From contig NZ_JANIBO010000001.1 in the NCBI RefSeq assembly GCF_024506395.1, positions 1,674,001-1,738,000 of the forward strand: DNA of 64,000 nucleotides, written 5' to 3'. The stretch is from Cetobacterium sp. NK01 (GTDB lineage Bacteria; Fusobacteriota; Fusobacteriia; Fusobacteriales; Fusobacteriaceae). The notes beneath the pieces were generated by a model, which had not been told where the DNA came from, searched no databases, and saw only the letters and a list, made by a program, of their open reading frames with translations. Every line of letters begins with the position of its first letter. The stretch's first letter is position 1. Shown piece by piece: positions 1-64,000 of this stretch. The position numbers were made by a program, and so were the translations under genes.

Positions 1-1298
1 CAGAGGGTCCAGATGTAGGAGGGCCAGTAGGACCTTATAGACAGTCAGAGAGATTCCACTTATATGGAGAGTACGCACATAAATTAGTTGAAAAAGGTGA
101 AGCATATTACTGCTTCTGTACTCAGGATAGATTAGAAAAGTTAAGAGAAAGACAAAAAGCTATGGGAAAAGCTCCTGGATATGATGGTCATTGTAGATCT
201 CTTTCTAAAGAGGAAATTGAGGCTAAGTTAGCAGCTGGTGAAGAGTATGTAATCAGACTTAAAATGCCTTATGAGGGAGAAACAATAATAAAAGATAGAC
301 TAAGAGGAGATATCGTTTTTGAAAATAATAAAATAGATGATCAAGTTTTATTAAAAGGCGATGGATTCCCAACTTATCACTTAGCAAATGTTGTAGATGA
401 TTACTTAATGAATATTACTCACGTAATTAGAGCTGAAGAATGGATTGCATCTACACCAAAACATATTCAATTATATAAAGCATTTGGATGGCAAGAGCCA
501 GAATTTATACATATGCCACTTCTTAGAAACTCTGATAGAACAAAGATATCTAAGAGAAAAAATCCAGTATCGCTAAACTGGTATAGAGAAGAAGGATACT
601 TAAAAGAGGGTATCGTAAACTTCTTAGGACTAATGGGATATTCATTTGGAGAAAATAAAGAGATATTTACTCTTCAAGAATTTAAAGATAACTTTGATAT
701 AGATAAGGTATCTTTAGGAGGACCAGTATTTGATTTAGTTAAATTAGGTTGGGTAAATAATCAACATATGAGAATGAAAGATTTAAAAGAGTTAACAGAG
801 TTAGCTGTTCCGTTCTTTAGAAGTGCTGGATTAATTGGTGAAGAATTAACAGAAAAAGAGTTTGATACGTTATCTAGAGTAGTTGATATTTTAAGAGAAG
901 GAGCTCAAACTATAAAGGAAATTGTAGAACAATCAGAAGTTTACTTTAAAGATGAGTATACTTTACCAGTTGTAACTGAAGAAACAGATAAAAAAGAAGT
1001 AAAAGGAATAGAAAGACTTTATACAGTTATTCAAGATGAGGCTGGAAAGAGATCAATAAACTTATTCCAAGAGAAAATAGCAGCATGCGATGAGGCTATT
1101 TCTATAGATAGAGCTAAAGAATTATTAAAAGAGACTCTTGATGAAGTAGGAGAGGGACCAGGAAAAGTTTACATGCCTTTAAGAGCAGTATTAACTGGAC
1201 TTCCAAAAGGAGCAGATCTTTATAACTTAGTTTCTATTATAGGTAGAGATAGAACTTTAGCTAGAATAGAAAGAATGAAAAAATTATATAATATTTAA
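1..1298 (+). CDS. gltX: Glutamyl-tRNA synthetase, 5' end missing
   Basis: Charges tRNA-Glu with glutamate in the cytoplasm. The frame is open from base 3 (EGPDVGGPVGPYRQSER), so the gene begins upstream of the window; roughly the first 70 residues, including the HIGH signature, are missing. The internal ATG at 162 is not the start. The KMSKS-type loop is present as KISKRKNP near base 550, after the class-typical stretch WIASTPKHIQLYKAFGW. The C-terminal anticodon-binding helices are complete and end at TAA 1296-1298, followed by a terminator. A non-discriminating or second GluRS paralogue cannot be excluded without the N-terminus. Confidence 0.95.
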   Translation, partial: EGPDVGGPVGPYRQSERFHLYGEYAHKLVEKGEAYYCFCTQDRLEKLRERQKAMGKAPGYDGHCRSLSKEEIEAKLAAGEEYVIRLKMPYEGETIIKDRLRGDIVFENNKIDDQVLLKGDGFPTYHLANVVDDYLMNITHVIRAEEWIASTPKHIQLYKAFGWQEPEFIHMPLLRNSDRTKISKRKNPVSLNWYREEGYLKEGIVNFLGLMGYSFGENKEIFTLQEFKDNFDIDKVSLGGPVFDLVKLGWVNNQHMRMKDLKELTELAVPFFRSAGLIGEELTEKEFDTLSRVVDILREGAQTIKEIVEQSEVYFKDEYTLPVVTEETDKKEVKGIERLYTVIQDEAGKRSINLFQEKIAACDEAISIDRAKELLKETLDEVGEGPGKVYMPLRAVLTGLPKGADLYNLVSIIGRDRTLARIERMKKLYNI

Positions 1299-1304
1299 TA
1301 ATAG

Positions 1305-1332
1305 AGTGGAGTTTAAAAGCTCCACTTTTTTT
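1305..1332 (+). terminator. Rho-independent terminator after gltX
   Basis: AGTGGAG (1305-1311) pairs with CTCCACT (1320-1326) and is followed directly by a run of T. It ends the gltX transcript and separates it from the next cassette. Confidence 0.85.
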
Positions 1333-1409
1333 AGCTTAAAATAAAAGAAAAAACAAAAAATAAAGTAATTAAGAATATAAAAAATATAAAAAATATTAAG
1401 GAGGGCATT

Positions 1410-2324
1410 ATGAAAAATCATATTTTACTGGGAAAGTTATTAATGAATGCCTTTAAAATACTAGGAAAAGCACAAAAAGAAATAGAGATAGAGTTAAATA
1501 AATTTAAATTTTCAGAAGAAATAGTAAAAGACTTTAAAAATCTAAATTTTAAAGAGTCATTTAAGAAGAATTTTTTTACATTATTAATAATATCTCTCCT
1601 TATAGAAAGTAAAGTGTCTAAAAAATATATTATAAGTTATACTAAAATTATAATATATTTAAGACAAATTGTTACTTCTACAGATAATATTTTAGACAAT
1701 GAAAACAAAGGCCTAATTTTTATAAAAAAATTAAAAAATAATATTGTTTCTAATAGTTTAGTGATGTTAATGTGTCAAAACCTTTTAACAAAAGAGTGTT
1801 TAGAAATTACTAAAGGAAATGATGAAGCAGTAAAAAAAATATTTGAAAAAATATATATAATTGCTATAAGTGAGAGTTTAAGAGATAAATCACAATATAA
1901 AGAATATCCAAAAGATAAATATATTTTAGAAGAGATACATAGTGGTATAGGAGGTGAACTTTTAAAAATAAGTTTAGAAATTCCATTAATTGTTGAAGAA
2001 AATTTAAAATTAAAAGAATTTTCAAAAGGCATATATGAAATAGGAATGTCTTTACAGGCTTTAGATGATTTTTTTGATATTGATGAAGATGAGGAAAGTG
2101 GTAAGATAAATCTTTTAAAAGCGGAGTTGGTATATAAAAAAATAGAAAAAAAAGATGAAGAGATAAAAGAAGAATACTTAAAAAAAGTTTCATCTAATGC
2201 TTATAATGGGTTTAAAATTTTAGAAAATAATGATTTTCCGATAAATCAAAAAGAAGCAAAGAAAGTATTAAAGAAATTATTTGAATTGAGAGGATTAAAA
2301 GAATATACATATATCTTAGACTAA
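1410..2324 (+). CDS. Divergent polyprenyl (isoprenyl diphosphate) synthase-like protein
   Basis: A 304-residue, mostly helical protein that looks like a remote trans-isoprenyl diphosphate synthase. The second aspartate-rich motif is clear (QALDDFFDID, about residues 215-224), followed by a GK. The first is degraded: DNILDNE, with Asn for the second Asp of DDxxD, and NKG where RRG is usual. The length suits the family. It opens a three-gene cassette (9 bases to the next gene) behind a strong AAGGAGGG site. Catalysis is uncertain; it could make a short prenyl diphosphate or be a non-catalytic relative. A housekeeping IspA-type enzyme is presumably elsewhere. The fold call rests on motif spacing alone. 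Confidence 0.6.
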   Translation: MKNHILLGKLLMNAFKILGKAQKEIEIELNKFKFSEEIVKDFKNLNFKESFKKNFFTLLIISLLIESKVSKKYIISYTKIIIYLRQIVTSTDNILDNENKGLIFIKKLKNNIVSNSLVMLMCQNLLTKECLEITKGNDEAVKKIFEKIYIIAISESLRDKSQYKEYPKDKYILEEIHSGIGGELLKISLEIPLIVEENLKLKEFSKGIYEIGMSLQALDDFFDIDEDEESGKINLLKAELVYKKIEKKDEEIKEEYLKKVSSNAYNGFKILENNDFPINQKEAKKVLKKLFELRGLKEYTYILD

Positions 2325-2333
2325 GGAGGAGAA

Positions 2334-2795
2334 ATGAAAAAATATATTACTTTTCTATTTTTATTAATATTTTGTCAGATATTTAGTAAAGATCCTTATG
2401 TTGGTTATTGGGAAATGCCAGACAAAAAAGTTATAATAGAGATTAAAAAAATAGATCAAGAATACGTTGGATATGTGAGATGGTTAAAAGATTTAAAATA
2501 TCCAAAAGGTGATTCAATGGAAGGAAAAGAGCAGATTGATAGAAATAATCCTGATAAAAATTTAAAGAATAGAAAGGTTATGAATTTGCAGGTTGTAGGA
2601 GGACTAAAATTAAATAAAAAAGGTGATGCAATAACAGATGGTTGGATTTATGATTCGTGGAATGGAAAAAAATATTATGGAGCAGCGAGAGTTATAGATG
2701 AAAATACTTTAAACTTAAAAGGTTCTTTAGATCCCTGGGGTCTGTTAGGATATTCAATGAAAGTAAAAAGAGTACAATTACCAAAAGAAAAGTAG
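2334..2795 (+). CDS. Secreted DUF2147 family protein
   Basis: A 153-residue protein with a cleavable signal peptide (hydrophobic residues 4-17, cleavage probably near FSKDP) and a single DUF2147 domain. Recognised by GYWEMPDKKVIIEI near the start, the DRNNPDKNLKNRKVM block, the GWIYDSWNGKKYYGA segment and the C-terminal GLLGYSMKVKRV. These domains are small lipocalin-like beta barrels of unknown ligand, exported to the periplasm. It has a strong AAGGAGGAG site and abuts the next gene, so it is probably co-transcribed with both neighbours. The function is unknown. Confidence 0.75.
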   Translation: MKKYITFLFLLIFCQIFSKDPYVGYWEMPDKKVIIEIKKIDQEYVGYVRWLKDLKYPKGDSMEGKEQIDRNNPDKNLKNRKVMNLQVVGGLKLNKKGDAITDGWIYDSWNGKKYYGAARVIDENTLNLKGSLDPWGLLGYSMKVKRVQLPKEK

Positions 2796-2804
2796 GTGAA
2801 AGAT

Positions 2805-4112
2805 TTGGAGTTAAAAAGATTAAGCATAACAAATTGGCAAAATATAGAATATCTGAATATTGAATTTGAAAAAATGTTAATACTAATTGGCGAATCAAAT
2901 AGAGGAAAAACTAGTATTCTAAAGGCTTTATCTGCAATTATAGGAAGTTATGAGATTAAAGAGAATGATTTTAAAAATAGAGATAGAGTTATTGAGATAA
3001 AAATAAAATATTTTTTTAAAGAAAAGGGTTTCTTTACATTAAAAATGACAAAAAAAATAGGAGAAAAAAATAGATATATTCTAATAAGTCATGGAGTTGA
3101 AGAAGAGTTAACGATAGAGGAAATTAAGAGTAAGTTTTTTTATGTAAAAGGAGTTGTTATATCTTCTAAAGAAAATGGAGTACATAATGCACTACATCAA
3201 ATGAAAGAAATATTTCTTTTACAAAATAAAGAAAGTAAAATTATTAAAGAGTTAGAAAGTAAGTTAAAACATATAGAAACTAATATTTTATCACAAAGTT
3301 TACAAAGAAAAGTATTTTTTAGTTTTTTAAAAAAAATATTAGCAGATATAGAAATATATGAGATGGATTTAAAAAATATATTTTATAGTATATTTTTAAT
3401 ATTCGAAGAACCAGAACTACATTTAAACCCACAAGAGAGTAGAGAAATGTATTATTTACTAATTAAATTATCTAAAATAGGAGTTCAAATAGTAATGGAA
3501 ACTCACTCTAGTTATTTTGTGGGATTAAAACAATATAAATCTATTTGCTTACTTAGAAAAGTAAAAAATAATATAAAAGTTTATCAACATACTGGAAAAC
3601 TTTTAAATGGAGATGAGATTAAAAACTTTAATATGAACTATTGGATAAATCCAGATAGAGGCGAGATGTTTTTTGCTAAAAAAGTAATATTGGTAGAAGG
3701 ACAAACTGATAAGATTGCTATTTCATACTTAGCTAAAAAATTAGATATATATAATTATAACTATTCAATAGTAGAGTGTGGAAGCAAAAGTATAATACCA
3801 CAATTTATAAAAGTATTAAATGCTTATAAAATACCGTATGTAGCTGTTTATGATAAAGATAACCATAAATGGAGAAGTGAGACAGAATTAGAAAGTTCGA
3901 ACTTAAAAAATAAAAATATAAAAAAAATAATAAATAAATATATAGGCGACTTTATTGAATTTGAAAATGATATAGAAGAAGAGATTTACCATGAAGAGAG
4001 AGAAAGAAAAAATTATAAAAATAAACCGTATTATACTTTACAAAAAATAAATGAGGATAACTACTTGATACCTAAAAAATTAGAAGAGAAAATAAGAAAA
4101 ATTTATAAATAA
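2805..4112 (+). CDS. Compact OLD-family ATPase with C-terminal Toprim domain
   Basis: About 435 residues. The N-terminus is an SMC/RecF-like ATPase half with Walker A GESNRGKTS (about residues 29-37), and a Walker B EEPELHLNP is followed by ETHSSYF, a typical OLD H-loop. The C-terminus is a Toprim domain (VILVEGQTDK, then AVYDKDN), as in OLD nucleases that cut DNA in phage defence or repair. It is shorter than usual class 1 OLD proteins, and no ABC signature (LSxGxQ type) is visible between the Walker motifs. I place the start at TTG 2805 because AGGTGA (2794-2799) sits five bases before it; GTG 2796 is possible but has no ribosome site. It closes the cassette. Nuclease activity is inferred. 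Confidence 0.7.
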   Translation: MELKRLSITNWQNIEYLNIEFEKMLILIGESNRGKTSILKALSAIIGSYEIKENDFKNRDRVIEIKIKYFFKEKGFFTLKMTKKIGEKNRYILISHGVEEELTIEEIKSKFFYVKGVVISSKENGVHNALHQMKEIFLLQNKESKIIKELESKLKHIETNILSQSLQRKVFFSFLKKILADIEIYEMDLKNIFYSIFLIFEEPELHLNPQESREMYYLLIKLSKIGVQIVMETHSSYFVGLKQYKSICLLRKVKNNIKVYQHTGKLLNGDEIKNFNMNYWINPDRGEMFFAKKVILVEGQTDKIAISYLAKKLDIYNYNYSIVECGSKSIIPQFIKVLNAYKIPYVAVYDKDNHKWRSETELESSNLKNKNIKKIINKYIGDFIEFENDIEEEIYHEERERKNYKNKPYYTLQKINEDNYLIPKKLEEKIRKIYK

Positions 4113-4120
4113 AATCATAA

Positions 4121-4151
4121 AAAATAGAGCTTGTAAGCTCTATTTTCTTTT
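4121..4151. terminator. Bidirectional terminator between convergent genes
   Basis: A perfect inverted repeat, AAAATAGAGCTT (4121-4132) and AAGCTCTATTTT (4135-4146), with T-rich flanks on both strands. It serves the OLD-like gene on the plus strand and the TSUP gene on the minus strand. Confidence 0.85.
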
Positions 4152-4164
4152 TATCATAAACTTT

Positions 4165-4932
4165 TTAATAAAAGGCTATATATAAATTAAAAACATTAAG
4201 AATAATTATACAGATAACAGATATGTTAAATATTTTATCAATGTATTCATTAGAAAGTCTACGATTAAGCTTTGCTCCTAAAAAACCTCCTGAGATACCG
4301 CCAATAACCATTACGGGAAGCATACTTAAATTATATGATGAAAATCCAGTAGTAATAGCTATTAGAAAAATTTTTGAAAATTGAGAAAGAAGTATTATAA
4401 AAACAGAGCTAGTTGCAGCATTTTTAGTTGGAAAATTAAAAAGCATAACTAAAATAGCAACATTTATAGGACCTCCCCCAATTCCTAAAAAAGAAGCAAT
4501 AGATCCAAGAAAAATTCCTACTATAAAAACAATAAAAATATTTTTAATATCGTATTTAGGTAAAAAACTTTTAAATAAAACTAAAGCTAAAAGTAATATT
4601 AGAATAAAAGCTTGAATTCCTTTACTAGTATTTTCATTTTTAAAAAGATTTAGAAAAATATCAAAGGCTTTTTCTCCAATACCTCCACCTAAAATAGATC
4701 CAAGAGCTAAAATAATTGTATTAAAATCAGTTTTAAATCCAGATTTAAATTGCTTTATAGTTGTAACAAATGCCATTGAAAATACTGTGACAGAAGATAA
4801 TAAACCGACTGTGCCTAAATCATAGTTATTTAGAGTATCAAGAACAGGTTTTATAATAACTCCCCCACCTAATCCAGCTAAAGATCCTAATGTTGTAGCA
4901 CAAAGAGCTGTCATAAAATAAATAAAAAACAT
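4165..4932 (-). CDS. TSUP (TauE/SafE, DUF81) family permease
   Basis: A 255-residue inner-membrane protein with about eight hydrophobic segments. It carries the family's repeated glycine-rich motif, GSLAGLGGGVIIKP near the N-terminus and GSIASFLGIGGGPINVA in the second half. TSUP proteins move sulfur compounds or organic anions such as sulfite, sulfoacetate or taurine; the substrate cannot be read here. The frame extends upstream to a TTG at 4974, but AGGAGGT lies just before ATG 4932, so that is the start and there is no overlap with the ChrA gene. It is probably the last gene of a chrA-chrA-TSUP operon. Confidence 0.85.
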   Translation of the reverse strand: MFFIYFMTALCATTLGSLAGLGGGVIIKPVLDTLNNYDLGTVGLLSSVTVFSMAFVTTIKQFKSGFKTDFNTIILALGSILGGGIGEKAFDIFLNLFKNENTSKGIQAFILILLLALVLFKSFLPKYDIKNIFIVFIVGIFLGSIASFLGIGGGPINVAILVMLFNFPTKNAATSSVFIILLSQFSKIFLIAITTGFSSYNLSMLPVMVIGGISGGFLGAKLNRRLSNEYIDKIFNISVICIIILNVFNLYIAFY

Positions 4933-4954
4933 AAGACCTCCTAAAATTAGTATA

Positions 4955-5491
4955 TTAAAAAAGAAAAATTCCAAGTGAAGATGAAAGTAGTAGTATAATA
5001 ATTGGATTAACTCTAGTAATATACCTAGTTCCTAAAAAAACAATAAGAAAAATAAAGGCTGCTTTAAATCCTTGAGAATAATCTTTAACAAGAAAAGTTG
5101 GCTTAGCAATAATTATACCAGCAAATGAAATAAGAGCTAATGTAACAGGTTTAACTCCTCTGAAAAAAAGATCTTTTTTTGGATTATTTTTTATTTTATA
5201 GAAAAGATTAGCTACAATTAAAATAATCAAAAAAGATGGTAATGCTGAGCTAAAAGTAGCAACAAAAGCCCCAGGAATACCAGCAACCTGATGTCCAACA
5301 AAAGTGGCAGTATTGATAGCAATAGGACCAGGTGTAACTTGAGAAATAGCTATAATATCTAAAAATTGCTGTTCTGTTAACCAATTTTGTCTAAAAACTA
5401 CATCTTGCATAAGAGGAAGCATAGCAAGTCCTCCTCCAAAAGAAAATAATCCAATTTTAAAAAATTCATAAAAAAGTGTAAAATAAATCAT
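4955..5491 (-). CDS. Half-size ChrA-type transporter, second subunit
   Basis: A 178-residue single-domain chromate transporter (CHR, short-chain) family protein. The conserved block FGGGLAMLPLM is followed by ISQVTPGPIAINTATFVG, and there are several membrane helices. Short-chain CHR proteins usually occur as tandem pairs that work as a heterodimer. The pair here fits: it overlaps the upstream partner by an ATGA junction at 5488-5491. CHR proteins export chromate in some bacteria, but the physiological substrate in a gut-type anaerobe is unknown and could be another oxyanion. Confidence 0.85.
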   Translation of the reverse strand: MIYFTLFYEFFKIGLFSFGGGLAMLPLMQDVVFRQNWLTEQQFLDIIAISQVTPGPIAINTATFVGHQVAGIPGAFVATFSSALPSFLIILIVANLFYKIKNNPKKDLFFRGVKPVTLALISFAGIIIAKPTFLVKDYSQGFKAAFIFLIVFLGTRYITRVNPIIILLLSSSLGIFLF

Positions 5492-6018
5492 TTGTCCCCC
5501 TTAAGTGTAAAAAATATAATGCAACCAATTCCAAAAAATAAGATTAAAAATATAGGTGACACATTAAATAAAATTAATCCTAAAAGAGATATTAAAAATA
5601 TAGAGTAACTTAGTTTATCAACTAAAGTATTTTTAGAAAGTTTTATGACAGAGGATAAAATTAAAGCAGCAATTCCAGCTCTAAGACCAATAAATAATTT
5701 TTGCATTATTGGATTTAAAAAGCTCTGAGCAAAAAATGCTGATATTATAATAATAACGAAAAGTGATGGACCAACAACACCTAAAGTAGCAGCAATAGAC
5801 CCTAAAATACCCATTCTTTTCTTTCCTATAAAAGTAGCAGCATTTATAGCAATAGGACCAGGAGTCATTTGTGATATAGATATTATTTCAAGTAGTTCAT
5901 CTCTATCAATCCACTGTTTCCCATATATCATCTCTCTTTCAATTAGAGGAATCATTGCATATCCACCTCCAAAAGTAAACATTCCAATTTTAAAAAAAGT
6001 AAGAAAAAGCTCTAGCAC
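5488..6018 (-). CDS. Half-size ChrA-type transporter, first subunit
   Basis: A 176-residue CHR-domain protein with FGGGYAMIPLIER and ISQMTPGPIAINAATFIG, the same family motifs as its downstream partner. The start is GTG (6016-6018) with a GGGGG ribosome site. Translation is coupled to the next gene through a four-base overlap. The two halves differ enough that the duplication is old. It heads the operon that ends with the TSUP permease. Confidence 0.85.
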   Translation of the reverse strand: MLELFLTFFKIGMFTFGGGYAMIPLIEREMIYGKQWIDRDELLEIISISQMTPGPIAINAATFIGKKRMGILGSIAATLGVVGPSLFVIIIISAFFAQSFLNPIMQKLFIGLRAGIAALILSSVIKLSKNTLVDKLSYSIFLISLLGLILFNVSPIFLILFFGIGCIIFFTLKGDK

Positions 6019-6040
6019 AAAAAACCCCCTTAATTGAATT

Positions 6041-6066
6041 AAAAGCAGAGGAAATCCTCTGCTTTT
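6041..6066 (-). terminator. Terminator of the ABC-F gene
   Basis: AAAAGCAGAGGA (6041-6052) pairs with TCCTCTGCTTTT (6055-6066). Read on the minus strand, the hairpin ends in TTTTAATT just after the ABC-F stop codon. Confidence 0.75.
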
Positions 6067-6082
6067 TAAATTAGTTTATTTA

Positions 6083-7705
6083 TTATACATTGTACATATC
6101 TTTTATTTTAGCTTGTAACTCTTCATCAGCAATATAGTCATCATATTCCATTAACTTATCAACAAGTCCGCTTGGAGTAATCTCAATAATTCTATTAGCT
6201 ACTGTTTGAATAAACTCATGGTCGTGAGCACCGAATAGTATAGTTCCTTTAAAGTTAGTTAAAGCTTTATTAAGAGAAGTAATTGACTCAAGATCTAAGT
6301 GGTCAGTAGGATTATCAAAGATTAAAACATTTGCATTAGTAAGCATCATTCTTGATAACATACATCTAACTTTTTCTCCTCCAGAAAGAACTTTAGCCTT
6401 TTTAGTAGCTTCTTCTCCAGAGAATAACATTCTTCCTAAGAATCCTCTAACAAAAGCGTCATGTTGATCAGGAGAATATTGTCTTAACCAGTCAATTAAA
6501 TCTAAATCACAGTTTTCAAAGAATGCAGAGTTATCTTTTGGCATATATGCTTGAGTAGTTGTAACTCCCCATGTATAAGTACCACTATCTGCTTCCATCT
6601 CACCAGATAATATAGAGAATAAAGTTGTTTTAACAATATCGTTTTGAGAAATAAATACAACTTTATCATTTGTATTTACTGTAAATGATACATTATCTAA
6701 AATCTTAACTCCATCGATAACTTTTGTAAGATTTTCAACTTTAAGAAGATTGTTTCCAGCATCTCTTTCAGGCTTGAATTCAACAAATGGATACTTTCTA
6801 TTAGATATTTGCATATCTTCAAGTTGTAATTTCTCAAGTTGTTTCTTTCTAGAAGTTGCTTGTTTTGATTTAGATGCGTTAGCACTGAATCTAGCAATGA
6901 ATTCTTGAAGTTCTTGTCTCTTTTGATCTAATTTTTTATTCTTGTTATTTATTAATGTTTGCATTAATTGGTTAGATTCGTACCAGAAGTCGTAGTTTCC
7001 AACATACATCTTAACTTTTCCATAATCGATATCAGCTATGTGAGTACAAACTTTGTTTAAGAAGTGTCTATCGTGAGATACAACAATAACAGTAGTATCT
7101 TCTAAATTCATTAAGAACTCCTCAAGCCAAGCTATAGCTTGGATATCAAGTCCATTTGTAGGCTCGTCAAGTAATAGAACATCAGGATTTCCAAATAAAG
7201 CTTGAGCTAGTAAAACTTTAACCTTATCGGGTTCGCTTAATTCTCTCATTAATTTATAATGTAAGTCAGCTGTTATTCCAAGACCTGTTAAAAGCATTTC
7301 AGCTTCAGTTTCAGCTTCCCATCCATTTAATTCAGCAAACTCTCCTTCAAGTTCAGCAGCTCTCATACCATCTTCATCAGAAAATTCACTTTTAGCATAT
7401 ATTTCATTTCTCTCTTCGATTATCTTCCAAAGCTTTGTATGTCCCATTAAAACAACGTTTATAACTGACTCATCTTCATGAGCAAAGTGATCCTGTTTAA
7501 GAACAGCCATTCTTTTATTTTTATCAAAGATTACCTCTCCTTCAGTAGGATCTAAATCCCCTGAAAGTATTTTTACAAATGTTGATTTTCCAGCACCGTT
7601 AGCACCAATAAGTCCATAACAGTTTCCAGGAGTAAACTTAACATTTACATCCTCAAAAAGCTTTCTACCAGAAAATCTCATACTTAGATTACTAGTTGCT
7701 ATCAT
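6083..7705 (-). CDS. ABC-F ATPase, YbiT/YkpA type
   Basis: A 540-residue soluble protein with two ABC domains and no membrane segments. These proteins bind the ribosomal E site and relieve stalled translation. Domain 1 has Walker A GANGAGKST and Walker B DEPTNGLD. Its signature region reads LSEPDKVKVLLAQALF, a degenerate form usual in this subfamily. A charged helical linker lies at about residues 240-300. Domain 2 has signature LSGGEKVRCML, but its Walker A position reads ISQNDIVKTT and its Walker B reads DNPTDHLD, lacking the catalytic Glu. The site before ATG 7705 is AGGAGG. It stands alone. The subfamily call rests on general motif layout. Confidence 0.9.
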   Translation of the reverse strand: MIATSNLSMRFSGRKLFEDVNVKFTPGNCYGLIGANGAGKSTFVKILSGDLDPTEGEVIFDKNKRMAVLKQDHFAHEDESVINVVLMGHTKLWKIIEERNEIYAKSEFSDEDGMRAAELEGEFAELNGWEAETEAEMLLTGLGITADLHYKLMRELSEPDKVKVLLAQALFGNPDVLLLDEPTNGLDIQAIAWLEEFLMNLEDTTVIVVSHDRHFLNKVCTHIADIDYGKVKMYVGNYDFWYESNQLMQTLINNKNKKLDQKRQELQEFIARFSANASKSKQATSRKKQLEKLQLEDMQISNRKYPFVEFKPERDAGNNLLKVENLTKVIDGVKILDNVSFTVNTNDKVVFISQNDIVKTTLFSILSGEMEADSGTYTWGVTTTQAYMPKDNSAFFENCDLDLIDWLRQYSPDQHDAFVRGFLGRMLFSGEEATKKAKVLSGGEKVRCMLSRMMLTNANVLIFDNPTDHLDLESITSLNKALTNFKGTILFGAHDHEFIQTVANRIIEITPSGLVDKLMEYDDYIADEELQAKIKDMYNV

Positions 7706-7768
7706 TTTAAAAAATTCCTCCTAATATATTTATAATATAAATTTAAATTTTGAACACATATCTTAAAT

Positions 7769-7774
7769 ATTATA
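7769..7774 (-). promoter_or_regulatory. Probable extended -10 promoter of the ABC-F gene
   Basis: On the minus strand TATAAT is preceded by TGA, giving an extended -10. The -35 region (TTTCCT at 17 bases) is poor. It lies about 65 bases before the start codon. Confidence 0.4.
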
Positions 7775-7873
7775 TCATGAATTTTAATAATAGGAAATAT
7801 AATATATTTTCTTTTTTTTTAATTTATGTTAAAATATTCTATAAAATTTATATTAAGAAAGAGAGGAAAATGA

Positions 7874-8830
7874 GTGAATTTATTTACTCCTTTAAACATA
7901 AAAAATAAGAAGTTAAAAAATAGAGTTGTATTACCTCCTCTAGTAAGATTTTCAATGGTTGAAAAAGATGGGTTAGTAACAGAGTCACTACTTGAATGGT
8001 ATAAAGATGTAGCTGAAGGTGGTGCAGGATTAATTATTGTTGAAGCTAGTTGTGTAGCAGAGGATGGGAAATTAAGAGATAATCAGATAGGGATATGGGA
8101 AGATTCTTTTATAGAGGGATTGTCAAAAATTGCAGCAATAGGAAAAAAATATGAGGTTCCTATGTTGATACAAATTCATCATGCAGGTTTTAAAGAAAAA
8201 GTAGCTGAAGTACCTGAAGAACTTTTAGACCAAATTTTAAATCAATTTGTAGAAGCTTTTAAAAGAGCTAAAAAAGCTGGTTTTGATGGCGTTGAAATAC
8301 ATGGAGCACACACATACTTGATATCCCAATTAAATTCTAGAATATGGAACCTAAGAACAGATAAATATGGTGGTTCTTTGGAAAAAAGGATGTTTTTTAC
8401 AGAGGAGTTAATAAGAAGAACAAAAAAGTTATTTAATGATGATTTTATTTTAGGATATAGAATGGGAGGTAATGAACCCGAGTTAGAAGATGGAATAAAA
8501 ATAGCTAAATATCTAGAAAAATTAGGCGTGGATTTAATACATGTATCTTCTGGAGTACCAAACCCAGAAAAAAAACAAGAGATAAAAATAGATTTACCAG
8601 ATGATTTTCCTTTTGACTGGGTAGTTTATTTAGGGGTAGAGATAAAAAAGCATGTAAATATTCCTGTTATTGGAGTAAGAAATATAAAAACAGAGGAACA
8701 AGCAAGTTTTTTAATAGAAAATGAGATGTTAGATTTAGTTGCTATTGGTAGAGGAATGATAGCTAGACCAAATTGGGTGGAATTTGCTAAAAAAGAGTAC
8801 TTTAAAAGAACTGGAAAAATGGTGGATTAA
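7874..8830 (+). CDS. Old yellow enzyme family NADH:flavin oxidoreductase
   Basis: A 318-residue single-domain FMN TIM barrel without the C-terminal Fe-S/FAD extension of 2,4-dienoyl-CoA reductases. Family marks are LFTPLNIKNKKLKNRVVLPP at the N-terminus, IQIHHAGF, the substrate/FMN pair IHGAHTYLISQ, RTDKYGGSLEKR, and the phosphate loop LVAIGRGMIARP. It probably reduces activated alkenes, quinones or nitro compounds; the real substrate is unknown. The start is GTG 7874 with GAGAGG eight bases upstream. Its stop overlaps the earP start (TAATG, 8828-8832), so the two are translationally coupled. Confidence 0.85.
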   Translation: MNLFTPLNIKNKKLKNRVVLPPLVRFSMVEKDGLVTESLLEWYKDVAEGGAGLIIVEASCVAEDGKLRDNQIGIWEDSFIEGLSKIAAIGKKYEVPMLIQIHHAGFKEKVAEVPEELLDQILNQFVEAFKRAKKAGFDGVEIHGAHTYLISQLNSRIWNLRTDKYGGSLEKRMFFTEELIRRTKKLFNDDFILGYRMGGNEPELEDGIKIAKYLEKLGVDLIHVSSGVPNPEKKQEIKIDLPDDFPFDWVVYLGVEIKKHVNIPVIGVRNIKTEEQASFLIENEMLDLVAIGRGMIARPNWVEFAKKEYFKRTGKMVD

Positions 8831-9996
8831 TGGAAATAAAAAGTTTAGATATCTTCTGTGAAATTATTGATAACTTTGGTGATATTGGAGTTGTTTATAG
8901 AGTTGCAAAAGAGTTTAAAAAAATATATAATGAAGAGATAAAAATTAGAGTTTTTTTAAATAGATTGGATGAATTTTTAGCTTTAAATAAAAGAGCAAAA
9001 AATATAGGATATCAAAACATAGACGGAATAGAATACATAACTAATGAATATTTGACTAAAAATATATGTACATTTTCTCCGGCAAATGTTATAATAGAGG
9101 CCTTTGGATGTAATATTTTACAAGAGTATTTGGAAAAAGCTAAGGAACAATCTAGTTTACTTATTAATTTAGAATATTTATCTGGAGAGAGTTGGATAGA
9201 AAGTGTACACTTGATGGAGTCTCCAATAGGAGCAAAGAAATTAAGAAAGTATTTTTTTATGCCAGGGTTCAAAGAAAATACTGGCGGAGTTATAGTAGAT
9301 AGCCTGTTTTTAGATAGAAAATTAAAAGTTCAGACAAATAAAGAGTATTATTTAAACAAATATTTAAAGGATTTAAAAGATAAGGATTATTTTGTAGGAA
9401 CTATATTTAGTTATGAAAAGAATTTTATACCTCTTCTAAATGTTTTATTAAAAAATAGTAAAAATAATTGTTTATTAGTACTAGGTGAAAAATCTCAAGA
9501 AAGTATAAAATCGATTTTATTAGATTTAAAATTTATAGAAAGTTCAAAAAATGTCTTTGATTTTAAAAATATAAAAATTAAGTTTATGCCGTTTTTAGAA
9601 CAAGAAGATTACGAAGAGTTAATTAACTTAGTTGACTATAATTTTGTAAGAGGGGAAGATTCTTTTGTGAGATCTTTACTTACAGGGAAACCATTTATTT
9701 GGCATATATATTTACAAGAAGAAATGGCGCATATGGATAAAATAGATGGTTTTATAGAACGATATAAAGAAACTTTAAAAGATTTAAATTTAGAGGATTC
9801 TTTAAATATTCACACAAAGCTATTAAGAGATTACAATTTAAGAGATAGTAATTCTTTAGAACTTGGAAAAGAAGAGTATGAAGACTTTTTTAAAGAGTTT
9901 GAAAATATTTCTAAATTAACTAAAGTTTATTCAGAGTATATTCAATTAAAATGTAATCTTATAGATAAACTAAATAGATTTATTTTAAAATATTAG
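8830..9996 (+). CDS. earP: EF-P arginine-32 rhamnosyltransferase EarP
   Basis: Transfers rhamnose from dTDP-L-rhamnose to Arg32 of EF-P, activating it to rescue ribosomes at polyproline. The 388 residues carry the family's N-terminal block DIFCEIIDNFGDIGVVYR with the two aspartates of the DNxGD motif (residues 14 and 18). The conserved glutamate is in FVRGEDSFVRS (about residue 276), inside the GT-B donor site. It sits 11 bases before efp, whose product has the matching Arg32. It starts by a one-base overlap with the flavin oxidoreductase gene. The dTDP-rhamnose genes it needs are not in this window. Confidence 0.92.
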   Translation: MEIKSLDIFCEIIDNFGDIGVVYRVAKEFKKIYNEEIKIRVFLNRLDEFLALNKRAKNIGYQNIDGIEYITNEYLTKNICTFSPANVIIEAFGCNILQEYLEKAKEQSSLLINLEYLSGESWIESVHLMESPIGAKKLRKYFFMPGFKENTGGVIVDSLFLDRKLKVQTNKEYYLNKYLKDLKDKDYFVGTIFSYEKNFIPLLNVLLKNSKNNCLLVLGEKSQESIKSILLDLKFIESSKNVFDFKNIKIKFMPFLEQEDYEELINLVDYNFVRGEDSFVRSLLTGKPFIWHIYLQEEMAHMDKIDGFIERYKETLKDLNLEDSLNIHTKLLRDYNLRDSNSLELGKEEYEDFFKEFENISKLTKVYSEYIQLKCNLIDKLNRFILKY

Positions 9997-10007
9997 GAGG
10001 TTCAATT

Positions 10008-10571
10008 ATGAAAACTGCTCAAGAACTAAGAGCTGGAAGTACAGTAAAGATTGGAAACGATCCTTACGTAATTCTAAAAGCAGAGTATAACAAATCAGGA
10101 AGAAACGCTGCTGTTATGAAGTACAAAATGAAAAACTTATTAAATGGAAACATATCTGACGCTATATATAAAGCGGATGATAAAATGGATGATATCAGAC
10201 TTGATAAAGTTAAAGCTGTATATTCATATAACGATGGAGATTTCTATGTATTCTCAAATCCTGAAACTTGGGATCAAATCGAATTAAAAGATGAAGATTT
10301 AGGAGACGCTTTAAACTATTTAGAAGAGTCAATGGAATTAGAAGTAGTTTACTATGAGTCTACTCCAGTTGCTGTTGAGTTACCAACTTTCGTTGAGAGA
10401 CAAGTAACATATACTGAGCCTGGACTAAGAGGAGATACTTCTGGAAAAGTAATGAAGCCAGCTAAAATAAACACTGGATTCGAAATTCAAGTACCTTTAT
10501 TTGTTGAGCAAGATGAGTGGATCAAAATTGATACAAGATCTAACGAATATGTAGAGAGAATTAAAAAGTAA
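10008..10571 (+). CDS. efp: Elongation factor P, Arg32 (EarP-dependent) type
   Basis: A 187-residue, three-domain translation factor that binds between the P and E sites and promotes peptide bonds at proline runs. The tip of domain I reads KSGRNAAVMK, with arginine at residue 32, where lysine marks the EpmA or YmfI systems; this matches the adjacent earP. The C-terminal signature TYTEPGLRGDTSG is intact. The ribosome site is a strong AGGAGG. Codons are richer in C-ending forms than in neighbouring genes, as expected for high expression. A terminator follows within 10 bases. Confidence 0.97.
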   Translation: MKTAQELRAGSTVKIGNDPYVILKAEYNKSGRNAAVMKYKMKNLLNGNISDAIYKADDKMDDIRLDKVKAVYSYNDGDFYVFSNPETWDQIELKDEDLGDALNYLEESMELEVVYYESTPVAVELPTFVERQVTYTEPGLRGDTSGKVMKPAKINTGFEIQVPLFVEQDEWIKIDTRSNEYVERIKK

Positions 10572-10578
10572 TAAAATT

Positions 10579-10608
10579 AGGTTGAAGATTATATCTTCAA
10601 CCTTTTTT
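10579..10608 (+). terminator. Terminator after efp
   Basis: AGGTTGAAGAT (10579-10589) pairs with ATCTTCAACCT (10593-10603), followed by TTTTT. It ends the flavin oxidoreductase-earP-efp operon. Confidence 0.9.
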
Positions 10609-10640
10609 AATTACTTGAAAACTATTCAAAAAATAAAAAT

Positions 10641-10760
10641 GCCACAAGGGATAACAGGAGTAATCTTATACCCGTATTAAATACCTTAGTGCTGCTTCCT
10701 TCCAGATCTGACACGGTTCGATAATAATACGCCATAAGGCTCCTGCCACCACACTTGTGA
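10641..10760 (-). ncRNA. ffs: Signal recognition particle RNA, small (4.5S-like) form
   Basis: On the minus strand the molecule contains the invariant SRP helix 8 core GTCAGATCTGGAAGGAAGCA (complement of about 10689-10712), with the GGAA tetraloop and the GCAGCA internal loop. Its ends pair: CACAAG near the 5' end (10758) with CTTGTG near the 3' end (10642). About 118 bases long, so the Alu domain is absent. It binds Ffh to target membrane proteins co-translationally. A T-rich run follows the 3' helix. Ends are good to a few bases. Confidence 0.93.
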
Positions 10761-10768
10761 CATAAATA

Positions 10769-10797
10769 ATTATATCATCAAATAAAAGAAAATACAA
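10769..10797 (-). promoter_or_regulatory. Strong promoter of the SRP RNA gene
   Basis: On the minus strand TTGTAT (10797-10792), a 17-base spacer and TATAAT (10774-10769) preceded by TGA, a near-consensus extended -10 sigma-70 promoter. Transcription would begin near 10760, exactly where the RNA's 5' helix starts. Confidence 0.75.
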
Positions 10798-10806
10798 GTA
10801 AAAAAA

Positions 10807-12084
10807 TTAGAAAATATTTTTAAAAAAGTTTTTTAATTTATTTTTTTTCTCTTTTATATTTTCTTCATATTTCGTTTTTAATTGTTTATCTAAAAATTCA
10901 ACGAAAGTTTGTCTATTATTTGTTAAAACTCTTTTTATTTCTAAAGGAATAGAGGTTTTAATAGCTATAATTCCTATATTATTTGAAAAATTATTGGAAA
11001 TAGTTAAGGAGTGATAATTTTTTTCAGTTAAATTAATTAACTCTTTTAAAATTTCCTTCTTTGTAGTATCTAATTTTTCAGACTCTAATATAAATTCTTT
11101 ATTTAAAGAGAAATTATAAATTGTTGTAGTGCCATCTATTTTTAAAAGGTCTCCTAAGATAGTTATAGATTGTTCTGTTGTTAGAGTTCCACTAGAAATA
11201 TAATTTTTAATTTTAGAAAAAGATTCTACATTAAAGTTAGAAAGAGAAATATAAAGATTACCAGATAAATTTTTAGTATTAATCTCCCCATAGATTTTTC
11301 CAGTACTATTCTCATGAGATAATATTATGTTTAAAGGAACTGAGTTATTTTTAGATAGATTAGTATTAAAATCTTTAAAAGAACCAGAAAAGTTTATATC
11401 CATTATTTGTCCTGAGATAATAATGTTTTTTATAAAAATATTATTAACAATTTCTGTATTATCATATTTTTGTAAATCTACTAAAATATCTTTTGATCTT
11501 TTAGTAAAATATTCAATTTGATTCTTAAACTGAATATTAATCTCTTTTTGGATGATAGTATCTATGTAGTCACTATTTTTTATTAAGAAATCAGTTAAAT
11601 TATTTGATAATGATTTTGAAAAATTATCTTTGCTAAAGCTAGAGCTAAAAAACTTAGAAATATTTTTATCAAATGCTATTTTTTCATCGATTTCTTTAAG
11701 AAATTCAAGGGTATTTTCATTATTATCACTTTTTGAATTTAAAGGTTCACTTTTATTATTAAAACTTAAGTTACTATAAACATTTATACCTGTTAAATTT
11801 AAATTATCAATAATAAAATTATTTTTATTTTTTAAAAAATTTTTAAAACTCATATTGCCATGAACTTTTTCAATAGAAATATTGTCTTTAGTTAGTAATA
11901 AGTCTTTTAATTCAAATGAATTATTAAAAATATTTAAGCTGACTTTTTTTATATTAACCTCTTGCTTTAAAGAGTTTGACAATTTTTTAGTTATAATATT
12001 TTTTAAATAAATATCTTTTCCTAAAAAGAGTATACTAAAAAATATTAAAATACTAGAAATTATAACTAGCATTTTATTCTTCAT
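10807..12084 (-). CDS. AsmA-like membrane-anchored periplasmic protein
   Basis: 425 residues with one N-terminal membrane helix (about residues 5-22) and a long asparagine- and lysine-rich periplasmic part. The segment after the anchor, LKQEVNIKKVSLNIFNNSFE then VHGNMSFKNFL and INVYSN, has the alternating beta pattern of AsmA N-termini. AsmA-like proteins form lipid-transfer grooves between membranes, and this could be a small version or a relative of the spirochaete/Vibrio TIGR03545 type. The C-terminal 25 residues are highly charged. The start at 12084 has AGGAGG six bases upstream. Distance from its neighbours suggests it may be read from the fabG direction. The function is inferred from architecture only. 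Confidence 0.55.
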   Translation of the reverse strand: MKNKMLVIISSILIFFSILFLGKDIYLKNIITKKLSNSLKQEVNIKKVSLNIFNNSFELKDLLLTKDNISIEKVHGNMSFKNFLKNKNNFIIDNLNLTGINVYSNLSFNNKSEPLNSKSDNNENTLEFLKEIDEKIAFDKNISKFFSSSFSKDNFSKSLSNNLTDFLIKNSDYIDTIIQKEINIQFKNQIEYFTKRSKDILVDLQKYDNTEIVNNIFIKNIIISGQIMDINFSGSFKDFNTNLSKNNSVPLNIILSHENSTGKIYGEINTKNLSGNLYISLSNFNVESFSKIKNYISSGTLTTEQSITILGDLLKIDGTTTIYNFSLNKEFILESEKLDTTKKEILKELINLTEKNYHSLTISNNFSNNIGIIAIKTSIPLEIKRVLTNNRQTFVEFLDKQLKTKYEENIKEKKNKLKNFFKNIF

Positions 12085-12105
12085 AAAAACCTCCTAAAAT
12101 ATTAA

Positions 12106-12130
12106 AGGCAAGAAATAAAATTTCCTGCCT
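12106..12130 (-). terminator. Probable terminator after fabG
   Basis: An imperfect hairpin (AGGCAAGAAAT with ATTTCCTGCCT, one mismatch) lies between the fabG stop and the ribosome site of the AsmA-like gene. The T run is weak, so read-through is plausible. Confidence 0.45.
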
Positions 12131-12147
12131 CTAACTAGTATTTTAAA

Positions 12148-12873
12148 TTATAAAGCTAATCCACCGCTAACTTCAATAGTTTGACCAGTAATATACGCTG
12201 ATTCATCGCTTGCTAAAAATAATACTGCATTTGCAATATCCTCAGGCATTCCTAACTTCCCAAGAGCTGTTCTCTCAAGCATTCCTTGTATAACATCTTC
12301 TGGCAAAACATCAGTCATTGGAGTTGAAATAAATCCAGGAGCAACACAGTTAGCTCTAACTTGAGCACCCTTTCTAGCTAATTCCTTAGACCAAGTTTTA
12401 GTCATTGCTATAACTCCACCTTTAGTAGCAGCGTAGTTAGTTTGCCCAATATTTCCATATAAACCAACTACAGACGAGATAGTAACAATAGATCCCTTTT
12501 TATTTTTAGTCATTAAAGGAGCCACAGCTTGAGTAACATTAAATACTCCTTTAAGGTTAACATTTATTACAGCATCCCAAGCATCTTCGCTCATTCTAAC
12601 AAAAGGCGCATCCTTAGTAATTCCTGCATTGTTAACTAAGATATCAATTCTACCAAATTCATCTTTTATTTTTTTTACTAATTCCTTAATAGCTTCTCTA
12701 TCAGTAACATTTAAAATTTCATGTCTAACATTAGCTTGTTCAAAAGTTGCATCTCCCATATCACAAGATATAACTAATTCAGCACCTTCAGAAGCTAATT
12801 TTTCAACTATAGTTCTTCCAATTCCTCTAGCTCCACCAGTTACTAAAGCAATTTTTCCTTCTATTCTATTCAT
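12148..12873 (-). CDS. fabG: 3-oxoacyl-ACP reductase FabG
   Basis: A 241-residue classical SDR that reduces 3-oxoacyl-ACP with NADPH in fatty-acid elongation. Visible are the cofactor loop TGGARGIG, NNAG, catalytic Ser in ISSVVG, YAATKGG with the Tyr/Lys pair, and the C-terminal TGQTIEVSGGLAL typical of FabG. The frame runs on to 12903, but AGGAGG before ATG 12873 gives the normal FabG N-terminus MNRIEGKIALVTGG. It lies apart from any fab cluster, so a related acetoacetyl-CoA reductase role cannot be excluded. Confidence 0.9.
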   Translation of the reverse strand: MNRIEGKIALVTGGARGIGRTIVEKLASEGAELVISCDMGDATFEQANVRHEILNVTDREAIKELVKKIKDEFGRIDILVNNAGITKDAPFVRMSEDAWDAVINVNLKGVFNVTQAVAPLMTKNKKGSIVTISSVVGLYGNIGQTNYAATKGGVIAMTKTWSKELARKGAQVRANCVAPGFISTPMTDVLPEDVIQGMLERTALGKLGMPEDIANAVLFLASDESAYITGQTIEVSGGLAL

Positions 12874-12908
12874 AAAGATCCTCCTATAAAATACATGTGT
12901 CATTTAAT

Positions 12909-12935
12909 AGTATAATCATTTTAAAAAAATGTCAA
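12909..12935 (-). promoter_or_regulatory. Probable fabG promoter
   Basis: TTGACA (12935-12930 on the minus strand) and TATACT (12914-12909) with a short 15-base spacer, 36 bases before the fabG start. The perfect -35 supports it; the spacing is not ideal. Confidence 0.45.
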
Positions 12936-12951
12936 TAACTTCCTAAAAAAA

Positions 12952-14541
12952 TTAGTGAGCTGTTCCCATTTTGAATAGGGTTTCATTAAGTTTATCAGCT
13001 TGTTTTTCAGGAAGAAGTAAAACTAAAACGTCTCCAGCTAAAATTCGACTACTTCCTTTAGGAATATATTCAGTTTCTCCTCTTCTAATAGCAACAACAA
13101 GAGTATTCTTAGGCCAAGATATATCTCTAATTAACTTTTCATCAAACTCAGATTCTGCAGAAACAGGGATACAAATAAGTGTTTTTTCATGATGTTCATG
13201 ACGCTCTTCTTCAAAATCATCCGCTAATTTTTTCTTAGGCATTCTTTCATATAAAATTTCGTAGATAGGTTCTAATTTTAAAATATCTGTAATGTAATAT
13301 GCAACAATAGAAACTGTAGCAATAGCTAGAAGATGATCAAAACTACCAGTCATTTCTAAAATAAGAATAACACCAGTTATAGGAGCTCTAACAACTGCTA
13401 CGAAAAAACCAGCCATTCCTAAAATCATATAATGAATAACGAAATCACTATGAAGATTAAAAGTAGTAATAAGGCTTAGAGCATAAATTTTTCCTAAAAT
13501 TGCACCAAGAACTAGCATTGGTAAAAATATACCACCTTGAAAACCAGTTGCATATGATATTGTTGTAAACAATAACTTAACAATAAATATTAAAAGTAAG
13601 AACATGATGGTTTGATTAAGATGAGGAAGCTCCTCAACTAAATGATGTCCACCGCCAGTTATATCTGGCATAATAAAGCATATTATAAAAGATAAAGTCA
13701 TAACAGAAGATATTTTAAATGCTCTAGGAAGTTTAATTCCTTTGAAAATATCTTGTGTTTTTATTAATGTAACAGTAAAAAGCTTCCCAAAAAAAGCGAT
13801 TACAATACCAAAAAATATAAAACATAAAAACTGAAAATATGGATTGATGTCAGTTGGATACTTAATATTTAAATTAAAAGATGGATCCATTCCAAAAATT
13901 CGTCTTGCTACAAAGTTTGAACAAATACTCGCTAGAAATGTACAAATAATAAGTTTTGAAGAGAAGAAACGATGTAACTCTTCCATACTAAATATAACTC
14001 CAGCAAGAGGGGCTCCAAAAGCTCCTGCTAGTCCAGCACTAGAACCAGCTGTTACAAGATATTTTTCATCAGTATAATCTCTTTTAAATATTTTAGTAAA
14101 TCCAAATCCTATGTATGAGCCTAATTGCACAGAGGGTCCTTCTCTACCAAGGGATAGACCGGCTCCAATCCCTAATAATCCACCAAAGAATTTAACTAAA
14201 AGTTCTTTCACCCAAAATATGTAGTCTAATTTTCTTAAAATTAGAGCTTTTACTTGTGGAATACCACTTCCACCTGTTGTAGGAAATTTTCTAGATAGAT
14301 AATCTACAAAAAGACCTATAGCAATAAAAATTCCCCAAATTAAAAGAAGTCTAGAAGGATTAGTAAGAAGCTCTTTACCGATGTAGTGTTCTCTGAGATT
14401 TCCAGCTATACCTAAACCATATCTATAAATAGATACAATAACCCCAGTAATAACACCTACAAGAAGAGATAAACCGTATAAGCCTCTATTTCCTTTTTGG
14501 AGAAGTTCAACATGATTTTTGATTTCTCTTTTTTTGCTCAT
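12952..14541 (-). CDS. ClC-family H+/Cl- antiporter with C-terminal RCK (TrkA-C) domain
   Basis: A 529-residue membrane protein. The three anion-pore motifs are present: GGSGIPQVKA, GREGPSVQLG (gating glutamate) and GGIFLPML. The inner proton glutamate is also present (FSMEELHRFF), which argues for an exchanger rather than a channel. After the last helix a TrkA-C domain of about 80 residues ends the protein (PVSAESEFDEKLI onward, with ILAGDVLVLLLP), probably a ligand-binding regulatory module. The longer frame to 14619 is unlikely: AGGAG precedes ATG 14541, giving the charged start MSKKREIKNHVELL. It is monocistronic and divergent from dapF. Confidence 0.92.
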   Translation of the reverse strand: MSKKREIKNHVELLQKGNRGLYGLSLLVGVITGVIVSIYRYGLGIAGNLREHYIGKELLTNPSRLLLIWGIFIAIGLFVDYLSRKFPTTGGSGIPQVKALILRKLDYIFWVKELLVKFFGGLLGIGAGLSLGREGPSVQLGSYIGFGFTKIFKRDYTDEKYLVTAGSSAGLAGAFGAPLAGVIFSMEELHRFFSSKLIICTFLASICSNFVARRIFGMDPSFNLNIKYPTDINPYFQFLCFIFFGIVIAFFGKLFTVTLIKTQDIFKGIKLPRAFKISSVMTLSFIICFIMPDITGGGHHLVEELPHLNQTIMFLLLIFIVKLLFTTISYATGFQGGIFLPMLVLGAILGKIYALSLITTFNLHSDFVIHYMILGMAGFFVAVVRAPITGVILILEMTGSFDHLLAIATVSIVAYYITDILKLEPIYEILYERMPKKKLADDFEEERHEHHEKTLICIPVSAESEFDEKLIRDISWPKNTLVVAIRRGETEYIPKGSSRILAGDVLVLLLPEKQADKLNETLFKMGTAH

Positions 14542-14630
14542 AAAATCTCCTTGATTATATATTGTATTACTTGGGAATATTAACACAAAACATATAAAAA
14601 GTAAAGTAGAATCAAACAAAACTGAAAGGC

Positions 14631-14659
14631 TTGCGTTAAATGAAAGGATAAGGTAAAAT
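14631..14659 (+). promoter_or_regulatory. Probable dapF promoter
   Basis: TTGCGT (14631-14636), a 17-base spacer and TAAAAT (14654-14659), about 38 bases before the TTG start of dapF. Confidence 0.45.
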
Positions 14660-14697
14660 ATAAAGTAATAGAAAAGTTATACTACGAGGTGATTAAT

Positions 14698-15531
14698 TTG
14701 AAATTTAACAAGATGCAAGGAGCTGGTAATGATTTTTTACTTTTTAATGGAGTGAAAAATAAATATGAGAATTATTCAAAAATGGCCAAAAAACTTTGTG
14801 ATAGACGTTATGGAGTTGGAGGAGATGGTATAATGATTGCCGAAAAGAGTGAAAGTGCAGATATAAAGATGGTGTATTATAACTCTGATGGTTCAAAAGG
14901 TGAAATGTGTGGAAATGGAATTAGATGTTTTTCTAAGTTTATTTATGAAGAGGAAATTGTTCAAAAAAAAGAAATAGCAATAGAAACAGGTGATGGAATA
15001 AAAATAGCTTATTTAAAAGTGAATAACAAAAATCAAGTGGAATCAATAACAATATCAATGGGAAAAGCGAGATTGACACCAAAAGAGATTCCAGTATTGC
15101 TAGAAAAAGAAAGTGTTATAAATGAAAAAATTAATATTGATGGTAAAGATTTAGTTTTTTCAGCAGTTTTAATAGGAGTTCCTCATGCTATTATTATCAG
15201 CAAAGAATTAGACACATTAGATGTGAATTTTTTAGGAGAAAGAATAGAAAAAAATAAACTTTTCCCTAAAAATATTAATGTTAATTTTATTCAAATTTTA
15301 GATAAAAATAGAATAAAAATAAAAACTTGGGAAAGAGGAGCTGGTAGAACATTAGCTTGTGGAACAGGATCATGTTCAGGTGTTTATATTGCTAATCTAC
15401 TGGGATTAGTAGAAGAGGAAGTATTTGTGGAAACAGAAGGTGGAATATTGATAATAAAAATACAAGGAGATGAAGTATTTATGACAGGAGCAGCAGAGAC
15501 CACATTTAAAGGAGAAGTAATATGGGAATAG
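14698..15531 (+). CDS. dapF: Diaminopimelate epimerase
   Basis: Converts LL- to meso-diaminopimelate for lysine and cell-wall synthesis; in fusobacteria the same route may supply lanthionine-type peptidoglycan. 277 residues. Both catalytic cysteines are visible, in MCGNGIRC and ACGTGSCSG, together with the N-terminal KMQGAGNDF. The start is TTG 14698: the frame is open from GTG 14689, but GAGGTGAT there is the ribosome site, and only the TTG gives the family's usual MKF-type N-terminus. The 3' end overlaps the next gene by 10 bases. Confidence 0.95.
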   Translation: MKFNKMQGAGNDFLLFNGVKNKYENYSKMAKKLCDRRYGVGGDGIMIAEKSESADIKMVYYNSDGSKGEMCGNGIRCFSKFIYEEEIVQKKEIAIETGDGIKIAYLKVNNKNQVESITISMGKARLTPKEIPVLLEKESVINEKINIDGKDLVFSAVLIGVPHAIIISKELDTLDVNFLGERIEKNKLFPKNINVNFIQILDKNRIKIKTWERGAGRTLACGTGSCSGVYIANLLGLVEEEVFVETEGGILIIKIQGDEVFMTGAAETTFKGEVIWE

Positions 15532-16832
15532 CAGAAAAGTTAGTATTTATTCTTTTTTTAATTTTAATAAGTGCATTTTTCTCTATGGCAGAAATATCTT
15601 TAGCTGGAGCTAGAAAAATAAAATTACAGCTATTAGTAGATGAAGGAAATGAAAATGCAAGAAAAGTAGTAGCTTTACAAAGTAATCCTGGAAACTTTTT
15701 TACAACAGTTCAAATAGGATTAAATATAGTTGCGATTTTAGCAGGTATAATTGGTGATGGAGTATTATCTCCAATTATAACAAAATATATATCAAATCCA
15801 ACAATAGCATTTTTAATATCTTTTACTTTTGTAACGGGGTGTTTTGTTGAATTTGCTGATTTAATTCCTAAGAGATTAGCAATGGTTTATCCAGAAAAAA
15901 TAGCATTAACTTTAGTAAATCCTATGACATTTACAATAAAAATACTAACTCCAATAGTTTGGATTTTTAGTGGAGTAGCTAATTTGGTATTTAAAATTTT
16001 TAATACACCAAACTCAAGAGATGAATTAATAACTCATGACGATATATTTGCTTTAGTCGATGCTGGAGCAGAAGCAGGAGTAGTAGATACAAAAGAGCAT
16101 CATTTAATTGAAAATGTATTTGAACTTGAGCAAAGATGGGTATCATCAGCAATGACTACAAGAGATGAAATTATTTATTTTACTTTAGAAGAAACAGAAG
16201 AAAGTATAAAGAAAAAAATAGCAGAATATCCTCATTCTAAATTTTTAGTTTGTGAAAGTGATATAGATTCTATATATGGTTATGTAGGATCAAAAGATAT
16301 TTTACCTAGAATTTTAAAGGGAGAATCAAGTGGTCTTCAAAATATAAAAGAAATAACAAATAGAAATATACTTATAATTCCTAATACATTAACACTTTCA
16401 GAAATGTTAGATAGGTTTAATGAAGCTAGAGAAGATTTTGCAGTAATTTTAAATGAATATGCCCATGTTGTTGGAGTTATAACATTAAACGATGTTGTAT
16501 CAACATTAATGGGAGATGTAGTTTATCCTATGCAAGAAGAGTATATTATAAAAAGAGGAGATGGTTCTTGGCTAATTGATGGTGTTACAGCAATTGAAGA
16601 TGTAAAAAAAGTAATAGAAATAGAATCTTTTCCAGAAGAGGATAGTTATGAAACAATAGCAGGATTTATGATGTATATGTTAAAAAGCATACCTAAAAAA
16701 GGAGCACATATAGAATTTGATGGGTATAGTTTTGAAGTGGTAGATGTAGACAACTTTAAAATAGATCAACTTTTAGTAATGAAAGAGGATAAAAAAATGT
16801 TAAATAGCTTAGAAAACAAAGAAGAGGAATAA
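15522..16832 (+). CDS. CNNM/HlyC-CorC family membrane protein (DUF21, CBS pair, CorC_HlyC)
   Basis: 436 residues: an N-terminal DUF21/CNNM membrane domain of about four helices (residues 1-180), two CBS domains (about 200-335, marked by TTRDEIIYF and VVGVITLNDVVSTLMGD), and a C-terminal CorC_HlyC domain from about 345 (GDGSWLIDGVTAIEDV). This is the layout of magnesium/sodium exchangers such as MpfA and YfjD-type proteins, and a Mg2+ or Co2+ efflux role is likely but not provable here. It overlaps the end of dapF, so the two are coupled although their functions look unrelated. Confidence 0.88.
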   Translation: MGIAEKLVFILFLILISAFFSMAEISLAGARKIKLQLLVDEGNENARKVVALQSNPGNFFTTVQIGLNIVAILAGIIGDGVLSPIITKYISNPTIAFLISFTFVTGCFVEFADLIPKRLAMVYPEKIALTLVNPMTFTIKILTPIVWIFSGVANLVFKIFNTPNSRDELITHDDIFALVDAGAEAGVVDTKEHHLIENVFELEQRWVSSAMTTRDEIIYFTLEETEESIKKKIAEYPHSKFLVCESDIDSIYGYVGSKDILPRILKGESSGLQNIKEITNRNILIIPNTLTLSEMLDRFNEAREDFAVILNEYAHVVGVITLNDVVSTLMGDVVYPMQEEYIIKRGDGSWLIDGVTAIEDVKKVIEIESFPEEDSYETIAGFMMYMLKSIPKKGAHIEFDGYSFEVVDVDNFKIDQLLVMKEDKKMLNSLENKEEE

Positions 16833-16860
16833 AAAAAGGTAGCATACGCTACCTTTTTTT
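16831..16860. terminator. Bidirectional terminator between convergent genes
   Basis: GGTAGC (16838-16843) pairs with GCTACC (16848-16853), flanked by seven A on the left and seven T on the right, so it terminates on both strands. The malic enzyme stop codon (16859-16861) lies inside its edge. Confidence 0.88.
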
Positions 16861-18034
16861 ATCTTGTAATATTTTGTTCTTTAGCAATTCTTTTAACTTC
16901 TTCAGCAACAACAGTAGCTACTCTTGGATCGAAAGCGTTAGGAATAACATATTCAGGTGTTAGCTCCTCCTCAGGAATTAGTTTAGCAATTCCAACTGCA
17001 GCAGCAATTTTCATCTCTTCAGTTATTTTTTTAGCTTTAGCGTCAAGAGCTCCTCTGAAAATTCCAGGGAAAGCTAGAACATTATTAACTTGATTAGGAT
17101 AATCTGATCTACCAGTACCTACAATTTTTGCACCACCAGCAATAGCATCCTCAGGCATAATTTCAGGATTAGGATTAGCCATTGCAAAAACGATAGCATC
17201 TTTGTTCATAGATTTAACCATTTCAGTAGAAAGAATGTTAGCAGCAGAAACGCCTATAAATACGTCTCTATCTAAAACAGCTTCCTTAAGCCCACCTTTT
17301 ATATTATCTGGATTTGTAATATCAGCAATCTCTGATTTTAGGAAATTATAATTAGATTTATCGTCTTTATTAATAATACCATCAATATCGTTTACAACAA
17401 TATCTTTAGCTCCCATTTTAATAAGAAGTTTAATGATTGAACTTCCAGCAGCACCAGCTCCACTAACAACAAATTTAGCAGTTTCAAAAGATTTGTTAAC
17501 TAACTTAAATGAATTTATAAGAGCAGCAACAACAACTATAGCTGTTCCATGCTGATCGTCATGAAAAACAGGGATGTTAAGTTCATTTTTTAATCTTGTT
17601 TCAATTTCTACGCATCTAGGTGCAGAAATATCTTCTAGATTTATTCCACCAAAACCAGGAGCTATTAATTTAACAGCTTTTATAATCTCCTCAGTATCCT
17701 GTGTATCTAAACATATTGGGAATGCATCAACATCTGCAAATTGCTTGAAAAGAATTGCTTTTCCTTCCATAACTGGTAGTGCAGCCTCAGGTCCGATATT
17801 TCCTAGACCTAATACAGCAGACCCATCAGTTACAACAGCAACCATATTCCCTTTTGATGTGTATTTATAAACATTTTCTACATCATCTTTTATAGCTAAA
17901 CAAGGAGCAGCAACTCCTGGAGAGTAAGCAAGACTTAATTCCTCTTTGTTTGTAACAGCAACTTTTGACACAACTTCAATTTTACCTGAATGAGTCTCAT
18001 GCAATTCTAAAGATTTTTCAAAAACTGTAGACAT
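16859..18034 (-). CDS. Malic enzyme (oxaloacetate-decarboxylating malate dehydrogenase)
   Basis: Converts malate and NAD(P)+ to pyruvate and CO2, or the reverse. 391 residues, the short bacterial form without the phosphotransacetylase tail of MaeB. Seen are YSPGVAAPC, the metal/substrate segment VFHDDQHGTA, the nucleotide loop VVSGAGAAGSS, and VVNDIDGII with an acidic residue at the end of the second strand, which favours NAD. It is the last gene of a fumA-fumB-malic enzyme operon 29 bases behind the beta subunit, linking fumarate to pyruvate. Confidence 0.93.
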   Translation of the reverse strand: MSTVFEKSLELHETHSGKIEVVSKVAVTNKEELSLAYSPGVAAPCLAIKDDVENVYKYTSKGNMVAVVTDGSAVLGLGNIGPEAALPVMEGKAILFKQFADVDAFPICLDTQDTEEIIKAVKLIAPGFGGINLEDISAPRCVEIETRLKNELNIPVFHDDQHGTAIVVVAALINSFKLVNKSFETAKFVVSGAGAAGSSIIKLLIKMGAKDIVVNDIDGIINKDDKSNYNFLKSEIADITNPDNIKGGLKEAVLDRDVFIGVSAANILSTEMVKSMNKDAIVFAMANPNPEIMPEDAIAGGAKIVGTGRSDYPNQVNNVLAFPGIFRGALDAKAKKITEEMKIAAAVGIAKLIPEEELTPEYVIPNAFDPRVATVVAEEVKRIAKEQNITR

Positions 18035-18063
18035 AATATATTACCCCTTTAATTAAATTTATT

Positions 18064-18606
18064 TTATTTAGAGCTATTTCTAGCTATTTCATATAAATCA
18101 TTTCCTTCACAATCGTTGATAACGATAGCTGGAAAATCAACAACTTCAAGTTTTCTAATTGCTTCAGCTCCTAAATCTTCATAAGCAATAATCTCACTAC
18201 TTTTAACAGATTTAGCTATTAAAGCTGCAGCACCACCAACAGCAGCAAAATAAACAGCTCCATTTTTAACAATAGAGTCTTTAACTTTTTGATCTCTAGC
18301 TCCTTTACCAATCATTCCTTTTAAACCTTGATCTAAAATAGCAGGAGAATAAGAATCCATTCTATAACTAGTAGTAGGTCCACAGCTTCCTATAGGTTGA
18401 CCTGGTTTAGCAGGAGTAGGACCAGCATAATAAATAATTTGTCCTTTTACATCAAAAGGTAACTCTTTACCCTCTTCTAGAAGTTTAACTAATCTAGCAT
18501 GAGCAGCATCTCTAGCAGTATAAATTATACCAGTTATAGAAACAGCATCTCCAGATTTTAATTTTTTTATATCTTCATCTCTTAATGGAGTAGTTAATTT
18601 AATCAT
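18064..18606 (-). CDS. Class I fumarate hydratase, beta subunit
   Basis: The 180-residue C-terminal half of the oxygen-sensitive [4Fe-4S] fumarase, split from the alpha subunit. It contains the KSGDAVSITGIIYTARDAAH start, YYAGPTPAKPGQPIGSCGPT and the swivelling-domain end VVDFPAIVINDCEGND. It overlaps the alpha subunit by four bases (ATGA type), so the two are made together. Two-subunit tartrate dehydratase is the close alternative; the neighbouring malic enzyme favours fumarase. Confidence 0.9.
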   Translation of the reverse strand: MIKLTTPLRDEDIKKLKSGDAVSITGIIYTARDAAHARLVKLLEEGKELPFDVKGQIIYYAGPTPAKPGQPIGSCGPTTSYRMDSYSPAILDQGLKGMIGKGARDQKVKDSIVKNGAVYFAAVGGAAALIAKSVKSSEIIAYEDLGAEAIRKLEVVDFPAIVINDCEGNDLYEIARNSSK

Positions 18607-19445
18607 AATGTTACCTCCTTATGTCTAGCAGCATGGCAATTTAAGTTAACAGCAACTGGTAAAGATGCAAAGTGACAAGCTTGAGTTTCAACCTTAACAG
18701 CAAGTGCAGTAGTTTTTCCACCAAGACCTTGAGGTCCAACATTAGTATTATTAATTAAATCTAAAAGTTCAGCTTCTAGAGCTGCAGCAATAGGATCAGG
18801 ATTAATATCTTCAATCTCTCTTAAAAGAGCTTCTTTTGCTAGTTCGGCACATCTTTCGAAGTTACCTCCAATACCAACTCCAACGACAATAGGAGGACAA
18901 GGATTTCCACCAGCATTTTTTATACTATCAACTACAAATTGTTTAACTCCTTCGACTCCATCTGCAGGTTTAAACATTTTTAAAGTACTCATATTTTCAG
19001 AACCGCCACCCTTAGGAGCAACAATAATTTTTACTTTATCTGATCCAGGAACAAGTTTTGTATGAATAACAGCAGGCGTGTTGTCTTGAGTATTAACTCT
19101 ATCAAGTGGATGTCTAATAACTGATTTTCTTAGGTATCCATCTTTATATCCTTTTGCCACTCCAGCATTAATAGCTGCATAAATATCCCCGTTAATTTTA
19201 ACTTCAGTTCCAATTTCTAAGAAAACAACAACAAGACCTGTATCTTGGCACATAGGAACATTATCTTTAGCAGCAATCTCATCGTTTTCAATGATTTGTC
19301 CTAAAATAACTTTCCCCAATTCGCTAGTTTCTGTCTTTTGGCATTCTTTAATTTTGTTTAAAACATCGCTACCGATAAAGTAGTTAGCTTCAATACAAAG
19401 TCTAGCCACTTCGTTAGTAACTAAATTTAAATCTAGTACTTTCAT
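18603..19445 (-). CDS. Class I fumarate hydratase, alpha subunit
   Basis: The 280-residue Fe-S subunit that interconverts fumarate and malate. The cluster cysteines appear in PMCQDTGLV, GGNPCPPIVVG and VNLNCHAARH, as in split class I fumarases. A strong TAAGGAGG site precedes ATG 19445. First gene of the operon with the beta subunit and malic enzyme, so the cell can run malate to fumarate toward succinate or feed malate to pyruvate. Confidence 0.9.
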   Translation of the reverse strand: MKVLDLNLVTNEVARLCIEANYFIGSDVLNKIKECQKTETSELGKVILGQIIENDEIAAKDNVPMCQDTGLVVVFLEIGTEVKINGDIYAAINAGVAKGYKDGYLRKSVIRHPLDRVNTQDNTPAVIHTKLVPGSDKVKIIVAPKGGGSENMSTLKMFKPADGVEGVKQFVVDSIKNAGGNPCPPIVVGVGIGGNFERCAELAKEALLREIEDINPDPIAAALEAELLDLINNTNVGPQGLGGKTTALAVKVETQACHFASLPVAVNLNCHAARHKEVTL

Positions 19446-19485
19446 TTTTTCCTCCTTAAAATTCCGTGTATGCTTTTTTATTAAT

Positions 19486-19531
19486 AAAGAAAGGCACCAT
19501 CTTTATCTTAATAGCAAAGAGGCACCTTCTT
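19486..19531 (-). terminator. Hairpin after the IIA-Glc gene, partly G-U paired
   Basis: On the minus strand AAGAAGGTGCCTCTTT can fold with AAAGATGGTGCCTTTCTT. The two GGTGCC boxes look like direct repeats but pair through two G-U pairs. The T run after it is weak, so terminator function is tentative. Confidence 0.45.
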
Positions 19532-19537
19532 AAAAAA

Positions 19538-20035
19538 CTACTTTTTGATTTTAACTCTCATTAAAAGGTCTCCTATTTTAACATCGCCAGAAGCAACTAC
19601 TTCAAGTGCTTCAACTTGGTCCATGTTAGCAATAATAACAGGAGTTTTTGTTGATTTAGCATGTTCTTTAATATAAGCTAAATCATATTTAATAAGCTCA
19701 TCTTTAACCTCTACAGTTGATCCAGGTTCAGCGATTCTAGTGAATCCTTCTCCATTTAATTTTACTGTGTCAATTCCAAAGTGAACAATTAACTCAAGTC
19801 CGTTAGAAACTTCAAAACTAACAGCGTGGTTAGTAGCGAAAATATCAATTTCCCCAGCAACAGGCGAACAGATTGCACCTTCAGCAGGGTCAATTCCACA
19901 CCCGTCTCCAATCATTTTTTGAGAAAAAGCGTCATCAGGTATTTCGCTTAAAGGAATAACTCTTCCGTTTAATGGTGAATAGATATTAAACCATTCATCC
20001 TCTTTTTTCTTTTTAAAGAAATCAAATAATCCCAT
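19538..20035 (-). CDS. crr: PTS glucose-type IIA protein (EIIA-Glc like), stand-alone
   Basis: A 165-residue cytoplasmic phosphocarrier. The phosphorylated histidine is in LIVHFGIDTVKL, and the fold marks IYSPLNGRVIPLSEIPD and SPVAGEIDIFATNHA are clear. It accepts phosphate from HPr and passes it to one or more EIIBC permeases; in enterobacteria it also regulates carbon use. No EIIBC, HPr or EI gene is nearby. The start is ATG 20035 with AAAGGAGA seven bases upstream; the longer TTG frame from 20053 would contain that site and is rejected. Confidence 0.92.
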   Translation of the reverse strand: MGLFDFFKKKKEDEWFNIYSPLNGRVIPLSEIPDDAFSQKMIGDGCGIDPAEGAICSPVAGEIDIFATNHAVSFEVSNGLELIVHFGIDTVKLNGEGFTRIAEPGSTVEVKDELIKYDLAYIKEHAKSTKTPVIIANMDQVEALEVVASGDVKIGDLLMRVKIKK

Positions 20036-20183
20036 AGTTAAATCTCCTTTCAAGTTAAATGCGAAATATATGTAATATTATTTCACATTTAGTTCATTAA
20101 ATCAATAATATTTTTAAAAAAAAGCATACAAAGAATAAAAGAAAAATTCATGTACTATAAATAAATTATATCATAAAAATTAA

Positions 20184-21206
20184 TTAATTTCCTAGTAATT
20201 CTTTTATTTTTTTAATAAAATTATCAACATCCTCTTTTGTACTATCGAAGGAAGTTACAAGTCTTACCTCGCTAATATTTTCATTCCAAATGTAAAAATG
20301 AAAATATTCTTGAAGTTTAGGGATAATGGCAGGTGGTAAAATAGCAAAGACAGCATTAGCTAAAACTTCCTTTGTAACGACAATATTAATTTTTTCGAGC
20401 TCTATTTTTAAATACTGAGCAATATCATTAGCATTTTTAGCACATTCAAACCAGATGTTTTCTTTGATGTAAGGAATAAATTGAGCTGACATAAATCTCA
20501 TTTTAGAATATAGTTGAAGATTTTGTTTTCGAATCCAAGAAAAGTCTTTAGCAAGATCTTTATTGAAAAATATTAGAGCTTCTCCAAACATTAATCCATT
20601 TTTAGTTCCACCAAAAGATAAAACATCAACTCCTAAATCACCAGTCATTTCTTTAAAAGAGCAACCTAAAGCAACAGCGGCATTAGATATTCGAGCTCCA
20701 TCCATATGAAGTAACATATCGTTTTCTTTAGCAAATTCTGAAATAGCTTTTATTTCATCTAATGTATAAACAGTTCCGTATTCCGTAGTCTGACTGATAG
20801 ATATAATATCTGCTTTAGGTTTATGAAAATTATTTTTGAAAGTTAGCCACTTTTTAGAGAGATCTAAATCAAGTTTTCCATTTGTACTAGGAACTGTTAA
20901 AAGTTGCATTCCAGTTATCTTAGAGGGGGCTCCAGTTTCGTCTTGAACTATATGAGCACTTTCAGGAGAAATAACAGCAGAAGCACGTTTTTTCATTCCT
21001 TCTAAAGATAGAACATTAGCACCAGTACCATTAAAAACAAAAAATACTTCAACATCTCCAAAAATTTCTTTTAAGCAATTTATTGCTTCTTCAGTAGTTT
21101 CATCAGCTCCATAAGCAGCTACGTGACCACTATTAACTTCTATAATTTTTTCTAAAATTTTGTGATGAACTCCACTGTAATTATCACTAGCAAAAGATTT
21201 TTTCAT
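20184..21206 (-). CDS. ltaE: Low-specificity L-threonine aldolase
   Basis: A 340-residue fold-type I PLP enzyme cleaving threonine or allo-threonine to glycine and acetaldehyde. It has SDNYSGVHHKILEKI at the N-terminus, HMDGARISNAA, and the PLP lysine in SFGGTKNGLMFGEA. The sequence GHVAAYGADETTEEA near residue 30 is typical of the family. It could support amino-acid fermentation or glycine supply. It stands alone on the minus strand, divergent from the riboswitch-controlled permease. Confidence 0.92.
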   Translation of the reverse strand: MKKSFASDNYSGVHHKILEKIIEVNSGHVAAYGADETTEEAINCLKEIFGDVEVFFVFNGTGANVLSLEGMKKRASAVISPESAHIVQDETGAPSKITGMQLLTVPSTNGKLDLDLSKKWLTFKNNFHKPKADIISISQTTEYGTVYTLDEIKAISEFAKENDMLLHMDGARISNAAVALGCSFKEMTGDLGVDVLSFGGTKNGLMFGEALIFFNKDLAKDFSWIRKQNLQLYSKMRFMSAQFIPYIKENIWFECAKNANDIAQYLKIELEKINIVVTKEVLANAVFAILPPAIIPKLQEYFHFYIWNENISEVRLVTSFDSTKEDVDNFIKKIKELLGN

Positions 21207-21282
21207 AAATAATATAACCTCCCAAAAAATATTTTAGTACATTATAGTTTTTTTCTTGATAAAAAGCAAAAATAAATAATGC

Positions 21283-21311
21283 TTGACAAAATTGGAATAA
21301 ATCCTTAATAT
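21283..21311 (+). promoter_or_regulatory. Promoter of the riboswitch-permease transcript
   Basis: Consensus TTGACA (21283-21288), a 17-base spacer and TAATAT (21306-21311). Transcription would start about 15-20 bases before the aptamer. Confidence 0.7.
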
Positions 21312-21332
21312 TTAGATAAAGATATATTTCAC

Positions 21333-21456
21333 TTGAACCATATATACTCCGAATACGGCGGAGAGTTTCTACGAGCTACCTTAAATAGCTTTCTATGGGT
21401 CATAACTTAAGATTGTTATTAAGTTTTTTGACCTGTTTTTTGCAGGTCTTTTTTTA
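21333..21456 (+). promoter_or_regulatory. Guanine-class purine riboswitch with intrinsic terminator
   Basis: The aptamer (21333-21404) has P1 arms TGAACCA and TGGGTCA, P2 CTCCG/CGGAG, junction AGTTTCTAC, P3 GAGCT/AGCTT and the junction CTATGGG. The nucleotide corresponding to position 74 is C, as in guanine/hypoxanthine switches (adenine switches have U). The 3' arm of P1 can instead pair onward as an antiterminator (GGTCA and ACTTAA with TTAAGT and TGACC, ending at 21433). That would hold the left arm of the terminator GACCTG (21430-21435)/CAGGTC (21443-21448) plus T run. Ligand therefore turns the permease off. One A-G mismatch sits in P1. Confidence 0.93.
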
Positions 21457-21503
21457 TTTTAATTGTTAATTATTAAATATTAAAATATATTCAGGAGGAA
21501 AAC

Positions 21504-22790
21504 ATGGAAAAATTGTTTCAATTAAAGGAACATGGCACAACAGTGAAGCAGGAGATAATAGCGGGGATTACAACATTCTTAACAATGGCGTACATAATCT
21601 TTGTAAATCCTTCTATTTTATCAATGACTGGGATGGATAAGGGTGCTCTAATAACGGTAACATGTTTAGCATCAGCAATAGGAACAGCAATTACAGCATT
21701 TTGGGTAAACGCACCACTAGCAATGGCTCCAGGAATGGGATTAAACGCATTTTTTACATTTACATTAGTTTTAGGTAATGGAGCAACTTGGGAGCAAGCT
21801 TTAGGAGTAGTTTTCATATCAGGAATAATATTTTTAGCACTGACTTTTTCAGGACTAAGAGAAAAAATAATAGATGCTATTCCAGCAGAAATAAGATTAG
21901 CAGTGGGAGCAGGAATAGGATTATTTATAGCTTTTATAGGAATGCAAGGAATGGGGCTGATTGTAAGTAATCCAGCCACTGTTGTAGCTTTAGGAAAATT
22001 TAATTTAAACGTTGTTTTAGGGTTAGTTGGATTTGCAATTATGGGATTCTTAGAGATGAGAAAAGTAAAAGGTGGAATTCTAATAGGGATAGTAGTAACT
22101 ACAATTTTAGGAGTAATATTTGGAGCAGTTCAATTACCATCACAGTTGATATCAATGCCTCCAAGTCCAGCTCCAATAGCATTAAAACTAGATATACTTG
22201 GAGCAATTAAACCAATATTTTTAGGTTCAATTTTTTCTTTCATGTTTGTTGATTTGTTTGACTCTTTAGGAACAATAATGGCTTGTGCTCATGAAGCAGA
22301 GATGATAGATGAAAAAGGAAAAATAAAAAATGTTAGTAAGATTTTAGAAGCAGATGCAATAGCGACAGTAATAGGTTCACTTTTAGGAACATCAACAACA
22401 ACAACTTTTGTTGAGTCAGCTTCTGGAATAGCAGTTGGAGGAAGAACAGGATTAACAGCTTTAACAACAGCAGCATTATTTGCAATTTCATTGTTCTTTT
22501 CACCATTAATAGGAATTGTACCTGCTTTCGCAACAGCTCCAGCTCTTATATTAGTAGGAGTTTATATGTTTAAAAACTTGTTAGATATAGATTTTCATAA
22601 TATAGAAGTTGCGATACCGTGTTTTTTAATTATAATTTTAATGCCACTAACTTATAGTATATCTATAGGAATAGCTTTTGGATTTATATCATATATATTA
22701 GTATGTTTATTCAATGGAAAATTATCTCATGTAAAACCTATAATGTGGGCAATAGGATTTTTCTCAGTAGTAGAATTGATGTTTAAGTAA
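21504..22790 (+). CDS. Guanine/hypoxanthine permease, AzgA/PbuG type
   Basis: A 428-residue NCS2-like purine:proton symporter of the AzgA subfamily with about 12-14 membrane helices. It shows ITTFLTMAYIIFVNPSIL at the N-terminus, APLAMAPGMGLNAFFTF, the substrate-site helix FMFVDLFDSLGT and GTSTTTTFVESASG. The guanine-class riboswitch directly upstream, with no other gene between, supports guanine/hypoxanthine as substrate. Ribosome site TCAGGAGG. It ends in a shared palindromic terminator. Confidence 0.93.
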   Translation: MEKLFQLKEHGTTVKQEIIAGITTFLTMAYIIFVNPSILSMTGMDKGALITVTCLASAIGTAITAFWVNAPLAMAPGMGLNAFFTFTLVLGNGATWEQALGVVFISGIIFLALTFSGLREKIIDAIPAEIRLAVGAGIGLFIAFIGMQGMGLIVSNPATVVALGKFNLNVVLGLVGFAIMGFLEMRKVKGGILIGIVVTTILGVIFGAVQLPSQLISMPPSPAPIALKLDILGAIKPIFLGSIFSFMFVDLFDSLGTIMACAHEAEMIDEKGKIKNVSKILEADAIATVIGSLLGTSTTTTFVESASGIAVGGRTGLTALTTAALFAISLFFSPLIGIVPAFATAPALILVGVYMFKNLLDIDFHNIEVAIPCFLIIILMPLTYSISIGIAFGFISYILVCLFNGKLSHVKPIMWAIGFFSVVELMFK

Positions 22791-22795
22791 TAAAG

Positions 22796-22832
22796 AAAGG
22801 ATGTATCTCTAGAGATACATCCTTTTTTTATT
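22796..22832. terminator. Bidirectional terminator, 30-base perfect palindrome
   Basis: AAAGGATGTATCTCT (22796-22810) is followed at once by its reverse complement (22811-22825) and a T run. It serves the purine permease on the plus strand and brnQ on the minus strand. Confidence 0.88.
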
Positions 22833-22842
22833 TTATAGAAAA

Positions 22843-24102
22843 TTAAGCATTCTTTTTTATAGAAAATTTTTCTTTCTTAAAAAATAAAGTAATAACAAAA
22901 GTTATTAAAGCAGGTACAATCCAAGGGAAACCAGATTCAGCTAAAGGAATAAAACTTAAATTTATCTTCAAAGTTTCAGCAATACTTATAATTAAAGTTA
23001 TTGAAACAACGGCTTTAAACGTAAAATGATTTTTAATTCCAAGTATATTTAGTAAGATTAAAACAATTGTAACAGGATAAAGTATTACTAAAACTGGAAC
23101 AGATAAACTTATAATATAATCTAATCCTGCAACGGAAAGAATTGTAGAAAAAATACAGATACCTAAAGCTATTTTTTTATAAGAAATTTTTGTTAGTTTT
23201 GAAAACCATTCACTAGCAAGAGCAACTAATCCAACAGAAGTTGTTAAACAAGCAGCAGCAACACAGATTCCAAAAGCAACTTTACCAACATTTCCTAAAG
23301 TCATTTGAGCTAGAGTTAAAGTGGTTTGAGCAGTTGTAAGACCCTTTATACTACTAATTTGCGCTCCTAAATATATTAAGCTAAGATAAATAAATCCAAG
23401 ACCAATAGCAGCTATAAAACCGGCATTACTTAGGAAAGATTTTTGTTCATTTGTATCAGTTACACCTTTTCCTTCAAGTCCTCTGATAATAATAACTCCA
23501 AATAAAACAGAAGCTAAAGCATCCATTGTTTGATATCCACTAACAAATCCATATGAAAAGGGATTACCTTTTACAATAGAATCAACAGGAGTTCCTAAAT
23601 CACTAGTTATTCCTAAAATAGTTATTAAAGAAAGTATAAGAAGAATAATTGGTGTTAAGAATTTTCCTAAAATATCAGTTATACTAGATTCATTTAAAAC
23701 TAAAAACAAAGTTATTCCAAAGAAAACAACAGATGTTATTATAGCAAGAGTCGTTGGATCAAAATTGGGGAATAAAGGTAAAACTCCCATTTCAAAAGTA
23801 GTTGACCCTGTTCTTGGAATAGCAAATAGTGGACCTATAACCAATATTAATATAGTTGAATAAATAGTATTAAATTTATTTGAAACTTTATTTGCAAACT
23901 CATCTAAGCTCCCAACCTTTGTAAATGCTAATATACCAAGTAAAGGTAATCCAATTCCAGTTAGGAAAAAACCTAGACCAGCTTGAAACCACTCTTTTCC
24001 TACGGCAACTCCAACTGATGGGGGAAATAATAGATTTCCAGCACCAAAAAACATAGAGAATAGAGCGAAACCTAAAATTAAAATTTCTTTCTTTTTGTTC
24101 AT
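22843..24102 (-). CDS. brnQ: Branched-chain amino acid carrier BrnQ, copy 1
   Basis: A 419-residue LIVCS-family sodium/branched-chain amino acid symporter with about 12 membrane helices. The N-terminal FALFSMFFGAGNLLFPP and IPRTGSTTFEMGVLP are family hallmarks. Very similar along its length to the second copy at 26763. The frame extends to a TTG at 24114, but TTGGAGG five bases before ATG 24102 sets the start. It diverges from the alanine symporter across an intergenic region rich in inverted repeats. Confidence 0.93.
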   Translation of the reverse strand: MNKKKEILILGFALFSMFFGAGNLLFPPSVGVAVGKEWFQAGLGFFLTGIGLPLLGILAFTKVGSLDEFANKVSNKFNTIYSTILILVIGPLFAIPRTGSTTFEMGVLPLFPNFDPTTLAIITSVVFFGITLFLVLNESSITDILGKFLTPIILLILSLITILGITSDLGTPVDSIVKGNPFSYGFVSGYQTMDALASVLFGVIIIRGLEGKGVTDTNEQKSFLSNAGFIAAIGLGFIYLSLIYLGAQISSIKGLTTAQTTLTLAQMTLGNVGKVAFGICVAAACLTTSVGLVALASEWFSKLTKISYKKIALGICIFSTILSVAGLDYIISLSVPVLVILYPVTIVLILLNILGIKNHFTFKAVVSITLIISIAETLKINLSFIPLAESGFPWIVPALITFVITLFFKKEKFSIKKNA

Positions 24103-24166
24103 TATAACCTCCAAAATTTTAGTATTATTGTAATAAAAAAATGTGTGTGTTTAAATAATTAGAAAA

Positions 24167-24195
24167 ATTGTATCAAAAAATAGGAAAAAAATCAA
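24167..24195 (-). promoter_or_regulatory. Promoter of brnQ copy 1
   Basis: On the minus strand TTGATT (24195-24190), a 17-base spacer and TACAAT (24172-24167) preceded by TGA, an extended -10. The leader to the start codon is about 60 bases. Confidence 0.6.
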
Positions 24196-24222
24196 GAAAA
24201 AATATTGAAAAAAGAGTATGTT

Positions 24223-24242
24223 TGTACTTAAAAATAAGTACA
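24223..24242. promoter_or_regulatory. Candidate operator, TGTACTTA inverted repeat
   Basis: TGTACTTA (24223-24230), four A, then TAAGTACA (24235-24242): a perfect 8-base dyad about 28 bases upstream of the brnQ -35 box. There is no T run, so it is more like a protein-binding site than a terminator. The nearby WYL-type regulator is a candidate ligand, by proximity only. Confidence 0.45.
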
Positions 24243-24291
24243 CAGAACAAAAAAACTACTTCTAAAATTAGAAAACCCTTTATAAATAAGG

Positions 24292-24303
24292 GGAAAGCTT
24301 TCC
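24292..24303. promoter_or_regulatory. Palindrome GGAAAGCTTTCC
   Basis: A perfect 12-base palindrome about 100 bases before the alanine symporter start, in otherwise A-rich DNA. It could be an operator; there is no independent support. Confidence 0.35.
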
Positions 24304-24404
24304 AAAAATACGAACAAAAAAATAAAAAAATTGTTATCTACTAATCAAAAAAAATAAATGTTAGGATTATGTTAGAAAATAATTAGATTTAAAAGGAGGA
24401 AAAA

Positions 24405-25754
24405 ATGGATATTTTAAGATCTGTAATTAATGGAACTAACGTAATTTTATGGGAAAAGAATGTACTTGTTATTATGCTTATAGGAATGGCTTTGTATGCA
24501 AGTTATAAAACTAAGTTTATGCAAATTAGATTATTTAAAGAAATAATAAAAACATTAAAAGGAGAGAGAATAGATGGGGAGAAAATAAGCTCTTTAGAAG
24601 CCTTTTATCTTGGAACAGCTTGTAGAGTAGGAGCAGGAAATATTGCTGGTGTTGTTGCTGCAATATCTATAGGAGGCCCAGGAGCTTTATTTTGGATGTG
24701 GATAGTAGCTCTGTTAGGAGCATCAACTTCTTTCATTGAATCGGTTCTAGCAGTTGTTTATAGAGAAAAAGATGTTAAAGGAAATTATAGAGGTGGAACT
24801 CCATGGATTATAAAAAATCGTTTAAAAAATAAATGGTTAGGTATAGTTTATGCTTTAGCTTCAATTGTATGTTATGTAGGTGTAATTCAGGTTATGTCTA
24901 ATTCAGTTACAGAATCAATAGTGGGTGCGTATAAGATAAACGCGAAAGTGGTAGCTATTATTTTAGCTATACTAGTTGGTGCAACAATTTTTATAAAAGG
25001 AAAAAAGGATACAATTGTAAAAGCACTTAATAAAGTTGTACCTATAATGGCATTCATGTATTTAGCAGTTGTAGTTTATGTACTATTAACAAATATAACT
25101 CAAATACCATTTGTTTTTGGAAAGATATTTTCAGCTGCATTTGGAGTAAACGAAATTGCAGGTGGTGCTTTAGGAGGAGTTATTATGCAAGGAGTTAGAA
25201 GAGGGTTATTTTCAAATGAAGCTGGAAGTGGAAATGGAAATTATGCAGCTGCACTAGCAGATGTAGATGAACCTGTAAAGCAAGGAATGATTCAATCTTT
25301 GAGTGTATTTGTAGATACATTAATAATATGTAGTGCAACAGCTTTTGTTGTACTTTTAGGAGATATGAATGCGTTAGAAGGAATGAGTGGAATGATACTA
25401 TTCCAAGAAGCTTTAAGAGGACATATAGGATGGATAGGAATACCTTTTACAGTTATAATATTATTTTTCTTCTCTTTTAGTACAATACTTGGTGTAACTT
25501 TTTATGGAAGAAATGCTTTACAATTTATTACTGAAAATTCTAAAATAAATATTATTTATCAATTAGTAGTAGTTTGGATGGTTTATATTGGAGGAGTTGA
25601 ACAAAATTACTTCGTTTGGTCTTTAGCAGATTTTGGGTTGGGGCTAATGACTGTTATAAATATTTTGACAATAGCTCCATTAGTTAGTGAAAGTACTGTC
25701 TACTTGGAAAAATATGAGCAAAAATTAAAAGGATATGCTAAAATGAACTCATAA
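24405..25754 (+). CDS. Sodium:alanine/glycine symporter (AGCS family)
   Basis: A 449-residue membrane protein of the AlsT/DagA family with about 11 helices. Clear family blocks are ACRVGAGNIAGVV followed by IGGPGALFWMW, YRGGTPW, and the later RRGLFSNEAGSGNGNYA with the conserved GSGN. It takes up alanine, glycine or a related neutral amino acid with Na+. The start ATG 24405 has AAAAGGAGGAAAAA. The WYL regulator follows 28 bases later on the same strand, so both are probably one transcript. Confidence 0.92.
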   Translation: MDILRSVINGTNVILWEKNVLVIMLIGMALYASYKTKFMQIRLFKEIIKTLKGERIDGEKISSLEAFYLGTACRVGAGNIAGVVAAISIGGPGALFWMWIVALLGASTSFIESVLAVVYREKDVKGNYRGGTPWIIKNRLKNKWLGIVYALASIVCYVGVIQVMSNSVTESIVGAYKINAKVVAIILAILVGATIFIKGKKDTIVKALNKVVPIMAFMYLAVVVYVLLTNITQIPFVFGKIFSAAFGVNEIAGGALGGVIMQGVRRGLFSNEAGSGNGNYAAALADVDEPVKQGMIQSLSVFVDTLIICSATAFVVLLGDMNALEGMSGMILFQEALRGHIGWIGIPFTVIILFFFSFSTILGVTFYGRNALQFITENSKINIIYQLVVVWMVYIGGVEQNYFVWSLADFGLGLMTVINILTIAPLVSESTVYLEKYEQKLKGYAKMNS

Positions 25755-25782
25755 ATAATTGATTTTATGGGGGAATTAAGTA

Positions 25783-26637
25783 ATGAAAAAGGTAAGAGTT
25801 ACAGTTTCTGAAGATATTTGGAGACTTTTAAAGAAAGACTCAGAAGAATTTGGAATAAATAATAATAAATTATGTAATTTTATTCTGGATAAATTTAAAT
25901 ATACTAAAAAATTTGATATAGATAAACTTATTGAACCTCAAGGAAGACCTTTAAAAAAAGTTGTACAGTTTGATTTGAATGTAGCTAATAAAAGCATATA
26001 TTATGATATATTAAAAGCAAATAATGTAGATATAGAAGCAGAATTTTTTAGAGAATTGTTTGAACTTTATTCGTCACAATTTAAATATCAAAGAGAAATT
26101 TTCATATTTCAAGATACCTATAAAGTAGTTTTAGAAGCCATAAAAAATAAAGTTAAAATAAGAGTGTTGTATATGGAAGAAAGTCTTATAATATCACCTT
26201 ATTTTATAAAAAGAGAAGATCAAGGAGATGAAAATTTTATTTTTTCTTATGATGATGAAAATAAAATTTATAGAAGTATAAAATTAAAAGATGTTATAAT
26301 CTTAGGAGTTTTGAATGAAAAAATTCAAGCTAAAGATAAAAAATATATTGAAAATATGAGAAAAAACTTTGATCCATTTTTAGGTGAAAGGTTATTGATT
26401 AAAGCTGTTTTTACACCTGTTGGAGAAAGTATGCTGAAAAGTTTTACAAATTATAAACCAAAGTTTATAAAAAAAGATGAAAATATCTATCAATTTGAAA
26501 TGACTTTAGAAAATGCTAAATTTTATTTTGCATCTTTTTTAAAAGAAGTAAATATAATAGAACCTGAAAAATTAAGAGAAGAATTAAAAAAATCTTTTTT
26601 AGAAGCTTATAAAATCTATGAAAATAAAAGCAATTAA
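25783..26637 (+). CDS. WYL-domain transcriptional regulator with RHH-like N-terminus
   Basis: 284 residues. The N-terminal ~45 (KKVRVTVSEDIWRLLKKDSE onward) resemble a ribbon-helix-helix DNA-binding segment instead of the usual winged helix. From about residue 125 a WYL-like domain follows (AIKNKVKIRVLYMEE, then SPYFIKREDQ, RSIKLKDVIIL), and the last ~85 residues (RLLIKAVFTPVGESML onward) resemble the WCX extension. WYL domains sense nucleotide or other ligands. Being downstream of the alanine symporter and between two brnQ genes, it may control amino-acid uptake. The family call is by eye and moderately secure; the ligand is unknown. Confidence 0.7.
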   Translation: MKKVRVTVSEDIWRLLKKDSEEFGINNNKLCNFILDKFKYTKKFDIDKLIEPQGRPLKKVVQFDLNVANKSIYYDILKANNVDIEAEFFRELFELYSSQFKYQREIFIFQDTYKVVLEAIKNKVKIRVLYMEESLIISPYFIKREDQGDENFIFSYDDENKIYRSIKLKDVIILGVLNEKIQAKDKKYIENMRKNFDPFLGERLLIKAVFTPVGESMLKSFTNYKPKFIKKDENIYQFEMTLENAKFYFASFLKEVNIIEPEKLREELKKSFLEAYKIYENKSN

Positions 26638-26641
26638 AAAC

Positions 26642-26670
26642 TTGAAAAAATAAAAAAAAAGTGTTATTAT
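26642..26670 (+). promoter_or_regulatory. Promoter upstream of brnQ copy 2
   Basis: TTGAAA (26642-26647), a 17-base spacer and TATTAT (26665-26670) preceded by TGT (extended -10), immediately after the WYL gene stop. It lies before, not after, the hairpin at 26701, so its transcript would have to pass that terminator-like element to reach brnQ. Confidence 0.6.
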
Positions 26671-26700
26671 TTACAAAAATTAAAATTAATTATCAAAATA

Positions 26701-26733
26701 AAAGCAATCTAATTTTCAGATTGCTTTTTTAAT
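26701..26733 (+). terminator. Terminator-like hairpin between the WYL gene and brnQ copy 2
   Basis: AAAGCAATCT (26701-26710) pairs with AGATTGCTTT (26718-26727) and runs into six T. It ends the symporter-WYL transcript, or acts as an attenuator in the brnQ leader, since a good promoter lies just before it. Confidence 0.8.
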
Positions 26734-26762
26734 AATATTTATTTTAATCAAGGGGAGGAAAG

Positions 26763-27995
26763 ATGAATAAAAGAAAAGAGATTTTAGTTTTAGGGTTGGC
26801 ATTATTTTCTATGTTTTTTGGAGCAGGAAATCTATTATTTCCACCATCGTTGGGAGTTGCTGTTGGTCAAAGTTGGTTTGTTGCTGGAATTGGATTTTTT
26901 ATAACAGGAGTAGGGTTACCTTTATTAGGAATATTAGCTTTTACAAAAGGTGGAAGTTTAGAGGAGTTCTCAAGTAAAGTATCTAAAAAATTTAACACAG
27001 TTTATTTAACAACATTAATCTTAGTTATAGGGCCATTATTTGCTATTCCAAGGACAGGATCAACTACTTTTGAAATGGGAGTTTTACCATTGATTGGAGG
27101 GTTAGATCCAAAGATTACAGCTATATTAACTTCAATTATATTCTTTGGAGTAACTTTATTTTTAGTTTTAAATGAATCAAAAGTAACAGATGTATTAGGG
27201 AAGTTCTTAACTCCAATTATTTTAATAATTTTAGCTTTGATAACATTCTTTGGAATTATTAATCCTATAGGGACTCCAGTAGAAAGTATTGTTGAAGGAA
27301 GTCAATTTTCATATGGATTTATTAATGGGTATCAAACTATGGATGCATTAGCATCGGTATTATTTGGAGTAATAATAGTTAAGGGATTAGAGGGAAAAGG
27401 AGTAACAGATTCAAAAGAACAAAAAGTATTCTTAACAGGTGCTGGATTTATTGCAGCTATTGGGTTAGGATTAATATACTTTAGTTTAATTTATTTAGGA
27501 GCTCAAATAAGTAGTGTAAAAAATTTATCAACTGCTCAAACAGCTTTAATGGTGGCTGAGTTAACATTAGGAAACTCAGGGAAAGTTGCTTTTGGAATCT
27601 GTGTAGCTGCTGCTTGTTTAACAACCTCAGTGGGATTAACGGCTTTGGTAAGCGATTGGTTTTCAAAGTTAACTAATGTCTCTTATAAGATGGTTGCTAC
27701 AATAACTTGTTTATTTTCAGCAGTTCTAGCAGTTGCGGGATTAGATTATATTATAAGTTTAGCAGTACCAGTATTAGTAGTTCTTTACCCAGTTACAATT
27801 GTTTTAATAATTTTAAATATTTTTGGAGTTGAAAATAGAAATTCTTTTGTTTTTCCTACGATTGTAACTTTAATTGTTAGCATTTTAGAAGTTTTAAAAG
27901 TTAATTTATCATTTATTCCATTAGCAGGATTAGGTTTTGCATGGATAATTCCAGCAATTATTGCCTTCTTAATCGGAAAAGTAATAAAAAATTAA
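26763..27995 (+). CDS. brnQ: Branched-chain amino acid carrier BrnQ, copy 2
   Basis: A 410-residue LIVCS-family symporter, a close paralogue of the copy at 22843 (shared GLALFSMFFGAGNLLFPPS-like start, LILVIGPLFAIPRTGSTTFE and ACLTTSVGL blocks). Differences concentrate in the C-terminal third and in loops. The ribosome site is GGGGAGGAAAG before ATG 26763. It has its own promoter or attenuated leader and a strong terminator. The two copies may differ in affinity or expression. Confidence 0.93.
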   Translation: MNKRKEILVLGLALFSMFFGAGNLLFPPSLGVAVGQSWFVAGIGFFITGVGLPLLGILAFTKGGSLEEFSSKVSKKFNTVYLTTLILVIGPLFAIPRTGSTTFEMGVLPLIGGLDPKITAILTSIIFFGVTLFLVLNESKVTDVLGKFLTPIILIILALITFFGIINPIGTPVESIVEGSQFSYGFINGYQTMDALASVLFGVIIVKGLEGKGVTDSKEQKVFLTGAGFIAAIGLGLIYFSLIYLGAQISSVKNLSTAQTALMVAELTLGNSGKVAFGICVAAACLTTSVGLTALVSDWFSKLTNVSYKMVATITCLFSAVLAVAGLDYIISLAVPVLVVLYPVTIVLIILNIFGVENRNSFVFPTIVTLIVSILEVLKVNLSFIPLAGLGFAWIIPAIIAFLIGKVIKN

Positions 27996-28035
27996 TTATA
28001 AAGTTTGTTTATATATACTTAATATATTAAAATAG

Positions 28036-28066
28036 AACTCAATCAATATTTGATTGAGTTTTTTTT
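28036..28066 (+). terminator. Terminator after brnQ copy 2
   Basis: AACTCAATCA (28036-28045) pairs with TGATTGAGTT (28051-28060), followed by TTTTTT. Confidence 0.88.
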
Positions 28067-28076
28067 AAATATTAGC

Positions 28077-28105
28077 TTGAAAAAAAAGGATAATAGGTGT
28101 ATAAT
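28077..28105 (+). promoter_or_regulatory. Near-consensus promoter of the FNT gene
   Basis: TTGAAA (28077-28082), a 17-base spacer and a perfect TATAAT (28100-28105), 35 bases before the GTG start. Confidence 0.75.
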
Positions 28106-28140
28106 TCGAAACTGTATGAAAAAAAATCAGGAGGGAAAGA

Positions 28141-28902
28141 GTGAAGGTTTATTTAACAAACAAAGAAACAACAGAGCAAGTTCTTCTTTTAGGAGAAAAT
28201 AAAGGGCATTACTCGTTTACTAAAACAACTTTATTAGGTTTTATGGGAGGTGTATATATAGCTCTTTCAGCTTTAGGAAACTTAATTGCCAATTTCACAG
28301 TAGGTGGTGGAGCAGGTAAATTTATAGGAGCTGCTGTTTTCCCAACAGGACTAATGTTAGTTGTATTAGTCGGAGGATCTTTATTTACAGGTGATTGTTT
28401 AGGATTATTAGCATTTACAAAAGGAAAAGTAGAAAAAACAACATATACAAGAAATTTATGTGCAGTTTGGATAGGGAATTTTTTAGGATCAATATTTATA
28501 GCGTATGTATCTTATTTAGCTGGTAATTACTCATCGCCAGAATTTTCAAAATATGTAGTTGGAGTAGCAGAACACAAGGTTCATCTTACATTTGTAGAAG
28601 CTGTAGCTAGTGGATTTTTATGTAATGTGTTAGTTGCAATTGGAGTTTGGTTTGCTTTAGCTGCAAAGGATTTAGCAGGAAAAATATTAGCAATATGGTT
28701 TCCTATTATGTTATTTATATTAGGTGGTTTTCAGCACGTTGTTGCAAATATGTATTATGTAAGTATAGGAAAAATATTGATGTCATCAGTATACACACCA
28801 AGTGAAATGGCAATACATTTTTTAGCTGTGACAATAGGAAATTTCTTATCAGGAGCTCTATTTTTACCTCTAATATACAAAAAATTATATATGAATGAGT
28901 AA
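28141..28902 (+). CDS. Formate/nitrite transporter (FNT) family channel
   Basis: A 253-residue inner-membrane protein with six helices and the aquaporin-like FNT fold. Visible are TLLGFMGGVYIALSALGN, LFTGDCLGLLAF (first broken helix), GFLCNVLVAIGVWFA, and GFQHVVANMYY with the central pore histidine. FNT members carry formate, nitrite, hydrosulfide or lactate. In a mixed-acid fermenter formate export or import is plausible, but no pyruvate formate-lyase gene is adjacent to decide it. The start is GTG 28141 with CAGGAGGGA. Confidence 0.88.
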   Translation: MKVYLTNKETTEQVLLLGENKGHYSFTKTTLLGFMGGVYIALSALGNLIANFTVGGGAGKFIGAAVFPTGLMLVVLVGGSLFTGDCLGLLAFTKGKVEKTTYTRNLCAVWIGNFLGSIFIAYVSYLAGNYSSPEFSKYVVGVAEHKVHLTFVEAVASGFLCNVLVAIGVWFALAAKDLAGKILAIWFPIMLFILGGFQHVVANMYYVSIGKILMSSVYTPSEMAIHFLAVTIGNFLSGALFLPLIYKKLYMNE

Positions 28903-28907
28903 TGAAA

Positions 28908-28940
28908 AAGGAGTAGAATTTTCTACTCCTTAATTTTTTA
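28908..28940. terminator. Bidirectional terminator between FNT and SDR genes
   Basis: AAGGAGTAGA (28908-28917) pairs with TCTACTCCTT (28922-28931). Plus reading gives a T-rich tail (TAATTTTTT) and minus reading gives CTTTTTC. Confidence 0.8.
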
Positions 28941-29711
28941 ATTTTCTCTATGAACAGTTCTTCCGTCAGCTTGATGATTAGGTGTCATAGCAATCTCTGT
29001 CAGCTGAATATTTTCAGGTAAACCAGTTGCGTAAATGATAACATTAGCAACATCATCAGGTGTTAAGGCGTCAATTCCCTTATAAGTATTATTTGCTTTT
29101 TCAATATCTCCTTTGAATCTAACTTTACTAAATTCAGTTTCAACCAAACCTGGTTTTATATTTGTAACCTTTATGTTTGTATCAACTAAATCAATTCTAA
29201 GTCCATCTGAAAAAGTTTTAACAGCTGCTTTAGAGGCACAATAAATTGCTCCTCCAGCATAAGCGGTATCTCCAGCAATTGATCCAATATTGACAATGTG
29301 TCCAGAATTATTTTTTAACATTAGAGGAACAATGGCGCTAGTAATGTAAAGCATTCCTTTTATATTCGTGTCAATAACAGTGTCGATATCACTAGGAGAA
29401 GCTAGGTAAACTTTATCTAAACCTAAAGCCAAACCAGCATTGTTAATAAGAATATCAATTTTTTTAAATGATTCAGGTAAAAGATTAACTTTAGTTTCAA
29501 CATCTTTACTGTTACGAACATCAATAACTAAAGTATAAACTCTAACACCGTATTTTCTAACCACTTCCTCTTTTAAAGAATCTAATAAATCAGAACTTCT
29601 AGCTGTTAAGATAAGGTTAGCTCCCTTTTCAGCATACGCCAATGCACAACTTCTTCCAATACCTTTTGTTGCTCCAGTGATAAAAACAGTTTTACCATAT
29701 AAATTGTTCAT
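28938..29711 (-). CDS. Short-chain dehydrogenase, YdfG-like
   Basis: A 257-residue classical SDR: TGATKGIGRS cofactor loop, NNAG, serine in IGSIAG, and YCASKAAVKTFSDGLR with the catalytic Tyr and Lys. The tail TPNHQADGRTVHR is typical of the YdfG/serine (3-hydroxy acid) dehydrogenase group, which oxidises serine, allo-threonine and similar 3-hydroxy acids with NADP+. Last gene of the minus-strand run behind aroK (11 bases apart). The exact substrate is not readable. Confidence 0.87.
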   Translation of the reverse strand: MNNLYGKTVFITGATKGIGRSCALAYAEKGANLILTARSSDLLDSLKEEVVRKYGVRVYTLVIDVRNSKDVETKVNLLPESFKKIDILINNAGLALGLDKVYLASPSDIDTVIDTNIKGMLYITSAIVPLMLKNNSGHIVNIGSIAGDTAYAGGAIYCASKAAVKTFSDGLRIDLVDTNIKVTNIKPGLVETEFSKVRFKGDIEKANNTYKGIDALTPDDVANVIIYATGLPENIQLTEIAMTPNHQADGRTVHREN

Positions 29712-29722
29712 AGAAAACCCCC

Positions 29723-30241
29723 TTAGCTTAATATATAAGCATTTTTTATTTTTTCAACACTATCGTAAATATTTGTATTTAAATCTATCTTAATAGAAAA
29801 ATCAGAAGAGATTTTATAAAGAGTTTGTCTTTTTTCATACAAATCTTGGATAGTTTTAAAAACATCTTCGGAATTATTAAGAAGCGGTCTTGTTTTACTT
29901 CTTTTAACTCTTTCATAAATAGTATTTATATCACAATCTAGGTACACTACAAAAGAAGTGGATTTTAAATTTTTAATATTTACATTATCTATAATAGCTC
30001 CACCACCTGTAGAAATGACTATGTTGTTATCTCTAGATTCCTCTTCGATAATAGATCTCTCTAAATCTCTAAAATATTTTTCACCATGCTCTTCAAATAT
30101 TTCAGGAATAGTTTTTTTTTCCCGGATAGATATACAACGATCAATATCTATGAATTTCATATCTAAACTTTTAGCTAAAATTCTACCAATAGTAGTTTTT
30201 CCACTTCCCATAAAGCCTATCAGAGCGATATTAGATTTCAT
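29723..30241 (-). CDS. aroK: Shikimate kinase
   Basis: Phosphorylates shikimate at O3 in aromatic amino-acid synthesis. 172 residues with P-loop GFMGSGKTT, substrate Asp in FIDIDRCI, STGGGAI, and the lid/adenine loop RSKTRPLL. The length is normal. It is five bases behind the DUF1904 gene, and aroQ of the same pathway lies at 63421 in a separate operon. Confidence 0.95.
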   Translation of the reverse strand: MKSNIALIGFMGSGKTTIGRILAKSLDMKFIDIDRCISIREKKTIPEIFEEHGEKYFRDLERSIIEEESRDNNIVISTGGGAIIDNVNIKNLKSTSFVVYLDCDINTIYERVKRSKTRPLLNNSEDVFKTIQDLYEKRQTLYKISSDFSIKIDLNTNIYDSVEKIKNAYILS

Positions 30242-30246
30242 AAAAT

Positions 30247-30576
30247 TTAAAAATGCTCTCCATTATCGTAATAGTTAGAACCTTCAAGGGGATAGAAGAT
30301 AACTGTAGTGTCGTTATTGTTTGTCAATTTTTTACAAAACTTTGTAATGAAATCAGCAACAATATCTTTTGTTTCCTGACCTCTATCGAACCAAGCTACA
30401 TCTACAAAAGTATATCCAGGAACAATAGCTCCATCAAAAATATATTCAGTTTCAGTGTGTTCAATAGTGAACCAAGTTCTGTCGCATTTGATAATTGAAG
30501 TAAGTTCATCAATTAGTTCTTTACTATTTTCAATTAAAACTTTTTTATCAATACCTCTAAATTTTAAGTGTGGCAT
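30247..30576 (-). CDS. DUF1904 (tautomerase-like) protein
   Basis: A 109-residue soluble protein. It begins MPHLKFRGI, the proline after Met being where the tautomerase/MIF superfamily keeps its catalytic residue. It contains FVDVAWFDRGQETKD and ends LEGSNYYDNGEHF, both characteristic of DUF1904. No activity is established for the family as far as I know. It directly follows the M16 protease gene (stop and start adjacent). Confidence 0.75.
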   Translation of the reverse strand: MPHLKFRGIDKKVLIENSKELIDELTSIIKCDRTWFTIEHTETEYIFDGAIVPGYTFVDVAWFDRGQETKDIVADFITKFCKKLTNNNDTTVIFYPLEGSNYYDNGEHF

Positions 30577-33354
30577 TTACTCCTCCTTTTCTGGCAGAAG
30601 TATAACTTCTACACAGTTGTTTATATTAAGTACTCTATTAGAAAAGCTTCTTATAGAATTATAATCTACAATCTTATTATACCTCATAGGAGTATAAAAT
30701 TCATAGTCTGATATTAAATTTTTTTTATCTAAGAAGTTATCCCAAAAGTTATTAGTTTTTAAAGCTATCTCAAAATTAAGTTCGTAATTTTTTTGTATAT
30801 CTAAAATTTTATTTTCTGGAAAATTTCCGTCTTGTATGTTTTTTATAGTTTGTTTAACTTTAGAGATTACTTCGTCAACTCTCTTAGTATCAGTATTAAA
30901 AGCAATTTGAAGATAATTTTCTCCAAAATTTAATTTTTCAAGATTTGAAGAAGAGGAGATAGAGTAAACTCCACCAATTTTTTCTCTAACATCTTCTATT
31001 AAAAGTATATTTAGAAGATTTGATAAAGCTCCATACATAACTCTATTTTCTATAGAGAAATCTCCAATATAAGGGAAGGTTAAAATAACTGTTGCTTTTT
31101 TATCAACTCCTTTAGTAACAACCTTTTTTATATAAGTATTTGGATAAGAGACATCTAAAGGTTTATAACTTTGTGAATTTTCATTAGTAGGCAGATTAGC
31201 GAAATAATAATCTAAATCTTTTAGCAAAGTTTTTTCATCAATAGAACCAACGATAGTTAATTTATAATCTTTAAAATTAGTGAATAAATTATTAAAAGTA
31301 TTATTGAGTTCATTTTGGTTAATATATGATAGATCCTCAAGAGTTAAAGGTTTTTTTCGAGGGTGATTATTATTAAGAGTTTCTAAATATTCTTTTTTTA
31401 ATAAAGCTCTAGGAGAAAAATCTCTATTTTTAATCAACTCTCTATTTGTTTTTAAATTTGATTCAATAATATTTTCATCAAATTTAGGGTCTGAAATAAG
31501 TGTTCTAAAATACTTTAAAGCTTCAGACAAGTTTTCTTTATTTGTAGAAATTAAGAATCCTTGAGTATAATCATCAATAAATGGTTCAACACTAAAATTT
31601 TTACCCTTAAAGTATAATTCAAGAGAGGAATAGTCGATATCTCCAACTCCAGAACTAGAAAGAATTTCTGGTAAAAAAAGTGAATTTATATATTGTGAGT
31701 AATTTAAACTTGAATTTCCTTGTAGTTTTGTTAATTTAAATGTTATTTTATCTTTATCAAAAGTAGTTTTTTTATATAAAACTTCTATTCCATTAGAAAG
31801 AAGAAGCTTAGTATAATCTTTTTCAACAGAAAGAATTTTAGAGGTACCAGGAACTAACTTTAAATCAACTAACTTAGTATTAAAAGAATTTAATTTAATG
31901 GATGTTGTATTTTGAGATAAAAGTAAATCTATAAGGTCTTTAATATCTTTTTCTTTAGGAAGGGTTTCTTTCATATTCTCTCTTGATGTCAATAAAACAT
32001 CATAATTTGAAGAAAGAATAGATTGTGCAATGCCTTTTAGATCATTAGTATCTATATTTTCTATAATTTTGTTAGTTAATATGTACTCAGTATCAGGTTC
32101 CATAAAAACGTTATTATTCAAAATATAATCTATGATAGAATCCATGAAAGTATCGTTTTTAATACTTTCTTTATTATTAAGAATAGTTTTAAGATTGTTT
32201 AATAAATTTATTTTTTCGTTTTCTAGCTCAGTTTTAGAAATACCATTTATAGAAATATCTTTAAGATTATCAATTATATAAGTTATAGATTGATTTATAT
32301 TGTTGTCTTTTATTAAAGATGAAACAGCGTAAATTCCAGTATCTTTATTAAGAGGAAAATTATAGATTGATGAATAAATAAATGGAGAGTCTTTGTCTTT
32401 AGATAAAATAGAAAATCTTGTATTTAAAATAGAGTTAAGTAATATTTTTTCTAAATTTTTCTTGAAAGAATCTTCAGTATTTATAGATATTATAGGTTCT
32501 TTCCACATTATATTAAAGTTAGTAGTAGTTAATTCAGGATCAGTAAAAATAGTTACAGAGTCTTCTTTAGGAAGAGCGATAGAAAAATGTTCATCGACAA
32601 CCTTTGTTTTATTTTTTAATTGAGAGAAATTATTGGTAATAAGTTGCTTAACCTCATCTACATTAAAGTCTCCAACAGCAACAACAGCCATGTTTTCAGG
32701 TTGATACCATTTTTCATAATAATCTCTCAATCTTTTAGAAGTTGCATTTTTTATAGTTTCAGGAAAACCAATGGGAAATCTTTTAGAATACCAAGAGTCA
32801 CCATATAGAATTTTCTTTTGCAAATCACCAACTCTTTGAGAAATACCTTGTCTTAATCTCCATTCTTCAATAATTATATTTTTTTCATTTTCAACATCTT
32901 TTGAATCTAAAGTTACTTCTGAAGCCCATTCTTTAAGAACGTCAAAACCAGTTTCTAAATCTTTTTTAGAAGTTGGAACTTGAAGTTTATAAACAGTTTC
33001 AGAAAAACTAGTGTAAGCATTTAAATCTCCACCAAAACTAAGTCCTAATGATTGAAGATATTTAATAAGTTCATTTTTTTTATATTTAGTAGTACCATTA
33101 AAAGCCATGTGCTCTAAAAAATGTGCTAATCCTTGTTGATCCTCCTCCTCATAAAGAGAACCAGCTTTCACTACAAGGTTCAAAGAAGCTCTATTTTCAG
33201 GTTTTTTATTTTTAAATATATAATATTGTAAACCATTGTCAAAAGTTCCTGAAATTAAATTTTCAGATACTTTTAAATCTGTGGTACTGTTACTAAAAAC
33301 CAAAAGTTGTAGAGTAAAAAACATTAGAGTAAATAACAATATTCTTTTTTTCAT
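30577..33354 (-). CDS. Periplasmic M16 family zinc protease (PqqL-like)
   Basis: A 925-residue exported protease with two M16 repeats. After a signal peptide (about residues 1-20) the active half carries inverted zinc motif HFLEHMAFNGT and the third metal ligand in ENEKNIIIEEWRL. The second half (from about residue 510) is the inactive partner domain with the R/Y-type segment near VYSISSSS. Such enzymes degrade peptides inside a clamshell in the periplasm. Ribosome site GAGGAGG. First gene of the operon with DUF1904, aroK and SDR. The substrate is unknown. Confidence 0.9.
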   Translation of the reverse strand: MKKRILLFTLMFFTLQLLVFSNSTTDLKVSENLISGTFDNGLQYYIFKNKKPENRASLNLVVKAGSLYEEEDQQGLAHFLEHMAFNGTTKYKKNELIKYLQSLGLSFGGDLNAYTSFSETVYKLQVPTSKKDLETGFDVLKEWASEVTLDSKDVENEKNIIIEEWRLRQGISQRVGDLQKKILYGDSWYSKRFPIGFPETIKNATSKRLRDYYEKWYQPENMAVVAVGDFNVDEVKQLITNNFSQLKNKTKVVDEHFSIALPKEDSVTIFTDPELTTTNFNIMWKEPIISINTEDSFKKNLEKILLNSILNTRFSILSKDKDSPFIYSSIYNFPLNKDTGIYAVSSLIKDNNINQSITYIIDNLKDISINGISKTELENEKINLLNNLKTILNNKESIKNDTFMDSIIDYILNNNVFMEPDTEYILTNKIIENIDTNDLKGIAQSILSSNYDVLLTSRENMKETLPKEKDIKDLIDLLLSQNTTSIKLNSFNTKLVDLKLVPGTSKILSVEKDYTKLLLSNGIEVLYKKTTFDKDKITFKLTKLQGNSSLNYSQYINSLFLPEILSSSGVGDIDYSSLELYFKGKNFSVEPFIDDYTQGFLISTNKENLSEALKYFRTLISDPKFDENIIESNLKTNRELIKNRDFSPRALLKKEYLETLNNNHPRKKPLTLEDLSYINQNELNNTFNNLFTNFKDYKLTIVGSIDEKTLLKDLDYYFANLPTNENSQSYKPLDVSYPNTYIKKVVTKGVDKKATVILTFPYIGDFSIENRVMYGALSNLLNILLIEDVREKIGGVYSISSSSNLEKLNFGENYLQIAFNTDTKRVDEVISKVKQTIKNIQDGNFPENKILDIQKNYELNFEIALKTNNFWDNFLDKKNLISDYEFYTPMRYNKIVDYNSIRSFSNRVLNINNCVEVILLPEKEE

Positions 33355-33492
33355 TAATAATCCTCCTCGCTATAGATGTAAAATATATTTAAATATTAAC
33401 ATTTTATAACTTTTATTAAAAGGATTATTTAGTAGATTTTTTTAAATAAAATTGTTAAAATATAACGAATAAATATAAAAGTGGAGGATAAC

Positions 33493-35091
33493 GTGAGAGT
33501 AAAAGACAAGAAGAAATTTTTTAGATTTTTAATATTATTAACAATTTTTATTTTTACAATTTCTTGTGGAATGAAAAGATTCGTTTTTAATGACAAACAG
33601 CAAACTTCAGAAATGGTGAGCGATGAAATAAAGGTGGATGTTTTATCTTTGAATAAAACTAAAGAAATTACAGAATTAAAAAAAAAAGATTTGCCTATAG
33701 AAGAAGTTAAAATAGAAAAAACAGAAGTTTTAGATGAAAATAGCACAAAAAGTTTAAAAGTAGAAAAAACAGAGAAGTCATTAGAAAAAGAAGTAGTTAC
33801 TAAAAATTTTAAATATATAAAAAATCAGACTTTATTTGTTTATAAAGATGAAACTCAAAAGAATAAAGTTGATACTTTAAGAAGGGGAACTAAAATAGAA
33901 GTTTTAGAAGCCAAAGAGTTAGATCTTAATGGTAAGAAAAAAGAAGTTTTAAAAATATCTTACAAAAAAGATTTGAAAAATAGAAGTGGTTGGATAACAA
34001 AGGTTGATTTAGCAAATACTTTAAATGAAATTTTACCTTCTACTTGGAAAAATTTGGATTTTACAACAAATTATCCTGTAAATAATTTTCCAAATAATCC
34101 TAGAGTGGATGTAAAAGGTGTATATCTAAATATTTATACTATAGGAAGCACAAAAAAGATGGAGAGACTTATAAATTTAGCTAATACAACAGAGATAAAT
34201 GCCTTTGTAATTGATGTAAAAGATGATAATGGTGTTTTATCTTTTGAAATGGAAGCTCCTAAAAAATTTGGAATACCAGTTTCGAAAAATTATCCTATAA
34301 AAAATATAGGTGAATTTATGAAAAAAATGAAGGAGAATAATATTTATACAATAGCTAGAATTGTTTCTTTTAAAGATCCTACTTATGCAAAAGCAAATCC
34401 AGATAAAGTAATAACATCAAAAGATACAGGAAAACCATACACAAATAGTGATGGAATAATATGGGTTTCTGCACACGATAGAAATCTTTGGGAATATAAT
34501 TTAGCAGTGGCAGAAGAAGCAGCTAAAGCTGGATTTAATGAAATACAGTTTGATTATGTTAGATTTCCAGCTTCAAACGGAGGGAAATTAGATGCAAAAT
34601 TAAATTATAGAAATACAAAAAATGAATCTAAACCGGAAACGATACAGAAGTATTTGAAATATGCAAGACAGAGATTAAATGCTTTAGGAGTATATACAAG
34701 TGCGGATGTGTATGGACAAGTTGGAACATTTAGTGATGATATGGGATTAGGTCAACATTGGGAGACGGTAACTCAAGTTGTAGATTATATCTCTCCAATG
34801 ATGTATCCAAGTCACTATGGAAATGGAGCTTATGGAATATCTGTCCCAGATGCGCAACCTTATAAAACAATTTATCACTCAGTTAAAGATTCTATAAATA
34901 GAAATGAGAATGTGGAGGCGCCGGCAACAATAAGACCTTGGATACAAGCCTTTACTGCAAAATGGGTAAAAGGATATATCCCTTATAATGAAAAGGAAAT
35001 AAGAGAACAAATTAAAGCGATGAATGATTTGGGAGTAACAGAGTATTTGTTATGGAGTCCAAGTAATAACTATAAGATCACAGGGAAATAA
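33493..35091 (+). CDS. Lipoprotein with SH3-like region and DUF4015 glycoside-hydrolase-like TIM barrel
   Basis: 532 residues. The signal peptide ends in a lipobox (FTISC, acylated Cys25). A Lys/Glu-rich linker follows, then an SH3-like stretch (about 105-170, LFVYKDETQK to RSGWITKVD), then a DUF4015 barrel from about 190. The barrel shows NAFVIDVKDDNG, FNEIQFDYVRFPA (probable catalytic acid) and YISPMMYPSHY. The layout suggests a surface or periplasmic polysaccharide- or peptidoglycan-acting enzyme; the substrate is unproven. The start is GTG 33493: GGAGG at 33483-33487 is its ribosome site, so the upstream GTG 33481 is rejected. Confidence 0.82.
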   Translation: MRVKDKKKFFRFLILLTIFIFTISCGMKRFVFNDKQQTSEMVSDEIKVDVLSLNKTKEITELKKKDLPIEEVKIEKTEVLDENSTKSLKVEKTEKSLEKEVVTKNFKYIKNQTLFVYKDETQKNKVDTLRRGTKIEVLEAKELDLNGKKKEVLKISYKKDLKNRSGWITKVDLANTLNEILPSTWKNLDFTTNYPVNNFPNNPRVDVKGVYLNIYTIGSTKKMERLINLANTTEINAFVIDVKDDNGVLSFEMEAPKKFGIPVSKNYPIKNIGEFMKKMKENNIYTIARIVSFKDPTYAKANPDKVITSKDTGKPYTNSDGIIWVSAHDRNLWEYNLAVAEEAAKAGFNEIQFDYVRFPASNGGKLDAKLNYRNTKNESKPETIQKYLKYARQRLNALGVYTSADVYGQVGTFSDDMGLGQHWETVTQVVDYISPMMYPSHYGNGAYGISVPDAQPYKTIYHSVKDSINRNENVEAPATIRPWIQAFTAKWVKGYIPYNEKEIREQIKAMNDLGVTEYLLWSPSNNYKITGK

Positions 35092-35100
35092 AAATAAATG

Positions 35101-35129
35101 TTTAAAAAAAGTATAGTGTATGATATAAT
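35101..35129 (+). promoter_or_regulatory. Probable promoter for truB
   Basis: TTTAAA (35101-35106), a 17-base spacer and a perfect TATAAT (35124-35129), 30 bases before the TTG start of truB. Confidence 0.55.
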
Positions 35130-35159
35130 GTCATTTGAACTAATTTAAAGGAGAAAAGA

Positions 35160-36017
35160 TTGGAAGGAATAATAGTTATAGATAAACCTATCGGTATAAC
35201 TTCCTTTGATGTTATAAGGGTTTTAAGAAGAAATTTGAAAGAAAGAAGAATAGGACATACAGGAACTTTAGATCCTTTAGCAACTGGAATTCTAGTTATT
35301 TGTGTAGGGAAAGCTACAAAATTAGCACAGGATATAGAAGGATATGAAAAAGAGTATGTTGCAGATTTAGAACTTGGTTTTAAAACAGATACCTATGATA
35401 TAGAGGGGAAAGTTTTAGCTAAAGTAGAAGAGTTTAATATTTCTTATGAAAATTTTGAAGAAACATTAGAAACATTTAAAGGAGATATAAAGCAAATACC
35501 ACCAATGTATTCTGCTATAAAAGTGGATGGAAAGAAGCTTTATGAGTTAGCAAGAGAAGGTGTAGAGATTGAGAGAAAAGCTAGAGATGTTAGTATAAAA
35601 AATCTAGAAACTATATCTTTTGATGGAGTAAAGGCTAAGATTGATTGTACAGTTTCAAAAGGTACATATATAAGAAGTCTAATTTATGATTTAGGTGAGA
35701 AATTAGGAACTTTTGCAACAATGACTGGTTTAAGAAGAACTAGAGTTGGAGAAGAGGATTTAGCAAGAGCATTCACATTAGAAACTATTGAAAAAATGGT
35801 ATCAGAGAATGATTTTTCTTTCTTAGTTTCAATAGAGGATTATTTTAAATTTCCTAAAGTAGATATTGAAGATGAAAATGATTTAAAACTTTTTGTTAAT
35901 GGTCAAAGATGTAAAAAAAGAATAAATGAAGGAAAATATAGAGTTTATTCTAAGAATAATTTTATAGGCTTAGGTGAGGTTACAAAAGGATTATTAAAAG
36001 GTTACAAATATTATTAA
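35160..36017 (+). CDS. truB: tRNA pseudouridine-55 synthase
   Basis: Makes pseudouridine 55 in the T loop of tRNAs. 285 residues, with the catalytic Asp in GHTGTLDPLATGIL, the substrate loop PPMYSAIKVDGKKLYELAR and CTVSKGTYIRSL. The start is TTG 35160 with AAAGGAGA upstream, giving the expected MEGIIVIDKP N-terminus. It is followed 18 bases later by typA, so the two are likely co-transcribed. Confidence 0.95.
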   Translation: MEGIIVIDKPIGITSFDVIRVLRRNLKERRIGHTGTLDPLATGILVICVGKATKLAQDIEGYEKEYVADLELGFKTDTYDIEGKVLAKVEEFNISYENFEETLETFKGDIKQIPPMYSAIKVDGKKLYELAREGVEIERKARDVSIKNLETISFDGVKAKIDCTVSKGTYIRSLIYDLGEKLGTFATMTGLRRTRVGEEDLARAFTLETIEKMVSENDFSFLVSIEDYFKFPKVDIEDENDLKLFVNGQRCKKRINEGKYRVYSKNNFIGLGEVTKGLLKGYKYY

Positions 36018-36035
36018 TTATAGAGAGGAAGAAAT

Positions 36036-37841
36036 ATGAAGATTAAAAACATTGCAATTATTGCACACGTTGACCATGGAAAAACAACTTTGGTTGACTG
36101 TTTATTAAGACAATCTGGAGTTTTCGGAGCTCACGAACTTGAAAAAGTTGCTGAGAGAGTAATGGACTCTAACGATATTGAAAAAGAAAGAGGAATAACA
36201 ATATTCTCTAAAAATGCTTCAGTAAGATATGGAGATTGTAAAATTAATATTATAGATACTCCAGGACACGCGGACTTCGGTGGAGAAGTTCAGAGAATTA
36301 TGAAAATGGTTGATTGTGTTGTTTTACTAGTAGATGCGTTTGAGGGGCCAATGCCACAAACAAAATACGTATTAAAGAAAGCTTTAGAGCAAGGACACAG
36401 ACCAATAGTTGTAGTAAATAAAGTAGATAGACCAAATGCAAGACCTGAAGAGGTTTTATATATGGTTTACGATCTATTTATCGAACTTAATGCTAACGAA
36501 TTACAACTAGAGTTCCCAGTTGTATATGCTTCAGGAAAAGCTGGTTTTGCTAAAAAAGAGTTAAACGATAATAGCGACAATATGCAACCTTTATTCGAAA
36601 CAATAATAGAGCATGTTGAAGATGCAGAGGGAGACAACAACAAACCTACGCAATTTTTAATAACAAACATTGAGTATGATAACTATGTTGGAAAACTAGC
36701 TGTTGGAAGACTTTACAATGGTACATTAAAAAGAAATCAAGATGTTATGTTAATAAAAAGAGATGGAAAGCAAATTAGAGGAAAGGTTTCAGTTCTTTAT
36801 GGATATGAAGGTCTAAAAAGAGTTGAAATTCAAGAAGCTTTCTCTGGAGATATAATCTCAGTTGCAGGTTTAGATAACATTGATATCGGAGAGACAATTG
36901 CTGATTTCAATGAGCCAATTGCTTTACCAGTAATTGATATAGATGAGCCAACTTTAGCAATGACATTCATGGTAAATGATTCTCCATTTGCTGGAAAAGA
37001 AGGTAAATTTGTAACATCTAGAAATATTTGGGATAGACTTCAAAAAGAGCTTCAAACAAACGTTAGTATGAGAGTAGAAGCAACAGAAAGTCCAGATGCT
37101 TTCGTAGTAAAAGGAAGAGGAGAACTTCAACTTTCAATACTTTTAGAGAATATGAGAAGAGAAGGATTTGAAATTCAAGTTTCTAAACCAAGAGTTTTAT
37201 TAAAAGATATTGATGGAGAAAAATATGAACCAATCGAATTAGCAATGGTTGACGTTGATGATGCGTTCGTAGGTGTTGTAATTGAAAAAATGGGTATCAG
37301 AAAAGGAGAAATGATAACAATGACTCCTGGAACTGATGGATATACAAGATTAGAGTTCAAAGTACCTGCAAGAGGATTAATTGGATTTAGAAATGAATTC
37401 TTAACAGATACAAAAGGAACAGGAATCTTAAATCATTCATTCTATGATTTTGAATTATATAAAGGTCCAATTCCAACAAGAGCTAAAGGAGTTTTAATTT
37501 CTTTAGAGCAAGGAACAACTGTAGCTTATGCTTTAGGTGGATTACAAGATAGAGGAGTATTATTTACTGATCCAGGAGTAGCTGTTTATGAAGGAATGAT
37601 CGTAGGAGAACATAACAGAGATAACGATTTAGTTGTAAACGTATGTAAAGCTAAGAAATTAACTAACATGAGAGCATCAGGAAGTGATGATGCAATAAAA
37701 CTAGCTACACCTAGAAGATATACTTTAGAGCAAGCTCTTGATTATATAGCAGATGATGAGTTAGTAGAGATTACGCCAACTAATATTAGAATAAGAAAGA
37801 AATTCTTAAAAGAAGGCGACAGAAGAAAAAACTCTAAATAA
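36036..37841 (+). CDS. typA: Ribosome-associated GTPase TypA/BipA
   Basis: A 601-residue translational GTPase that aids 50S assembly, mainly under stress. G1 AHVDHGKTTLV, switch ERGITIFSKNA, G3 DTPGHADFGGE and G4 NKVDRPNARP are intact. Downstream are the EF-G-like domains and the BipA-specific C-terminal domain with KGVLISLEQG and GMIVGEHNRDNDL. Codon use is more C-rich than in adjacent genes, suggesting strong expression. Confidence 0.97.
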   Translation: MKIKNIAIIAHVDHGKTTLVDCLLRQSGVFGAHELEKVAERVMDSNDIEKERGITIFSKNASVRYGDCKINIIDTPGHADFGGEVQRIMKMVDCVVLLVDAFEGPMPQTKYVLKKALEQGHRPIVVVNKVDRPNARPEEVLYMVYDLFIELNANELQLEFPVVYASGKAGFAKKELNDNSDNMQPLFETIIEHVEDAEGDNNKPTQFLITNIEYDNYVGKLAVGRLYNGTLKRNQDVMLIKRDGKQIRGKVSVLYGYEGLKRVEIQEAFSGDIISVAGLDNIDIGETIADFNEPIALPVIDIDEPTLAMTFMVNDSPFAGKEGKFVTSRNIWDRLQKELQTNVSMRVEATESPDAFVVKGRGELQLSILLENMRREGFEIQVSKPRVLLKDIDGEKYEPIELAMVDVDDAFVGVVIEKMGIRKGEMITMTPGTDGYTRLEFKVPARGLIGFRNEFLTDTKGTGILNHSFYDFELYKGPIPTRAKGVLISLEQGTTVAYALGGLQDRGVLFTDPGVAVYEGMIVGEHNRDNDLVVNVCKAKKLTNMRASGSDDAIKLATPRRYTLEQALDYIADDELVEITPTNIRIRKKFLKEGDRRKNSK

Positions 37842-37860
37842 TATTTAAAGAGGTATATCT

Positions 37861-38661
37861 ATGAAGAAATTGTTGTTTGTAATTATGCTGTTACTTCTTT
37901 TTGTAGGTTGTAGTAGTTTTAATAGGAAAAAATATATAGAAGATGAAGTTATAGCAGCAGTAGTTGTAGATAATGTATATATTTTAAATAGAGCAATAAA
38001 AAATGGTTTTAACATAGATCAACAATTAAAAAGTGGAGATACTCTTTTAAGTTTAGCCTTAAAAGAGGATTCTCTACAAGTTATAGCTGCTTTATTATCT
38101 AATGGTGCAAATATAACTAAAAATTTACCTGCAAGGCAAAATATAGGAGTTAACACATTAACTTCTTCAAGACCACCTATTTTTTATGTAAATAGTATGG
38201 AGTCTTTGCAAATGCTTTTAAATGATAAGGCAGATATAAATGTTTTTACAGGTGACGGAGAGCTTCTTTTAAATTTTTATATAAAAACAAGACCACAGGA
38301 GTTAGCAATAAAATTAATAAATAATGGTGCTAACTTAAAAATATTGGACTCAAGTAAATGGTATCCAATATTTTGGGCAGTAAATATAGAAAATGAAGAA
38401 ATATTAAAAGAATTATTGAAAATAGATAATACACAATATTTGTTAAAAGATGATAAAGGAAACTATCCAATATATTATGCAAATTCAAGAGAAGTTATAA
38501 AAGAATTATTAAAGGGTGAATATAACTCAAAAGAAAAAAATATATATGGAGAAAATATCTTAGGAGAAGTGTATTTAAAAATAAAAAAATTAGGATACAA
38601 TGATCTAATTCCTATTCTTTTAAAAAAAGGTGTAAATCCTAATTATACTTCATATAAATAA
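37861..38661 (+). CDS. Ankyrin-repeat lipoprotein
   Basis: 266 residues. The signal peptide ends in lipobox LLFVGCSS (Cys17), so it is probably a lipid-anchored envelope protein. Ankyrin-type repeats of about 33 residues follow: SGDTLLSLALKEDSLQVIAA, then LLSNGANI; later DSSKWYPIFWAV and DDKGNYPIYYAN. Ankyrin repeats bind proteins; no partner can be named. It lies 19 bases behind typA and is followed by a very long hairpin. Confidence 0.75.
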   Translation: MKKLLFVIMLLLLFVGCSSFNRKKYIEDEVIAAVVVDNVYILNRAIKNGFNIDQQLKSGDTLLSLALKEDSLQVIAALLSNGANITKNLPARQNIGVNTLTSSRPPIFYVNSMESLQMLLNDKADINVFTGDGELLLNFYIKTRPQELAIKLINNGANLKILDSSKWYPIFWAVNIENEEILKELLKIDNTQYLLKDDKGNYPIYYANSREVIKELLKGEYNSKEKNIYGENILGEVYLKIKKLGYNDLIPILLKKGVNPNYTSYK

Positions 38662-38668
38662 AAATTAT

Positions 38669-38719
38669 AATAGTTAAAGCAAGGATAGAATTTTATTAGT
38701 TCTATCCTTGTTAACTATT
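38669..38719. terminator. Long hairpin after the ankyrin lipoprotein gene
   Basis: A 20-base-pair stem with a two-base bulge: AATAGTTAA and CAAGGATAGAA (38669-38677, 38680-38690) against TTCTATCCTTG and TTAACTATT (38700-38719), with a 9-base loop. It is unusually long and has no T run, so it may be a terminator of unusual type or an mRNA-stabilising stem. Confidence 0.55.
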
Positions 38720-38727
38720 TAGTGAAC

Positions 38728-38756
38728 TTGAAAAAATGAAAAAAATAATGTATAAT
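38728..38756 (+). promoter_or_regulatory. Promoter of the Trk/Ktr potassium uptake genes
   Basis: TTGAAA (38728-38733), a 17-base spacer and a perfect TATAAT (38751-38756), 31 bases before the start codon. Confidence 0.7.
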
Positions 38757-38787
38757 TTCAAAAGCATTTTTTCATAGGAGGAAATAA

Positions 38788-40134
38788 ATGATAAGGAAAC
38801 TTTTAAGCCCTATAGATAGATTATCTTTTTCAAGAAAATTGATATTAGGATTTTTTACAGCAATAATTTTAGGTTCAATATTGTTATATTTGCCGTTTTC
38901 TCTTCAAGATGGCCAAGAGATAAGTTTTTTAACAGCAGTTTTCACAATTACATCTGCGATATGTGTTACTGGATTATCAGTTATAGATATAAGTAAAGTT
39001 TTATCTTTTCAAGGTCAAATAATTTTATTGATTTTTATACAATTAGGTGGACTAGGAGTAATGACTTTTTCATCATTATTTTTTTTACTAATTGGAAAGA
39101 AAATAGGTTATAAAGATCGAGAATTAATAAAAGAAGAAAGAAACGCTGAAAATAGCGGCGAAGTTGTAGAGTTTATAAAAAAAATAGTAATTATTGTAAT
39201 GTTGATAGAAGGAATAGGAGCATTTTTTTTAACATTGGAATTTTTGAAAATTTTTGAGTTTTCTAAAGCCTTATATTTTGGTATATTTCATTCAATTTCA
39301 GCTTTTTGTAATGCTGGATTTGCATTATTTTCTAATAATTTAGAAAGTTATCCAGGAAGTATATTAATGAATATGACAGTAGCCTATTTAATAATATTAG
39401 GAGGAATAGGATTTTCAGTAATAAATTCAGTTTTAGTAGCAGTTAGAAGGGATGTAAAAAGATTTACATTAACTTCAAAAGTTGCTATTCTAGTTTCAAT
39501 GTTTTTAACATTTGTTGGAATGATTTTATTCTTTTTATTGGAGTATAAAAACCCTTCAACAATTGGTAATTTAAGTTGGTTTGATAAGGTATTAGCTTCT
39601 TTCTTTCAGAGTGTAACTACAAGAACTGCTGGCTTTAATACCGTTCCAATGGGATCTTTAAATCCAGCAACAATATTTATGTTTTGTATCTTAATGTTTA
39701 TTGGAGCATCTCCAGGATCTACAGGGGGTGGAATAAAAACAACAACAATAGGAGTAATTATTTTTTATGTTGTAGGAGTTGTACAAGGTAAAGAAAATAT
39801 AAATGTTTTTAATAGAAGAATAAGTTGGGATATACTAAATAGAGCATTAGCAATATTGATAATATCTATTATATATGTATCTATAGTAATCATGGCTGTA
39901 ATGACTATAGAAAATATGAGTTTTGAAAAGGTAACATTTGAAGTTATATCCGCTTTTGCTACTGTTGGATTATCTATGGGGATAACAGCAGATTTAAGTG
40001 CGATGTCGAAAATACTTATAATAATTACTATGTTTATAGGAAGATTAGGTCCTATGACATTTGCTTTAGCTTTAGGGGAAAAGAAAGTTAAACAAAACTT
40101 AAGATATCCAAAAGAAAATATTTTAGTAGGATAA
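38788..40134 (+). CDS. Potassium transporter membrane subunit, TrkH/KtrB type
   Basis: 448 residues with four M1-P-M2 repeats. The four filter loops are visible: TSAICVTGLSV, ISAFCNAGFAL, TTRTAGFNTV and ISAFATVGLSM, each with the conserved glycine. The size and single RCK partner next door fit the KtrAB form. Takes up K+ with Na+ or H+ coupling for osmotic balance. 16 bases before ktrA. Confidence 0.93.
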   Translation: MIRKLLSPIDRLSFSRKLILGFFTAIILGSILLYLPFSLQDGQEISFLTAVFTITSAICVTGLSVIDISKVLSFQGQIILLIFIQLGGLGVMTFSSLFFLLIGKKIGYKDRELIKEERNAENSGEVVEFIKKIVIIVMLIEGIGAFFLTLEFLKIFEFSKALYFGIFHSISAFCNAGFALFSNNLESYPGSILMNMTVAYLIILGGIGFSVINSVLVAVRRDVKRFTLTSKVAILVSMFLTFVGMILFFLLEYKNPSTIGNLSWFDKVLASFFQSVTTRTAGFNTVPMGSLNPATIFMFCILMFIGASPGSTGGGIKTTTIGVIIFYVVGVVQGKENINVFNRRISWDILNRALAILIISIIYVSIVIMAVMTIENMSFEKVTFEVISAFATVGLSMGITADLSAMSKILIIITMFIGRLGPMTFALALGEKKVKQNLRYPKENILVG

Positions 40135-40150
40135 TTAATGGAGGGAATTT

Positions 40151-40807
40151 ATGAAACAATATGTAGTAATAGGAATGGGAAGATTTGGTTCAAGTGTTGC
40201 AGAGACTTTATATAAAGCTAATGAGGAAGTATTGGCAATTGATGAATCTGAAGATATAATACAAGAAGCAGTAAATAGTGGAATAGTTGAAAATGCAGTG
40301 GTAGCAGACGCAACAGATGATAAAGAACTTAATAATATTGGATTAGAAGGATTTGATGTTGCATTTGTTTGTATAGGAGCAATAGAACCAAGCATAATGG
40401 TAACATTAAATTTAAAAGAGTTAGGTGTAAAAAAGATAATTGTAAAAGCAGTTTCAAGAAGACACGGTAAAGTTTTAGAAAAAATAGGTGCTAATCAAGT
40501 TGTTTATCCAGAAGAATATATGGGAAAAAGGGCTGCAATGGCTGCAATGGATCCAAATATGATAGAGCATTTTAGATTCTCTAAAGATTTTTTGTTAGCA
40601 GAAATAAAATCGCCTGAAATATTTTGGAATAAAACTCTTATAGAATTAGATATAAGAAAAAGGTATAATGTAAACATAGTAGGAATAAAAAAAGGAAATA
40701 GAAATTTTATTCCCAATTTGTCAGCGGATACTGTTATAGAGCAGGGAGATATTCTTCTTGTAATTACAGATGCTAAAACAGCTGCAGAATTAAAGAATTT
40801 AAAGTAA
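40151..40807 (+). CDS. Potassium uptake regulatory subunit, KtrA/TrkA type
   Basis: A 218-residue cytoplasmic RCK protein: one Rossmann TrkA-N domain (VVIGMGRFGSSVAETLY nucleotide loop, acidic residue in LAIDESE) and one TrkA-C domain (about 135-218, IRKRYNVNIVGIKKG, IEQGDILLVIT). The single-unit length is that of KtrA, not of the doubled TrkA. It binds ATP/ADP or NAD(H) and gates the membrane subunit encoded just upstream. Confidence 0.93.
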   Translation: MKQYVVIGMGRFGSSVAETLYKANEEVLAIDESEDIIQEAVNSGIVENAVVADATDDKELNNIGLEGFDVAFVCIGAIEPSIMVTLNLKELGVKKIIVKAVSRRHGKVLEKIGANQVVYPEEYMGKRAAMAAMDPNMIEHFRFSKDFLLAEIKSPEIFWNKTLIELDIRKRYNVNIVGIKKGNRNFIPNLSADTVIEQGDILLVITDAKTAAELKNLK

Positions 40808-40822
40808 TAGAGAGGAGTAAAA

Positions 40823-42712
40823 ATGCAAAATTTTGATGTTATAGTTGTAGGGGCGGGACATGCAGGATGTGAAGCTGCTTTAGCTGCAGCAAGAATGGGG
40901 GCTAAAACAGCCATCTTTACAATATTATTAGACAATATAGGATACATGTCATGTAATCCATCTCTTGGAGGACCAGCTAAATCTCATTTAGTAAAGGAGA
41001 TTGATGCTTTAGGTGGAGAAATGGGAAGAAATATAGATAAAACATTTATTCAAATTAGAGTGTTAAATACTAAAAAAGGTCCAGCGGTGAGATCTTTAAG
41101 AGCTCAGGCAGATAAAGTTAATTATAGCAAAGAGATGAAAAAAACTCTTGAAAATACAGATAATTTAGATGTTATACAAGGAATGGTAACAGAGATTATT
41201 GTTGAAAATAGTAAAGTTGTTGGGATTAAGACTAAAGAGGGCGTGGAATATAGAGCAAAAGCTGTAGTAATAGCGACTGGAACATTCATGAGAGGTTTAA
41301 TTCATATTGGAGAAAAGCAATTCCAAGGTGGAAGAATGGGAGAGTTATCTTCAGAAGAGTTACCTGTATCATTAGAAACATTAGGACTAAAACTAGGAAG
41401 ATTTAAAACAGGAACACCCCCAAGAATAGATGCGAGAACAATAGATTATTCAAAAGTAGAGGTTCAGCCAGGAGATGAAGGAATCTTAAAATTCTCAAGC
41501 AGAACAACAGCAAATGAAGTACTATCAAGAAAACAAATACCATGTCACATGGTGTTTACAAATAAAGAGGTTCATGACACTATAATTTCAAATAAAGATA
41601 GATCTCCATTATTTAATGGAACTATTCAAGGAACAGGGCCTAGATATTGTCCTTCAATTGAAGATAAAGTTTTTAGATATCCTGATAAAGACAGACATCA
41701 CCTTTTCTTAGAGAAAGAGGGATATGATACTAATGAGGTTTATATTAGTGGATTCTCATCATCATTACCGACAGATGTTCAATATGAAATGTTAAAAGGT
41801 ATAGAAGGTTTAGAGAATGCAAAAATAATGAGATATGCTTATGCTATTGAGTATGACTATATTATTCCTGAAGAGATAAAATATAGTTTAGAAACTAAAA
41901 AAATAGAAAATCTATTTTTAGCAGGGCAAATAAATGGAACATCGGGTTATGAAGAAGCAGGATCTCAAGGGCTTATGGCAGGAATAAATGCTACAAGAAA
42001 AGTATTTGGTCAAGAGCCAGTAATATTAGATAGAGCAGACTCTTACATTGGAACATTAATAGATGATTTAGTTTCAAAAGGAACAAATGAGCCATATAGA
42101 ATGTTTACTGCAAGAAGTGAGTATAGATTAGTTTTAAGAGAGGATAATGCAGATTTAAGATTATCTAAAATAGGATATGATATTGGTTTAGTTTCTGAAG
42201 AAGAATATGCAAGAGTTCAAAAAAAAGAAAAAGATGTGGCTGAAATAATAGAAAAATTGGAGAAACAACATGTTGGAAGTAGTAATCCTAGAGTTAATGA
42301 AGTTTTAATTAAGGCTAATGAACCAGAGGTAAAATCTGGAATAACATTAATAGAGTTATTAAGAAGACCTGAAGTAAGCTATTCAGATATAAAGTATATT
42401 TCAGAATTGATAGAGAAATTTGATTTAGGATCTTATGATGAAGATACAGAATATCAAGTTGAAGTCCAAGTAAAATATTCAGGATATATTCAAAAGTCAT
42501 TAAAAATGATAGAGAAACATAAAGGATTAGAAAATAAAAAGCTTCCTGAAGATATGGATTACGATTCTTTAGAGAATATGCCAAAAGAAGCAAAAGACAA
42601 ATTGAAGCAGGTGAGACCTTATAATATAGGTCAAGCTTCTAGAATTTCAGGAGTTTCTCCTGCAGATATTCAGGTTCTATTAATGTATCTAAAAATGAGA
42701 GGTAATAAATAG
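40823..42712 (+). CDS. mnmG: tRNA uridine-34 carboxymethylaminomethyl enzyme MnmG (GidA)
   Basis: A 629-residue FAD enzyme that with MnmE installs the cmnm5 group on U34 of tRNAs. FAD loop [19 protein letters not shown], the catalytic region [30 protein letters not shown] and the C-terminal [16 protein letters not shown] domain are all present, and the length is typical. It joins rsmG without a gap, the common gidAB pairing; mnmE is not in the window. Confidence 0.97.
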
Positions 42713-43417
42713 ATGAAAGAGTATTTAGTTGAAGGAATAAAAAAGATAGGTTTAGAATATACTGATAAAAAGATAGATAATCTAGTTAAATATTTAGAAT
42801 ATTTAGTAGAATACAATTCTCATACAAATTTAACAGCTATTAGAGATACAAAAGATGCAATAGAAAAGCATTTCTTAGATTCTCTTCTTTTGCAAAATTT
42901 AATAGATGAGAAAAAAGGTAAAAAAGCTATTGATATAGGAACAGGAGCAGGATTTCCAGGGATGGTATTAGCTATTTTTAATCCAGATATGGAATTTGTT
43001 TTGATGGATTCTGTTGGAAAGAAGACAGTATTTTTACAAAATGTAAAAGAGTTATTAAATTTAGAAAATGTAACTGTAATTAATTCTAGAGCAGAAGATT
43101 ATATAAATGATTCTAATAGAGAGAGTTTTGATATAGGTCTTTGTAGAGGAGTTAATAAATTAAATGTTATTTTAGAGTATATGATACCTTTTATAAAAGT
43201 TGATGGTTATTTTTTAGCTCAAAAAATGGCCGGGACAGAGGAAGAGGGAGAAGCAACAAATGCATTAGAAACTTTAGGTGCAAAAATTGTAAAAATACAC
43301 AGATATAAGTTACCGACTTATGGTGATGAAAGATTAGTTGTTGAAATTTTAAAAGAAAAATCAACAGATAAAAAATACCCAAGAAGAGCAGGAGTGGCTT
43401 TAAAAAAACCATTATAA
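42713..43417 (+). CDS. rsmG: 16S rRNA (guanine-527-N7)-methyltransferase RsmG (GidB)
   Basis: A 234-residue Rossmann methyltransferase. SAM loop AIDIGTGAGFPGMVLAI, NSRAEDYI and CRGVNKLN are visible, and SHTNLTAIRDTKDAIEKHFLDS is the usual N-terminal block. It methylates G527 of 16S rRNA, whose loss gives low-level streptomycin resistance. Its ATG immediately follows the mnmG stop. Confidence 0.96.
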   Translation: MKEYLVEGIKKIGLEYTDKKIDNLVKYLEYLVEYNSHTNLTAIRDTKDAIEKHFLDSLLLQNLIDEKKGKKAIDIGTGAGFPGMVLAIFNPDMEFVLMDSVGKKTVFLQNVKELLNLENVTVINSRAEDYINDSNRESFDIGLCRGVNKLNVILEYMIPFIKVDGYFLAQKMAGTEEEGEATNALETLGAKIVKIHRYKLPTYGDERLVVEILKEKSTDKKYPRRAGVALKKPL

Positions 43418-43443
43418 ATATACTAATTAGGGAGGGGAGAGAT

Positions 43444-46400
43444 ATGAAAATTTTTGAAAAATACAAAAAATTAATAATCATATGTCTTCCCATTTTTATT
43501 TTTTTGAGTGGAGGATTGTTAATAAAATATAACTTACCAAAAGTAGTAGAATTTATATTGAAAATAACAATAGGTCCAACAATATCTTCTCAAGAAATTA
43601 AATTTCCAAAGTTTGGTGAAATTGATATAACTGATGTTGTGTTATCTAAGGGGGATGATACAATTGTAAAAGCTCCAAGGGTAGTTATAACTTACTCTAA
43701 GGAGTCACTTAAAAATTTCAGATTAAAGGAAATAAATGTTCAAAATCCATGGGTTCACATAGAAAGAAAAGGAGAAAGTGTAAATATTGTAGATGCTTTT
43801 TCTAGCAGTGATAAAAAAGAGAATTCACCATCTAAAGCAGGAACAGCAGTGCCAATAGATATAATAACAGTGAAAAATGCTCATTTGTTATTTAGAGACA
43901 CAACTTATTCTAGAGAGATAAAGCAAGAATTAGATAATGTTAATGGTTATGTTTCTTTTAATAAAAAAACTGGAATAGATTTAGAGTTTAAAGGGAATAA
44001 TAAAAAAGAAATTTATGAATATAGATTAAATAATTTAAATGAACCTTTAAATATGAATATAATTTTAAAAAATATTCAAGTAAATCCAGAACTTATTCAA
44101 TACGGCTATGATGATAAAGATATAAGTGGTGCTAAAGGTTTATTTAATATGAATTTGACAATAGCAACAAGTGGATTAACAGGGGAAGCTGAGCTAAAAA
44201 ATGGAACTGTTATATATGATGGGTTAAGTAATAAAGTAGAAAATGTAAATGGAATAATAGATTTTAAAAAAGATAAAATAAATGTTAATTTCAAGTATGA
44301 TTTAGAAAAAAATCCAGGAACATTTGACGTTTTTTATTCGGAGAAGACAGGTGTCAAAGTAGATTTTAAATTCAAAGATATATCATATAAAGTTATAAAA
44401 AGTTATAAATTATTAGGAGATTTAAATTTACCTCTAGATAATTTAAAGTTTAAAAATGTAGATGTTTCTCTTTCTTACGAAAAAGAAAAAGGATTTAAAG
44501 CTGAAATTGATTACAATGGATATCCATTTGAAGCATCAGGAGTTAATATAAATAATGTAAATGGAAAAGTAGTATTTGAAAATGGAATTTTAACATTAGC
44601 AGGAAATAAGTTGAATATATTAGTTCCTGGATTAGAATATAAGAGAGATTTAACATACAAAGCAGATTTGGATTTAACTGGAGAAAACTTGAAATTTAAT
44701 GTAAATTCAAATTTTATTAAACTTCAAGGTGAATATGACAAAAAAGCTGAAATATTAAATTTATACCAGGAAAAAAAGTTAGTTTTAAGTTATAACTTAA
44801 AAACTCAAACACTAGAATTAATTGACCTTCAAGGTAGTAATCTTTTAGGAGATTACGATTTCTTTTTACAAGCACACGAAAAAGACAAAATAATAAATTT
44901 TGATGAAATATCAATGGTTAATAAAGATGGACAAAAAGTTTTACAAATAACAGGAGATTTAAATAAAGAAAATTTAAAATACCAGTTTAAAATTCATACG
45001 AGAGATTTAAAAGAAAAAAGTTTATTTAGCAATTTAAATTTAGACACAGATTTAGATTTTATAGGAGAAGTTGCAGGAGAAAAAGAAAAATTTATTTTAA
45101 GAGGAGTTGTAAAAGACTTTAAGTTGAAAAATGAAGATTTATATTTAGATTCTTATGCAAATATATCAGTTGTAAATGATAAGGGAATACAAGTAAATGT
45201 TCAAGGAGAATTAAGAGAAGGAAGATATAAAAAATTTAAAATTCAAGGAATAAAAATAGATGCCACTTATGATAATGGAAAATTTATGATATCAGATGTT
45301 AGAAATGCTTTATTTAAAGTTAACGGTGAAGTTGATATCTTAAATAAAAATATAGATTTATCATATAAGATAAACGGCTTAAAAAGTAGTGAATTTGAAA
45401 AAAGCAGTGTTGTTTTAATATTAGATAATGTTCAAGGAGAAATAGCTGGAGGTTTTGATAATTACAACATTAATGCTAATGTAAAAGAAGCTTTTTTAGA
45501 AATGCCAAATAAAGAACTGATATTTTTAAATGGAGAAATTAATTATAAAGACAACACTATTTCAACAAATAATTTTAAAATAAATCAAAGTGTAGCAGCA
45601 GGGGAATATAATTTAAAAGATAAAAGTGGACAGTTTACATTAAATATATTAGAGGAAAATTTAGCAAAATATTATGACTTTAAAGCTTTAAAATATAGAG
45701 TTTTATCAAGAGTTGTAGGTAATATTTTAGATGGAGAAATTGAAGTTAGAGCTGGAATAAATATAGATAGAGTTTATTTAAATGGAGATATAATGCCTAA
45801 TTTAACTTCTAGTATAACTTATATTAAAAATTCTCAAGAAAATACTTTAAGTATTGATGAATTAGATATAATTAATCTAGAAGGGAAAAGAATATTATTT
45901 TCTAGTGGAAACGTAAATTTAATAGAAAAAACTATTGATTTCAGAGTTCCAAATCAATCACTATATTTAAAGGATCTTCAAGGAATACTTAACGTTAGAG
46001 ATATGAGTGGAAGTATAGGAATCGAAAGCGAAGTAAACGGAGATTTAGAAGATCCTCAGTATAGTTTAAAACTTTTTGATGGTGAATATGAAATTAAAGG
46101 ATTTGATTTTGATAAGATATCTTTAAACCTAGTTGGAGATAAAAGAAAAATAAAAATCGAAGAACTTTTAGCATATTATGAAAAAAATATGATAAAAGGA
46201 GAAGGTGAGTATGATATTTTATCTAAAAACTATAAATTTAACATATTTTCTAAAAATATAGATTTGAGTTTTTTAAACGCTATTTTATCAAAAGATAATA
46301 TAAGAAATATTGAAGGAACAGCTAATATCGATATTCAGCTTTCAAGCAATTTAAAAGAAAATTCAGGATATATTGATTTAATAAATTTTAATGCAGATTT

Positions 46401-47784
46401 ACCAAAAGTATTATTAAATTTAAAAGGATTAAATATGGTTTTAAAAGTTGATAATGAGAGATTAACAATTAATTCATTAGAAGGTAAATTAAATGATGGA
46501 GATATAAAAGGACGAGGTTATTTAAAACTCCCAACTATTGAAGAAATAAAGGCTGACGATGAGTTTTATAAAAATTTAGATTATGCTTTTAATATAACTT
46601 TAAAAAATATGATATATCAACTTAAGGATTACTTTAAAATAGATCTTTCAACTAATTTAGTTTATTCAGAAAATAAGATTTCTGGTAATGTAATCATTAA
46701 TAACGGAGAAATTGTTGGAATTTTAAAAGAAGATAAAGGCTTGATTTTAACAATTTTAAATTTTATAATAGATAAAACAAGAGCCATAATTGGTGAAAGC
46801 AAAAAGTTAGGAGAAGATTTTGAAATAAAGGGAGTGTTAAATGAAACTCCTGAGTTTGATATTGGAGTTATGATTAAAGATGGTATAAATATAAATATAC
46901 CAGATGTTTCTACTTTTGCCCAAGATGTAAAGGGTCTTATATTGGGAAGGTTTAATGTTGTTGGTAAAAATGAGAAAATAGGAATTGTAGGAGAGTTAGA
47001 AATACAAAAGGGAAGTTTTGTATTGGGAAGTGAAGATTTTACAGTTACAAGAGCATTATTACTTGCAGATAAAAAAAATGGCTTAATTTCAGATTTTAAT
47101 CCAAATTTAATATTTGATGTATCAGCATTAACAGCTAATGGAAATATAGAAATATCTTTACAAGGAGAGCTAAATAGTTTAAGATTAAATATAGTAACTA
47201 GTCAAGGAAGTGAAAGTAGCAGTTTAAAAAATCTTTTTGATGAATCAGGGGAAGGTGGAGACAAGAGTATGGTAGCATTGCTATTTAAGACTCTTATAGA
47301 CAGCCAGATTTCAAGTACATTATTAAGACCAATCTCAAGGACAATACAAAATGTATTTCATATATCTAAATTTAGAATAGTTTCAGATGTATTTAATCAA
47401 GAAGTTTTAGCTAATTCTGATAATCCTAAAGTACAAGATCCTAATGTATTTGGATTTGGAGCTTACTTAGAGGCTGAGAATCCAATTTATAAAGATAAAT
47501 ATTTTTGGATATTAAAGCTAGGAATAATTGATGGTAGTAAGTATGATATAGGAGGAACTGATAGTGAAAGCCAAAGTAACGAGTTTTCAAACTCAGTAAA
47601 TCAGCTTGATTTTAAAATAGAGCGGCGATATAAATCAGGATGGTCTTATGGAATTGGAGCTGCAAAATTAAATGATGCAAATATGATTGAGAAAAAGAAA
47701 AAAGGAAAATTAAATTATTATATTGATTTTAAGTTTGAAAAAAAATATAATAGTATAAAAGATATTTTTTCTAATAAAAAATAA
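43444..47784 (+). CDS. tamB: TamB-like (DUF490) inner-membrane-anchored lipid-transfer protein
   Basis: 1446 residues. One N-terminal membrane anchor (about 10-28), then a very long, repetitive beta-strand body with AsmA-like features (EINVQNPWVHIERKGESVNI), and at about 1180-1446 a C-terminal TamB domain (GLILGRFNVVGKNEKIGIVG, the IPDVSTFAQDVKG block). TamB proteins form a hydrophobic groove spanning the periplasm and carry phospholipids to the outer membrane. Only 17 bases separate it from bamA and no TamA gene is present, so BamA is the likely outer-membrane partner. Confidence 0.88.
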   Translation: MKIFEKYKKLIIICLPIFIFLSGGLLIKYNLPKVVEFILKITIGPTISSQEIKFPKFGEIDITDVVLSKGDDTIVKAPRVVITYSKESLKNFRLKEINVQNPWVHIERKGESVNIVDAFSSSDKKENSPSKAGTAVPIDIITVKNAHLLFRDTTYSREIKQELDNVNGYVSFNKKTGIDLEFKGNNKKEIYEYRLNNLNEPLNMNIILKNIQVNPELIQYGYDDKDISGAKGLFNMNLTIATSGLTGEAELKNGTVIYDGLSNKVENVNGIIDFKKDKINVNFKYDLEKNPGTFDVFYSEKTGVKVDFKFKDISYKVIKSYKLLGDLNLPLDNLKFKNVDVSLSYEKEKGFKAEIDYNGYPFEASGVNINNVNGKVVFENGILTLAGNKLNILVPGLEYKRDLTYKADLDLTGENLKFNVNSNFIKLQGEYDKKAEILNLYQEKKLVLSYNLKTQTLELIDLQGSNLLGDYDFFLQAHEKDKIINFDEISMVNKDGQKVLQITGDLNKENLKYQFKIHTRDLKEKSLFSNLNLDTDLDFIGEVAGEKEKFILRGVVKDFKLKNEDLYLDSYANISVVNDKGIQVNVQGELREGRYKKFKIQGIKIDATYDNGKFMISDVRNALFKVNGEVDILNKNIDLSYKINGLKSSEFEKSSVVLILDNVQGEIAGGFDNYNINANVKEAFLEMPNKELIFLNGEINYKDNTISTNNFKINQSVAAGEYNLKDKSGQFTLNILEENLAKYYDFKALKYRVLSRVVGNILDGEIEVRAGINIDRVYLNGDIMPNLTSSITYIKNSQENTLSIDELDIINLEGKRILFSSGNVNLIEKTIDFRVPNQSLYLKDLQGILNVRDMSGSIGIESEVNGDLEDPQYSLKLFDGEYEIKGFDFDKISLNLVGDKRKIKIEELLAYYEKNMIKGEGEYDILSKNYKFNIFSKNIDLSFLNAILSKDNIRNIEGTANIDIQLSSNLKENSGYIDLINFNADLPKVLLNLKGLNMVLKVDNERLTINSLEGKLNDGDIKGRGYLKLPTIEEIKADDEFYKNLDYAFNITLKNMIYQLKDYFKIDLSTNLVYSENKISGNVIINNGEIVGILKEDKGLILTILNFIIDKTRAIIGESKKLGEDFEIKGVLNETPEFDIGVMIKDGININIPDVSTFAQDVKGLILGRFNVVGKNEKIGIVGELEIQKGSFVLGSEDFTVTRALLLADKKNGLISDFNPNLIFDVSALTANGNIEISLQGELNSLRLNIVTSQGSESSSLKNLFDESGEGGDKSMVALLFKTLIDSQISSTLLRPISRTIQNVFHISKFRIVSDVFNQEVLANSDNPKVQDPNVFGFGAYLEAENPIYKDKYFWILKLGIIDGSKYDIGGTDSESQSNEFSNSVNQLDFKIERRYKSGWSYGIGAAKLNDANMIEKKKKGKLNYYIDFKFEKKYNSIKDIFSNKK

Positions 47785-47801
47785 TTGGAGGGCAATTTGG
47801 G

Positions 47802-49886
47802 ATGAAAAAGCACCTAATCGGAATAATATCACTATTAGCTTCAATAGTTTCATTTGGAGCAGAGGGAGAATATTTAGTAAAAGGGGTAGAGTTTAAAAAT
47901 TTAAATGAAATACCTCAAGATGTTTTAATACAAAAAATGAGTTTAAAAAAAGGTCAAATATTCTCAACAGAGGGATTATTGAGAGACTATAACAACATAA
48001 AGAAAAGTGATTATATAGACGAATTAGCTATTTATCCTCAAGTATATGATGGGGGAATAAAATTAGTAGTAGATGTAAAAGAGAAAAAAGATACTAAAGA
48101 ATTATTAGAAAAGCAAGGAATACTTCCTGCTTCAGAAAGAGAAAGAGTAGATACATCATTAGTGGTTTCAAGTTTAGAAATCATAGGAAGCGTTAATGTT
48201 CCTGTAAATGAAGTGGCTAAAAGAATTCCTATTAAAGCTGGAGGATATTTCTCAAAAAATAAAATAATAAAAGGTCAGAGAGAACTTTTAGAAACAGGAA
48301 TGTATAGAGAAGTAATTCCTGATGTGTACCAATATCCTGAAGGATTAGTAGTAGTTTATTCGGTTATTGAAAATCCAATTATAAATGGTGTCCAAATAAC
48401 TGGAAATACAAAATATACAACTGAAGAATTGAAAAGTTTGATTAACATAGAGCCTGGAAAAGTATTAAATTTGAATAACCTAAGAGATGCAAGAGATAAA
48501 ATATTAAAAAAATATAATGAAGATGGATATGTTTTAGCTGAAATTCAAGATATAGATTTAACTGGAGCAAATGATTTAGAGATTGTAATAAATGAAGGAA
48601 CAGTAGATAAAGTTAACTTTACAAAAATGGTAACAAAACAAAAAGGTCAAAGAAGAAAAGCTACAGATAATTTACTGAAAACTAGAGATTATGTTGTAGA
48701 AAGAGAGATCGAAATTCAACCAGGAGAAGTATTCAATATAAATGATTACAATGAAACTGTATCTAACTTAATGAGAACAGGATACTTTAAAAATGTAAAG
48801 TATGAGACAAAGCCTGCACCAGGGGAAAACCAAGGGGTAGATTTAGTACTTTTACTTGAAGAGGAAAGAACAGCTACTTTACAAGGAGCAGTATCTTATG
48901 GATCGGAAATTGGATTGTTAGGAATGTTATCAGTAAAAGATATGAACTGGAAAGGTAAAGGACAAGAGCTTGGAGTAACATTTGAAAAATCAGATGAAAA
49001 CTATACAAGTTTCTCAATTAACTTTTCCGATCCTTGGATAAAAGGAACTGATAGAATATCTTGGGGATGGAGTTTATATAAAAACGAATATGAAAATAGC
49101 GATAGCGTACTATTTAATGAAACTGATACTTATGGAGCAAAAATAAATATAGGTAAAGGTTTGACGAAGAACTTAAGATTAGGATTAGGAACTAAAGCTG
49201 AATATATAACAGAAAAAGCTGATAAATCTGAACTAGCTAATTATACTAATTTTGATGGTGAAAATCTTCTTGATAAATGGGGAGATAAGAGAAGTTATGG
49301 ATTATTCAGTATCTATCCATCAATAACATATGATACTAGAAATAGTTACTGGAATCCTACATCAGGATGGTATGGAAAGTATCAAGTTGAAGTAGGATAT
49401 GCTGATACAATTGATTCTGGAACTTTTGCTAATACAACTTTAGAATTAAGAAAATATCACAGAGGTTTCTTTAAAAATAATACATTTGCATATAGAGCTG
49501 TAGGAGGAGTAATGACTACAACGACTCCAGAATCTCAAAGATTCTGGGTAGGTGGAGGAAGCACTCTTAGAGGATATGATGGTGGATATTATCAAGGAAC
49601 ACAAAAGATAACAGCAACAATAGAAAATAGAACTCAAATAAATGATGTTTTAGGATTTGTTTTATTCTCAGATATAGGAAGAGCTTGGGATTACCAAGGA
49701 GAAGATCCTGGATATTTAAATGAAAAAAGAGATGCCAAATTCCCAGATGATATAGGAACAACAGTTGGGGTTGGATTAAGAGTTAATACACCAGTAGGGC
49801 CTTTAAGATTTGATTTTGGATGGCCAGTAGGAAATTCAGAAGAGAGTGGAATGAAATTCTACTTTAATATGGGACAATCATTCTAA
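47802..49886 (+). CDS. bamA: Outer-membrane protein assembly factor BamA
   Basis: Inserts beta-barrel proteins into the outer membrane. 694 residues: signal peptide (about 1-20), what I read as four POTRA domains rather than five (about 21-110, 125-205, 206-285, 286-370), then a 16-strand Omp85 barrel. The barrel has the loop-6 motif VGGGSTLRGYD and GVGLRVNTPVGPLRFDFGWP, and ends in the terminal Phe beta-signal FYFNMGQSF. The POTRA count is by eye. It lies in a tamB-bamA-skp-lpxD cluster. Confidence 0.96.
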   Translation: MKKHLIGIISLLASIVSFGAEGEYLVKGVEFKNLNEIPQDVLIQKMSLKKGQIFSTEGLLRDYNNIKKSDYIDELAIYPQVYDGGIKLVVDVKEKKDTKELLEKQGILPASERERVDTSLVVSSLEIIGSVNVPVNEVAKRIPIKAGGYFSKNKIIKGQRELLETGMYREVIPDVYQYPEGLVVVYSVIENPIINGVQITGNTKYTTEELKSLINIEPGKVLNLNNLRDARDKILKKYNEDGYVLAEIQDIDLTGANDLEIVINEGTVDKVNFTKMVTKQKGQRRKATDNLLKTRDYVVEREIEIQPGEVFNINDYNETVSNLMRTGYFKNVKYETKPAPGENQGVDLVLLLEEERTATLQGAVSYGSEIGLLGMLSVKDMNWKGKGQELGVTFEKSDENYTSFSINFSDPWIKGTDRISWGWSLYKNEYENSDSVLFNETDTYGAKINIGKGLTKNLRLGLGTKAEYITEKADKSELANYTNFDGENLLDKWGDKRSYGLFSIYPSITYDTRNSYWNPTSGWYGKYQVEVGYADTIDSGTFANTTLELRKYHRGFFKNNTFAYRAVGGVMTTTTPESQRFWVGGGSTLRGYDGGYYQGTQKITATIENRTQINDVLGFVLFSDIGRAWDYQGEDPGYLNEKRDAKFPDDIGTTVGVGLRVNTPVGPLRFDFGWPVGNSEESGMKFYFNMGQSF

Positions 49887-49913
49887 TAAATATATACATA
49901 TGGAGGATTTATA

Positions 49914-50399
49914 ATGAAAAAAATAGCAATGTTAGCAATGTTAGCAGCAGTATCAACATCTGCGTTCGCTCTAAAAGTAGGGTATGTAAATAGTCAGGAG
50001 CTTTTTGCAAAGTATTCACAAACAAAAGTTATTAGAGATACTTTAACAAAAGAAAAGCAAAATTTAGAAGCTACTTTACAAAAGAAAGAGATTGAACTAC
50101 AAAAACTTCAGGTTGAATTACAAGGAAAAGGTAAAGATGTAAATGAAGCTGAGAAAAAAGCTTTTGAAGAGAAAGTAACAGCTTTCCAAAAATCTGTGAG
50201 AGAATCTCAAGCTAAACTTTCAAATGAAGAGGCTAAAAAAATGCAAGAGATTGATAGATTAATAAATATATCTATTCAAAATGTAGCAAGATCTGAAAAA
50301 TATGATTATGTTCTTGAGCAAGGAGCAATTAAATTTGGTGGAGAAAATATAACACCAAAAGTATTAAACGTAATGGAAAAAAGTAAAAAGGTAAACTAA
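49914..50399 (+). CDS. skp: Skp/OmpH family periplasmic chaperone
   Basis: A 161-residue secreted protein. Signal peptide cleaved after ASTSAFA near residue 19, then LKVGYVNSQELFAKYS, the family's N-terminal strand, and a long charged coiled coil (about 45-125) forming the tentacles that hold unfolded outer-membrane proteins. The C-terminal strand YDYVLEQGAIKFGG closes the body. Co-directional with bamA and lpxD, as in proteobacteria. Confidence 0.93.
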   Translation: MKKIAMLAMLAAVSTSAFALKVGYVNSQELFAKYSQTKVIRDTLTKEKQNLEATLQKKEIELQKLQVELQGKGKDVNEAEKKAFEEKVTAFQKSVRESQAKLSNEEAKKMQEIDRLINISIQNVARSEKYDYVLEQGAIKFGGENITPKVLNVMEKSKKVN

Positions 50400-50421
50400 T
50401 TAATATAAAGAGAGGGATAAA

Positions 50422-51420
50422 ATGACTTATAAAATAGATAAGTTAATAACCCTTCTTGAATGTGAGATAAAGGGAGATGCCAAGGTAAACATTACAGGGT
50501 TATCTCCCTTTTTTCAAGCTGAAGAAGGAGAAGTAACTTTTGCATCAGATGAGAAATTTTTAAAAAAATTAGATGAAACAAAGGCAAGTGTTGTAATTGT
50601 ACCTTTTGGGGTGGAGTTACCAGAAAATGGAAAGACTTATTTAATAGTAAAAGATAATCCAAGAGTTTTAATGCCTAAACTTTTATCATTTTTTAAAAGA
50701 AAATTGAAGAAAATGGAGAAGTTGATTGAAGATTCCGCAACAATAGGGAAAGAATCAACAATTGGAATAAATACTTATGTTGGTCATAATACAAAAATAG
50801 GAAAAAATGTAATAATATATCCAAACACAACAATTTGTGAAGGAGTAGAGATAGGAGATAATACAATTATCTATTCTAATGTTACAATCAGAGAATTCTG
50901 TAAAATAGGTGAAGGTTGTGTTATTCAACCGGGAGCAGTTATAGGATCTGATGGATTTGGTTTTGTTAAAATAAATGGAAATAATACAAAAATAGATCAA
51001 ATAGGTGCTGTAATTCTTGAGGATTTTGTTGAAATAGGTGCAAATACAACTATTGATAGAGGAACAATAGGAAATACGTTAATAAAGAAATATACAAAAA
51101 TAGATAACTTGGTTCAAATAGCACATAATGATATAATAGGACAAAATTGTCTAATAATATCTCAGGTAGGAATAGCTGGAAGTACAGAAGTAGGGGATAA
51201 TACAACACTAGGTGGACAAGTTGGAGTTGCAGGACATATTAAAATAGGAAGTAATGTAATGGTTGGAGCTAAATCTGGAATTATTGGAAATGTTGATGAC
51301 AATCAAATTTTAGCAGGTCATCCATTAATGAATTTAAAAGATGATTTGAAAGTTAAAGCCGCTCAAAAAAAATTACCAGAATTATTAAAAAGAGTAAAAG
51401 AGTTAGAAAAAAAGCTTTAA
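50422..51420 (+). CDS. lpxD: UDP-3-O-acylglucosamine N-acyltransferase
   Basis: Adds the N-linked acyl chain in the third step of lipid A synthesis. 332 residues: N-terminal uridine-binding domain (1-100), a left-handed beta helix of hexapeptide repeats (about 110-295, e.g. [16 protein letters not shown]), the catalytic histidine in [11 protein letters not shown], and a C-terminal helix. Its presence shows the organism makes LPS. It is the last gene before a terminator. Confidence 0.95.
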
Positions 51421-51435
51421 TAAAGAAATAAAAGA

Positions 51436-51480
51436 AAAAAATCTAAAGAGAATTAATTCGACTTTAGATTTTTTATTTTT
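51436..51480 (+). terminator. Terminator after lpxD
   Basis: ATCTAAAG (51441-51448) pairs with CTTTAGAT (51462-51469), followed by a T-rich run. The loop of 13 bases is long. Confidence 0.75.
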
Positions 51481-51551
51481 TTGAAGAAAGGTATTTAATT
51501 TAAAGGTGTAACATGATACAATATATTAAAATAAAAAAATGAGGTAGTTTA

Positions 51552-52139
51552 ATGAAAAAAAGAATAACGTTTGATAAGTACGGTGAAATGAGATTTATTT
51601 CTCATTTAGACATGCTTAGATTTGCAGATAGATTATTAAAAAAAGCTCATATACCAATGAAATATACTCAAGGATTTCATCCAAGACCAAAAATATCTTT
51701 GGGTAATCCAGTATCTTTGGGGACAGAAGCTTTTAATGAACTAATGGATATAGAATTATCAGAAGCAATGAGTAATGAAGAGGTAATGGAGAAAATGAAT
51801 TCTGCTGCAGTTCCAGGGTTTAAGGTAACTAAAGTAGAAATAGTTGAAGATAAAAAAAGTATTGTAGATGTATATACAAATGCTTTATTTGAAATAACAG
51901 GTTCTAAAGAGAATATAGATATATTAGAAAATCTTTTTAAGCAAGAAGAGATAATTGAAAGAAAAGAAAAAAAAGGAAAAATATCTGAAAGAAATTTAGG
52001 GGAAAGAGTTAAAGATTTTTCAAGAGTTGAAGATACTATAAATTTAGAATTGGTTAATACTTCACCAAACTCTTTTTTAATTTTAGCTGGAGTAGATATA
52101 AAGGATGTACATATAGTAAAAAAAGGTTATAAAATCTAA
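51552..52139 (+). CDS. DUF2344 (radical-SAM-linked, TIGR03936) protein
   Basis: 195 residues, recognised by RITFDKYGEMRFISHLDMLR, MKYTQGFHPRPKISLGNPVSLG and DIELSEAMSNEEV. This domain is normally fused to or beside a B12-binding radical-SAM protein of unknown product and often next to ribonuclease G. Here it is a separate gene with serS downstream and no radical-SAM gene in the window. It probably works with a partner encoded elsewhere. The function is unknown. Confidence 0.8.
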   Translation: MKKRITFDKYGEMRFISHLDMLRFADRLLKKAHIPMKYTQGFHPRPKISLGNPVSLGTEAFNELMDIELSEAMSNEEVMEKMNSAAVPGFKVTKVEIVEDKKSIVDVYTNALFEITGSKENIDILENLFKQEEIIERKEKKGKISERNLGERVKDFSRVEDTINLELVNTSPNSFLILAGVDIKDVHIVKKGYKI

Positions 52140-52170
52140 AATATATAAATAATTATGAAGGAGAAAAGCT

Positions 52171-53442
52171 ATGCTAGATTTAAGATTTATTCGTGAAAAC
52201 ATTGATATGTTACAAGAAATGCTGGTAAACAGAGGAAGCAACATTGATCTTCAAGAGTTTGTAAAATTAGATACAGAGAGAAGAGAGATTTTATCCCAAG
52301 TTGAAATGCTAAAAAATAAAAGAAATACAGAGTCTGCAGAAGTAGCTAGAAGAAAAAAAGCTGGAGAAGATGCTTCTGAAATTATAGCAGAGATGGGAAA
52401 AGTTTCAGCTCAAATAAAAGAATTAGATGCAAAGCTTGCAGAGGTTGAGGAGAAGGTAACTTATTTTCAAATGACATTACCAAATATGTATCACTCAAGT
52501 ACTCCAATAGGAAAAGATGAAGATGATAATGTTGAAATAAGAAGATGGGGAACACCTAGAGAGTTTACATTTGAACCAAAAGAACACTGGGAGATTGGAG
52601 AGAATCTAGAAATTTTAGACTTTGAAAGAGGAGCTAAATTAGGAGGATCAAGATTTACAGTTTATAGAGGAGCAGCAGCTAGATTAGAAAGAGCTTTAAT
52701 AAGCTTTATGCTAGATACTCACACAACAGAACATGGTTACACAGAACACTTAACTCCATTTATTGTAAGAAGAGAGATTTGTGAAGGTACTGGGCAACTT
52801 CCAAAATTTGAAGAAGATATGTATAAAACAACAGATGATATGTTTTTAATATCAACATCTGAGATAACTTTAACAAATATCCATAGACAAGAAATATTAA
52901 ATGAAAGCGATTTACCTAAATATTATACAGCATACTCACCTTGTTTTAGAAGAGAAGCAGGATCTTATGGTAGAGATTTAAAAGGTCTAATTAGACAACA
53001 CCAATTTAATAAGGTTGAAATGGTAAAATTAGCAACTCCTGAAACATCTTATGATGAGTTAGAAAAAATGGTAGTTAATGCAGAAACTATTCTTCAAAGA
53101 TTAGGATTACCATATAGAGTTATTCAGTTATGTTCTGGAGATATGGGATTTGGAGCAGCTAAAACTTACGATTTAGAAGTTTGGTTACCTGGACAAAATA
53201 AATTTAGAGAGATATCTTCTTGTTCAAATTGCGGAGATTTCCAAGCTAGAAGAATGGGATTAAAGTACAGACCAGAAGGAAGTTCGAAAAGTGAGTTCTG
53301 TCACACATTAAATGGATCAGGATTAGCAGTAGGAAGAACTTTACTAGCAATTATGGAAAATTACCAGCAAGAGGATGGATCATTCTTAATACCAGAAGTT
53401 TTAGTACCATATATGGGTGGTATGACTGTTGTTAAAAAGTAG
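52171..53442 (+). CDS. serS: Seryl-tRNA synthetase
   Basis: A 423-residue class II synthetase charging tRNA-Ser and tRNA-Sec. N-terminal coiled-coil arm (about 30-100, [18 protein letters not shown]), motif 1 around [21 protein letters not shown], motif 2 [19 protein letters not shown], the [13 protein letters not shown] segment and motif 3 [19 protein letters not shown]. It is complete with a good AAGGAGAA site. Its last 14 bases overlap the next gene. Confidence 0.97.
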
Positions 53443-53899
53443 TCTTTTAATTTTATTTGTTTTGAACTTATTTATTAAAGATATGAAAATTTTAGGGGTT
53501 CTTCTTTGCGTGGGAATACTCTTGAATATTATATATAATAAAGAGTTATATAAACATTTAAAGAAATTAAAGTTTCTTATATTTATATATTTAACTACAT
53601 TTTTAGCTCAAATATATTATCATCAAGAGGGTGAAGTACTTTTTAAAATATTCAATGTATATGTAACAAAGGGTGGAATTTTAAATTTTGCTTCAAGTTT
53701 TTTAAGAATAATTAATCTGATTTTGCTGTCGTGGTTAGTTAATACTCAAAATATATTGCCTAAAAGCTTGGCTTCATATCAAAAAATCATTGAAGATGTA
53801 ATTGAATTGATACCAGAAGTTTTTAAGATATTTAAAAGCAAAAGAAAAATAAAGTGGTTTTTTAGATATATTTTAAGTCAAATAAAGATAAAAAACTAA
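53429..53899 (+). CDS. Small membrane protein resembling an ECF transporter T subunit
   Basis: 156 residues with four or five hydrophobic segments. The central stretch [20 protein letters not shown] followed by [14 protein letters not shown] recalls the EcfT/CbiQ core (VLF..., T.EG, lR..ll.lS), but the protein is short and the usual ARG coupling motifs are not visible. No ECF ATPase or S subunit is near. I use TTG 53429 (GGTGG eight bases upstream, overlapping serS); ATG 53483 is the alternative but would cut the first helix. It could be a diverged EcfT or an unrelated membrane protein. Confidence 0.5.
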
Positions 53900-53911
53900 T
53901 AGTTTCAAAAA

Positions 53912-53940
53912 TTGATTTTAGTGCAAAAATTTGTTATATT
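53912..53940 (+). promoter_or_regulatory. Probable promoter of the aldolase gene
   Basis: TTGATT (53912-53917), a 17-base spacer and TATATT (53935-53940), 31 bases before the start codon of fba. Confidence 0.55.
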
Positions 53941-53971
53941 AATAGATGAATAAAATATCAGGAGGAAAATT

Positions 53972-54949
53972 ATGTCATATAATTACAAAGATTTAGGATT
54001 ATCAAATACTAGAGAAATGTTTGCTAAAGCTAATAAAGAGCATTATGCAGTTCCAGCATTTAACTTCAATAACATGGAGCAAATGTTAGCAATCGTAGAA
54101 GCATGTGCTGAGATGGGATCACCAGTTATATTACAATGTTCAACAGGAGCATTAAAATATATGACAAAAGAGGTTACTCCGTTATTAGCTAAAGCAGCTG
54201 TAGATAGAGCAAGAGCTATGGGATCAGATATTCCAGTGGCACTTCACTTAGATCATGGACCAAACTTAGAAGCAGTAAAAGCTTGTATAGATGCAGGATT
54301 CTCATCAGTAATGATTGATGGATCTCACTATTCTTTTGACGAGAATATTGCTATTACAAAAGAAGTTGTTGAGTACGCAAAGAAATTTGACGTAACAGTA
54401 GAGGCTGAGTTAGGAGTTTTAGCTGGAGTAGAGGACGATGTTGTTGCTGAGCACAGTATCTTCACTAATCCTGATGAAGTAGAAGAGTTTGTTTCAAAAA
54501 CAGGAGTAGATTCATTAGCTATCGCTATTGGAACTTCACATGGAGCTCACAAATTCAAACCTGGAACAAATCCAAAGTTAGAGTTAGAAATATTAGCTGA
54601 AATCGAAAGAAGAATCCCAGGATTCCCAATCGTATTACACGGATCATCAGCAGTACCTCAAAAATACGTTGAAGAGATCAAAAAATATGGTGGAGTATTA
54701 AAAGACGCTATTGGAATCCCTAACACTGAGTTAATGGGAGCAGCAAAATCAGGTGTTGCAAAAATAAACGTAGATACAGATGGAAGACTTGCATTTACAG
54801 CAGGAGTAAGAAGAGTATTTGCTGAGCAACCTGGAGAGTTCGACCCAAGAAAATACTTAGGTGTTGCAAAAGAAGAGATGAAATCATACTATAAAGAAAA
54901 AATTAAAGAAGTTTTCGGATCAGAGAACGCTTACAAAGCAGCAAAATAA
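53972..54949 (+). CDS. fba: Class II fructose-bisphosphate aldolase
   Basis: A 325-residue zinc enzyme of glycolysis. Metal and catalytic blocks are visible: ALHLDHGPNLEAVKACIDAG (catalytic Asp, zinc His), VEAELGVLAGVEDD, AIGTSHGAHKF and IVLHGSSAVP. The N-terminal HYAVPAFNFNNMEQ and length fit the tagatose/FBA class II type. Frequent C-ending codons in conserved positions indicate high expression. It is monocistronic, between its own promoter and a strong terminator. Confidence 0.95.
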   Translation: MSYNYKDLGLSNTREMFAKANKEHYAVPAFNFNNMEQMLAIVEACAEMGSPVILQCSTGALKYMTKEVTPLLAKAAVDRARAMGSDIPVALHLDHGPNLEAVKACIDAGFSSVMIDGSHYSFDENIAITKEVVEYAKKFDVTVEAELGVLAGVEDDVVAEHSIFTNPDEVEEFVSKTGVDSLAIAIGTSHGAHKFKPGTNPKLELEILAEIERRIPGFPIVLHGSSAVPQKYVEEIKKYGGVLKDAIGIPNTELMGAAKSGVAKINVDTDGRLAFTAGVRRVFAEQPGEFDPRKYLGVAKEEMKSYYKEKIKEVFGSENAYKAAK

Positions 54950-54955
54950 TAGTTT

Positions 54956-54990
54956 AAACCTGTAGAGTTATTTCTACAGGTTTTTTTTAT
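54956..54990 (+). terminator. Terminator after fba
   Basis: AAACCTGTAGA (54956-54966) pairs with TCTACAGGTTT (54973-54983), running into TTTTTT. Confidence 0.9.
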
Positions 54991-55094
54991 TTGAATAAAT
55001 TAAAATTGTCTTAAGTATTGATTTTTTAAAAAAAATATAGTAATAAAATAGAATAATTCTTTGAAGGGATTTTTAAGTAAAACAGGAGGTAAAA

Positions 55095-55589
55095 ATGGCT
55101 TGTGATAATAAGTTAAAAAAAGAGATGTTTGAAGAGTTAAAGAAGTATATAGATGAAATTGGGGAAAAAAATGGAGCTTTAATATCAGTTCTTCATAAAG
55201 GACAAGAGATATTCGGATATCTTCCTCAAGAGATACAAGAGTTTATAGCAAAAGAGATGAATATTCCTATAGCTAAAGTATATGGTGTAGTTAGTTTTTA
55301 TCATTTTTTCTCTATGACTCCAAAAGGGAAACATCCAATATCAGTTTGTATGGGAACAGCTTGCTATGTTAGAGGAGCAGAAAAAGTTTTAAATAGTGTA
55401 AAAAATTATTTAGGAATTGATGTCGGAGAGACTACAGAGGATGGTTTGTTTTCTATAGATGCACTGAGATGCGTTGGAGCTTGTGGATTAGCACCAGTAG
55501 TGTTAATTGGAAAAGATGTTTATGGAAAAGAACAAGTAAAAGATATGAAAAAAATATTAGAGAAATATAGAAAAGAATCGGTAGGATAA
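55095..55589 (+). CDS. hydC: Bifurcating-type hydrogenase subunit HydC (NuoE-like, [2Fe-2S])
   Basis: A 164-residue NuoE/thioredoxin-like ferredoxin. The four cluster cysteines are in CMGTACYVRGA and CVGACGLAP, with the N-terminal helical domain including GALISVLHKGQEIFGYLP and KVYGVVSFYHFFS. First gene of a three-gene set with a NuoF-like diaphorase and a [FeFe] hydrogenase, the arrangement of trimeric HydABC. It passes electrons within the NADH/flavin arm. Confidence 0.9.
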   Translation: MACDNKLKKEMFEELKKYIDEIGEKNGALISVLHKGQEIFGYLPQEIQEFIAKEMNIPIAKVYGVVSFYHFFSMTPKGKHPISVCMGTACYVRGAEKVLNSVKNYLGIDVGETTEDGLFSIDALRCVGACGLAPVVLIGKDVYGKEQVKDMKKILEKYRKESVG

Positions 55590-55628
55590 AGATTAAAGTT
55601 ACATTAAAAGTATTTTAGGAGGCTAATT

Positions 55629-57416
55629 ATGAAAGAAAATAAGAAAATACTTGTTTGTGGTGGTACTGGTTGTTTGTCTGCAAAAGGAGCAGAAATTGTA
55701 AAAAATTTAAGAGATTCAATTAGAGAGCATAGCTTAGAAAATGAAGTTGAAGTTATTCAAACAGGATGCTTTGGATTTTGTGAAAAGGGACCTATCGTTA
55801 AAATAATGCCAGAGAATACATTTTACATTGAAGTAAAACCGGAAGACGCAGAAAGAATTATAGTTGAAGACATAATTAGTGAAAAAAGAATAATAGAACT
55901 TTTATATATTGATCCTAAAAATGGAGAAAGAGTTTTTGAAGGCGAAAATATGGAGTTTTATAAAAAACAGGTAAGAATTGCACTGAAAAACTGTGGAACT
56001 ATTGATCCAGAATCTATCGAACAATATATGGCTGCAGAAGGATATGCAGCTTTAAAAAAGATTTTAACTACAATGACACCAGAAAATGTTGTTAAAATAA
56101 TTAAAGACTCTGGTCTTAGAGGAAGAGGTGGAGGAGGATATTCAACAGGTTTAAAATGGGAATTTGCCTCAAAAAATATATCAGATCAAAAGTATATAGT
56201 GTGTAATGCTGACGAAGGAGATCCAGGAGCATTTATGGACAGATCTATTTTAGAGGGAGATCCACATAGTGTAATAGAAGGAATGATCATAGCTGGATAT
56301 GCGATTGGAGCTACAGAAGGATTGGTATATATAAGAGCTGAATATCCTTTAGCTATAGAAAGATTAAGAAAAGCTATAGAAACAGCTAGAAAAAATAAAA
56401 TACTAGGAGAAAATGTATTTGGAACAGATTTTAAATTTGATATTGAAATAAAATATGGAGCAGGAGCATTTGTTTGCGGTGAAGAAACAGCCTTAATCCA
56501 TTCTATGGAGGGTGGAAGAGGAGAACCAACAACAAAACCACCATATCCTGCTGAATCAGGATATTGGGGGAAACCAACAATAGTTAATAATGTTGAAACA
56601 TTAGCAAATATAGCTCAAATAATACTAAAAGGAGTAGATTGGTTTAGAAGTATTGGAACAAAAAATTCCCCTGGAACAAAAGTATTTGCTTTAGCAGGAA
56701 AAATAAATAATGTAGGATTAGTTGAAGTACCTATGGGAACAACTTTAAGGGAGGTTATTTTTGAGATTGGTGGAGGAATAAAAAATAATAAGAAGTTTAA
56801 AGCTGTTCAGACTGGTGGACCATCTGGAGGGTGCTTAACTGAAAAAGATTTAGATACACCAATTGATTTTGATACTCTTTTAGCAAAAGGATCTATGATG
56901 GGATCAGGTGGAATGATTGTAATGGATGAAGACGATTGCATGGTAGCAGTGTCTAAATTTTACTTGGAATTTACAGTTGATGAATCTTGTGGTAAATGTG
57001 CACCATGTAGAATAGGAAATACTAGACTATGGGAAATTTTAGATAGAATAACTAAAGGAGAGGGTAAAGAAGAGGATATAGCATTACTAAAAGAGTTATC
57101 TCAAACAATAAAAACAACATCTCTTTGTGGATTAGGACAAACATCTCCAAATCCAGTACTTTCAACAATAAATCAATTTTTAGATGAATATTTAGAGCAT
57201 ATACATGAAAAGAAATGTAGAGCAGGTCAATGTCAAGCATTAAGAAAATATTTAATAAATGATAAGTGTGTTGGATGTACTGCTTGTGCAAGAGTTTGTC
57301 CAGTAGCTTGTATAGAAGGAAAAGTAAAAGAAAGACATGTGATAGATCAAACTAGATGCATAAAATGTGGTGCATGTTATAATGCTTGTAAATTTAATGC
57401 AATTGATGTAGCTTAG
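55629..57416 (+). CDS. hydB: Bifurcating-type hydrogenase subunit HydB (NuoF-like flavoprotein)
   Basis: 595 residues. The order is an N-terminal thioredoxin-like [2Fe-2S] domain (VCGGTGCLSAKG, TGCFGFCEKGP), the FMN/NADH domain (GLRGRGGGGYSTGLKWEFA, NADEGDPGAFMDR), SLBB, a [4Fe-4S] helical domain (ESCGKCAPCRIG), and two C-terminal ferredoxin clusters (CVGCTACARVCP, CIKCGACYNACK). The extra ferredoxin tail is diagnostic of HydB/HndC-type subunits rather than of complex I. It is the flavin site where electrons from NADH and ferredoxin meet. Confidence 0.93.
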   Translation: MKENKKILVCGGTGCLSAKGAEIVKNLRDSIREHSLENEVEVIQTGCFGFCEKGPIVKIMPENTFYIEVKPEDAERIIVEDIISEKRIIELLYIDPKNGERVFEGENMEFYKKQVRIALKNCGTIDPESIEQYMAAEGYAALKKILTTMTPENVVKIIKDSGLRGRGGGGYSTGLKWEFASKNISDQKYIVCNADEGDPGAFMDRSILEGDPHSVIEGMIIAGYAIGATEGLVYIRAEYPLAIERLRKAIETARKNKILGENVFGTDFKFDIEIKYGAGAFVCGEETALIHSMEGGRGEPTTKPPYPAESGYWGKPTIVNNVETLANIAQIILKGVDWFRSIGTKNSPGTKVFALAGKINNVGLVEVPMGTTLREVIFEIGGGIKNNKKFKAVQTGGPSGGCLTEKDLDTPIDFDTLLAKGSMMGSGGMIVMDEDDCMVAVSKFYLEFTVDESCGKCAPCRIGNTRLWEILDRITKGEGKEEDIALLKELSQTIKTTSLCGLGQTSPNPVLSTINQFLDEYLEHIHEKKCRAGQCQALRKYLINDKCVGCTACARVCPVACIEGKVKERHVIDQTRCIKCGACYNACKFNAIDVA

Positions 57417-57428
57417 TGGAGGTAATTT

Positions 57429-59183
57429 ATGAAAAATGTTATTGTTATAATAGATGGTAAAGAGGTCGAAGCTTTAGCAGGAACAACGATATTAGAAGCA
57501 GCTAAAACAGCTGGAATAAGAATACCTAGCTTATGTTACATGAATATTCCAGAAATTGGATTTAAAAATGACTGTGCATCATGTAGAATATGTGTAGTAG
57601 AGGTAGTGGGACGAAAAAATTTAGTGCCAGCTTGTGCTACTCCAGTATCTCCTGGAATGATAATAAATACAAATACTATGGAAGTTTTAGAAAAAAGAAG
57701 AAATGTGTTAGAACTAATGTTATCAAATCATCCAACAGACTGCCTAATATGTGCAAAGAATGGAAAATGTGATTTACAGACATTAGCAATGGAATTTGGA
57801 ATTAGAGATATAAGATTTAAAGGTAAAATATTCGAGTATAGAAGAGAGGTTTCTCCCTCTATAGTTAGAGATTTAGATAAATGTATAATGTGTAGAAGAT
57901 GTGAAAATATGTGTAATAACATTCAAAAATGTCAAGTTTTATCAGCTATTAATAGGGGATTTAAATCAGTTGTATCCACAGCTTTTGAATCAGATTTGGA
58001 TAAAACAAATTGTACATTCTGTGGGCAATGCGTTGCAGTTTGTCCAGTAGGAGCTCTTTATGAAAAAGATTATACTTGGGAACTTATAAAAGATATAGCA
58101 AATCCGAGAAAAAGAGTAACAGTTCAAGTTGCTCCTGCAGTTAGAGTTGCTATAGGTGAAGAGTTCGGGTTTGAACCAGGAACAGATGTTACTGGAAAAT
58201 TAGTTTCAGCATTAAAAAAATTAGGATTTGATGATGTTTTTGACACAGATTATGCAGCTGATTTAACTATAATGGAAGAGGCTGCTGAATTTAAACAAAG
58301 ATTAGAGAAATATTTAAATGGAGATAAAAATGTCAAGTTACCAATATTAACATCATGTTGTCCTGCATGGGTTAATTTTATAGAACATCATTATCCTGAG
58401 ATGCTTGATATCCCGTCTTCAGCTAAGTCACCTCAACAAATGTTTGGAGCAGTACTTAAAAATATATGGGGACCAGCAAGGGGTATAAAAAGAGATGAGA
58501 TAATAAATGTATCAATAATGCCTTGTTTGGCAAAAAAATATGAGTCATCAAGACCTGAATTTTTTACTGATGGAGTTCCAGATGTTGATTATTCTATATC
58601 AACAAGAGAGTTAGCTCATCTTTTAAAGCAATCAAATATAGATCTGAATAAAATGGAAGAATCAGAGTTTGACAATCCTTTGGGATACTCAACTGGAGCA
58701 GCAGTAATTTTTGGTAGAACAGGTGGAGTAATTGAAGCTGCAACGAGAACTCTCTATGAATGGATGACAAATGAAACTCTTGAAGAAGTAGATTTTAAAT
58801 CTATGAGAGGTATGGAAGGAATAAAAATAAGTGAAGTAAAAGTTGGCGATACGCTTGTAAAAATAGGAATAGCTAATGGTTTATCAGCAGCGAGAGATAT
58901 ATTAGATAAAGTTAAATCTGGAGAAGAGTTCTTCCATGCAATTGAAATAATGGCTTGCAAAGGAGGATGCGTAGGAGGAGGGGGACAACCTTACCATCAT
59001 GGAAATTTTGAAAAAGTAGTCAAAAGAGCTGAAGGATTACAAAGTATAGATAATGGAAAAACGTTTAGAAAATCACATGAAAATCCATACATTCAATCAT
59101 TGTATGAAAAATATTTAGAACAGCCTTTAAGTTCAGAAGCTCATAGAATACTACACACAAAATATTACGCTAAAAAAAATTAA
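57429..59183 (+). CDS. hydA: [FeFe] hydrogenase catalytic subunit HydA
   Basis: 584 residues. N-terminal [2Fe-2S] domain (cysteines in NDCASCRICVVE), a His-Cys3 cluster (HPTDCLICAKNGKC), two [4Fe-4S] clusters (CIMCRRCENMC, CTFCGQCVAVCP), then the H-cluster domain. All three H-cluster motifs are intact: TSCCPAWVNF, MPCLAKKYE and EIMACKGGCVGGGGQP. A C-terminal small-subunit tail (LSSEAHRILHTKYY) is fused. Cytoplasmic, with no signal peptide. With HydB and HydC it should make H2 from NADH plus reduced ferredoxin. The HydEFG maturases are not in the window. Confidence 0.95.
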   Translation: MKNVIVIIDGKEVEALAGTTILEAAKTAGIRIPSLCYMNIPEIGFKNDCASCRICVVEVVGRKNLVPACATPVSPGMIINTNTMEVLEKRRNVLELMLSNHPTDCLICAKNGKCDLQTLAMEFGIRDIRFKGKIFEYRREVSPSIVRDLDKCIMCRRCENMCNNIQKCQVLSAINRGFKSVVSTAFESDLDKTNCTFCGQCVAVCPVGALYEKDYTWELIKDIANPRKRVTVQVAPAVRVAIGEEFGFEPGTDVTGKLVSALKKLGFDDVFDTDYAADLTIMEEAAEFKQRLEKYLNGDKNVKLPILTSCCPAWVNFIEHHYPEMLDIPSSAKSPQQMFGAVLKNIWGPARGIKRDEIINVSIMPCLAKKYESSRPEFFTDGVPDVDYSISTRELAHLLKQSNIDLNKMEESEFDNPLGYSTGAAVIFGRTGGVIEAATRTLYEWMTNETLEEVDFKSMRGMEGIKISEVKVGDTLVKIGIANGLSAARDILDKVKSGEEFFHAIEIMACKGGCVGGGGQPYHHGNFEKVVKRAEGLQSIDNGKTFRKSHENPYIQSLYEKYLEQPLSSEAHRILHTKYYAKKN

Positions 59184-59207
59184 AATCAAATAAAAATAAC
59201 AGAAAAA

Positions 59208-59241
59208 AATAACAGTAGTACCTAACTACTGTTATTTTTGT
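59208..59241 (+). terminator. Terminator after the hydrogenase operon
   Basis: AATAACAGTAGT (59208-59219) pairs with ACTACTGTTATT (59225-59236), followed by T. Confidence 0.85.
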
Positions 59242-59253
59242 TACCTTTAACTC

Positions 59254-59282
59254 TTTACAAAGGAATGACAATGTAATATAAT
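59254..59282 (+). promoter_or_regulatory. Promoter of the M20 peptidase to fmt run
   Basis: TTTACA (59254-59259), a 17-base spacer and a perfect TATAAT (59277-59282). It is the only clear promoter before the tight gene run that extends to the window end. Confidence 0.7.
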
Positions 59283-59324
59283 CTAGGGAAGAATATTAAA
59301 AATAAATGACCTGTGGGAGGGCAA

Positions 59325-60428
59325 ATGATAAAAGAAACTAGATTAGTAGAAAATTTTTTAGATATGGTAAAGATTTCATCTCCTTCAAAAAATGAGAGAG
59401 CTATGGGAGATTATTTATTAAAAGTTCTTAAAGAGTTAGGGTTAGAAGTAAAAGAGGACAACGCAGGAGAGGTTAACGGTGGAAACTGTGGAAATATAAT
59501 TGGAGTTTTAAAAGCTTCTGGAAAGAAGAAATATCTATTTAGTGCACACATGGATACTGTAGTACCATGTGAAAAAATAGTTCCTGTAATAGAAAATGGG
59601 ATTATAAAATCAGATGGAACATCTATATTAGGTGGAGACGACAAAGGTGGAATTGCATCTATTATAGAGATGTTAAGAGTTATAAAAGAAAATAATCTAG
59701 AGCATCCAGAAATTATAGTGGTATTTTCTATGGGAGAGGAAATTGGATTATTAGGTTCAAAATCATTTGATATTGAAAACTATGGCGTAGATTATGGATT
59801 CATTCTTGATTCAAGTGGAAAACCAGGAAAAATAATTACAAAAGCTCCATCAGCAGCAAGAGGAAAAATAACTATAATAGGAAAACCAGCTCATGCAGGA
59901 ATATCTCCTGAAAGTGGAATAAATGCTTTAACAGTTGCTGCTCATGCAATAACAAAGATAAAGCTAGGAAGAATAGATGCAGAGACAACATCTAATATAG
60001 GAGTTGTAAATGGAGGTCAAGCGACTAATATTGTTATGCCATCAGTTGAATTAGATTATGAGGCAAGAAGTCTTTCAAATGATAAATTAGAAAATTTATT
60101 AGCAGAGACATTTGAAATATTTGAAAAAACATGTGATGAATTTGGAGCTAAATTAGAAAATAATGTTCAGGTTGAATATCCAGGATTTTCATTAGATGAT
60201 AAAGAGGATGTCGTAAAGATTGTAAAAATAGCTTGTGAAAAAGTAGGAATAGAAAGTGAAACAGCATCATCTGGTGGAGGAAGTGATACTAATATCTACA
60301 ATAGTAAAGGGGTTCCTAGTGTAAACCTAGCTGTAGGAATGACTAAGGTTCATACTTTAGAGGAGTATATTGAGATAAAAGATTTAGTAAATCTATCAAA
60401 AATATTAGTTGAAATTGTAAAAGGTTAA
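59325..60428 (+). CDS. M20 family metallopeptidase, PepT-like
   Basis: A 367-residue two-zinc aminopeptidase. Metal-site blocks are FSAHMDTVVPC, LGGDDKGGIASI and FSMGEEIGLLGS (the general base pair EE), then DSSGKPG, with a dimerisation domain around KITIIGKPAHAGI. Closest in look to the PepT-like/tripeptidase T subgroup. It would release N-terminal residues from short peptides in the cytoplasm. The start is ATG 59325, because GGGAGGG at 59316-59321 is the ribosome site; the GTG at 59313 lies before it. Confidence 0.88.
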   Translation: MIKETRLVENFLDMVKISSPSKNERAMGDYLLKVLKELGLEVKEDNAGEVNGGNCGNIIGVLKASGKKKYLFSAHMDTVVPCEKIVPVIENGIIKSDGTSILGGDDKGGIASIIEMLRVIKENNLEHPEIIVVFSMGEEIGLLGSKSFDIENYGVDYGFILDSSGKPGKIITKAPSAARGKITIIGKPAHAGISPESGINALTVAAHAITKIKLGRIDAETTSNIGVVNGGQATNIVMPSVELDYEARSLSNDKLENLLAETFEIFEKTCDEFGAKLENNVQVEYPGFSLDDKEDVVKIVKIACEKVGIESETASSGGGSDTNIYNSKGVPSVNLAVGMTKVHTLEEYIEIKDLVNLSKILVEIVKG

Positions 60429-60430
60429 AG

Positions 60431-61237
60431 ATGAAGATAGGAAAGAAAAAAGGTAAGGTACTAAATATATTATATATTTTTATAATTTTAATGGTTGTAG
60501 CTTTTTTTGCGAAGGATGTATTTAACTACACAATGACTGGAATTGAAGAGGTTTTACTACCTCTTCAATCTAAAATTTATTTTTTAGGGAAAAAAGCAAA
60601 GGAAAGTACAGAAAGTGTTATAAATTATAAAGAGTTAATAAATGAAAATAACAAACTAAAATATACAATAGCTGAAAAATCTTTAGTTGAGCAAAAAAAT
60701 CAAAGATTATTGGAAGAAAATGATCGTTTGAGAGAGCTATTAGATATGAAAGATCGTTTCAAATTTAAATTTAAAGTAGGTAAGATTAGTTTTCAACAAA
60801 CTAGAGAGATGTTTGAAAGTTTTGCTATAAATATAGGTGAAATTGAGGGTATAAAAAAAAATATGCCAGTTCTATATAATGAATCACTAATAGGTAAAGT
60901 AGAAAAGGTATTTAAAAATTATTCTGTAGTTCAAATGATAACATTTCAAGACTCTGTAGTTAGTGCAAATGCAGGAGAAAATACAGTTGGAATTGTGAAA
61001 GGAAATAGAAGTGATGAATTAATATTTGAACCAGTTTCTTTTCATGAAGCTCAATTGAAAGTAGGGGATAAAGTTTATACTTCAGGGATTAGTGATATTT
61101 ATCCAAAGGATCTTTATATTGGAGAGATATGTGAAGTAAGAAAAAAATATGAGGATAATGTGGAATATTTAGTTAAATTACCATTTAATATAACGGATAT
61201 GAACGAAATTATAGTTCTCACAGAGGTGGATAGATGA
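60431..61237 (+). CDS. mreC: Rod shape-determining protein MreC
   Basis: 268 residues: short basic N-terminus, one membrane helix (about 10-27), a periplasmic coiled coil (about 60-95, NENNKLKYTIAEKSL) and a double beta-barrel domain with GKVEKVFKNYSVVQMIT and GDKVYTSGISDIYPKDLYIG. It organises the elongation machinery for peptidoglycan. Its usual partners mreB and mreD are absent from the window; the LolA-like gene overlaps its end by four bases. Confidence 0.92.
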   Translation: MKIGKKKGKVLNILYIFIILMVVAFFAKDVFNYTMTGIEEVLLPLQSKIYFLGKKAKESTESVINYKELINENNKLKYTIAEKSLVEQKNQRLLEENDRLRELLDMKDRFKFKFKVGKISFQQTREMFESFAINIGEIEGIKKNMPVLYNESLIGKVEKVFKNYSVVQMITFQDSVVSANAGENTVGIVKGNRSDELIFEPVSFHEAQLKVGDKVYTSGISDIYPKDLYIGEICEVRKKYEDNVEYLVKLPFNITDMNEIIVLTEVDR

Positions 61238-61788
61238 TAAAAAAAATATTTCTTTTTTTAGTAATAGGAACATCAATTTTAGCATCGTCTAAAAGAATTT
61301 CAGATATAAAAGATATTTATTCAACAGTTAAAGAAACTGTGTACTTAAATGGAGATAAAAAAGAAAAAGAGTATAAAATAGAATATATTTCTCCAGACTA
61401 TCTTAGAAAAGAAGTGGTTGCACCAAATGTAAATAAAGGAGAAATTTTTCAATATGAAAATGGTAAGTCCTTAGTTTATATTCCTTTATTTGATGAGGTC
61501 TCACAAAATAATAGTGAAGATGTGAGTAATTTTTTATCAATTATAAAAGATTTGAAAAATAAAGATCAAAATGATAAAAAATTTATAGATAACTATTATT
61601 TGAAAAAAGTGAAAGAATTAAAATATAAAGATAATTATAAAATAAAAATAAAAGAATATAAAAAAGTTGATGGTTATTTACTTCCTATAAAAATGGAGAT
61701 ATTTGAAAAAGAAAGTAAAGTAGCCGACTTAGACTTAAAAGATACAAAAGTTAATAGTGACCTTAAAAGAAAGGAACTGAAAAAATGA
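61234..61788 (+). CDS. LolA-like outer-membrane lipoprotein carrier
   Basis: 184 residues with a signal peptide (about 1-18, cleaved near LASS). The body shows the LolA/LolB half-barrel pattern: KDIYSTVKETVYLNGDKKEK, EYISPDYLRKEV and ENGKSLVYIPLFDE. LolA shuttles lipoproteins through the periplasm, and this window encodes at least two lipoproteins. Sequence similarity is weak, so a related outer-membrane lipoprotein-sorting protein is possible. It overlaps mreC and recO by four bases each. Confidence 0.7.
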   Translation: MIKKIFLFLVIGTSILASSKRISDIKDIYSTVKETVYLNGDKKEKEYKIEYISPDYLRKEVVAPNVNKGEIFQYENGKSLVYIPLFDEVSQNNSEDVSNFLSIIKDLKNKDQNDKKFIDNYYLKKVKELKYKDNYKIKIKEYKKVDGYLLPIKMEIFEKESKVADLDLKDTKVNSDLKRKELKK

Positions 61789-62489
61789 AATTTATAAAAA
61801 CTAAAGGATTGATAATAAAAAAGGTAGATTTTGGAGAAGGAGATAGAATAATAACTATTTTTTCTGAAAGTTTTGGAAAAATTGATCTTTTAGTTAAGGG
61901 AATTAGAAAAAGTAAAAAAAGAGACCAGAGTTCGGTAGATTTATTGACTCTATCAAATTTTACATTTTATAAAAAAGGTGATAATTTTATACTTAATACA
62001 ATAGATTCGATAGATTTTTTTTATGATTTAAAAAAAGATATAGAAAAATTAGAAATAACATCTTATATTCTTTCTATTATTAATGAGTTAGTCTTGCCAG
62101 GAGAGAGGAAAAAAGAGTTTTTTCAACGAATAGAAAAAGCTTTGTATTTTATTATAAAAAATGATACAAATAAAAATTTTCTTATGATTTTAAAAATGCT
62201 GAATTGGATTATAAAAAATGAAGGTTACAGAATTGATATATCAGGAGAAAAATATTTTAATATATCTGAATCTGTAATAACAGATTTAGGAGATTCTAAA
62301 GTTATCCCTTTAAAAAAAGAGTTGTTTGAAGTGTTGTCAAATATAGAGGAGAGGGTATTGATATATCAAATGGAAATAAAATTAGATATTTTAGTTGATG
62401 CCATTACTCTTTATGAAAAATATATAAACTATCATTTAGATACGAAATTAAATCTAAAGAAACATTTATTTGGAGGTTACTCATGTTAA
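61785..62489 (+). CDS. recO: DNA repair protein RecO
   Basis: 234 residues. N-terminal OB fold (TKGLIIKKVDFGEGDRIITI, LLVKGIRKSKK) and a helical C-terminal domain. It loads RecA on SSB-coated gaps in the RecFOR pathway. No zinc-finger cysteine cluster is present (only one cysteine, at the very end), as in many RecO proteins. It starts by a four-base overlap with the LolA-like gene and ends seven bases into ptsN. Confidence 0.88.
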   Translation: MKFIKTKGLIIKKVDFGEGDRIITIFSESFGKIDLLVKGIRKSKKRDQSSVDLLTLSNFTFYKKGDNFILNTIDSIDFFYDLKKDIEKLEITSYILSIINELVLPGERKKEFFQRIEKALYFIIKNDTNKNFLMILKMLNWIIKNEGYRIDISGEKYFNISESVITDLGDSKVIPLKKELFEVLSNIEERVLIYQMEIKLDILVDAITLYEKYINYHLDTKLNLKKHLFGGYSC

Positions 62490-62953
62490 ACATAGTTAAA
62501 ATAACTGATTATATGTCAGAAGAACTAATATTACTTAATCTAAAAGCAAAAAATAAAGATGAAGCTTTAAAAGAATTATCAGCTTTAATAGGTAAGTCAG
62601 AAAAAATAGAAAAAAAAGATGTTATTTATAAAGCTCTTTTAGAAAGGGAAAATTTAGGAAGTACAGGAATAGGGAAGGGAGTAGCAATACCACATGCAAA
62701 AACTGATGCTGCTCAAAGTTTAACAATAGCTTTTGGAATAAGTAGAGAAGGAGTAGATTTTAAATCTTTAGATCAAGAAAAAGTAAAAATATTTTTTGTA
62801 TTTGCATCACCATTTAAAGATAGTCAAATTTATTTAAAAGTACTGGCAAGAATTTCAAGGTTAATAAGAGATGAAAATTTTAGAGAGAAGCTTTTAAATT
62901 GTGAAAATGCAAAAGAAATATTAGAGTGTATAGACAAAGAGGAAGCTTTATAG
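62483..62953 (+). CDS. PTS IIA protein, PtsN/fructose type
   Basis: 156 residues, one EIIA-fructose/mannitol domain. The phospho-histidine lies in GIGKGVAIPHAKTD, and RENLGSTGIG is the preceding family block. No IIB or IIC domain is attached or nearby, so a regulatory PtsN-like role or service to a remote fructose permease is likely. A strong GGAGG site inside the recO end drives it, and nrdR follows nine bases later. Confidence 0.88.
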   Translation: MLNIVKITDYMSEELILLNLKAKNKDEALKELSALIGKSEKIEKKDVIYKALLERENLGSTGIGKGVAIPHAKTDAAQSLTIAFGISREGVDFKSLDQEKVKIFFVFASPFKDSQIYLKVLARISRLIRDENFREKLLNCENAKEILECIDKEEAL

Positions 62954-62962
62954 GGAGAGAGT

Positions 62963-63424
62963 ATGAGATGTCCATTTTGTAATAGTGAAGACACAAAAGT
63001 AATAGATAGTAGAGCATTTTCAGAAAATAACTCAATAAAAAGAAGAAGAGAGTGTAATAGTTGTGAAAGAAGATTCACAACATATGAAAGAATAGAAGAA
63101 AATCCAATTTATGTTGTGAAAAAAAATAAAAGTAGAGAAAAATTTAATAAAGAAAAACTACTTAGAGGGTTAGAAAGAGCAACTAATAAAAGAAATATAA
63201 GTAGAGATGATTTAGAGAAATTTATTGCTGATGTGGAGAAAATAATACAAAACACTTTAAAAAATGAGATAACAACACAAGAATTAGGGGAGATTGTACT
63301 AGAGAAATTAAAGGATTTAGATGAAGTTGCATATGTTAGGTTTGCATCTGTATATAAAGAATTTGATGATATAAAATCTTTTATCGATATTGTTGAAGAT
63401 ATTAAAAAGGATAAAAAAATATGA
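62963..63424 (+). CDS. nrdR: Transcriptional repressor NrdR
   Basis: A 153-residue zinc-ribbon/ATP-cone repressor of ribonucleotide reductase genes. The zinc ribbon is CPFCNSEDTKVIDSR plus CNSCERRFTTYERIE, followed by the ATP cone with VVKKNKSREKFNKEKLLRG. It senses dATP/ATP and binds NrdR boxes; I saw no nrd gene in the window. It overlaps aroQ by four bases. Confidence 0.97.
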   Translation: MRCPFCNSEDTKVIDSRAFSENNSIKRRRECNSCERRFTTYERIEENPIYVVKKNKSREKFNKEKLLRGLERATNKRNISRDDLEKFIADVEKIIQNTLKNEITTQELGEIVLEKLKDLDEVAYVRFASVYKEFDDIKSFIDIVEDIKKDKKI

Positions 63425-63852
63425 AAATTTTAATAATAAATGGACCAAATTTAAATTTTTTAGGTAAGAGAGAACCTGAGATATATGGAAGTAAAACTTT
63501 AGAAATGATAAATAATGAAATTGAATTATTTGGAAAAAAATGTAAAATGGAGATAGAATTTTTTCAATCTAATCATGAAGGATTTATAATCGATCGAATA
63601 CAACAGGCTTATGATAAAATTGATTATTTAATAATTAATCCAGGAGCATTGACACATTATGGAATTGGAATAAGGGATGCAATTTTGTCAACTAACTTAA
63701 AAACCATAGAGGTTCATTTATCAAATGTATACTCTAGAGAAGAGTTTAGACATAAATCTGTAATATCAGATATATGCATAGGGAAAATTACTGGATTCGG
63801 TTCAGAAGGCTATAAAATGGCTCTTCAATATTTAAGTAGTTTAAAAAAATAG
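63421..63852 (+). CDS. aroQ: 3-dehydroquinate dehydratase, type II
   Basis: A 143-residue dodecameric dehydroquinase, third step of the shikimate pathway. The catalytic Tyr loop is INGPNLNFLGKREPEIYG, with NPGALTHYGIGIRDA, the His in VHLSNVYSREEFR and HKSVISDICIG. The start overlaps nrdR by ATGA, and fmt follows eight bases later. Confidence 0.96.
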   Translation: MKILIINGPNLNFLGKREPEIYGSKTLEMINNEIELFGKKCKMEIEFFQSNHEGFIIDRIQQAYDKIDYLIINPGALTHYGIGIRDAILSTNLKTIEVHLSNVYSREEFRHKSVISDICIGKITGFGSEGYKMALQYLSSLKK

Positions 63853-63860
63853 GAGGCAAA

Positions 63861-64000
63861 ATGAGAATTTTATTTATGGGAACTCCAGAGTTTGCAGTTC
63901 CATCATTAGATACTTTAAGAAAAAAACATAATATTATAGGTATATTTACAAAAGTAGATAAACCAAATACGAGAGGAAAAAAAGTAAAATATACACCAGT
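63861..64000 (+). CDS. fmt: Methionyl-tRNA formyltransferase, 3' end missing
   Basis: The first 46 residues of Fmt, which formylates initiator tRNA. MRILFMGTPEFAVPSLDTL at the N-terminus and FTKVDKPNTRGKK, the loop leading to the formyl-THF site, are clear. Good AGGAGG site before ATG 63861. The gene continues past the window edge. Confidence 0.93.
   Translation, partial: MRILFMGTPEFAVPSLDTLRKKHNIIGIFTKVDKPNTRGKKVKYTP

Follow-up and report, generated by a model that had tools for sequence, protein, structure and literature searches.

Comparative evidence for a conserved pair of genes, for a divergent prenyl-synthase-fold protein and a DUF2147 protein, beside an independently inherited OLD nuclease gene in Fusobacteriota

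Introduction

Do three tightly packed genes lying between two terminators necessarily belong to one system? The question is raised by a locus of Cetobacterium sp. NK01, within the 64,000-nucleotide stretch of DNA analysed here (the window), in which genes for an isoprenyl-synthase-like protein (gene 1), a probably secreted DUF2147 protein (gene 2) and a compact OLD nuclease (gene 3) follow each other on the same strand. A first-pass annotation had read them as a possible undescribed defence or envelope-stress cassette. We asked which of the three genes are inherited together across Fusobacteriota, and what their proteins may do.

Results

Layout of the locus

The three open reading frames lie where they had first been annotated (Table 1), with 9 nt between gene 1 and gene 2, and either 0 nt (GTG 2796) or 9 nt (TTG 2805) between gene 2 and the OLD gene. 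Close OLD homologues start at the position of TTG 2805 (MEIKRL-), which is likely the true start. The gene upstream of gene 1 is gltX, as identified by Pfam tRNA-synt_1c. The bordering terminators originally placed at 1305 and 4121 correspond to the two hairpins of Table 1, and spacing and terminators together suggest that the three genes form one transcription unit.

Table 1. Features of the locus, in window coordinates
Feature	Position	Strand	Basis
Terminator-like hairpin closing gltX, upstream border	1303..1328	+	11 pairs, T tail; -13.8 kcal/mol, z -3.3
Gene 1, putative isoprenoid synthase of class I, divergent, with predicted trans-prenyl-diphosphate-synthase fold, 304 aa	1410..2324	+	ORF, motifs, model
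Gene 2, DUF2147 of the gene-1-linked subfamily, signal-like N-terminal hydrophobic helix, predicted lipocalin-like barrel, 153 aa	2334..2795	+	ORF, PF09917, model
Gene 3, compact OLD ATPase-Toprim nuclease, 438 aa from GTG; neighbour outside the pair's system	2796..4112	+	ORF, Pfam
Bidirectional terminator-like hairpin, downstream border	4121..4146	.	Both strands; -12.0 kcal/mol, z -4.5

The OLD nuclease and its inheritance

The family calls made for genes 2 and 3 were borne out, as PF09917 and PF20469 both exceed their cut-offs. The gene 3 protein scores 67.8 bits against the OLD Toprim family PF20469 (cut-off 23.2) and also matches AAA_15 above cut-off, the two together describing an ABC ATPase with a C-terminal Toprim domain whose acidic residues E298, D302, D350 and D352 occur in 20/20 aligned homologues. 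It matches the solved OLD chain 6p74 (E 5e-23) and is indeed compact, with 435-438 aa against 528, or about 90 fewer. It further scores 45.7 bits against DUF2813, presumably the YbjD family, and matches the Old/GajA families of PADLOC.

Besides the tight spacing between terminators, such matches are what favours a single defence or stress cassette of three genes: OLD relatives function in Gabija and retrons (PMC12796447), and anti-phage phenotypes upon induced expression of YbjD are described in PMC13261556. The distribution of the genes nevertheless makes this reading exceedingly improbable. OLD is present as a single copy in 50/61 Fusobacteriaceae genomes, and is therefore probably no recently acquired defence cassette. 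Among the 28 genomes of this family that hold both genes, gene 1 adjoins OLD in 8, all within the Cetobacterium-type genus group from which the window comes, and across the 61 genomes the presence of one is independent of that of the other (Fisher p 0.74; genus-stratified p 0.35). In Cetobacterium-type genomes OLD remains by gltX, and what lies between them varies from nothing to an ankyrin gene, gene 1 alone or the pair: OLD immediately follows gltX with neither gene 1 nor DUF2147 in one genome (G011), and is accompanied by the ankyrin gene in two others (G007, G012). Class 1 OLD nucleases are encoded by single genes with no UvrD-like helicase next to them; clustering of OLD neighbours, most of which carry no annotation, returned no cluster common to all genera. 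By this comparison of genomes, OLD is shown to be an independently inherited neighbour of genes 1 and 2.

Co-occurrence and adjacency thus led us to reject a functional unit of all three genes, and the single cassette first proposed is not upheld. The adjacency across fusobacterial genomes on which that proposal hinged holds for gene 1 and DUF2147 (27/27 co-present, 24/28 in tandem) and fails for OLD, which is regularly found apart from gene 1 with no co-occurrence.

Nor did the idea of a phage-defence unit find support. No PADLOC family matched gene 1 or gene 2 at E <= 1. Among 50,697 phage records none matched gene 1, and none of its 26 matches in a pattern-based scan of viral contigs was confirmed; plasmids contributed one record (F. 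varium). On these counts we also rejected a phage or plasmid origin.

Linkage of gene 1 and DUF2147

Gene 1 is present in 33/61 Fusobacteriaceae genomes and its specific DUF2147 in 27/61. All 27 of the latter also carry gene 1, at most 4 kb away (Fisher p 7e-12; genus-stratified p 5e-5, 61 genomes). The DUF2147 concerned is set apart from others by profile scores that are bimodal across the phylum, reaching at least 180 bits in 28/98 Fusobacteriota genomes with the next best at 114, so that by sequence the gene-1-linked proteins are a distinct subfamily within Fusobacteriota. Each of the 28 high-scoring genomes carries gene 1. The two genes are in tandem in 24, convergent in 1 and divergent within 4 kb in 3 (G040-42, on opposite strands with 3.5-3.8 kb between them), and protein clustering of gene 1 neighbours places DUF2147 within 5 kb of gene 1 in ten genera. 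Given the co-occurrence of genes 1 and 2 and the independence of OLD, the real unit is therefore gene 1 plus DUF2147, which linkage and co-occurrence in these genomes show to be a conserved two-gene module, apparently undescribed before. The open-licence PMC literature held no paper combining 'polyprenyl synthetase' and 'DUF2147', and the titles and abstract openings of the articles listed from it on Fusobacterium terpene synthases, Cetobacterium isoprenoids and Cetobacterium somerae genome operons contained nothing on the pair.

Five family genomes (G005, G006, G009, G017, G027) retain gene 1 without any linked DUF2147, so gene 1 may act alone; it is intact in G006 and G009, and present in two copies in G027. 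In G014, the nearby DUF2147 is of another kind, outside the gene-1-linked subfamily.

A constant third partner was sought within 5 kb of gene 1, and no cluster other than DUF2147 occurred in more than three genera. The only three-genus cluster is a broad ABC-ATPase (c3). Genes for a glycosyltransferase, an M20 peptidase, a PALP enzyme, a cobalamin adenosyltransferase and a tRNA ligase lie near single gene 1 loci or those of one or two genera. In three genomes (G017, G018, G043) a two-component system lies divergently to gene 1 and is suggestive as a partner, but its regulators resemble each other across genera at only about 42%, scarcely above their likeness to a different regulator of that type (about 40%).

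More distant gene 1 relatives keep other company. One (L169) lies beside an MMPL exporter and another (L171) beside a methyltransferase and an apparent ABC exporter pair, the latter recognised by eye. The stretches examined around both loci contain no window-like DUF2147. These relatives score 14.4 and 22.9 bits, respectively, against PF00348, whose cut-off is 27.

The gene 1 protein

At E <= 1 no Pfam family, PF00348 included, matches the window's gene 1 protein, which shows only a weak match to an FPP-synthase profile (NF045485, E 0.006). Despite such weak profile matches, its initial description as isoprenyl-synthase-like stands: the AF2 model (pLDDT 92.8) has a clear prenyl-synthase fold that spans the whole chain and aligns with a polyprenyl synthase over 266 residues (Z 20.2, rmsd 3.3). 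The 50 structural matches listed all belong to the prenyl diphosphate synthases or kindred enzymes, and Foldseek also finds prenyl synthases (E 2e-4), with modest TM-scores of about 0.4-0.6. The gene 1 profile cross-matches IspA-like ORFs of fusobacteria, and hhalign aligns it with IspA (E 8.6e-7) over 99 columns of the C-terminal half only, including the DDxxD, with D219, D220 and D223 facing IspA D221, D222 and D225.

Two aspartate motifs, D92-N-x-x-D96 and D219-D-x-x-D223-x-x-E-D227, were found. Their acids (D92, D96, D219, D220, D223, E226, D227) are invariant in 20/20 aligned homologues, which contradicts the degraded catalytic motif reported initially. The modelled fold and these alignments show a prenyl-synthase fold with invariant motifs of the metal-binding type. 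Three pairs of gene 1 sequences gave dN/dS of 0.09-0.18, a sign of purifying selection, values that are approximate because synonymous changes approach saturation (dS 0.40-1.35). The dN/dS analysis used 15 rows (gene 1, 3 pairs; gene 2, 6; OLD, 6); 11 rows with G004 were left out, where both classes of change were near saturation, apparently through a wrong-strand reading. A catalytically dead homologue with a structural or regulatory task, the pairing then having some other role, would agree with the failure of Pfam to recognise gene 1 and with its altered IPP site, but the invariant acids and the purifying selection make it very improbable, and they led us to reject a degraded or dead gene 1 as our main reading.

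The site of the second substrate has changed. The first aspartate motif is DNxxD in 20/20 homologues and not the DDxxD or DDxxxxD of trans-isoprenyl diphosphate synthases, and the residues that hold IPP in IspA are mostly replaced: GGKRLRP by FKKNFFT, KTG by IGG and RRG by NKG, while KTTYP is absent. The KTG replacement is also seen by hhalign, whereas the N-terminal mapping (GGKRxRP, RRG) comes from one MAFFT alignment in which the placement of the first aspartate motif is ambiguous. It is because of these replacements that we infer gene 1 not to elongate. Elongation with IPP through altered contacts, yielding a special polyprenyl lipid of the envelope that DUF2147 would handle, seems unlikely to us. 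Prenyl diphosphate synthases are the best structural matches, the second (SARM) DDxxD is fully retained and K53, found in 15 of the 18 sequences covering the site, aligns with the GGK lysine; but the Arg and Pro of GGKRxRP, the Lys and Thr of KTG and both Arg of RRG (the second now Lys) are replaced, the KTTYP loop is missing, and the FARM is DNxxD throughout.

A head-to-head enzyme of the squalene/phytoene synthase type, joining two allylic diphosphates without IPP, is a quite improbable option. Its first motif would be of the DxxxD type, as in gene 1, the gene 1 signature LQxxDDxxDxxEDxxxxK-N is one we take to resemble the second motif of such synthases, and there is a weak profile match to CrtM (8is6, E 0.53). 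However, the 50 structural matches listed are all prenyl diphosphate synthases or relatives, the lack of squalene/phytoene synthases being no more than an absence from that list, and the corresponding Pfam family is unmatched at E <= 1.

The DUF2147 protein

Gene 2 scores 69.3 bits against PF09917 (DUF2147; cut-off 27). It begins with a signal-like hydrophobic helix (residues 2-16), and its model (pLDDT 86) matches the lipocalin HP1028 (4inn; E 8e-8, TM 0.66-0.69), as does its sequence profile (E 1.4e-10); the model thus shows a lipocalin-like fold. W26, W50, W104 and W109 are invariant in 18/18 partner DUF2147 sequences. No function of DUF2147 is stated in the titles and abstract openings of the DUF2147 papers found in the open-licence PMC literature.

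ComQ is an enzyme of the prenyl-synthase fold whose substrate is encoded by the neighbouring gene, and gene 1 might likewise prenylate a peptide or protein, possibly its own partner, whose tryptophans are invariant. We regard this as very improbable indeed. The gap of only 9 nt between the two genes leaves no room for a small peptide gene, the partner is folded and probably secreted, and five genomes keep gene 1 with no partner linked to it.

Discussion

Our preferred reading, to which we give slightly less than an even chance, is that gene 1 makes a non-elongated isoprenoid from an allylic diphosphate, that the secreted DUF2147 binds the product in the envelope, and that OLD is an independent neighbour. 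Gene 1 would act in the cytoplasm as a class I isoprenoid synthase, using Mg to ionise an allylic diphosphate such as the GPP or FPP made by the cell's IspA. It would release a small isoprenoid or terpenoid without chain elongation, after cyclisation, hydrolysis or joining to another acceptor, and the DUF2147 barrel would take up this hydrophobic product or a derivative and carry or shield it in the periplasm or outer envelope. OLD would be the single-copy Fusobacteriaceae nuclease behind gltX in the window's genus, the pair having inserted between the two. The first-pass idea of an envelope role survives in this form for gene 1 and DUF2147, though not for a three-gene unit.

Gene 1 resembles the trans-isoprenyl diphosphate synthases (IspA/FPPS, octaprenyl synthase) in its all-helical fold, its second DDxxD motif and its profile-level homology, and departs from them in its DNxxD, its replaced IPP-site residues, the missing KTTYP loop and its sub-Pfam score. 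Loss of IPP-binding residues with retention of the second aspartate motif is a feature of IDS-derived terpene synthases that it shares. Insect terpene synthases of this type, likewise prenyl-synthase-derived, arose with loss of such IPP motifs according to PMC10962984, but they are animal enzymes of separate origin.

HP1028 of H. pylori resembles gene 2 in profile and fold but is not known to be linked to an isoprenoid synthase, whereas gene 2 belongs to a subfamily that is linked to gene 1 and distinct within Fusobacteriota. YceI, another bacterial lipocalin, holds isoprenoids inside its barrel, as stated in PMC9113575, an analogy that extends to fold class only, DUF2147 not being YceI. The same paper describes the lcoA-bcnA operon, where a YceI lipocalin lies beside an enzyme-type membrane/redox partner, cytochrome b561; it differs from our pair in its lipocalin family, its partner and the absence of a synthase. 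As for gene 3, it shares the ABC ATPase and Toprim domains of class 1 OLD nucleases such as T. scotoductus OLD (PMC7049728) and E. coli YbjD (PMC13261556), and differs in its shorter chain and in being single-copy in most Fusobacteriaceae. Cran1, a class 5 OLD protein, is according to PMC12796447 likewise a lasting cell gene and is reported as apparently not antiviral; it is archaeal, and the likeness is one of description, kinship aside.

A more far-reaching version of our preferred reading, possible but rather doubtful, is a biosynthesis-plus-carrier module: a new prenyl-synthase-derived family would make a terpenoid without elongation, and a co-inherited secreted lipocalin-fold protein would hold it outside the cytoplasm, where it might for instance protect the envelope as an antioxidant, carry a signal or serve as a chemical weapon. 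If true, Fusobacteriota would possess a terpenoid system missed by Pfam, NCBIfam and PADLOC profiles.

The neighbouring OLD gene, for its part, is to be read differently from before, since it probably did not arrive recently as a defence cassette. Gene 1 becomes a candidate for an unrecognised bacterial isoprenoid or terpene enzyme, and a testable one because Pfam fails to see it, yet its metal site looks intact and its site for the second substrate is changed. Its steady pairing with gene 2 offers a concrete hypothesis on what the ligand of at least one DUF2147 subfamily may be.

Distribution and arrangement of the three genes

The first-pass annotation had joined gene 1 (a divergent class I isoprenoid synthase of 304 aa), a DUF2147 gene and the compact ATPase-Toprim nuclease OLD into one transcription unit and a possible functional cassette, and the coordinates, spacing and terminators of the three genes are as it described. 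The host genome is fusobacterial and 3.1 Mb in size. From the layout of the sequence, a single transcript over genes 1-3 is plausible, and the true start of OLD is probably the TTG at 2805, where close homologues begin.

Features of the window locus and of the EarP region
Feature	Position (window)	Strand	Remarks
Gene 1	1410-2324	+	Downstream of gltX and the gltX terminator
Gene 2 (DUF2147)	2334-2795	+	ORF
Gene 3 (OLD)	2796-4112	+	ORF
EarP	8830-9996		EF-P rhamnosyltransferase (PF10093, E 2e-93)
187-aa gene	10008		Downstream of EarP; presumably EF-P, judged by its size

Each of the three proteins was searched in all 61 Fusobacteriaceae genomes. Gene 1 was matched in 33 and OLD in 50, and the close DUF2147 (at least 50% identity) in 27, every further DUF2147 match being at most 44% identical. 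Because the genomes are related, the p values serve as guides only: gene 1 and the close DUF2147 are associated (both in 27 genomes, gene 1 only in 6, DUF2147 only in 0, neither in 28; Fisher p 7e-12, shuffled within genera p 5e-5), whereas gene 1 and OLD are not (both in 28, gene 1 only in 5, OLD only in 22, neither in 6; Fisher p 0.74, shuffled within genera p 0.35). Across the 98 genomes of the phylum, the DUF2147 profile finds 29 places in 28 genomes at 180-268 bits, with the next place at 114, and gene 1 is present in all 28. Its carriers are the 33 family genomes and one genome of another family (G067); the gene 1 profile matches 38 genomes, in four of which the match is weak (E 1e-5 to 6e-4) and falls in ORFs with the usual IspA motifs.

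Of the 28 genomes with both genes, 24 have them in tandem with DUF2147 downstream, the gap being ~650 nt in G045 and at most ~140 nt in the others. The two genes are convergent in G002, and in G040-42 DUF2147 is found 3.5-3.8 kb from gene 1 on the other strand. Gene 1 is split in two frames in G055 and G067, and by contig ends in G010. The outer flanks of the pair vary between genera. We did not find the pair in print in the titles and abstract openings of the open-licence PMC papers that the searches listed.

Six family genomes with gene 1 and no close DUF2147 (G005, G006, G009, G014, G017, G027) count against a strict pair. G014 (Fusobacterium gastrosuis) has a more distant DUF2147 ~800 nt from gene 1 in convergent orientation, G017 retains only a broken DUF2147 fragment, and in G005, which has no DUF2147, gene 1 is itself interrupted by an internal stop. 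Gene 1 is intact in G006 and G009. F. varium (G027) carries two intact copies, both without DUF2147: one is on the mobilizable plasmid pFV113-g1-1 (L199 / L101), in a stretch between two autotransporter genes, and the other (L102) has a serine recombinase next to it, as well as a phage antirepressor gene.

At one locus (L109, in G043) the gene-1-linked DUF2147 occurs twice (6280-6822 and 10218-10703), flanking gene 1 on each side, with a glycosyltransferase upstream. An OmpR-type response regulator and a histidine kinase stand divergent near gene 1 there and at L098 (G018) and L110 (G017; one ORF intervenes). They might control the pair; the OmpR-type regulators are only ~42% alike between the two genera.

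OLD as an independent resident

Of the 28 genomes that carry gene 1 and OLD, 8 have them side by side (G000, the window's own, and G003, G004, G005, G006, G008, G009 and G010), all from the window's genus group. This limited adjacency, together with their independent presence, speaks against the proposed three-gene unit. In the other 20 the two are separated, either by 140 kb or more or by lying on different contigs; in G048, where both lie near contig ends, no OLD piece was found on gene 1's contig. The slot between gltX and OLD contains gene 1 and DUF2147 in G000, G003 and G008, gene 1 without DUF2147 in G005 and G009, an ankyrin-repeat gene in G007 and G012, and no gene of at least 80 aa in G011. 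The order is gene 1 then OLD in G006, and gene 1, DUF2147, OLD in G004 and G010 as in G000, gltX not being seen in G004 or G010. Neither gene 1 nor OLD was found in G013 (82% complete). Given this variable slot, and since G007 and G012 carry the gene 1-DUF2147 pair elsewhere with OLD still behind gltX, OLD is thus resident here, and the pair forms a unit of its own.

At E <= 1e-30 the OLD profile finds one copy in each of 50 of the 98 Fusobacteriota genomes (partial in G048 and G059) and none in the 37 outside Fusobacteriaceae; looser cut-offs add distant OLD/ABC-type matches in five genomes. That OLD is single-copy and, among Fusobacteriota, restricted to one family suggests vertical inheritance. 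All 20 aligned OLDs keep the Toprim acids E298, D302, D350 and D352. The P-loop lysine is absent from two of these rows, both of genus g5, with their Toprim acids unchanged. OLD was read in five of the seven g5 genomes (G029, G030, G031, G033, G034), and in all five the Walker A lysine is gone, GK[ST] having become GTN, GTD or GVN (L085, L089, L090, L122, L126, L128). These residues raise the possibility that the g5 nuclease is no longer under ATP control.

Parts of the OLD literature describe a dimerisation domain inserted in the ATPase of the solved class 1 protein from T. scotoductus (PMC7049728), a role in the cell cycle, apparently not in defence, for the archaeal OLD Cran1 (PMC12796447), and anti-phage phenotypes upon induced expression of YbjD (PMC13261556). 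In 8 of 20 OLD-centred loci (L113, L114, L118, L119, L120, L122, L126, L128) the gene transcribed divergently from OLD belongs to a single cluster; its member at L113 matches the YkuD_2 family of L,D-transpeptidases (PF13645, E 1.5e-64).

Predicted functions of gene 1 and DUF2147

Twenty gene 1 homologues from 19 of 34 genomes were aligned. R85, D92, N93, D96, E98, K100, R158, I180, G181, G182, Q216, D219, D220, D223, E226, D227 and N234 are invariant in all 20, and the catalytic motif formerly called degraded is thus a fixed variant. The dN/dS of gene 1 is 0.09-0.18 (three pairs among the window and two relatives, near saturation). In structure comparison, its AF2 model (pLDDT 92.8) aligns with prenyl diphosphate synthases at Z values reaching 20.2 (266 residues); where a helical model has no clear match, the best Z is typically ~14. 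The TM-scores from Foldseek are modest (~0.4-0.6, E 2e-4). The gene 1 profile matches FPP/GGPP synthases in the PDB only weakly (best E 0.015).

In IspA-type enzymes, the motifs GGKRLRP, RRG, KTG and KTTYP contact isopentenyl diphosphate (IPP). The hhalign alignment of gene 1 to eight Fusobacteriota IspA-type sequences spans 99 columns (E 8.6e-7); it pairs H177 and DDxxD, and sets K180-T181 of the IspA KTG opposite I180-G181. MAFFT places FKKNFFT of gene 1 opposite GGKRLRP and NKG opposite RRG, and finds no counterpart of KTTYP in gene 1. Insect terpene synthases derived from prenyl synthases are described as marked by loss of such IPP motifs (PMC10962984), an analogy and not a proof. Because the IPP-motif residues are likewise mostly replaced in gene 1, we favour reading it as a putative non-elongating isoprenoid or terpene enzyme.

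Gene 2 matches PF09917 at 69.3 bits. The sole PDB match of its profile at E <= 10 is HP1028 (E 1.4e-10), to which its model also aligns (E 8e-8, TM 0.66-0.69); the PDB entry title places HP1028 in the lipocalin family, and it is counted as a lipocalin in print (PMC9570263). Bacterial lipocalins of the YceI family are reported to hold isoprenoids (octaprenyl phosphate, ubiquinone-8) inside the barrel (PMC9113575), but since DUF2147 is not YceI they offer a precedent at the fold level only. Two further DUF2147 paralogues of G000 fall outside the linked subfamily (C1:670448-670912, 111 bits; 1132986-1133405, 42 bits; against 267).

A gene 1 search of genome contigs returned 15 loci, 13 fusobacterial and two from MAGs (L169, Proteobacteria, 30% identity; L171, bacterium, 29%). 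The relative at L169 is downstream of an MMPL-type exporter (PF03176); that at L171 is upstream of a methyltransferase and preceded by two ORFs that resemble, by eye, an ABC permease and an ATPase. The stretches examined at these loci contain no window-like DUF2147. The exporters at these two loci would fit a hydrophobic product leaving the cytoplasm. In place of a three-gene cassette, the comparison of sequences argues for a two-gene module of gene 1 and DUF2147 beside an independent OLD.
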